Shown piece by piece: positions 1 to 26,116 of a stretch of DNA of 26,116 nt. The DNA is taken from the IMG/VR virus record IMGVR_UViG_3300020057_000141, positions 1 to 26,116 of that record; one strand, given 5' to 3'. Below the pieces are notes generated by a model. That model made no database searches, was not told the origin of the DNA, and worked only from the letters and a program-made list of their open reading frames with translations. The number at the start of each line of letters is the position of its first letter. Position 1 is the first letter of the stretch. Source of the stretch: a virus. The position numbers and the translations under genes are program-made.

Positions 1-315
1 CTCCTGAAGCCCGAAGAACTCCCCGCCGACTGGGACCCCGCCACCGACCCGCGCCTCACCGCGTGGGAGGTCGTCCACCAACTAATCCGCGTGCTCGGCT
101 CGGGTGGCGAGAGCGCGGCGGCCACATTCGTCGCCAAGCTCGGAGCCAAGGCCGAGACCGCCCGCGAGCTGGCCTATCGCCTCTACACCATCTGCGAGCG
201 CAAGAAGCGCGCGGCCGAGGCGCTCGCCTACAACGGGCTGGTGCAGAGCTTCCCCGAAATCGTCCGCCTCGCCCGCGACGGCGGCAAGTCACGTCGTGCT
301 GAAGTAGGCGTATAG
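1..315 (+). CDS. DUF1156-family DNA methylase, C-terminal fragment (5' end outside window)
   Basis: Reading frame 1 is open from the first base to the TAG at 313-315, so this is the 3' end of a larger gene. The visible segment, with WEVVHQLIRVL, ARELAYRLYTICERKKRA and YNGLVQSFPEIVRLAR, matches my recall of the C-terminal end of DUF1156 proteins, large adenine-specific DNA methylases often encoded with DUF499 and HerA-type ATPases in anti-phage islands. The methylase motifs themselves would lie upstream and cannot be checked. Base composition is much richer in G+C than the following phage genes (44 of the first 60 bases are G or C). The last residues (GGKSRRAEVGV) look unlike the usual family tail, so the gene may be truncated or altered at this end. 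The phage scaffold gene starts only 72 bases downstream. Confidence 0.7.
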   Translation, partial: LLKPEELPADWDPATDPRLTAWEVVHQLIRVLGSGGESAAATFVAKLGAKAETARELAYRLYTICERKKRAAEALAYNGLVQSFPEIVRLARDGGKSRRAEVGV

Positions 316-316
316 T
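311..316 (+). promoter_or_regulatory. possible -10 element upstream of the scaffold gene
   Basis: TATAGT lies at 311-316 and overlaps the stop codon of the preceding gene. No good -35 hexamer is present (GTCACG at 17-base spacing). It is listed because the same hexamer occurs at 1221 with a good -35 and because a hairpin follows just downstream, as at other candidate promoters here. Weak on its own. Confidence 0.25.
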
Positions 317-328
317 TCAGCCGAGGCG

Positions 329-347
329 GGCGCTCGCAAGGAGCGTC
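329..347 (+). other. hairpin upstream of scaffold gene
   Basis: GGCGCTC (329-335) pairs with GAGCGTC (341-347) around a GCAAG loop, seven pairs including one G-T. There is no T-tract, so it is not a classical terminator. It would sit near the 5' end of a transcript from the possible promoter at 311 and could protect or shape the scaffold mRNA leader. Confidence 0.45.
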
Positions 348-387
348 CAGAGATCCGCTTGAAAATCAAGGAGAAAAGGCCAAGGAC

Positions 388-1173
388 ATGAAAGCAATTC
401 TGGCGTCGTTGGAAGAAGTCGCAGAGCCGTTCCGAACCGAGTACGAAGCGAAGAATGAGAAGTTCTATCTCAAGCTGGAGGGCGGATTCGTTCCGTCCGA
501 TGAGTTGGCGAAGTTCCGCGATAAAAACATCGTGCAGTCCAAGAAACTCGATACGCTGGAAGCAACGCTCGAAGGGATCGACGCCAAGTACACGTTGCTC
601 CTGGATGAGAACAAGACCCTGAAACACAAGCTGGAAGGCGGCGTGACGGACGCGGCAAAGAAGAATCACGAACTGATCGAAGCCGCGCTCAGGCCCGTCC
701 TGGCAAAGGTGGGTGACCTCGAAGCCAGCCTCGCGAAATCCGAGAAGGAAGGTTCCGACCGGGCGGTTGCTTTGATCCGAAAGGATCTTGAGAATCGTCT
801 CGTCACCGTCGCGCAGAAGATCGGTGTGGACCCGAATGCGCTTGACGACTTCAAGCGGCGCGGTCTCGACGTGTTTCAGGTAGAGGATGGGACCATCGTC
901 GCGAAGGCCGGTGAGATGAGTCTGTTTTCGAAGCAGAACCCATCGCAGGCCCTCGGCGTTGACGAGTGGGCCGGCGGTATTCAGGCGACGGCTCCGCATC
1001 TGTTCAAGCCTTCGGTTGGCGGCGGGGCGAGCGGGTCGCAGTCGAATGTTTCTGGGATCACGGGGAAGCCGAACGCGACCGTGTTGCGCGATCCGACTCC
1101 GCAAGATCTCGGCCGTTTTGCGTCTGGGATAAGCGATGGCTCGATTGTGGTTGTGCATACTCCGGGTCAGTAG
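388..1173 (+). CDS. phage scaffolding-like protein
   Basis: 261 residues. The middle (about residues 45-160) is charged, heptad-rich and probably coiled coil; the tail is Gly/Ser-rich and loosely structured. This composition and the position directly before the major capsid gene are what is expected of a capsid scaffolding protein that organises coat subunits during procapsid assembly and then leaves. No sequence motif proves it. Start is ATG 388, with AAGGAG/AAGGA-like sequence in the 20 bases before it. A promoter and a 343-base structured leader separate it from the capsid gene, so the two may be regulated separately. Alternative: a minor head protein. Confidence 0.65.
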   Translation: MKAILASLEEVAEPFRTEYEAKNEKFYLKLEGGFVPSDELAKFRDKNIVQSKKLDTLEATLEGIDAKYTLLLDENKTLKHKLEGGVTDAAKKNHELIEAALRPVLAKVGDLEASLAKSEKEGSDRAVALIRKDLENRLVTVAQKIGVDPNALDDFKRRGLDVFQVEDGTIVAKAGEMSLFSKQNPSQALGVDEWAGGIQATAPHLFKPSVGGGASGSQSNVSGITGKPNATVLRDPTPQDLGRFASGISDGSIVVVHTPGQ

Positions 1174-1199
1174 TGGGCGAAATATCTGACGAAGAACTC

Positions 1200-1226
1200 T
1201 TGACATCTGTGGCGATCTGATATAGT
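1200..1226 (+). promoter_or_regulatory. sigma70-like promoter for capsid gene leader
   Basis: A perfect TTGACA (1200-1205) is followed after 15 bases by TATAGT (1221-1226), preceded by TG one base before it (extended -10). The spacer is short, but the extended -10 can compensate. Transcription would start near 1233, giving a leader of roughly 280 bases that contains all the repeats and triloop hairpins before the capsid start at 1517. Confidence 0.55.
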
Positions 1227-1255
1227 TCTCGCGACGAAGCGTATGAAGGTGCGAT

Positions 1256-1305
1256 CTAAGACCTTCGCGCTGCCATCTTCCTAAGACCTTCGCGCTGCCA
1301 TCTTC
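1256..1305 (+). repeat. two perfect tandem copies of a 25-bp unit
   Basis: Units at 1256-1280 and 1281-1305 are identical and begin CTAAGACCTTCGCGC. Each contains ACCTTC, which can pair with GAAGGT in the 14-bp repeats at 1240-1253 and 1343-1356. The end of the second copy forms the left arm of the first triloop hairpin. Confidence 0.9.
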
Positions 1306-1313
1306 CGGTGGAA

Positions 1314-1392
1314 GAAACAGCGTATCCCGGTGGGATAGAACACGTATGAAGGTGCGTGGAAGTGAAACAGCGTATCCCGGTGGGATAGAACA
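1314..1392 (+). repeat. 29-bp direct repeat, each copy holding a triloop hairpin
   Basis: Copies at 1314-1342 and 1364-1392 are identical over 29 bases (50-base period). Each contains TATCCC-GGT-GGGATA (1323-1337 and 1373-1387), a perfect 6-bp stem. A separate 14-bp repeat CGTATGAAGGTGCG occurs at 1240-1253 and between the two copies at 1343-1356. Confidence 0.9.
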
Positions 1393-1516
1393 ACAAGGAG
1401 GGGCGGTAACAACGTCCTTACGGCATCGCGCGGTGCGCGGTTACCACGGCTCCGGTGGAGTCGCTTGAAAAACATGCTCAATTCCGAGCAAACACACGTT
1501 TTTTAGGAGACACACC

Positions 1517-2650
1517 ATGGCAGGCGCATTGGTTAGCTCGAACGTTCTTTCTACAATTGTGGCGATGGGCATGAAAGCCCTGCGTGAGCGGGTCGTGCTC
1601 GCAAAGATCGTCAATCGCGACTATGAGCGAGAGATCACTGGGCAGTCGCAGTTCTCAACTGTCAACGTCATGATCCCCGCACCCGTCGCATCCCGCAGCG
1701 TCTCGCCGGATGTCGTGCCGCCCGCTGTCACTGCGGTCACGCCGACCAACATCCCGATCACCCTCACGGAGTGGAAGGAAGCTCCATTCGTGATGGACGA
1801 CAAGGGTCTGGTGCAGGTGAGCCGGAACATCGTCCCTGGGCAGGTGACCGAGGCGATCAAGTCGATTGCGAATGAAATCGACACGTTCCTTTACGGCCTC
1901 ACGGGTGGTATATATGGGTACGCCGGGGTCGCTGGCACCACGCCCTTCGCGACCGACCTGTCGGAGTATCTCGACGCGAACCAGCAGGGGGACGCGCAGT
2001 TGATGCCCGCCGATCCGGAGAACCGCTTCGTGATTTTGAACACGTTCGCGAAGGCGAATGCACTCGGGACCAACGCGGTGCAGAACGCCTCCTGGCGAGG
2101 CGATTCCAACGCGTTCCGTAAGGGCGTCATGGGAGAGATCCTCGGTGCTCAGTGGGACTACTCGCAGAACGTTCCTCTCCACACGAACACGGGAGCCGGA
2201 ACGGTTCTCGTGAACAACGCTGCGTTCGCGGCTGGCGCTGTGACGGTCGCGTGGGACGGTGGCGGAACCGAACCGGGCAACGGAGACATCTTCACGGTCG
2301 CCGGGGACACGCAGACCTACGTGGTCAAAGCGCACACCACTGTTTTGATCACGTTTGCTCCCGCGGCGAAGGTTGCGTGGGCCGATAACGCTGCGATTAC
2401 GTTCAAGGCAACGCATCGAAAGAACCTCCTGATCCATCGTGACGCGATCAGCTTCGCGATGGCTCCTCTCGTCGACCGTGTTCGTATTGAGGGAGTGCCC
2501 GTTGCTCAGGCCGTTTCCATCGACGAAGAGTCGGGGCTGTCGCTTCGGCTGGAAGTCACCCGTCAGCACCGGCAGTACCAGTGGGCCTTTGACGCTCTGT
2601 ACGGCGGGGCGCTCACGCGTCCCGAGTACGGCGTGCGCATCGCCGGATAA
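1517..2650 (+). CDS. major capsid protein, P22 coat family
   Basis: 377 residues. The N-terminal half carries the pattern I recall from P22-type coat proteins: VMIPAPVASRSV, then TEWKEAPFVMDDKGLVQV, a segment with IDTFLYGLTGGIYGYAGVAG, then ASWRGDSNAFRKGVMGEILG. Residues about 235-300 include GDIFTVAGDTQTYVVKA, a beta-rich segment common in this family. The C-terminus (HRDAISFAMAPL, SGLSLRLEVTRQHRQYQWAFDALYGG) closes the HK97-like fold. It forms the capsid shell. Start is ATG 1517 with AGGAGA about 9 bases upstream. It has its own promoter-like sequence and a long structured leader, and a 6-bp intercistronic hairpin directly follows the stop. Confidence 0.9.
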   Translation: MAGALVSSNVLSTIVAMGMKALRERVVLAKIVNRDYEREITGQSQFSTVNVMIPAPVASRSVSPDVVPPAVTAVTPTNIPITLTEWKEAPFVMDDKGLVQVSRNIVPGQVTEAIKSIANEIDTFLYGLTGGIYGYAGVAGTTPFATDLSEYLDANQQGDAQLMPADPENRFVILNTFAKANALGTNAVQNASWRGDSNAFRKGVMGEILGAQWDYSQNVPLHTNTGAGTVLVNNAAFAAGAVTVAWDGGGTEPGNGDIFTVAGDTQTYVVKAHTTVLITFAPAAKVAWADNAAITFKATHRKNLLIHRDAISFAMAPLVDRVRIEGVPVAQAVSIDEESGLSLRLEVTRQHRQYQWAFDALYGGALTRPEYGVRIAG

Positions 2651-2672
2651 CCCGGCGTAGACCTGTGCCGGG
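2651..2672 (+). other. intercistronic hairpin right after capsid gene
   Basis: CCCGGC (2651-2656) pairs perfectly with GCCGGG (2667-2672) around a 10-base loop, beginning at the first base after the capsid stop codon. No T-tract follows. It could stabilise the abundant capsid mRNA end or attenuate read-through. Confidence 0.6.
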
Positions 2673-2735
2673 AGGTGGTAGTCGGGACCTCTCGGCGCAG
2701 TTTCCTTTTCGGACAACCCGGCAGGAGAAAACATC

Positions 2736-3254
2736 ATGTCAAAAGATACCAGGCAGTCGCCAGACGGCAAGGGCGCATCGTTCTACACCAAGTTTGTAGC
2801 GGGCGTTCTTCGGTACTACCGGAAGAGCGATGGGGTCGAATGGGTGTCGTTCGATGGCGTAAATCGGAAGTTGACGGTAGCTGCAGGGGGCATCTTTGCC
2901 AGCCAGCAGGCGGTGAATCTCGCTGCCGCGACACAGACGCTGACTGCCGCTCAGAGCGGCCAGCGTTTCGTCGGAGCGGTGGACGCGGTGTTCACTCTTC
3001 CGGCAGCGAGTGCTGCAACGAAGGGCGTTTGGTACGAGTTCGAGTGCGGTGCCCTTTCGACCGGAACCGGGCTCTCGATTTCGCCCGCTGCGGCTGATCA
3101 CATCCGAGGCAACGGCCTGACGTCCGTCGACAACAAGGATCTGATCAACACCGGAGCGACCGACCGTCTCGGTGACTCGGTTGATCTCTACTGCGACGGT
3201 GTTGACGGGTGGGTCATCTCTGGCATCGTCGGGACTTTCGCCAAGGAAGCGTAA
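2736..3254 (+). CDS. putative head decoration or accessory head protein
   Basis: 172 residues. The first 55 residues are charged and aromatic (YYRKSDGVEWVSFDGVNRKL); the rest is Ala/Thr/Gly-rich with alternating hydrophobics suggesting beta structure (for example RFVGAVDAVFTLPAASAATKG). It ends VDLYCDGVDGWVISGIVGTF, a pattern I recall in small phage head or fibre domains. Position just after the capsid gene suits a decoration protein stabilising the shell. Start ATG 2736 with CAGGAG upstream. I do not recognise a named family; alternative is a head-fibre protein. Confidence 0.55.
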   Translation: MSKDTRQSPDGKGASFYTKFVAGVLRYYRKSDGVEWVSFDGVNRKLTVAAGGIFASQQAVNLAAATQTLTAAQSGQRFVGAVDAVFTLPAASAATKGVWYEFECGALSTGTGLSISPAAADHIRGNGLTSVDNKDLINTGATDRLGDSVDLYCDGVDGWVISGIVGTFAKEA

Positions 3255-3287
3255 AACCAGCCTTCATGGCTAAGGAGTAAAGACAAC

Positions 3288-3521
3288 ATGCAGATTCCAA
3301 CTATGACCGTCGTCATCCGCGATGGAGGCAACCGTGCAACCATCAATGAGTCCGACTTCGACTCGGCTATCCATGCCGAGGTGGGGTCGGAGCCGGAGCC
3401 TCGGGCGGTTCTTCCGGCGGCCTTTGCTGCCGCTGATGCCAGCCTCTCGGAGGATGAGCCGGAGGTCAAGGCACCCCCTCCGAAGCCCGATCCTCCCAAG
3501 CGTGCCCGGTCCGGGAAGTGA
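3288..3521 (+). CDS. small hypothetical protein with Pro/Lys-rich tail
   Basis: 77 residues, no recognised family. The start is mostly beta-like (MQIPTMTVVIRDGG); the end is Pro/Lys/Arg-rich (PPPKPDPPKRARSGK) and likely disordered. AAGGAG lies about 10 bases before ATG 3288, a strong ribosome site. Its place between two head-associated genes suggests a virion-related role. Confidence 0.6.
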   Translation: MQIPTMTVVIRDGGNRATINESDFDSAIHAEVGSEPEPRAVLPAAFAAADASLSEDEPEVKAPPPKPDPPKRARSGK

Positions 3522-3525
3522 TTCT

Positions 3526-3566
3526 GACGCGGTGCGGTTGATCCTCGCGGTTCGCCGTACCGCGTT
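3526..3566 (+). other. intercistronic stem-loop
   Basis: ACGCGGT (3527-3533) pairs perfectly with ACCGCGT (3559-3565), extended by a G-T pair outside, around a 25-base loop that can fold further (CGG-TTC-GCCG region). It fills most of the 75-base gap between two small head-region genes. No T-tract, so probably mRNA processing or stability rather than termination. Confidence 0.5.
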
Positions 3567-3596
3567 TCGTCCGTTCGATCTTTGAGGTAAACCAAA

Positions 3597-4016
3597 ATGC
3601 TTGTGCCGGAACGAAATAAAAAGATCCTCGCCGCTCATGGGATCGGTGCTAACGCGACTTTCGTTTCGGAGTCGGTCCCGGTTCCGAAGGACGCCAGGGC
3701 GATCCTGATGCAGTCTGCGTTTACGTATGCGGCCGGAGGCGGAACCGCAAAGGCTTTTCTTCAGACAACGTTCGACGGTGGAGCCACATGGGCGGACATC
3801 ATGTGCCACGCCTTTACCACATCGACGGCGAAGAAGGTGTCGTCCGTGAAGCAGGGAATCGCCCTTGCAGCGGCGATCGTGACTACTGACGGGTCGATAA
3901 CCGACGACACAATCAAGGATGGAATGTTCGGTGATCGTGTCCGCGTGAAGCTCATCAGCGCCTCGACCGTCTACACCGGGGCCACTCTCATCAACGTCAA
4001 TCTCGTCATCGGATAG
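3597..4016 (+). CDS. hypothetical head-region structural protein
   Basis: 139 residues. Alternating polar/hydrophobic stretches and many Thr/Ala/Val residues (FTYAAGGGTAKAFLQTTFDG, VRVKLISASTVYTGATLINV) suggest a small beta-sandwich, as in virion accessory proteins. No named family recognised. Start ATG 3597 with GAGG about 10 bases upstream. It ends three bases before the neck-protein gene at 4020 and is probably co-translated with it. Confidence 0.6.
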   Translation: MLVPERNKKILAAHGIGANATFVSESVPVPKDARAILMQSAFTYAAGGGTAKAFLQTTFDGGATWADIMCHAFTTSTAKKVSSVKQGIALAAAIVTTDGSITDDTIKDGMFGDRVRVKLISASTVYTGATLINVNLVIG

Positions 4017-4019
4017 ACG

Positions 4020-4544
4020 ATGGCTGTTCCGACTCTTGTCGCCACGCCCGGAAGCGCCACGGCGAACGCGTATTGCACAGTGCTGGAGGCGACGGCGTAT
4101 CACGAGGCCCGCCTGAGCAATGCGGAGTGGGCTGCGGCGACGGCGGACAATAAGACCATCTCCGTCATCATGGCGACGCGCGTAATCGACCTTCAGTTTT
4201 TGTGGGTGGGGTATCAGACCGCGACTACGCAAGCGCTTCTGTGGCCCCGTGAGGGCGTCCTGGCGCTGAATGCACTGGAGAACATTGTCAACACGGTGAT
4301 CCCGCAACGGCTCAAGGAAGCGGTCGCCGAGTTGGCGTGGAATCTTTTGAAGGCAGACAGGACCCTGGACTCAGACGTGGAGACTGCCGGCCTTACTGGG
4401 CTGAGGGCCGGCCCGGTGGAACTGAGCTTCAAGGATTCGGTAGTGGCGAAGGTTCTGCCCGATTCTGTTTTCTATTTGATCCCGACGTGGTGGGGGCGTA
4501 TTCGCCAGAAGAATTCTTCCGTCGTCGAGTTGGTGAGGACGTAA
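4020..4544 (+). CDS. DnaT_2-like head-tail connector (adaptor) protein
   Basis: 174 residues. The opening (ATPGSATANAYCTVLEATAYHE), a middle VIDLQFLWVGYQTATTQALL followed by WPREGV, and a helix KEAVAELAWNLLK match the pattern of phage proteins annotated as putative DnaT-like (PF20557). Despite that name, the position right after the head genes indicates a neck protein on the portal that links head and tail. The C-terminal 40 residues are variable. It overlaps the next gene by one base (TAATG), implying translational coupling. Confidence 0.7.
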   Translation: MAVPTLVATPGSATANAYCTVLEATAYHEARLSNAEWAAATADNKTISVIMATRVIDLQFLWVGYQTATTQALLWPREGVLALNALENIVNTVIPQRLKEAVAELAWNLLKADRTLDSDVETAGLTGLRAGPVELSFKDSVVAKVLPDSVFYLIPTWWGRIRQKNSSVVELVRT

Positions 4545-4942
4545 TGGGTCTCGACTCTCTGGTTCGAAGTGGAATCGCTCTTGCCAAGACGATGACCAAT
4601 GACCTTCAGGCCGCGGTGACTCTGGAGCGCTGGACCGGGCAGGATCGGACTACGAAGCCCACCTATGCGCCCGGCATCCTGGTGCAGGCTTTGATCGAAC
4701 CGGACACGAGGAAAGTCGTGAATGCCGACGGCTCTTCAATTGTCTTGGTTTCGCGCATCACGATTCTTGGACCCCTTGACGATCTGGTTGGTTCGCAGGC
4801 TGGACGAACAGAACCGATTGATCCGCGCGACAAGATCACGCTTCCCGACGGGACAACGTGTCCGATTCATCGTATTGATGGAGTCCTCATCGACCCAGTG
4901 ACCAGCGCGCCCTACATGTTAATGGTGTCCCTTGTCCGCTAG
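4544..4942 (+). CDS. putative head-closure (stopper) protein
   Basis: 132 residues. The frame is open farther upstream, but ATG 4544 overlaps the preceding stop (TAATG), with GAGGA about 9 bases before it, and avoids a long overlap, so I choose it. The core is beta-rich with KITLPDGTTCPIHRIDGVL followed by DPVTSAPYMLMVSLVR, the ending seen in small neck proteins that close the DNA channel and contact the tail. Family assignment rests on size, position and this ending. It overlaps the next gene by about 11 bases. Confidence 0.6.
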   Translation: MGLDSLVRSGIALAKTMTNDLQAAVTLERWTGQDRTTKPTYAPGILVQALIEPDTRKVVNADGSSIVLVSRITILGPLDDLVGSQAGRTEPIDPRDKITLPDGTTCPIHRIDGVLIDPVTSAPYMLMVSLVR

Positions 4943-5306
4943 CTTGGATACCAGACAGTTGCGGGCGAAGTTGGCTAAGATGGCCGACGCCGCGCCGAAG
5001 CTGTACGAGCAGGCCCTACGCCACCATGCGGAAGCCGTGAAAAGGCGCTCGATGAAGTTGGTTCCGTTTGATTTGGGTGCGCTACATGACAGCCATGCCG
5101 TTATCGGCCCAACCGGAAGAGGGCGAGATACCGAGTACCGGGTGGAAGTGGGGGGACCAACAGCACCGTATGCGTTCTTTGTCCATGAGGACCCGAATGC
5201 ATTCCACCCGAGAGGGCAATGGAAGTATCTGGAAACCGCATCCAATGAACTTGAGGTGGTGTTCGAGAACAGCATGATCGCCACCATGAAGGAGCTTGCC
5301 GAATGA
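4932..5306 (+). CDS. HK97 gp10-like neck/tail-joining protein
   Basis: 124 residues from a TTG start at 4932 that overlaps the upstream gene; the first in-frame ATG (4980) would remove part of the N-terminal helix, so TTG is preferred though the ribosome site is weak and coupling is likely. A helical N-terminus (TRQLRAKLAKMADAAPKLYE) is followed by VPFDLGALHDSH and YAFFVHEDPNAFHPRGQWKY, the hallmark segment of HK97 gp10-like proteins (tail-completion/joining). It ends overlapping the next start (GAATGAG). Confidence 0.75.
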   Translation: MSASLDTRQLRAKLAKMADAAPKLYEQALRHHAEAVKRRSMKLVPFDLGALHDSHAVIGPTGRGRDTEYRVEVGGPTAPYAFFVHEDPNAFHPRGQWKYLETASNELEVVFENSMIATMKELAE

Positions 5307-5701
5307 GCACGGTAAGCGAAGTCTCCGACTACATCACTGCGAACGCGGCTGGTGCCGGCTCGGTGTTTGACAACGCGATGCCAGAGACTCCCGATGTTGC
5401 GGTCTCGGTGCTGGAGATTCCTTCCATTCCATCCGAGAAGCCGTTTGGCCGAACGGGGATTCTCTACGAATACCCGTGGCTGCTTGTTACCGTAAGAGGC
5501 GCGCCATACGATCACGACGGCCCACGGACCCGCATTCAAGCGATCTATCTTGCCCTTGCCAACATCGAGACAGCGACGCTCGGTACCACGCTTTATCTCA
5601 GGTCGAGCGTGAAGAAGCCTCCGTATCTTCTCTCAACTGACGACAAGGATCGGAAGCAGTTCTCGATTGTCGTGGAGATGGAAAAGGTGCCGTCAGCATG
5701 A
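5303..5701 (+). CDS. tail terminator / minor capsid-like protein (copy 1)
   Basis: 132 residues. A helical start (VSDYITANAAGAG), then a beta-rich body with YEYPWLLVTVRGAPYD, GPRTRIQAIYLALANIE and a last strand FSIVVEMEKVP. This is the layout of small tail-terminator proteins that cap the tail tube and join it to the head. ATGA overlaps at both ends. A second protein with the same key segments is encoded at 18227-18619, making this one of a pair. Terminator assignment is from position and pattern only. Confidence 0.65.
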   Translation: MSTVSEVSDYITANAAGAGSVFDNAMPETPDVAVSVLEIPSIPSEKPFGRTGILYEYPWLLVTVRGAPYDHDGPRTRIQAIYLALANIETATLGTTLYLRSSVKKPPYLLSTDDKDRKQFSIVVEMEKVPSA

Positions 5702-5886
5702 GTCTCGTGGATGGATACGGCTGGCCCATCGGGGGGAAGGACTTTCTCGATAAGTCCGAAGCTCGCTGTCCTCGCTGCAAGCGATTGGCTTCCGAGGCAG
5801 AGCGGTACAATGGTTTCGGCGGGAACTTCGAGACCGTCTGTCCGTGCGGCGAAACGATTGAGAAAGGTAAGGAGATTCCCCAATGA
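5698..5886 (+). CDS. small zinc-ribbon protein
   Basis: 62 residues with four cysteines arranged CPRC (24, 27) and CPCG (48, 50), a probable Zn-binding ribbon. Preceded and followed by ATGA overlaps, so firmly part of the tail operon. Role unknown; small zinc ribbons in phage tail operons may be structural or assembly factors. Confidence 0.65.
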   Translation: MSLVDGYGWPIGGKDFLDKSEARCPRCKRLASEAERYNGFGGNFETVCPCGETIEKGKEIPQ

Positions 5887-6101
5887 CGAAGTGCAAAGTG
5901 TTGAAGACCGGACTGACAAAGCTCGACGACGACAGTTTCATCGAGCTGAAGGTCGGGGACATTCACGAATTCTCCGATGCCACAGTTGCGTGGCTTGAGC
6001 CGGAGGGGGCGATCATCACGCAGCCCAACAGCCAGTCGTTCGAGTCGCCCCGGTTCGGGAAGAGAAGTCCCGCCGCCAAGAAAGATGAGGTGTCCGAATG
6101 A
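5883..6101 (+). CDS. small hypothetical protein
   Basis: 72 residues, no recognised family. About residues 1-48 look like a compact beta domain (GLTKLDDDSFIELKVGDIHE, then EPEGAIITQP); the tail is Lys/Ser-rich (RFGKRSPAAKKDE). It overlaps both neighbours by ATGA and lies just before the tail-tube gene, suggesting a tail-related or recruitment role. Confidence 0.6.
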   Translation: MTKCKVLKTGLTKLDDDSFIELKVGDIHEFSDATVAWLEPEGAIITQPNSQSFESPRFGKRSPAAKKDEVSE

Positions 6102-7063
6102 GCAAGTACGGCCCCAGTTCCGCATTCTTTTTCGTCGGCGGCAAGGTGCTGTCCGGCGACCACTACACGCTCGAAGAAACCATCGAAGGCGTGCTCGAAG
6201 AGACGCATGGTCTCGGAGCCTCGTGGGCAGAAGCCCTTCCGGTCGGTATCGCGAGGGTCATGCTCGACGCATCAGGCGGTCTTTACGATGATCGGGCGGC
6301 CGGGATTAACCAGGCATTTCAGGGAGTCTCGACGAACCAGATCGCTCTGTGGGGATTCTCAAGAACCATCGTCGGGTCAGAAGTCTCAATGACGGCTGGA
6401 GATATCTCGTCTAAGTGGCGTAGGATCGCATCGCGTGACGCGCTTACGAAGGCGAATGCAGGGCACGTTCTCACCGGCAAGCTCTACAGGGGTCGGATCG
6501 TTCATGGTGACACGTCAGAGACGGCCGCGTCAGGAAACACGCAGGCAACCTCAATCGATAACAACGCGTCGATCTCTCGGCCGCTCGTTCCGATTACGTC
6601 CTCGTCGATTGCGAACCCGACGAACATCGTGACGCCAGTTCCTCATGGCTTGGTGACCGGAGACGTTGTGTTCATCGCGAATCATTCGGGCTCGACTCCC
6701 GCCGTCGCGGGCGAGTACACCGCGACCGTTATCAACACGACTACGTTCACGGTTCCGGTCAACGTGACGACTGGGGGCACCGGTGGAACATTCAAACAAC
6801 TGAACACTCGGAATGCCGTGGGTCATCTTCACGTGACCGCGCTGGTTCTCGGCGGGTACACGAACGTGACCATAAAGATCCGCCACAGTGTTGACAATTC
6901 GGTTTACGCGGATGCTGCGACGTTTACGGTTGTGTCGGCTGCCAATGTTTCCGAAGAGCTGGCGATTGCAAACCTTAATAGGTACCGAGCGATGAGTTGG
7001 TTGTTCAACGGAAGCGGTAGCGCCATGTCGATCACGCCCGTCGTCGCAGTGAGCCATGCATGA
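6098..7063 (+). CDS. tail tube protein with inserted beta module (paralogue 1)
   Basis: 321 residues. The N-terminal segment, with LEETIEGVLEETHGLGASWA then LPVGIARVML and ASGGLYDD, matches the pattern of siphophage tail-tube proteins and the shorter protein at 7140-7562. Residues about 165-234 (ITSSSIANPTNIVTPVPHGL, then TTFTVPVNVTTGGTGG) form a separate module seen in many phage structural proteins. After it, LHVTALVLGGYTNVTIKIRH resumes a tube-like pattern. The protein should polymerise into the inner tail tube, with the module probably exposed on the surface. ATGA overlap with the previous gene. Confidence 0.75.
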   Translation: MSKYGPSSAFFFVGGKVLSGDHYTLEETIEGVLEETHGLGASWAEALPVGIARVMLDASGGLYDDRAAGINQAFQGVSTNQIALWGFSRTIVGSEVSMTAGDISSKWRRIASRDALTKANAGHVLTGKLYRGRIVHGDTSETAASGNTQATSIDNNASISRPLVPITSSSIANPTNIVTPVPHGLVTGDVVFIANHSGSTPAVAGEYTATVINTTTFTVPVNVTTGGTGGTFKQLNTRNAVGHLHVTALVLGGYTNVTIKIRHSVDNSVYADAATFTVVSAANVSEELAIANLNRYRAMSWLFNGSGSAMSITPVVAVSHA

Positions 7064-7139
7064 GCTTGATCACTATTGCAGTAACAACGGGGCTCCGGCG
7101 CAAGCTTGATGCTCTACAACAACACAGGAGGACGGACCA

Positions 7140-7562
7140 ATGGCTAAGTCAGGACCAGCAGTAGTAAAGGTTTGGTACGATAATTCGGGCGGAACGCCCG
7201 TCGATATCACTCAGTACGTTCTGAGCATCAATGATATTGAGATCGAGTCGATGACCGAGGAGAAGCATCCTCTCGGTACCGCCTGGGATGAGTCTCTTCC
7301 GATCGGTGTTGCGAAGATGAATGACATCGAGATCAGCGGTCTCTTCGACGACGCCGCGACCACGGGTCCCGATGCTTTGCTTGCCGGCCGAGCGCCTGAA
7401 GCGCCCACGGCCGGGACCAGGACGTTAAAGATTGAGTGGAATGCGAGCAAGTCAACAGCGGTCGAGACGTACCTCATGAGCTACGCCCGCGCGGCTGATC
7501 GCAATGGCCTGACGAAGTACAAGGTCAAGCTCAAGCCCAGCGGGGGAGTCACCGAGGTGTAG
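7140..7562 (+). CDS. second tail tube-like protein (paralogue 2)
   Basis: 140 residues. MTEEKHPLGTAWDESLPIGV followed by AKMNDIEISGLFDDA aligns by eye with EETHGLGASWAEALPVGIAR followed by VMLDASGGLYDD of the upstream protein, so the two share ancestry. It lacks the inserted module and the long C-terminus. It could be the main tube subunit, with the 321-residue version a decorated or minor form, or it could form a tail-initiating ring. GGAGGA lies about 10 bases before ATG 7140. A hairpin and the tRNA gene follow. Confidence 0.7.
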   Translation: MAKSGPAVVKVWYDNSGGTPVDITQYVLSINDIEIESMTEEKHPLGTAWDESLPIGVAKMNDIEISGLFDDAATTGPDALLAGRAPEAPTAGTRTLKIEWNASKSTAVETYLMSYARAADRNGLTKYKVKLKPSGGVTEV

Positions 7563-7571
7563 AAATGACGT

Positions 7572-7597
7572 GGCTTGAACGGGCAACCCGTCAAGCC
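7572..7597 (+). other. strong hairpin just upstream of the tRNA
   Basis: GGCTTG-A-ACGGG (7572-7583) pairs with CCCGT-CAAGCC (7587-7597): eleven pairs with a one-base bulge and a CAA loop. It ends nine bases before the tRNA 5' end. It may guide separation of the tRNA from the tail-gene mRNA or protect the upstream mRNA end after cutting. Confidence 0.65.
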
Positions 7598-7606
7598 GAG
7601 GTACAT

Positions 7607-7682
7607 CGCGCTGTAGAGCAGTGGTCAGCTCGTCTGGTTCATACCCAGAAGGTCGCAGGTCCGAATCCTGCCAGCGCTACCA
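7607..7682 (+). tRNA. tRNA with CAT anticodon, initiator-like (fMet-type)
   Basis: A complete 76-base cloverleaf. The acceptor arm has six pairs plus a C1/T72 mismatch; D stem GAGC/GCTC; anticodon stem TCTGG/CCAGA with loop TTCATAC (anticodon CAT at 7640-7642); T stem GCAGG/CCTGC with loop TCCGAAT; discriminator A and an encoded CCA end. Initiator features are the unpaired C at position 1 and the A11-T24 pair in the D stem, plus overall similarity to bacterial fMet tRNA (AGCTCGTC, TCATA, GAAGGTCG segments). Only two of the three anticodon-stem GC pairs typical of initiators are present. Elongator Met or Ile2 remain possible. Confidence 0.85.
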
Positions 7683-7686
7683 GAGT

Positions 7687-7724
7687 CCGCGCCATCCCAC
7701 GGAATGGGTCCGTGGCTCACGCGG
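7687..7724 (+). other. two-part stem-loop just downstream of the tRNA
   Basis: An outer stem CCGCG (7687-7691) with CGCGG (7720-7724) encloses a perfect inner hairpin CCACGGA (7697-7703) with TCCGTGG (7709-7715), loop ATGGG. It begins five bases after the tRNA CCA end and finishes before the ribosome site of the next gene. Likely a processing or mRNA-stability element. Confidence 0.6.
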
Positions 7725-7740
7725 CACCGGAGAAACGGAA

Positions 7741-8187
7741 ATGTTCGCGCACAGAATTACGAAGATAGTCGAGGTCCAGGACGGAGAGGACACCGTTCTC
7801 GTCCACATCAGGAAGCTGTCGGCGGTCGAACTGAGAGAAGCAAACGAAGCGAAGCAGGCCGAGATCGCTACGCTTGCCAAGAACATGGGACCGGCTCTCA
7901 TGGGCGAGTTCCAGCGGGCGGCCAAGGAGAAGGACGAGAAAGCGCCGGCAGCGTATCCCAGGCCGGTACCGACACCGAAAACTCCTGAGGAACTGAAGGT
8001 GGCCAGGGAGGCCCAGTTCTACGGGTACGAGAGGATGACCACGCTCAAGCGCGGCATCGTCCGATGGGGCGTCAAAGAAACCGTCGAGGAGGGCATCCCG
8101 CTTCTCGATGAGGAGACATGCGAGCTTCTGTTCCGGGAGATCATGGAGCTTTCGATTCCTCCGGCTGATGCGTTCCCAAAAGGCTAA
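7741..8187 (+). CDS. tail assembly chaperone, gpG-like
   Basis: 148 residues from ATG 7741 (GGAG about 12 bases upstream). The frame is open upstream, but that would run through the tRNA gene. The protein is charged and helical (VELREANEAKQAEIATLAKN). Position directly before the tape measure, and the CCCAAAA slippery heptamer just before its stop, mark it as the counterpart of lambda gpG: a chaperone that coats the tape measure while the tail tube assembles, not present in finished virions. Most ribosomes should stop here; a minority shift to make the G-T fusion. Confidence 0.8.
   Translation: MFAHRITKIVEVQDGEDTVLVHIRKLSAVELREANEAKQAEIATLAKNMGPALMGEFQRAAKEKDEKAPAAYPRPVPTPKTPEELKVAREAQFYGYERMTTLKRGIVRWGVKETVEEGIPLLDEETCELLFREIMELSIPPADAFPKG
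8175..8181 (+). promoter_or_regulatory. programmed -1 frameshift site CCCAAAA
   Basis: The heptamer reads C CCA AAA in the gpG frame, the canonical X XXY YYZ arrangement, two codons before the stop (GGC TAA). After a -1 slip the next codon is AGG at 8181 and the frame stays open to 8492, joining the T-like segment. This reproduces the G/GT logic of long-tailed phages. Confidence 0.85.
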
Positions 8188-8492
8188 AGGAGCTTCACCG
8201 GATACTCGATGGAGACGAGGACGTTGATGAGGATGTCAGGCGGGTGTGGACGGTCGCGCTCATCGCCAAGGAGTTCGGAGTCCTGCCGTCTCTTGTGGTG
8301 CGGGATTTAGAGGAGGACCCGGAAGGTTCGGCGATCGAGTGTCTGGGGTTTCTTAGGTACGCTCAGGCAAAGTCGGCGTTCGATGAGGCCAAGTCCGAAA
8401 AGGATTTGAAGCCGTGGAAGGACTCACGGATGATGGATTTCGTAACGAAGCACACTTTCGATCTGAAGAAGGAAAGGCGAGAAAAGGGATAA
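8181..8492 (+). CDS. gpT-like extension, made as G-T fusion by -1 frameshift
   Basis: The -1 frame continues from the slippery site with RLKELHRILDGDEDVDEDVR, then VWTVALIAKEFGVLPSLVVR and a charged C-terminus. The fusion would be about 250 residues. In lambda the T part recruits tail-tube subunits to the chaperone-coated tape measure. An internal GTG at 8244 exists but has no good ribosome site, and the open frame back to the slippery site supports expression only as a fusion. The tape-measure gene starts four bases later. Confidence 0.8.
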   Translation, partial: RLKELHRILDGDEDVDEDVRRVWTVALIAKEFGVLPSLVVRDLEEDPEGSAIECLGFLRYAQAKSAFDEAKSEKDLKPWKDSRMMDFVTKHTFDLKKERREKG

Positions 8493-8496
8493 CTGA

Positions 8497-11400
8497 ATGG
8501 CGCAGGTTACGATTGTCGAAGCCATCATTCGCCTCCGCGACGAGATGACGACGAAGTTGAAGGCGGCGGGTAGTGCCCTTCTTCCGCTGTCGATTGGCAT
8601 GACCGCATTGGGCGGCGGAGCGCTTAAGGCCGCTAGCGATTTCGAGTCCGCCTTCGCCGGGGTGAGGAAGACGTTCAGCGGCACGGAAGAAGATCTGCAG
8701 ATGGTGAATGCCGCCATCAGGAAAATGGCGACTCAGATCCCGGCGACGACGACCGAGCTTGCAGCAGTAGCGGAAGCGGCGGGTCAGTTGGGGATCAAGG
8801 GAGGAGCGAACGTACTGGCCTTCACCGAGACGATGGTGAGGTTGGGCGTTTCGACGAACCTGACTGCCGAAGAGGCAGCGGTTGGGTTTGCGCGGTTCCA
8901 GAACATTACTCTTTCGGGAAAGGAGACCGTTGGCCAACTCGGCTCAGCGCTCGTCTTTCTAGGAAACAACTTCGCCACAACAGAGCGGGAGATTCTTGAG
9001 ATGTCCATCCGTCTCGCGAAGGCCGGTGAGGTTGCCGGGCTCTCGCGGACAGAAATCATGGGTATCTCGGCGGCGCTATCTTCGGTTGGTATTGAGGCGG
9101 AGGCTGGCGGCGCTGCCGCTTCTAGAATTCTCATCAACATGCAGGTCGAGGCTCGAAAGGGCGGGGCGGTTTTTGCGGAAATGGCGAAGACGGCAGGTGA
9201 GACTACGGAAGCGTTCCAAAAGATGGTTTTAAATAGTCCGGCTCAAGCGCTGCAAGAAATGGCCGCTGGTCTGAACAAGGTAAACAAGAGCGCCGGAGAC
9301 GTCTTCGGTCTGCTCGAAGAGCTTGGAATCACGGGTCAGCGTGAGCGCGATGCGGCCCTTGGTCTTGCCACGGCGCACGAGATGCTTGGCGATGCGATGA
9401 CCGGAGCCGGGAAGGCCGCGAAGGAGAACACGGCTCTCTTGACGGAGTCCGGCCAGAGGTTCGTAACGCTGGAGTCCATTCTCAAGACGACATGGAGCGC
9501 CGTTAAAGATGTTGGCATCGAGATCGGTCAGGGCCTTTTGCCACAGGTTAAGACTTTGGCAGTCGCGGTTCGTGACCAGCTTGTTCCGGCGTTGCAAGGC
9601 GCGGCGACCCTGTTCAAGTATTCCGATCCGATTGTAAGAAATACTGCGCTCGCCATTGGCGCGTTTGTCGTCGCCATCCCATCAGCGCTCATTGCGCTTG
9701 GTACGCTCGGTGCTTCCGCGGGGCCAATTGTTATTGGCTTTGGCCTCATGAAGAAGGCTTTTGCGGGCGTGACCTTGGCGTTGGGCGCTTGGTATGCAAT
9801 GTCAATTCTTGTCGCCGCAGGTCTCGTCTATGTCGTCTTCAAGGTTGCCGAGTCGAACGCGATCATTGCTGAGTCTCTGGCCAAGACGGCGGCGGCAGCG
9901 GAGCAGACAACGAAGACGATCGGGGCCAACTGGAAGACCGATCAAACGGCTGCGTTCTATAGGCGGGGACTTAACGAGGCGATGTCGGACGGTGTGCCTA
10001 TCAGCTATGGACTTCGCAAGGGGATCAACGCGCTGAATGCGACTACGGTGTCGTCGATTGCATTGAAAGTACAATTGGACGAGGTGGAGCGGAAGAATGC
10101 TGGCACCAAGGCGTCACTGACAAAGCTCACTGACGAGCAGTCGGCCGCGCTGCGCGCATTGATAAACGAGACGCGCAATCTTGGTCTTGAGAACGAGCCA
10201 GTGCACATTCAAGCTATTGAGCTGTCGAAGCAGAAACTCGCGGCGAACCTTGCCGAAGCGAAGGGCACGAAGATTCTCGAAGCTGCCGCCTATGCGCTTG
10301 CGAAGGCCGAACGAGCGGCGGCCACTGAGCAGGGGTGGAAGAAGATCCACGAAGACATCGCGGAGGCAGACAAGGAAGCACAGAAACTTCTCGTGTCGAT
10401 GATCAATCTGAACAAGGAGCAGGAAAAGATCGCGATGGCGACCGGGATGGCGTCTCTGGACAAGATGCTCGGTAACGCGGCGAAGAATGCCGATCTGCTT
10501 TACACGAAGCAACTTCCAATCGAAGTCGTGATGATGGAACAGGTCAACGCGCTGAAGCAGCAGGAGGTGTTGCGTAAGGAGGAGCTGGCGGCGCTCGACC
10601 GGATCAAGGCGAAGTATCCACAGATGGCGAAATTCGTCGAGGAGATCAAGAAGGGTCTTGAGAAGACCACGAAGGAAACCTTTGATTGGGGCAAGGCGCT
10701 TCAGGCTGTGACGAACTTCATGGAGATTCTTGGGATCAATGCGGAGTCGGCTTTCGGAAAGGCGATTGCCGGTATTACCGCCACGCTTGCGCTGACTCAG
10801 GAAACCTCGAAGCTCATGAAGGACGCGGACGGGAACAAGGTCAAGTTTTTCGATTTGGACAATGCGAAGCAGGGTCAGGTAGCGCAGGCCGGGCTGAACG
10901 CCGCCATGATCGCCTATAAGTCTGGCGCACTCGGGGGGGCGGCGGCCGGGGCCATATTCGGGGCGCAGTTCGGTCCGTGGGGCATAGCGATCGGGGGTGC
11001 CGTTGGTGGCCTGCTCGGATTCTTCGGAGCATCCAAGAGGGCCCGCGAAGAGCAGGCGCGTCTCGCCGAACAGCTTCGCAAGACGCGCGACGAGTACATC
11101 CGCGCGGCTGGTGGCATCGAGACGCTTCGTGCACGGGCAGAGGCTGCTGGAGCCTCGCTCTTTGCGATGCTGAACGCGTCCACGGTCCAGGCCTACCAGC
11201 AGGCGATTGAGGATCTGAACAGGGTACTCGGCCTGCATGACGAGGGCTGGGAACTTCTGAATGCCGCGATGAACAAGTACGGCATCGGAGTCGAGCAGCT
11301 TGGACCGAAGTTCGCTCAGCAGAAGCTGAACGAGCAAGTCTCGGAATTGATCCAGAACTACGAGATCCTCACGAGGGCTGGTGTTGACCAGACCGTCGTG

Positions 11401-12030
11401 CTGGAGAAGATGTCCAAAGACATCAACGAGTACGTCAAGAATTCGCTGATTGCCGGAACTACGGTGCCGGAATCCATGCGTCCGATTCTCGCAAAGCTTA
11501 TTGAACTGGGCCTTCTTACCGACGAGAACGGCGACAAGATGGAGGACCTGTCGAGGGTCAACTTCACCGAGTCTATGGAGGCAGGTGTCGCCCGGCTGAT
11601 CGACAAGATTGGGGAACTTATCGACGCGATGCTCGGCATTCCGAACGTCAACAGGACGGTTACGGTGACGACAAGAAGCGGGCCGAAGAGGGGGGAGGAA
11701 GAGGAAGAGACGTACGGAGACGGCCTTCCGCTCGCGACCCCGCTCGCGGCCGGATATTCCGGCTGGGTGACTCAGCCCAGGACGTTCCTTGTCGGCGAGA
11801 AGGGGCCGGAATTCCTCCAGGTGACCCCGAAGAACGAAATGCCTACCAACCCCCATGGAGCGGGCTCAGGTACGCCCCAGTCCCCTCCTGCGCAGCCTCA
11901 GGCCGCCGCTCCTGAGCAGACTTTCCTCATCAGCATCAACCTCCCGGGCGGGGAAGTCTTGAAATACGTCGAAAAGGCGTCCAAGCGGGGCATGGTCCGA
12001 ATTCACCCCAATTCCGTTAAGGTGTTCTGA
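8497..12030 (+). CDS. tail tape measure protein
   Basis: 1177 residues. The N-terminal region (about 45-150) has FESAFAGVRKTFSGTEEDL and TTTELAAVAEAAGQLGIKGG, the TP901-type tape-measure core. Hydrophobic stretches lie at about 380-450 (IGAFVVAIPSALIALGTLG, ILVAAGLVYVVFKV) and about 810-845 (Gly-rich, IAIGGAVGGLLGFFG), as expected for a protein that enters the host membrane during DNA injection. The rest is largely helical. By the rule of about 0.15 nm per residue, the tail would be roughly 175 nm long. The stop overlaps the next start by one base (TGATG). Confidence 0.92.
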   Translation: MAQVTIVEAIIRLRDEMTTKLKAAGSALLPLSIGMTALGGGALKAASDFESAFAGVRKTFSGTEEDLQMVNAAIRKMATQIPATTTELAAVAEAAGQLGIKGGANVLAFTETMVRLGVSTNLTAEEAAVGFARFQNITLSGKETVGQLGSALVFLGNNFATTEREILEMSIRLAKAGEVAGLSRTEIMGISAALSSVGIEAEAGGAAASRILINMQVEARKGGAVFAEMAKTAGETTEAFQKMVLNSPAQALQEMAAGLNKVNKSAGDVFGLLEELGITGQRERDAALGLATAHEMLGDAMTGAGKAAKENTALLTESGQRFVTLESILKTTWSAVKDVGIEIGQGLLPQVKTLAVAVRDQLVPALQGAATLFKYSDPIVRNTALAIGAFVVAIPSALIALGTLGASAGPIVIGFGLMKKAFAGVTLALGAWYAMSILVAAGLVYVVFKVAESNAIIAESLAKTAAAAEQTTKTIGANWKTDQTAAFYRRGLNEAMSDGVPISYGLRKGINALNATTVSSIALKVQLDEVERKNAGTKASLTKLTDEQSAALRALINETRNLGLENEPVHIQAIELSKQKLAANLAEAKGTKILEAAAYALAKAERAAATEQGWKKIHEDIAEADKEAQKLLVSMINLNKEQEKIAMATGMASLDKMLGNAAKNADLLYTKQLPIEVVMMEQVNALKQQEVLRKEELAALDRIKAKYPQMAKFVEEIKKGLEKTTKETFDWGKALQAVTNFMEILGINAESAFGKAIAGITATLALTQETSKLMKDADGNKVKFFDLDNAKQGQVAQAGLNAAMIAYKSGALGGAAAGAIFGAQFGPWGIAIGGAVGGLLGFFGASKRAREEQARLAEQLRKTRDEYIRAAGGIETLRARAEAAGASLFAMLNASTVQAYQQAIEDLNRVLGLHDEGWELLNAAMNKYGIGVEQLGPKFAQQKLNEQVSELIQNYEILTRAGVDQTVVLEKMSKDINEYVKNSLIAGTTVPESMRPILAKLIELGLLTDENGDKMEDLSRVNFTESMEAGVARLIDKIGELIDAMLGIPNVNRTVTVTTRSGPKRGEEEEETYGDGLPLATPLAAGYSGWVTQPRTFLVGEKGPEFLQVTPKNEMPTNPHGAGSGTPQSPPAQPQAAAPEQTFLISINLPGGEVLKYVEKASKRGMVRIHPNSVKVF

Positions 12031-13139
12031 TGGCGGTTCGATTCATGTGGCAGAACCTGCTCAGAACCGCTACGCTTTCGATCAGTTCGGCAGATGGGTC
12101 ATTCCCGGCGAAGTGGATGCTGGACCCCATGAAGTCGATGGTCTGGAGGTCGAAGCTTGGCTGGACCGTGGTGGCGGGCTTCAACGACAAGCTAGACTTC
12201 AATCTCGGTGGGGTTCTGGTAGCGACTATCGCGGCGGGGTATTACCAGACCGGAGCCGCGCTCGCGGCCGTGGTTGAAACCGCGTTGACCACCGCCTACG
12301 CAACCGGGAAATGGACGGTGACGTACGACACCGCGACGTTCAAGTTCACGATCCTTCACAGTATTACCGCGCACGTTCTTCTGAATTTGACCGGCGCGAA
12401 CATAGCCTCGACGATCTTGACCGATCTGGGCTTCAGTGACGCGGCGGATTCGTCGAGCGCCATCACGCACACGTCGGACTACACATCGTATCAATCGCGC
12501 CACTTCGTGACGTTCGATCTTGGTGCGGCCAGTCTGATTACGGCAGTCGGCGCGATAGGACTTCAGAGCCTCACGTCTCTCGGATCGGTCCGCCTTGAGG
12601 CGAATACCGCGGGAACCGTTGCCGGATTCCAGTCCCCTGCCTATTCGGCGACGAAGGTGGCGGCTGACTTCTACGACGACGGGCTCATTCATTACCTCAG
12701 CCAGACGTATCGCTACTGGAGGATCGTGCTGGACGATCCGTCTAAGACAAGTGGGTATCAGCAGATTGGCCTTCCGTACATCGGCGGGTACTTTGATCTT
12801 TCGGTTCCCCCGGAGAGGGCGACCATGGGACATGGGCAGGATCGGTTCTCGCGCTCTTCGGTGGGTGATGCCGGCAGCGTGTTCGTGGACGTGCGTCCGA
12901 CCGGGAAGACGCGGAACATTCCGATGAAGTTATTGACCGACGTGGACAAGGCGAATCTCGAGACGATGCAGAAGACGATTGACCAGAGGGCGCAGTTCTT
13001 CGCGTTCGATCCGGTGAACGTTCCGGCGCAGTTTCTGTATGCGAGTGTGGTGGTTGGAGATTTCGTGCATCACATGGGCGGAGGTCCGTCCTCGGCGTAC
13101 TGGGATGGAAACATCACCGTGACCGAGCGACTGCAATGA
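12030..13139 (+). CDS. distal tail-like protein with inserted beta module
   Basis: 369 residues. Directly follows the tape measure, where the distal tail protein is expected. Residues about 50-145 (DKLDFNLGGVLVATIAAGYY, then TGKWTVTYDTATFKFTI and ASTILTDLGFSDAAD) form a module also found at about 722-815 of the next protein. The middle (SRHFVTFDLGAASLITAVGA, YRYWRIVLDD) resembles a jelly-roll binding domain. The C-terminus, with FFAFDPVNVPAQFLYASVVV, is compatible with a ring-forming hub partner. TGATG and ATGA overlaps couple it to both neighbours. Confidence 0.6.
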   Translation: MAVRFMWQNLLRTATLSISSADGSFPAKWMLDPMKSMVWRSKLGWTVVAGFNDKLDFNLGGVLVATIAAGYYQTGAALAAVVETALTTAYATGKWTVTYDTATFKFTILHSITAHVLLNLTGANIASTILTDLGFSDAADSSSAITHTSDYTSYQSRHFVTFDLGAASLITAVGAIGLQSLTSLGSVRLEANTAGTVAGFQSPAYSATKVAADFYDDGLIHYLSQTYRYWRIVLDDPSKTSGYQQIGLPYIGGYFDLSVPPERATMGHGQDRFSRSSVGDAGSVFVDVRPTGKTRNIPMKLLTDVDKANLETMQKTIDQRAQFFAFDPVNVPAQFLYASVVVGDFVHHMGGGPSSAYWDGNITVTERLQ

Positions 13140-16100
13140 GTGGCGAGATCGGGTTCGTCGCCAACCGGCCCACATACGAAAACATAGTTGAGTCCAGCGT
13201 CTCGTCGAAGCGTTCATTCTTGATCGCGAAGCCGACTATAGAACCGGGAAGCTGGACGCTCTCATCTGGCAATGCATATTTGGCCCCATTCTCGAAGACA
13301 TACCGTAGCCTGATTCGAGACGTGATCGGAGTGACCGTCGAGGGTTTGACTCCGTTGGCCAGGGCGGAGTCTCTTGCCGACTGCATCGCCACGCCAAACA
13401 CGTTCTACTACGATCCGAACGAGGAGTTTCTCGGCGAGTCGTGGGCTTGGGATGATGGCATTCATCTGTGGGACTCCGCGAATATCTACTGGGATCAATT
13501 CCCATCGCTTTATGTGAACCTCGGCGGCGTGGATCCGAACACCCTTGGCGTAGCCCCAGAGCTTGGGTTTTATTTCACGCAGGAAGGGCAGTCGCAGCCG
13601 ACTCTCGGTGTTGATCTCCTCGGCGGGATTGGCATGTTCGAGGCGTTTACCGCAAGCGTGCCGGACGGCTGGACCTACGCTAAGACAGACCCAGACGTGG
13701 TGGCGACGGTTTTAGAGGACAACGCGAACATTTATGAAGGGTCAGCCTCGGTCAAGCTTGATCTTGCCGGAGCGACTGCGACCACGAGACAGGCAATCTC
13801 AGCCCTAGTTACTCTGATAGTCGGAAAGCGATACAGGATCTCTGGCTCGTATCGTCGTTACGACGACCAAGCCTGTGTCTCCTTCGCAGAATTGTCCGAC
13901 AGCGGAGAAACGAACTTCCTTGCATTCGACCTTCGAAGCTCAGGAACCGGTAGGGCCAGTTTCATATTCAATGGGCAACTCGGAGAATGGAGAAGATTCA
14001 CGCTCGATTTCATCGCGCCGTTTACCGCGTCGAAGGTGATTCTTGGAGCGAAGTGGTCAACCGGAACCGTGACGGGCGGGGTGAACTTCGACAAGATCAC
14101 GCTGAAGAGGGTCTGGCGTCAGGCGACATACGAAGCCCGCATTGCCGCGGATGGAGTGCCCTCGTCACAGATGGGATCGGAGGGAATCCTCTTCGCGGGG
14201 AAGACGGTCGGAGTCGGTTCGGTCGCGTTCGAGAACAGCGATGGAGCCTATGACTATGCGGTCGGACAGCTTCGGTGGATCGGTCGGAAAATCGAACACT
14301 ACGTCGGAGGGAGCACGGATCTAGGAGAGGTGGACATCGACGACTGGGATCGCCGGTTCACCGGGATTGTCCAGACCATCGAGTTCAGCGATGAGCGGGT
14401 GATGTTCCAGCTTGACGATATCCGCGCGAAGTTCCACAAGCTTCTGCCGCCCAACACCCTGTCTACGCACGATGCCAACATTGAGAAGAGCGCCCGTGGT
14501 CGCGTGAAGCCGCTCCTGTTCGGTTCAAAGAATGCGATCCGTCCGTGGAGGATCGGGTTCGATTCTGTCAGCCTCGTTACGGGTGAGTACCTGATTGCCG
14601 ACACGACGAACTGGGCTCCGGGCATCTACTCGATTGCGAACGTCTACGCCTACGTGGATGAGGACGCGGCGTCCAAAGTGGACACGTCGCGCAGGATCAC
14701 GATGAACCTGCCACAGGTTGAAGTAGCACCTGAAACGGCCTACAACGGTATGGCTTCGATCACCGCTGCCAGCACGTACCAGTACAACTTCACGAAGATT
14801 GCCGGGGATAGCTGGACGAACAACTTTGCCGGATCAAAGTTGCTCCTTCATGGTGACGGCCATGTCGAATGGTCCGCCGGCGGTGTGACAAACAAAGCCG
14901 TGATAGTCGGCCTCTCTGCCGCTCACGACGGAGCCTTGAACTACACCGACATTAACTTTGCATTCATGATTCAGGCCGATGGCACGATGAGGGTGTACGA
15001 AGAGGGTTCTCAGAAGGCAACGGGCACCGCGTATACGAGCGTTACCACGTTCCGAGTCAAGCGCACCGGAACCACGATTACCTACGAGTACAACCTCAAC
15101 GTTGGCGGCGGATGGGTTGTCTATTACACGTCCTCGACCGCTTCGTCTTCGGCGCTATGCATGAAGCTCTCCATCTACACCGGAAGCGCCACCGCCTTTG
15201 CCGTATCCCTGCTTGGCTTCGGTCAGGTGGATTCGCAGGAGTTGAGCGGGGCGTTCGTCCTGAAGGAGAACGTCGGACCGTTCGTTGTGGACCTGAGCAA
15301 CCAGAGTCTGAACTTTGACATCGGAGCGTCGGAGTTGACTGCGACTGTTCCTGTTGGTCTGTACACGGCAACGTCGCTCGCAAAGACCATCACGCATGAA
15401 ATGAAGAAGGGTGCTACCGATCTGGTGTGCTCCTATTCCACATCGACCGGTCTCTACACCATCGCGCGCCCTTCCGGCACGTTGAACCTGAAGATTCAAT
15501 CCGGTGCGAACAAGGAGTCTTCGATCTGGGGTCTGATCGGGTTCGGGCGCGGCGGGGACAAGACTGCTGCCTCGACCTATGCGGCGGATGTGGCGGTGGA
15601 CACGGTTGTATCTATTGACACGAACCGTATCATCCGCTGCGATGCGCTCGGGTACAAAGACGACGCGATTGGAACCTACACCGGAACCGCCAACTCGCTG
15701 ATCCAAATCGGGTCCGATATTGCCAGGGCACTTATTAGGGTTTGGCTGTCCCAGCCTGCATCCATTGACGACACTAGCTTCTCTGCGGCGAGAGTCCTTG
15801 CGCCCGAGCAGTTAGCAATCTACCTGAACGAGTTCGAGTCCTCGGTCGGGATCTTCAACCGACTTGAGGCGTCGAATCTCGCGGACATCATAGTTGGTGG
15901 CGATGCGAAGGTGGTCTACGCCGTTTACGTGTACGACGGCGAGGAGGTTCCAGTCTCTCGTCGATTGGAGTCTCGTGATCTGCTTGAGCCGCCCCTCTTC
16001 ACCAGGATCAACGAGGAAGTCTTTTCCGCTGTCTCGATCTTGTTCGACAAGCGCCCCGACAATGGCGAGTGGCGTCGAGAGACGGCGGTTGATACGTCCA

Positions 16101-16396
16101 AGGCGACGATCTACGACTCGCAGATTCTCAAAGAAATCGAGACATACGTGCTAATGCTGAGCACGGCTGAATCTCTCGCTGCTCGTACATTGGCGATTTC
16201 CCAGAGTCCATCGCTTCGGGTTCACATTGTCAGCGGAACCAGGCTGTTCAAGTCGCGAATCGGGGACATCGTCACGCTCACGTTGAATAGGGCTCCGAGT
16301 TTGACGGGTTTGTTGGCGAACCAGCCATTCCGCATTCTGTCGATTGAGCCAGACGTTCTTGCCGGAAGGGTTACGGTGGATCTTGTCGAAGCCTAG
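13136..16396 (+). CDS. multidomain tail-tip hub / receptor-binding protein
   Basis: 1086 residues. Suggested order: N-terminal beta region with tryptophans (1-155); a carbohydrate-binding-like domain (about 160-325: VPDGWTYAKTDP, SASVKLDLAGATATTRQAIS, then EWRRFTLDF); a hub-like region (about 350-530: VGSVAFENSDGAYDYAV, YVGGSTDLGEVDIDDWDRRF); a concanavalin-like lectin domain (about 540-695: DSWTNNFAGSKLLLHGDGHV, FRVKRTGTTITYEYN); the NFDIG module shared with the previous protein (about 722-815); and a C-terminal hub segment (RLFKSRIGDIVTLTLNRAP). It probably forms the tail tip and binds cell-surface sugar. Domain names are by pattern recall. ATGA overlap upstream. Confidence 0.65.
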   Translation: MSGEIGFVANRPTYENIVESSVSSKRSFLIAKPTIEPGSWTLSSGNAYLAPFSKTYRSLIRDVIGVTVEGLTPLARAESLADCIATPNTFYYDPNEEFLGESWAWDDGIHLWDSANIYWDQFPSLYVNLGGVDPNTLGVAPELGFYFTQEGQSQPTLGVDLLGGIGMFEAFTASVPDGWTYAKTDPDVVATVLEDNANIYEGSASVKLDLAGATATTRQAISALVTLIVGKRYRISGSYRRYDDQACVSFAELSDSGETNFLAFDLRSSGTGRASFIFNGQLGEWRRFTLDFIAPFTASKVILGAKWSTGTVTGGVNFDKITLKRVWRQATYEARIAADGVPSSQMGSEGILFAGKTVGVGSVAFENSDGAYDYAVGQLRWIGRKIEHYVGGSTDLGEVDIDDWDRRFTGIVQTIEFSDERVMFQLDDIRAKFHKLLPPNTLSTHDANIEKSARGRVKPLLFGSKNAIRPWRIGFDSVSLVTGEYLIADTTNWAPGIYSIANVYAYVDEDAASKVDTSRRITMNLPQVEVAPETAYNGMASITAASTYQYNFTKIAGDSWTNNFAGSKLLLHGDGHVEWSAGGVTNKAVIVGLSAAHDGALNYTDINFAFMIQADGTMRVYEEGSQKATGTAYTSVTTFRVKRTGTTITYEYNLNVGGGWVVYYTSSTASSSALCMKLSIYTGSATAFAVSLLGFGQVDSQELSGAFVLKENVGPFVVDLSNQSLNFDIGASELTATVPVGLYTATSLAKTITHEMKKGATDLVCSYSTSTGLYTIARPSGTLNLKIQSGANKESSIWGLIGFGRGGDKTAASTYAADVAVDTVVSIDTNRIIRCDALGYKDDAIGTYTGTANSLIQIGSDIARALIRVWLSQPASIDDTSFSAARVLAPEQLAIYLNEFESSVGIFNRLEASNLADIIVGGDAKVVYAVYVYDGEEVPVSRRLESRDLLEPPLFTRINEEVFSAVSILFDKRPDNGEWRRETAVDTSKATIYDSQILKEIETYVLMLSTAESLAARTLAISQSPSLRVHIVSGTRLFKSRIGDIVTLTLNRAPSLTGLLANQPFRILSIEPDVLAGRVTVDLVEA

Positions 16397-16453
16397 ACAC
16401 CCGTCGAGATATAGTAGGCAACATGATAAATTCGTATTGGAGGCTCGAACGTA

Positions 16454-17497
16454 ATGGCTCTTGATCTAACGAAACCAGTCGCCTCAAGCCTTCCGGTCTC
16501 GGCTGAGATCCGATCCAACTTCACCGCCGTCGCTCAGTCGCTCTACGGCGTCAACGTGGTCCCGAACGGGGACGGGCTCATCTGGCCTGTCTCGACACTG
16601 CCAGCCCATTTTCGCGTGGAGGGATTCACTCCGACAGTGAGCCGAGAAGTCACCATCAAGAAGTTTGGCGCACAGTCAACCAAGATTGTCGGCAACGCAT
16701 CCGGGGATTCGCGGATTGCCTATGTGGTTTTCAACTTGACCGATTTCAATACTGATTTTATTGGGGAAGAGTTCCATTGCGGGGAGTGGCTCTACTCGAC
16801 GGCTGTGAGCGGTGGTCGTCTCTTCGTGGACTTTTATCCTGGCGGGGTGTCCAATCCGCAGTACGGCTCTTACGTTCCCGGTAGTTCGACATGGAAATGG
16901 CACACGCTGTCTGCGACAATTCCGGCGACTGCGACACGCATCCTCGTCGGTAGAGCCGTGGATGCTTCCAAGACTGCGTACTTCTGGGGTCTGACCGGAG
17001 GGTTCGGTGGATCGCCTCCACAAAGATATGTTCCGTGCGCGACGCGGGTCGGGTGTCTCTACTTTCCGTTTTCTGGCACGGCTGCTGTCGACGCTGATTA
17101 TCAGGCCACCGGGTTTGAGTTCACTCGACCCGCGTTCATTCTTGGGTCAAAGGCATTCTGCAAGACTGCTCCGGTAACATCACCGTTCTCATGGAACATC
17201 GGGAAACTCACGACTGCTGAGGTTACCTACACGGCTCTCTATACCGCAGATCAAAGCATCGCGGCCACCAAGCTTCGCGGCGATGCGTCGGTGATCGAGC
17301 CGACCTCGGCCACCTACGCGGATCGCTGTTTCAATGGGCGCGGGGGCGCGACATCGAATGCCTTGCTTGCAAACACCGTTCTCGGGGTCAAGAGAACAGC
17401 CGCGGGCGGAACAGCGGCGGGTGATGTCAAGATCGAGGTCGAGGTTCTCCAGTTCGACGATCCGCTTTCCGCATGGAAGCGGTCGGGTTCATTCTGA
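16454..17497 (+). CDS. tail fibre-like / receptor-binding protein
   Basis: 347 residues. The N-terminus (LDLTKPVASSLPVSAEIRSN, then FTAVAQSLYG) is a short attachment motif I recall from phage fibre and spike proteins. The body is beta-rich and looks like a carbohydrate-binding sandwich (VPNGDGLIWP, STWKWHTLSATIPATATRIL, VGRAVDASKTAYFWGL). A Gly/Ala-rich segment near the end includes KLRGDASVIEP. GGAGG lies about 12 bases before ATG 16454. A 57-base gap upstream holds a TATAGT. Its stop overlaps the next start (TGATG). Confidence 0.6.
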   Translation: MALDLTKPVASSLPVSAEIRSNFTAVAQSLYGVNVVPNGDGLIWPVSTLPAHFRVEGFTPTVSREVTIKKFGAQSTKIVGNASGDSRIAYVVFNLTDFNTDFIGEEFHCGEWLYSTAVSGGRLFVDFYPGGVSNPQYGSYVPGSSTWKWHTLSATIPATATRILVGRAVDASKTAYFWGLTGGFGGSPPQRYVPCATRVGCLYFPFSGTAAVDADYQATGFEFTRPAFILGSKAFCKTAPVTSPFSWNIGKLTTAEVTYTALYTADQSIAATKLRGDASVIEPTSATYADRCFNGRGGATSNALLANTVLGVKRTAAGGTAAGDVKIEVEVLQFDDPLSAWKRSGSF

Positions 17498-18147
17498 TGC
17501 CTCAAGCAGTTCTGCGTCCGACTTCTACCATCTCCACCGGAGCCGGGTGGACAGGGACATTCCCAACCGCCATCAACGACGCAAGTGATTTAACAAGTGT
17601 GTACAACACAAATGGCAATAGTGACTTTTTCATGCACTTTGCCGATCTTCCCGTAGAGGCAGCATTAGTCACATCACCGATTTCGTGCTCCATGCGGTAC
17701 TCCCGCAGTAATTCAAGTGCCGCCACGCTAACGCAGTTCATTTACAACGGCGCGTACACCTACGGTACGGGGCACTCGGGTGCGGACACCGCATTGAGCG
17801 GGGAAACGATAAGCCCGACGACCGCTCCGGGGGGGCTCGCGTGGACTCCGGCGAGGGTCAACGCATTGCAGGGAGGTGCGGTCACCGCAAGCGGCATTTC
17901 GACCGAAGAGGCATATGTCTATGATCTCTGGTGGACTGTCACGTGGGAAGCCAACCAAGGTGGCTTCGCCTTCCTCGTCGGTGCCCTCGCAGGTGCCGCG
18001 CTTGGGCTCGCTGAAATGTCGGAACTGGCCGCTGCGGTCTACCGCAAGACCGGGTCGAAGATCATGTCGGACGAATACCGCGAGGCGTGGCTGGACATCA
18101 AGGCCTATCGGCATCCGTCATTCTGCTTTCTCGGAAGGTACGCATGA
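17497..18147 (+). CDS. jelly-roll-like tail protein with C-terminal hydrophobic segment
   Basis: 216 residues from ATG 17497, which overlaps the preceding stop (TGATG); an in-frame ATG at 17473 is possible but lies inside the upstream gene. Residues about 1-155 look like a beta jelly-roll (TTAPGGLAWTPARVNALQGG, then YVYDLWWTVTWE). Then comes a hydrophobic, membrane-type stretch (FAFLVGALAGAALGLAE, about 160-176) and a short basic/aromatic tail. The combination of a virion-like domain and one membrane segment is unusual. It could be a tail-tip appendage or a membrane-active lysis or injection factor. No family recognised. Confidence 0.55.
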   Translation: MPQAVLRPTSTISTGAGWTGTFPTAINDASDLTSVYNTNGNSDFFMHFADLPVEAALVTSPISCSMRYSRSNSSAATLTQFIYNGAYTYGTGHSGADTALSGETISPTTAPGGLAWTPARVNALQGGAVTASGISTEEAYVYDLWWTVTWEANQGGFAFLVGALAGAALGLAEMSELAAAVYRKTGSKIMSDEYREAWLDIKAYRHPSFCFLGRYA

Positions 18148-18230
18148 TCCAAGCTGAAGACGGAATTCAAATATTCGGCTTCGACAATTCTGGCGCGATG
18201 TGGAACTACCAGGCGCGGCACAGCGGGTGA
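18144..18230 (+). CDS. 28-residue microORF coupled at both ends
   Basis: ATG 18144 overlaps the preceding stop (ATGA) and the TGA at 18228-18230 overlaps the GTG start of the next gene (GTGA). GGAAGG lies about 8 bases before the ATG. The peptide (MIQAEDGIQIFGF, DNSGAMWNYQ) has no recognised family. Ribosome site plus both overlaps argue that it is translated; it may be a leader that couples its neighbours. Confidence 0.5.
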   Translation: MIQAEDGIQIFGFDNSGAMWNYQARHSG

Positions 18231-18619
18231 CGTTCACGGTACGCGAGATAGCGAACTACCTCACGAGCGCCGGCTTCGCGCCGATCTACGAAAATGCGGT
18301 TCCTCTGACCGTGGACTCTGTGATTGTGCTCACGGAATACGGTGGGAGGAATTCATGGGGTGAGCTTGGCTCCGCGATAAAGTGGGAGCGACCGAGACTC
18401 CAGATCCTCGTGCGCGGCGCGCCCTTCGACGAAGCCACCCCGCGCGCGAACATCGAGGCGATCTCCAAGAAGCTCTCAACGATTCAGAATGAGGACGTGG
18501 ACGCGCGGACGTTCTATGCGATGGCCACTCCTATTCAGGCTCCCTTTAAGCTCGCGGTCGATTCTCTTGGCCGGGTGTCTTTCGTGGTCAACTTCGAGTT
18601 TGAAAAGAATATTTCCTAG
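18227..18619 (+). CDS. second tail terminator-like protein (copy 2)
   Basis: 130 residues from GTG 18227, coupled to the microORF stop. It matches the protein at 5303-5701: helical start (VREIANYLTSAGFAPIYENA), then LQILVRGAPFDEATPRANIE against LLVTVRGAPYDHDGPRTRIQ, and a final strand VSFVVNFEFEK. It is the last gene of the tail block, more than 12 kb from its relative. A duplicated terminator may cap a different ring, or the gene may be a minor capsid-like protein reused at the tail end. A candidate terminator follows. Confidence 0.6.
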   Translation: MTFTVREIANYLTSAGFAPIYENAVPLTVDSVIVLTEYGGRNSWGELGSAIKWERPRLQILVRGAPFDEATPRANIEAISKKLSTIQNEDVDARTFYAMATPIQAPFKLAVDSLGRVSFVVNFEFEKNIS

Positions 18620-18622
18620 AAA

Positions 18623-18645
18623 CGGCTTTACGCCGGGCTTTTTTT
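18623..18645 (+). terminator. candidate rho-independent terminator after tail operon
   Basis: CGGC (18623-18626) pairs with GCCG (18632-18635) around TTTAC; three bases later a run of seven T begins (18639-18645). The stem is short, so strength is uncertain, but the position directly after the last tail gene fits well. Confidence 0.5.
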
Positions 18646-18655
18646 GTGATACGAT
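18627..18655 (+). promoter_or_regulatory. possible promoter for second module, overlapping the terminator
   Basis: TTTACG (18627-18632) and TACGAT (18650-18655) are 17 bases apart, with TG one base before the -10. Each hexamer departs from consensus. The -35 would lie inside the terminator stem, so termination and initiation would share sequence. Confidence 0.35.
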
Positions 18656-18698
18656 CCTCAACGTGGACAATAGGTCTATAGATAGAAAGGACGAGACG

Positions 18699-18863
18699 AT
18701 GAGAAACGAACCAACCAGCCTTCCGCCCGAAGAGTCGACCGACTGCTACGAGGAGCATCCGACACAGGAAGCTCTCGACAGTCGATGCGCGACAGCCGTC
18801 ACCATCGACGAGCTTGGCGAGCGCCTCACCGCTGCGCTCTTGGCGCGGAAAGCGGAAAAGTGA
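18699..18863 (+). CDS. small acidic hypothetical protein
   Basis: 54 residues from ATG 18699, with AAAGGA about 10 bases upstream; the frame is open earlier but would run back through the terminator region. Acidic first half (SLPPEESTDCYEEHPTQEAL) and a helical end (ELGERLTAALLARKAEK). No family recognised. First gene of the second module; its stop overlaps the GTG of the ligase gene. Confidence 0.55.
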   Translation: MRNEPTSLPPEESTDCYEEHPTQEALDSRCATAVTIDELGERLTAALLARKAEK

Positions 18864-19465
18864 AGAAAATAATCAGCCTGTACCAGCGCAACTATGACGG
18901 CGACCATTGCGTCAGAGATGAGGTGACCCCCGGCGCGGAATGGGTACTCGCCGGTGAAGGGCGGGCGACCCGAAAATGGGACGGAACGGCATGCCTCGTT
19001 GAGGGCGGGAAGCTGTTCAAGCGGTACCACGGCAAGACCCAGCCGCCCGGTTTTGTGGCCGCGCAGGCCGTCGCTGATCCTGTAACGGGGCACTGGCCGG
19101 GGTGGCTGCCGGTATCGCCTGACGACCCGTCAGACCGTTGGCACCGTGAGGCGTTTGCCGAGTATGGCGGAGACCCGGGTCCCGACGGAACTTATGAACT
19201 GGCGGGTCCTAAAATCAACGGCAACCCGGAGGAACTCTCGCGGCACGTACTGATAGCACATGTCGGAGCAGGCGGTTCGAGCTTCGCGGCTCATGCCCCT
19301 CGGACGTTCGATGCGATCCGCGAATGGCTGGCTCGGGGGGACGTTGAGGGGATCGTGTGGCATCACCCGGATGGACGGATGGCGAAGATCAAGAAACGCG
19401 ATTTCGGGCTCTCGCGGAAACCTGGAGCAACCCCAACCTCTGACCGCGTGCGAGGCAAACGATGA
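18860..19465 (+). CDS. RNA ligase, DUF5565-like nucleotidyltransferase
   Basis: 201 residues from GTG 18860 (GTGA overlap with the previous stop). ISLYQRNYDGDHCVRDEVTP and VLAGEGRATRKWDGTACLVE match my recall of the DUF5565 RNA ligase family. Motif I is K39-W-D41-G42, with K39 the likely AMP acceptor; TYELAGPKINGNPEE (about 111-125) is a family signature; EGIVWHHPDGRMAKIKKRDF (about 163-182) carries motifs IV and V. It should adenylate itself and join RNA ends. In phages such enzymes can repair tRNAs cut by host defence nucleases, notable beside a phage tRNA gene. Substrate is not known here. Confidence 0.75.
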   Translation: MKKIISLYQRNYDGDHCVRDEVTPGAEWVLAGEGRATRKWDGTACLVEGGKLFKRYHGKTQPPGFVAAQAVADPVTGHWPGWLPVSPDDPSDRWHREAFAEYGGDPGPDGTYELAGPKINGNPEELSRHVLIAHVGAGGSSFAAHAPRTFDAIREWLARGDVEGIVWHHPDGRMAKIKKRDFGLSRKPGATPTSDRVRGKR

Positions 19466-21444
19466 ACATCGCCATCACGAGCGAGGCCGGCAATCTCGTT
19501 GTCAGACCGAAAGGTTTTCTCGGGACTCAGTTCGATCTGTACCGAGACGTTTGCACCGGAGCCGGGGCGCGTTACATGCCGAATCTGAAGGTGCGGATCG
19601 TCGGGCTCATCGGCATGCCAAAGCTGGTTGCCGATCTGAAGACGGCGGGCTTCGAGGTGGCTATTCACTCGAATGTCGCCGGCGCGCTACGTGCGCGGGC
19701 TGGTGATCACAGGATTCGGCTAAATGAAGCGGAGGCTACCGTGGCGTCGCTTGAGGGGCTCAGCCTGTGGGAGTTTCAAAAAGAAGGCGTGGCGTGGTTG
19801 CGTTCTCGGAAGCGCGGGATCCTCGGTGACCACATGGGGCTAGGTAAAACGATTCAGGCCCTTATTGCCGTTCCGAATGGTGTTGGCGTTCTGGTGATCT
19901 GCCCGGCTGGTCTGAAGTTGAACTGGAGAAATGAGGCGAGGCGATGGCGACCTGATCTCAGAATCTCGGTGCTGTCTGGCCGAGGCTCGTTTCGCTTCCC
20001 GGTCCCCGGCGAGATTGTGATTTTGAACTATGACATCCTGCCCGGACTCGACGAGATCCAGCTTGACAAGGTGCCGCAGAATGTCTGCCTGATCGCGGAC
20101 GAACTACACTACGTGAAGAATCGGCTGGTCGCGGTAGACCGCCGCACCGGCAAGAAGAAGGCTCCACGTGGAGCGAAGTTCGAATTGCTTGCGAAGTTCG
20201 TTCGGGAGCAGAATGGCTGGACGTGGGGACTCACGGGCACTCCGCTAATCAATCGGTGGGAGGAACTGTACTCGCTGCTCATGCAGATGGATCTTCACAA
20301 GGAAACGTTCGGAACCAAGAAGGCGTGCGAGGGTTTGTTCCTGTACCACCGAGAGCGCGTGCCTCTTGTTCTCCGCGCTGCGATGCTGCGCCGGACCCGC
20401 GAGGAAGTCCTGCCCGATCTGCCGACCAAGATCTATTCGCGTTATGACGTTGAGAGCCTCGGACAGGACGCGACGCGCGAAGCTGACGAGATGATGAAGA
20501 AGCTTGAGGCGCTCGGCGCACTTCGCGATGATGGGTCGATTGACGATGAGTCGAACTGGAGGAGCGATCCCGAGGCGGCGGCTCAGATGATCAAGGCTCG
20601 GAAGACCCTGGCGGCGGCGAAGATCCCGGAGATGGATCGGATCGTTGAGCAGTACGAGGAAGCGGAAGAGAAGCTCCTTGTGTGGTCTGCGCACAGGGCT
20701 CCGGTAGATCATGTCGGGAAGCGGCCCGGCTGGGCGACGATCACGGGGGACGTGACCGGCGAGGCTCGGCAGTCGGTAGTGGATCGTTTTCAGCGAGGCG
20801 AGTTGAAGGGACTCGGCATCACGATCGCGGCGGGAGGAGTCGGGATCACCTTGACGGCTGCGCATGTCGCTTTGTTCGTAGATCTTTCCTGGACCCCGGC
20901 TGGCAATGCTCAGGCGGAGGATCGCCAATGCCGCATCGGGCAGACCCGAGGCGTGCAGATTATCCGCATGGTCGCGGACCACCCGCTCGACCGGCGTGTC
21001 TTCGAGTTACTGGACTACAAACAGTCGCTGATCTCGACGAGCGTTGACAAGGCTGAAGTGAAGGCGGGAAACGCGATGAGTTTTGAGTTAAACGAAATGA
21101 CTCAGCTTGAAGCGTTGGCAACCATGATCGAAAGCAGCCACTACGCGCCCCAGGAAGAGCGTACAGTTATGAAAACCCTCTCACCCTCCTACAACCCGCG
21201 CCGCCAAGCGGTCACCCGAGAAGAGATCTGGGCGGCGAAGGCGATCGTTCATCTGGACGATGATCACGCGAGGGAGATCAACGGTCAAGGCTTCAACAAA
21301 CTTGACGGCGAGTTCGGACACGAGATGGCCTCTCTGGTCAGGTCGGGAGTGGACTTGAGCGAGAAGCAATGGGCCGTGATCTGCAAAATTGCGAGGCGTT
21401 ATCCGCGGCAGGTAGGCCGCGCTGTTGAGGAGGTTGGTGCATGA
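19462..21444 (+). CDS. SNF2-type DNA helicase / translocase
   Basis: 660 residues. Motif I GDHMGLGKTI (122-131), motif II ADELHY (212-217, DEAH-box variant DELH), motif III LTGTP (257-261) and motif VI DRQCRIGQT (about 487-495) define an SF2 helicase of the SNF2/SMARCAL1-like group. It should use ATP to move along or remodel DNA during replication or recombination. About 110 extra residues follow the helicase core (ALATMIESSHYAPQEE, YPRQVGRAVEEV) and may bind a partner. ATGA overlaps at both ends place it in an operon with the ligase and the CxxC microORF. Confidence 0.88.
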   Translation: MNIAITSEAGNLVVRPKGFLGTQFDLYRDVCTGAGARYMPNLKVRIVGLIGMPKLVADLKTAGFEVAIHSNVAGALRARAGDHRIRLNEAEATVASLEGLSLWEFQKEGVAWLRSRKRGILGDHMGLGKTIQALIAVPNGVGVLVICPAGLKLNWRNEARRWRPDLRISVLSGRGSFRFPVPGEIVILNYDILPGLDEIQLDKVPQNVCLIADELHYVKNRLVAVDRRTGKKKAPRGAKFELLAKFVREQNGWTWGLTGTPLINRWEELYSLLMQMDLHKETFGTKKACEGLFLYHRERVPLVLRAAMLRRTREEVLPDLPTKIYSRYDVESLGQDATREADEMMKKLEALGALRDDGSIDDESNWRSDPEAAAQMIKARKTLAAAKIPEMDRIVEQYEEAEEKLLVWSAHRAPVDHVGKRPGWATITGDVTGEARQSVVDRFQRGELKGLGITIAAGGVGITLTAAHVALFVDLSWTPAGNAQAEDRQCRIGQTRGVQIIRMVADHPLDRRVFELLDYKQSLISTSVDKAEVKAGNAMSFELNEMTQLEALATMIESSHYAPQEERTVMKTLSPSYNPRRQAVTREEIWAAKAIVHLDDDHAREINGQGFNKLDGEFGHEMASLVRSGVDLSEKQWAVICKIARRYPRQVGRAVEEVGA

Positions 21445-21521
21445 ACACCATCTGCGAGTCGTGCTCTCTCAAGGTCAAGGAGGATTCTCTAAAATCGCCT
21501 TCTATCGACAGGCGGACGTGA
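21441..21521 (+). CDS. 26-residue CxxC microORF
   Basis: ATG 21441 overlaps the helicase stop (ATGA); GAGGAGG lies just upstream. The peptide begins MNTICESCSLKVKED and ends at TGA 21519-21521. A single CxxC could be half of a metal site or a remnant of a longer zinc-ribbon gene cut short here. Right after it lies a TATAAT and a new gene, so a truncated gene is a fair alternative. Confidence 0.45.
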   Translation: MNTICESCSLKVKEDSLKSPSIDRRT

Positions 21522-21523
21522 GT

Positions 21524-21529
21524 TATAAT
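21524..21529 (+). promoter_or_regulatory. possible -10 element
   Basis: A perfect TATAAT (21524-21529) lies in the short gap before the gene at 21574, but no -35 at normal spacing is convincing. Weak alone; noted because most gaps over 50 bases here contain such a hexamer. Confidence 0.3.
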
Positions 21530-21573
21530 AAGGGCCAGTCGATCATGCGGATCGGCGAGAAATGGATGGAAAG

Positions 21574-22083
21574 ATGACAGACGTGAAGCTCGTGTTTGAT
21601 GTGCTCTCTGGTTGCCTGAAAAAGTGGACTGGCAGAGTGCGATACCCGATAACAGAAGATGGTCCCGAAGAGCCGAGCTTCCGATATCGCGGCGTTGTCT
21701 TGATAGATGGGATTGAGGGCAAGACCTCCATGCCATTAAGCGCACAAATCAGGAAGAGATTTTCAGTCTATAGGGGCCAACGTCTTGCGTTTGTGGACAA
21801 AGGGATTTGGGTCTCAATGCTTTCCGAAAACCTTGATGGCGGCGGCTGGCACGCGTCGAACATTATCGAGTGGAGGCCGGTGGAAGATATCCCGGCGCAA
21901 GTTCTTGAGCGTGTGGACGTATTTGACATCGTCCTGGCGACGCTTGCGTTTGGGTCTCACTGCCAGGCTCGTATCGAGGTTGGAGTAAATCGACATAAAC
22001 ATGACATGCACATGGTTGCCGAACTGGTTGAGGAACAAGACGGTTTGATCGAGTCTGCGCTGAGGAGTGCAGAGAACTTATAA
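21574..22083 (+). CDS. hypothetical protein
   Basis: 169 residues from ATG 21574 (GGA-rich bases just upstream); ATG 21562 is an alternative that adds four residues. The first half looks like a small beta barrel (WTGRVRYPITEDGPEEPSFR, YRGVVLIDGIEGKTSMPLSA, GQRLAFVDKGIWVSM); the second half contains helices (DVFDIVLATLAFGSHC, QDGLIESALRSAENL). No family recognised. Its place between a helicase and a recombination-type ATPase hints at a DNA-related role. Confidence 0.6.
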   Translation: MTDVKLVFDVLSGCLKKWTGRVRYPITEDGPEEPSFRYRGVVLIDGIEGKTSMPLSAQIRKRFSVYRGQRLAFVDKGIWVSMLSENLDGGGWHASNIIEWRPVEDIPAQVLERVDVFDIVLATLAFGSHCQARIEVGVNRHKHDMHMVAELVEEQDGLIESALRSAENL

Positions 22084-22101
22084 AAAGAAAGGCGAAACGA
22101 T

Positions 22102-23106
22102 ATGAATAACATGCAATTCGTACCAGCGCGGAGGAAGGCTTCCTTCTTCCGACTCGGGCTAATCGGAGCAAGTGGATCGGGGAAGACGCTGTCGTCTCTC
22201 CTGTTCGCTCGCGGACTGGTGGGGCCGAAGGGGCGCATCGCGGTGGTGGACACCGAGAACGGATCCGCCAGCCTGTACGACGACAAGATCGCAGGCGGGT
22301 TCGATGTCCTGGAAATGGGTCCGCCGTGGAGCGTGGCCCGGTACCTGGAGGCGCTCAATGCGGCAGCTAAGGCCGCGTATGACGCGGTGATCCTCGATCA
22401 AGTCTCGTACATGTGGGAGGCCGATGGTGGCATTCTTGAACTGGTTGACAAGCTTGCGAAGGGAAAGAAGGACGGCTTCTCGGCGTGGCGCGAGGCGACT
22501 CCGATCTATCAGGACTTCCTTCGAGCGATCGTGGCCGCTCCGCTGCACGTGATCGTCTGCATTCAGGCTAAGCCCGCCTACGAGGTCATGAAGTCTGGCG
22601 ACAAGGTGAAGATCACGAAGATCGGGACGAAACCGATTCAAAGAGACGGGATTGAGACGCAGTTCACAACTTCGTTCTTTCTCGATAGCGGCAACTGCGC
22701 GGAATGTGACAAGGATCGGACGGGACTGTTCAAGTCTCGGCCCAGTCTTCCGTTGACCATCGAGGACGGGAAGGCTGCGGCCAAGTGGCTCAACTCCGGC
22801 GAGCGCATCGAGGCGACGGCGGATCTAGTCGGGACGGGCACCAGCAAGAAGTCGAGTCCGAGTCCGGAGTTCAACGAAGGACGGCCCGAGGGTCCGTATG
22901 CGACCATCGAGAACCGGAAGGCCATCGTCGAAGCGGGGAAGTCGGTCGGACTCACCGCGGAAGAAACCCTTGGCGCGGCGAGTGAGGTTGTCGGAATGGA
23001 GATCAGCGGGACGCGAGACATTCCGGCCGCAATGGTCGGCAAGGTTCTGAAGGCGCTGGTGGATGCCGGGCGCGCGAAGGGGGGCCATGATGCAACTGCA
23101 GTTTGA
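22102..23106 (+). CDS. Sak4-like recombination ATPase (RecA-fold, AAA_24-type)
   Basis: 334 residues. Walker A GASGSGKT at about 22-29 and Walker B AVILDQ at about 95-100; VVDTENGSASLYDDKIAGGF and VIVCIQAKPAYEVMKSGDKV are typical of phage ATPases related to Sak4, which pair single DNA strands together with SSB. The last 90 residues (Ser/Pro-rich linker, then ENRKAIVEAGKSVGLTAEET) form a separate helical domain. An SSB gene lies two genes downstream, supporting the pairing. The end overlaps the next gene by about 20 bases. Confidence 0.75.
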   Translation: MNNMQFVPARRKASFFRLGLIGASGSGKTLSSLLFARGLVGPKGRIAVVDTENGSASLYDDKIAGGFDVLEMGPPWSVARYLEALNAAAKAAYDAVILDQVSYMWEADGGILELVDKLAKGKKDGFSAWREATPIYQDFLRAIVAAPLHVIVCIQAKPAYEVMKSGDKVKITKIGTKPIQRDGIETQFTTSFFLDSGNCAECDKDRTGLFKSRPSLPLTIEDGKAAAKWLNSGERIEATADLVGTGTSKKSSPSPEFNEGRPEGPYATIENRKAIVEAGKSVGLTAEETLGAASEVVGMEISGTRDIPAAMVGKVLKALVDAGRAKGGHDATAV

Positions 23107-23428
23107 CGTCGTGGATCTTCAGCCGAAGGCGCGGCACACGGACCCGGATACGTCTCACGCGGCGGCGGCTTCGATCAAGGCGCGTGAGATCACTCAGCTT
23201 CAGTTGTTCATCCGCACGATATTGGGTGCCCTGGCGTGTGAGGATGACGAGCTTGTCCGCAAGGTTCAGGGCTGGAGTTCGAGTTCGAAACACTATGCAC
23301 CGTCCGGCATCAGGACGCGCCGGGCTGAACTGGTGAAGATGGGCGTCGTGGAGTCGGTTGGAAAAGTGCTGAAGTCAAGCGGGCGCTGGGCATATCTTTG
23401 GAAAATCAAGAAAGAGGAAGTGAAATGA
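23087..23428 (+). CDS. winged-helix-like DNA-binding protein
   Basis: 113 residues. Start at tandem ATGs (23087/23090) with AAGGGGGG a few bases upstream; the open frame begins earlier but inside the ATPase gene. RHTDPDTSHAAAASIKAREI is a short phage signature preceding a helix-turn-helix; SGIRTRRAELVKMGVVESVG followed by KVLKSSGRWAYLWKI looks like the recognition helix and wing. It may regulate genes or assist recombination. ATGA overlap with ssb downstream. Confidence 0.65.
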   Translation: MMQLQFDVVDLQPKARHTDPDTSHAAAASIKAREITQLQLFIRTILGALACEDDELVRKVQGWSSSSKHYAPSGIRTRRAELVKMGVVESVGKVLKSSGRWAYLWKIKKEEVK

Positions 23429-23949
23429 ATCGACAGGAACTTATTGGGAATGTGGGACAGTCTCCCACTATCAAATACCTTCAGTCGGGAGATCCGGTGG
23501 CAGAGTTTAGCCTTGCGACTACCGAGCGGTGGAAGAACAAGGCGGGCGATAAGCAGGAACGGACAACCTGGCACAAGATCGTCGCCTTCGGTCCGGTGTG
23601 CAAGGTGATCGAGAAGTACGTCTCGAAGGGTCAGGAGGTCTTCGTCGCCGGAGAAACCCGTCACGAGAAGTGGAAGGACAAGGAAGGCAACGACCGTACC
23701 ACGACGAAGGTGTACCTGAAGGATCTGAAGCTACTTCGTGGTGGTGGCAAGAGTGACGAGGACGGCGGGAATAACGAGGACGAGCAGCCGGACAGAGGCG
23801 ACGCGGGTAAACGAGCCCGGGAAGCTGACAGCAAGCGGGCCCGATCCGATGCTGACGATGGTCCCGGCGACTTCCAGGCCACGGATGATGACATCCCCTT
23901 CAGCCTGATCGCGGCGCTGTTGCTTCCGATGATGGGTCTGTTGGCGTGA
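23425..23949 (+). CDS. ssb: single-stranded DNA-binding protein with hydrophobic C-terminal extension
   Basis: 174 residues. The OB-fold (1 to about 108) starts MNRQELIGNVGQSPTIKYLQ, with TERWKNKAGDKQERTTWHKI and YVSKGQEVFVAGETRHEKW. An acidic linker follows, then DDDIPF at 154-159, the usual SSB tip that binds partner proteins and normally ends the protein. Here 15 hydrophobic residues follow (SLIAALLLPMMGLLA). The extension could bury the tip, bind membrane, or arise from stop loss. GTGA overlap with the next gene, which begins with a membrane segment. Confidence 0.9.
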   Translation: MNRQELIGNVGQSPTIKYLQSGDPVAEFSLATTERWKNKAGDKQERTTWHKIVAFGPVCKVIEKYVSKGQEVFVAGETRHEKWKDKEGNDRTTTKVYLKDLKLLRGGGKSDEDGGNNEDEQPDRGDAGKRAREADSKRARSDADDGPGDFQATDDDIPFSLIAALLLPMMGLLA

Positions 23950-24647
23950 AGTTTCGGCAAGGTCTTCTCATCCTGGCCTTGATCGGGATGTTGTCCTTTG
24001 CGTGGGTCGTTGGTACGATCCTCGCGGCGCAGCTTTTCCAGAGCGCCAGTCTTTCGCACCCCGCGACGTTGGCACTTCGCGGATCGCAGTCGATGAAGCC
24101 GCAATTCTCTCGTTCGGACTCGGGTGCAAATCCCGACGCCTCCACCATTCGCGGGGGCGTACTAGATTCGACGGGCAAGAGTGGAGCGGGGGAGACTGCC
24201 GAGCAGCACTCTCGTAAAACAGAGCGAACCAAAAAGCGACGAATATTCGCTTCCCGCGGCGGCCTAAGAGCTGCTGCCCAGGACGCTGGCTCTCCTGGTC
24301 ACCAAAACCAGTCGTTTCCGAGAATTTACGAAGTCACCGCCTACAGCCATTTTTGTACGCTGCCGGCTGACGGCATCGAAAGGGAACCACAGCCCACGGC
24401 GTCGGGGGTTTGGCCGGTGGCTGGTCGGACGGTGGCGGCAGATCCTTCTCTTCCATTTGGCCAGGAGTTGATCCTGATGGGGCGGGTTTGGCGCGTTGAG
24501 GACAGGGGCCGCGCAATCAGGGGGAAGCGTATAGACATCTTTCTTTCCTCATGCAAAAAGGCCCTGGAGTTTGGTCGTCAATTGCTTCCGGCATATGTGG
24601 TTCCGAGCATGTCCACGCTTTACGCGGACATGGAGGTGATGCCGTGA
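23946..24647 (+). CDS. membrane-anchored 3D-domain protein (cell-wall lytic)
   Basis: 233 residues from GTG 23946, overlapping the ssb stop. Residues about 6-30 (LLILALIGMLSFAWVVGTIL) are a membrane anchor or signal segment; then a long Ser/Gly/basic linker; then a 3D domain (about 127-219): TAYSHFC, TASG (151-154), DPSLPFG (166-172), EDRG (185-188), RIDIF (195-199). The three conserved aspartates D166, D186 and D197 are present. This double-psi barrel fold occurs in lytic transglycosylases, so it may cut peptidoglycan in lysis. It could also be a spanin-like or export-related factor. Confidence 0.75.
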   Translation: MKFRQGLLILALIGMLSFAWVVGTILAAQLFQSASLSHPATLALRGSQSMKPQFSRSDSGANPDASTIRGGVLDSTGKSGAGETAEQHSRKTERTKKRRIFASRGGLRAAAQDAGSPGHQNQSFPRIYEVTAYSHFCTLPADGIEREPQPTASGVWPVAGRTVAADPSLPFGQELILMGRVWRVEDRGRAIRGKRIDIFLSSCKKALEFGRQLLPAYVVPSMSTLYADMEVMP

Positions 24648-24664
24648 GCGAACACGCTTGACTG

Positions 24665-24673
24665 TGCTATAAT
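24665..24673 (+). promoter_or_regulatory. extended -10 promoter
   Basis: TGC followed by a perfect TATAAT (24668-24673) forms an extended -10. No good -35 exists at 17 bases; a TTGACT at 24658 is too close. Transcription would begin near 24680, just before a hairpin. Confidence 0.5.
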
Positions 24674-24685
24674 TTACGAAGAAGT

Positions 24686-24699
24686 GCGGAATAGTCCGC
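24686..24699 (+). other. 5'-leader hairpin
   Basis: GCGGA (24686-24690) pairs with TCCGC (24695-24699) around a four-base loop. It would sit at the very 5' end of a transcript from the extended -10 promoter and may protect the message from decay. Confidence 0.5.
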
Positions 24700-24731
24700 G
24701 CGAACAAAGACGACAAAAAGGAAAACACGAA

Positions 24732-25499
24732 ATGATAAAGGCAAAGACGGCAGAATCCGAAATCAGCGTTCTCGAAGTCTCGCAGGGGCGTATCGACTTC
24801 TGCGTGTTGGGCAAGACGCCGCTGATCCTCAACCGCATGAGCGTCAAGGCATCGCATGAACTGCTGATGCCCAGGAAGAAGACGGCGGCAGACAAGGCCG
24901 CGAACCTGAAGCACAATCCGCTGGAGGAGTACCGGGCAAGCGCCTACAAGGCCACCGGAGCCGATGCCATCACGCGGCTGCTGATCCTGGCGACCGCGTT
25001 CAAGGGCGCGATGCGTTCGGTGGCGGTGGACATCCCTGGTGCCGCGAAGGCTCAGATCGGACGCCTGACATACGTTGACGGCGACTACGTGGACATCTTC
25101 GGCATCCCCAAGCTGCTGATGTCAATCACGCGGTCCGCGGACATGAATCGGACGCCGGACGTGCGGACTCGCGCAATCGTTCCGGAGTGGGCGGCTCGCG
25201 TCTCGGTCACCTATGTCAAGCCTCTCCTCCGTGAGCAGGCGGTGGCGAACCTGCTGGCTGCGGCCGGGATCATGCGCGGGGTCGGGGACTGGCGCCCCGA
25301 GAAGGGTGCCGGCAGTTATGGCCAGTTCGAGTTGGTTGGCAAGGATGACAAGCGGTTTCTTGCCATCATCAAGGACGGTGGTCGGGTCGCTCAGGACAAG
25401 GCTCTGGCGAGTCCCGAGCCCTACGATGCGGAGACGGCCGAACTGCTGACGTGGTTCGATACCGAGGTCGCGCGTCGCGGCTTTAAGGTGGTTGCATGA
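24732..25499 (+). CDS. conserved phage protein of unknown function
   Basis: 255 residues from ATG 24732 with AAGGA upstream; the frame extends 16 codons earlier but that would cover the leader hairpin and lacks a ribosome site. It has the pattern of a family I recall only as uncharacterised phage proteins: IDFCVLGKTPLILNRMSVKA, a Lys-rich stretch (PRKKTAADKAANLKH), and paired segments FGIPKLLMSITRSADMNRTP, AIVPEWAARVSVTYVKP and GIMRGVGDWRPEKGAGSYGQ. Own promoter-like element. Neighbouring ssb and ATPase suggest nucleic-acid metabolism; this is inference. Confidence 0.65.
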   Translation: MIKAKTAESEISVLEVSQGRIDFCVLGKTPLILNRMSVKASHELLMPRKKTAADKAANLKHNPLEEYRASAYKATGADAITRLLILATAFKGAMRSVAVDIPGAAKAQIGRLTYVDGDYVDIFGIPKLLMSITRSADMNRTPDVRTRAIVPEWAARVSVTYVKPLLREQAVANLLAAAGIMRGVGDWRPEKGAGSYGQFELVGKDDKRFLAIIKDGGRVAQDKALASPEPYDAETAELLTWFDTEVARRGFKVVA

Positions 25500-25996
25500 G
25501 AACCGCTAAGGCCGAGAAGGTTGTCGAGACGAAGGACGACGCTATCCACAACGAGATCCGCGCTCTTGAGCGTGATGGCCGGCTCACTCCCGAGTCGGTT
25601 ATCGCGAAGGCGAGGAATCCGAAGAGCCCGCTGCATGATCGCTTCGAGTGGGACAATTCGGCTGCTGCTCATCAGCACCGTTTGCAGCAAGCACGCGGGC
25701 TCATTCGTAGCGTCATGGTGACGATCACGACCGAGGAACGGACGGTTTCCACCGTTCATTACGTGCGCGATCCCGCGGCCGAGGACGGTCAAGGGTACGT
25801 TTCTCTGGCGCAGTTGAAAACGGAGCCGGAGAATGCGCGGGCGATGCTAATGCATTCGTTCGCCCAGGCGAAGACGTATCTCGATCGGGCCGAGGAGTTC
25901 GCGGATGTGTTGGGTCAGCGGGTGGCGGTGGCGACCGTTTCTCGGAAGTTGCAACGTGTGGTCCAGAAGTTCGAGGCGGCGCACGCGTCGCTCTGA
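25496..25996 (+). CDS. conserved phage protein of unknown function
   Basis: 166 residues. ATGA overlap with the previous gene, so co-translated. The N-terminus, with DGRLTPESVIAKARNPKSPL then HDRFEWDNSAAAHQHRLQQA, is a motif I recall from small phage proteins of unknown role. A helical C-terminus (NARAMLMHSFAQAKTYLDRA, VSRKLQRVVQKFEAAHASL) may form a coiled coil. Probably works with its partner gene. The GGCNN array begins four bases after its stop. Confidence 0.65.
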   Translation: MRTAKAEKVVETKDDAIHNEIRALERDGRLTPESVIAKARNPKSPLHDRFEWDNSAAAHQHRLQQARGLIRSVMVTITTEERTVSTVHYVRDPAAEDGQGYVSLAQLKTEPENARAMLMHSFAQAKTYLDRAEEFADVLGQRVAVATVSRKLQRVVQKFEAAHASL

Positions 25997-26000
25997 ATGA

Positions 26001-26116
26001 GGCAGGCATGGCATGGCGAGGCAGGGCATGGCGAGGTTAGGCCGGGCAAGGCAAGGCAGGCAAGGCGGGGCAAGGCATGGCGTGGCGGGGCTTGGCGTGG
26101 CTGGGCAGGGCAAGGC
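26001..26116 (+). repeat. degenerate GGCNN pentanucleotide tandem array (runs to window end)
   Basis: The 116 bases parse into about 23 units, nearly all GGC plus two variable bases (AA, AT, AG, GA, GG, GT, TT, TG, CG). Two units are 4 bases (26001 and near 26050) and one is GGTTA. The period of 5 is not a multiple of 3, so all frames read Gly/Ala/Trp-rich peptides broken by stops. The array may continue beyond the window. I have seen similar GGCNN stretches in other phage contigs; function unknown. Confidence 0.85.

What the first reader, a model, noticed from the sequence alone, without database searches (positions are those of the whole stretch)
1233..1516. Capsid-gene leader with five different-stem hairpins sharing one C-GGT-G triloop
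Five small perfect hairpins (1301-1315, 1323-1337, 1373-1387, 1427-1439, 1450-1460) have four distinct stem sequences, but every one is closed by C-G over a GGT loop. Stems vary on both sides while pairing and loop are kept, like covariation inside one molecule. They sit between a promoter-like sequence (1200-1226) and the capsid ribosome site. The design suggests a multivalent binding site, perhaps for scaffold, coat or a small factor controlling capsid dosage, a processed small RNA, or a packaging-type DNA site.
Basis: partly seen in the sequence, partly recalled or inferred. Interest (0 to 1): 0.78.

Follow-up and report, generated by a model that had tools for sequence, protein, structure and literature searches.

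The report
Scaffold-read hairpin array before capsid gene
In many tailed bacterial viruses the messenger RNA for the capsid protein begins with a row of small hairpins that differ in their stems but share one loop, and the loop's first letter changes in step with one amino acid of the neighbouring scaffolding protein, which suggests that the scaffold protein reads these loops and thereby controls capsid production.

Summary
Five perfect C-GGT-G triloop hairpins with four different stems lie at 1301-1460, between the scaffold and capsid genes. No others lie on this strand of the 26 kb window, and 5000 shuffles of the leader never gave two.

It is a conserved element. Of 136 non-redundant capsid leaders, 48 carry at least two hairpins with the same loop on different stems, against 0.5% of control windows. 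Stems covary. The last hairpin sits a median 42 nt before the capsid start codon. Full phage genomes carry such clusters essentially only there. Rfam has no match.

Loop classes differ between phages: GGN, CGA, and rare GTC, AGA and CTGAA. The first loop base tracks one residue of the adjacent scaffolding protein, the one after its N-terminal FRxxN motif. I/V/T/N/L goes with G (57 of 57 phages) and R/K with C (13 of 13). A blind scan of 614 scaffold and capsid columns ranks this column first, and fresh phages agree.

Best reading: a multivalent RNA operator read by the scaffolding protein's N-terminal helix, tuning capsid translation. Binding and the direction of control are inferred, not shown.

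The parts
388..1173 (+). scaffolding protein gene (261 aa), the proposed reader of the hairpins
   Evidence: phrog_206 head scaffolding protein, E 4.8e-17; one gene upstream of the capsid in nearly all relatives
514..531 (+). codons of scaffold residues 43-48 F-R-D-K-N-I (FRxxN motif and the following residue that co-varies with the first loop base)
   Evidence: best of 614 scaffold and capsid alignment columns for predicting the first loop base, balanced accuracy 0.954; near the start of a predicted long helix 37-83
1200..1226 (+). sigma-70-like promoter TTGACA-15 nt-TATAGT with extended -10 (TGATATAGT)
   Evidence: sequence and consensus scan; similar promoters before the hairpins in L040 and in MAR10/KF4/RZ01/SSP002, but not general
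1301..1315 (+). hairpin 1, TCTTCC[GGT]GGAAGA
1323..1337 (+). hairpin 2, TATCCC[GGT]GGGATA
1373..1387 (+). hairpin 3, identical copy of hairpin 2 in a duplicated 29-nt unit (1314-1342 / 1364-1392)
1425..1441 (+). hairpin 4 (A), ATCGCGC[GGT]GCGCGGT including one G-U pair
   Evidence: helix A of the 19-sequence alignment, 82% of cells paired, 6 of 7 pairs with double changes
1447..1463 (+). hairpin 5 (B), CGGCTCC[GGT]GGAGTCG
   Evidence: helix B, 92.5% of cells paired, 5 of 7 pairs with double changes
1464..1506 (+). stem C: CTTGAAAAAC ... GTTTTTTAG, abutting hairpin B; its 3' arm takes in the first two bases of the Shine-Dalgarno sequence
   Evidence: z -2.8 for this pairing in the window; z about -2 to -5 in most of its clade; not found in more distant relatives
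1505..1509 (+). Shine-Dalgarno sequence AGGAG of the capsid gene
   Evidence: sequence
1517..2650 (+). major capsid protein gene (377 aa, P22-type coat)
   Evidence: phrog_283 major head protein, E 9.3e-61; relatives annotated as P22 coat protein

Best explanation
The leader of the capsid mRNA carries an array of RNA hairpins of the form C-(G or C)-G-N-G whose stems are interchangeable and whose loop is the recognised part. The phage's own scaffolding protein, encoded one gene upstream, reads the loops with the start of its long N-terminal helix (motif E-F-R-x-x-N-X). The residue X sets the first loop base: Ile/Val/Thr/Asn/Leu with G, Arg/Lys with C. Because scaffolding proteins are oligomeric and there are 2-5 sites, the last two usually about 22 nt apart, binding is probably multivalent. 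The array ends about 40 nt before the start codon, and in the window's clade it abuts a stem that includes part of the Shine-Dalgarno sequence. Binding therefore most likely changes capsid translation according to the amount of free scaffold, matching coat to scaffold. Shown by sequence: the array, covariation of stems, position, residue-base correlation. Inferred: physical binding, effect on translation, and its sign. I lean to scaffold-gated activation, since free scaffold signals a need for coat, but repression is nearly as likely.
For: Array conserved before capsid genes: 48 of 136 leaders versus 13 of 2634 control windows. All loops equal in 43 of 64 multi-hairpin leaders versus 9.4 expected when loops are permuted, largest 20. 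Stem covariation: 63 double-change cells versus 22.4 +- 3.8 shuffled; covariation score 0.442 versus at most 0.168 for slid structures. Anchored to the capsid start, median 42 nt, while the intergenic gap varies from 65 to 876 nt. In whole genomes same-loop clusters occur essentially only at the capsid leader; covariance-model hits with E < 1e-5 in 778 kb are all capsid leaders. Scaffold type predicts presence of the element better than capsid type (87/105 versus 62/105). FRxxN present in 61 of 70 element phages, 12 of 56 others. Residue after FRxxN versus first loop base: 57/0 and 0/13, with hairpins called without any loop filter. Blind column scan: best of 614 columns, 0.954; best capsid column 0.833. 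Fresh phages: 2 of 2 Arg phages have only CGA; 15 of 18 others have GGN and none has CGA; 32 without the motif have no repeated loop. L007 against L001: hairpin B stem nearly unchanged, loop CGT against GGT, scaffold FRDSNR against FRDNNI.
Against: No binding or expression data. The FRxxN motif was noticed after seeing alignments of element-bearing scaffolds, and the residue-base link was noticed before the blind scan was run. Independent switches number only about 4 on the scaffold tree and 6 on the capsid tree. The fresh test holds only two Arg phages and one misfit (L511, Ile with a CGC hairpin). Scaffold versus other neighbouring genes as predictor of the element is only moderately better. 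Stem C is confined to one clade. The helix model has pLDDT only about 60-70 at the motif.
Confidence: 0.7

Rival explanations
1. The coat protein itself is the reader and represses its own translation, as the coat proteins of RNA phages do.
For: The element lies in the coat gene's own leader and essentially only there. Loop class also clusters on the capsid tree.
Against: Presence of the element follows scaffold type better than capsid type. No capsid column predicts the first loop base as well as the scaffold column, 0.833 versus 0.954. L007 keeps a window-like capsid but changed loop and scaffold residue together.
Confidence: 0.1
2. The scaffold binds the hairpins, but not to control translation: for example to gather scaffold at the coat mRNA for assembly next to nascent coat chains, to protect or process the mRNA, or to bring an RNA nucleus into procapsids.
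For: Same residue-base covariation. The element is absent wherever scaffold and capsid genes are closer than 40 nt (0 of 16), so such control is not needed by the whole family.
Against: Fixed distance to the start codon and contact with the Shine-Dalgarno stem in the window's clade fit initiation control better.
Confidence: 0.13
3. A host RNA-binding protein, or the ribosome's anti-Shine-Dalgarno sequence, recognises the loops.
For: GGU-G, GGA-G and GGG-G resemble Shine-Dalgarno cores (sequence; inference); hosts differ between phages.
Against: GTC, CTGAA and AGA classes do not fit the anti-SD; a host reader gives no reason for strict correlation with a scaffold residue.
Confidence: 0.04
4. 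Generic mRNA-stabilising or terminator-like hairpins, or duplicated repeats, with no specific reader.
For: Leader repeats in the window show local duplication; a terminator occurs near the leader in Mardecavirus.
Against: Stems diverge with compensatory changes while loops are kept; no run of T follows; loops co-vary with a protein residue.
Confidence: 0.02
5. A DNA site, for example for packaging, acting as extruded hairpins.
For: Perfect inverted repeats in the head-gene region.
Against: Stems share no sequence, so no half-site for a DNA-binding dimer; orientation follows the capsid gene and distance is fixed to the start codon.
Confidence: 0.01

Closest known systems
Coat-protein translational operators of ssRNA phages (MS2, Qbeta, PP7)
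   Same: A virion-assembly protein of the phage reads a small mRNA hairpin near a ribosome site; loop and closing pair matter more than the outer stem (own knowledge).
Post-transcriptional autoregulation of the P22 scaffolding protein
   Same: P22-type coat and scaffold; scaffold level feeds back on head-gene expression after transcription (own knowledge; no paper found in the held library).
   Different: In P22 the scaffold limits its own synthesis and no RNA element is known to me; here the element lies before the coat gene and a loop code is visible.
Lambdoid N protein and boxB hairpins
   Same: An alpha-helical protein segment reads a small hairpin loop, and peptide and loop differ between phages in matched sets (own knowledge).
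   Different: boxB acts in transcription antitermination with arginine-rich peptides; here the motif is EFRxxN in a scaffold and the site lies at a ribosome site.
TwoAYGGAY and other orphan structured RNAs of Rfam
   Same: Tandem hairpins sharing a terminal loop (own knowledge).
   Different: No Rfam 15 match for the window leader at E up to 10, nor for ten relatives beyond one chance hit.

Membership tests
ssRNA-phage coat operator | bound by the coat protein | tested here: inconclusive
   No binding test possible; correlation favours the scaffold over the coat
ssRNA-phage coat operator | single hairpin overlapping the replicase start in an RNA genome | tested here: not met
   2-5 hairpins before the capsid gene of dsDNA phages
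P22 scaffold autoregulation | P22-type coat with upstream scaffold gene | tested here: met
   phrog_283 and phrog_206; gene order in relatives
P22 scaffold autoregulation | free scaffold represses its own synthesis after transcription | not testable with these tools
   needs expression experiments
N/boxB | arginine-rich peptide | tested here: not met
   motif is EFRDNN(I/V/R), not arginine-rich
N/boxB | protein residue and loop vary in matched sets between phages | tested here: met
   57/0 and 0/13
any Rfam family | covariance-model match | tested here: not met
   no match in the leader at E up to 10; relatives only a chance hit
CsrA/RsmA sites | GGA in the loop | tested here: not met
   window loops are GGT; GGA is a minority loop
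intrinsic terminator | GC-rich hairpin followed by a run of T | tested here: not met
   no T run follows the five hairpins

The most novel reading that the evidence does not exclude
Scaffolding proteins of a large group of tailed phages are sequence-specific RNA-binding proteins with a readable residue-to-base code (FRxxN-X: Ile/Val/Thr to G, Arg/Lys to C, perhaps Gly to A, and Tyr for Asn with a changed middle base). They use exchangeable hairpin arrays in the coat mRNA to match coat synthesis to free scaffold.
Probability: 0.55. Interest if true: 0.92.

Novelty: new variant of a known kind. Interest (0 to 1): 0.85.

Why it matters
How tailed phages keep scaffold and coat in proportion is an old question: P22 scaffold feedback has long been known without a known RNA site (own knowledge). 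This finding names a candidate site, a candidate reader and a single-residue, single-base code, so that it can be tested at once in cultured phages such as the Mardecavirus group, including RZ01 on Vibrio natriegens Vmax. It would add an RNA-binding function to scaffolding proteins, a new RNA family, and a natural set of matched hairpin-protein pairs.

Tried and rejected
Rfam searches of the leader and of ten relatives gave nothing. Literature searches for capsid leaders, structured phage RNAs and scaffold control in tailed phages found no precedent in the held library. A first test of capsid and scaffold columns against CGA versus GGN was unreliable, because some upstream ORFs had been picked wrongly; it was redone with profile-extracted scaffolds. 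A first motif table matched an upstream LRxxY stretch and was corrected. Neighbour tests with genes further up- and downstream showed that scaffold is the best predictor of the element, but only moderately so. Anti-Shine-Dalgarno pairing, CsrA, terminator and DNA-site readings were considered and dropped (loop classes, no T run, unrelated stems). Scaffold homologues in Caulobacter and Brevundimonas giant phages and Xp15, whose major head proteins are shorter and were not hit by the capsid search, do not carry the tandem triloop array. The solved-structure search gave no relative of the scaffold, only chance coiled-coil matches.

Full report
WHAT IS THERE. The window is a 26,116-base virus record. 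The region reads: scaffold gene (388-1173, phrog_206), a 343-nt gap, capsid gene (1517-2650, phrog_283, P22-type coat). They are the only such hairpins on the + strand of the window. In 5000 dinucleotide shuffles of the leader this loop never occurred more than once, and no loop more than twice. The leader folds better than shuffles (z -3.1). Hairpins 2 and 3 are copies within a duplicated 29-nt unit, and a 25-nt tandem repeat and a 14-nt repeat lie nearby, so four stems are independent. A promoter-like TTGACA-15-TATAGT with extended -10 precedes the array.

CONSERVATION. Capsid relatives were collected from viral contigs and phage records. Their capsid leaders also carry short perfect hairpins with unrelated stems and a shared loop. 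On 136 non-redundant leaders (-260 to -1), 48 have at least two hairpins with the same loop and closing pair on different stems; of 2634 control windows from the same loci 13 do (0.5%). Among 64 leaders with at least two hairpins of the named loop classes, all loops are equal in 43, against 9.4 expected on permuting loops among phages, largest 20 in 5000. That permutation ignores relatedness. On a 19-sequence alignment the hairpins show strong covariation: 83.5% of cells paired, 63 double-change cells against 22.4 shuffled, score 0.442 against at most 0.168 when slid. A clean example is MAR10 versus KF4: taacggc[GGG]gtcgtta versus tagcggc[GGG]gtcgcta.

SPECIFICITY AND POSITION. In 18 records, including the complete 78.7-kb MAR10 genome, same-loop clusters lie essentially only at the capsid leader. 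A covariance model run over 778 kb gave seven hits below E 1e-5, all capsid leaders. A scan of viral contigs for one exact hairpin returned 90 stretches, of which 80 were examined. In 13 the hairpin lies 56-69 nt before a capsid gene, and each of these has a further C-GG-N-G hairpin about 21-23 nt upstream; the remaining loci, away from any capsid gene, have no such partner. The last hairpin ends a median 42 nt before the start codon (quartiles 36-55), and the spacer between the last two hairpins is typically 4-10 nt, while the gene gap varies from 65 to 876 nt. The array is therefore anchored to the capsid start, not to the scaffold stop. In the window's clade the last hairpin abuts a further stem (C) whose 3' arm runs into the Shine-Dalgarno sequence (z about -2 to -5 for most members; window -2.8); more distant relatives lack it. 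Sigma-70-like promoters are present in only 12 of 71 leaders.

WHICH PROTEIN. Loop classes are GGN (commonest), CGA, and rare GTC, AGA, CTGAA, with GGGAT and CGAA loops in a few. Presence of the element follows scaffold similarity better than capsid similarity: nearest neighbour right in 87 of 105 versus 62 of 105. Against other neighbouring genes the advantage is modest. Element-bearing scaffolds share an N-terminal motif, E-F-R-x-x-N: 61 of 70 element phages, 12 of 56 others. Several of those 12 carry a single GGN hairpin. The residue after the motif matches the first loop base. Hairpins were called without loop filter: Ile, Val, Thr, Asn or Leu go with GGN, Arg or Lys with CGN. Counted by phage: 57 with G and none with C, versus none with G and 13 with C (10 without the tetraloop phages). 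This needs about 4 switches on the scaffold tree and 6 on the capsid tree. The nearest pair is telling: L007 and L001 are both close to the window; the last hairpin reads CGGCTCC[CGT]GGAGCTG in L007 and CAGCTCC[GGT]GGAGCTG in L001 (CGGCTCC[GGT]GGAGTCG in the window), and the scaffolds read FRDSNR and FRDNNI (FRDKNI in the window). Rare classes fit the same logic: L105 AGA with FRKTNG, L088 GTC with FRDNYT.

CHECKS ON THE CORRELATION. Because the motif was noticed by eye, I scanned all 249 scaffold and 365 capsid columns with close relatives excluded. The residue after FRxxN is the best of all (balanced accuracy 0.954); neighbours on the same helix follow; the best capsid column reaches 0.833. 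I then fetched relatives not seen before. Of 56 fresh phages, 20 have the motif: both Arg phages have only CGA hairpins (4 of 4); of 18 others 15 have GGN, none CGA, and one (L511) has a CGC hairpin instead; 32 without the motif have no repeated loop. A predicted structure of the window scaffold puts residues 43-48 (FRDKNI) near the start of a long helix (37-83) just after a small N-terminal alpha/beta unit; confidence there is moderate (pLDDT about 60-70).

MECHANISM. Shown by sequence: the array, its conservation, its place, the kept loops on changing stems, the residue-base match. Inferred: that the scaffold's N-terminal helix binds the loops; that several scaffold subunits bind one leader; that this changes capsid translation. 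The sign is open. A feedback argument favours activation (free scaffold calls for coat; coat then consumes scaffold), while the abutting stem C in the window's clade would also allow repression.

NOVELTY. No Rfam family matches, and no paper in the held library describes such an element; subscription journals are mostly not covered, so a prior description cannot be excluded. In kind it resembles translational operators of RNA phages and matched N/boxB pairs, but it is a member of neither. Cultured carriers exist: the Mardecavirus group (MAR10, KF4, SSP002, RZ01) with two GGG hairpins, and a promoter and a terminator upstream.

Noticed in passing
window 24085-24267 (+): Strong match to permuted tmRNA (RF04321, 85.5 bits) inside the region covered by ORF 23946-24647; the tag reading ends in Ala-Ala-Ala-stop. 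A phage-borne permuted tmRNA would be notable; the true start of the overlapping ORF is probably downstream.
   Followed up: partly
window 7607-7682 (+): tRNA-Met (CAT) between tail genes, before the tape-measure gene.
   Followed up: no
window 1233-1392: Several short repeats in the leader (25-nt tandem, 29-nt and 14-nt direct repeats) suggest recent growth of the array by local duplication.
   Followed up: partly
L023 upstream of 438: Four hairpins with different stems share a CTGAA pentaloop before the capsid gene; other relatives have GGGAT pentaloops (L211, L233) or CGAA tetraloops (L220, L225, L229).
   Followed up: partly
L397 2169-2432, L399 2172-2532, L401 2187-2483: Giant Caulobacter and Brevundimonas phages with a related scaffold but another capsid have their own conserved-looking structured capsid leader (GAGACG[GGGTC]CGTCTC, GAGGCG[GGGGC]CGCCTC about 56 nt before the start).
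   Followed up: no
L396 2189-2359 (-): Annotated ORF RZ01_035 on the minus strand overlaps the capsid leader of phage RZ01 and is probably not a gene.
   Followed up: no
G009 (record of L013) 47663-48037 (-): Second, partial capsid match near the end of a 48-kb contig; the record may carry an end repeat or two related phages.
   Followed up: no
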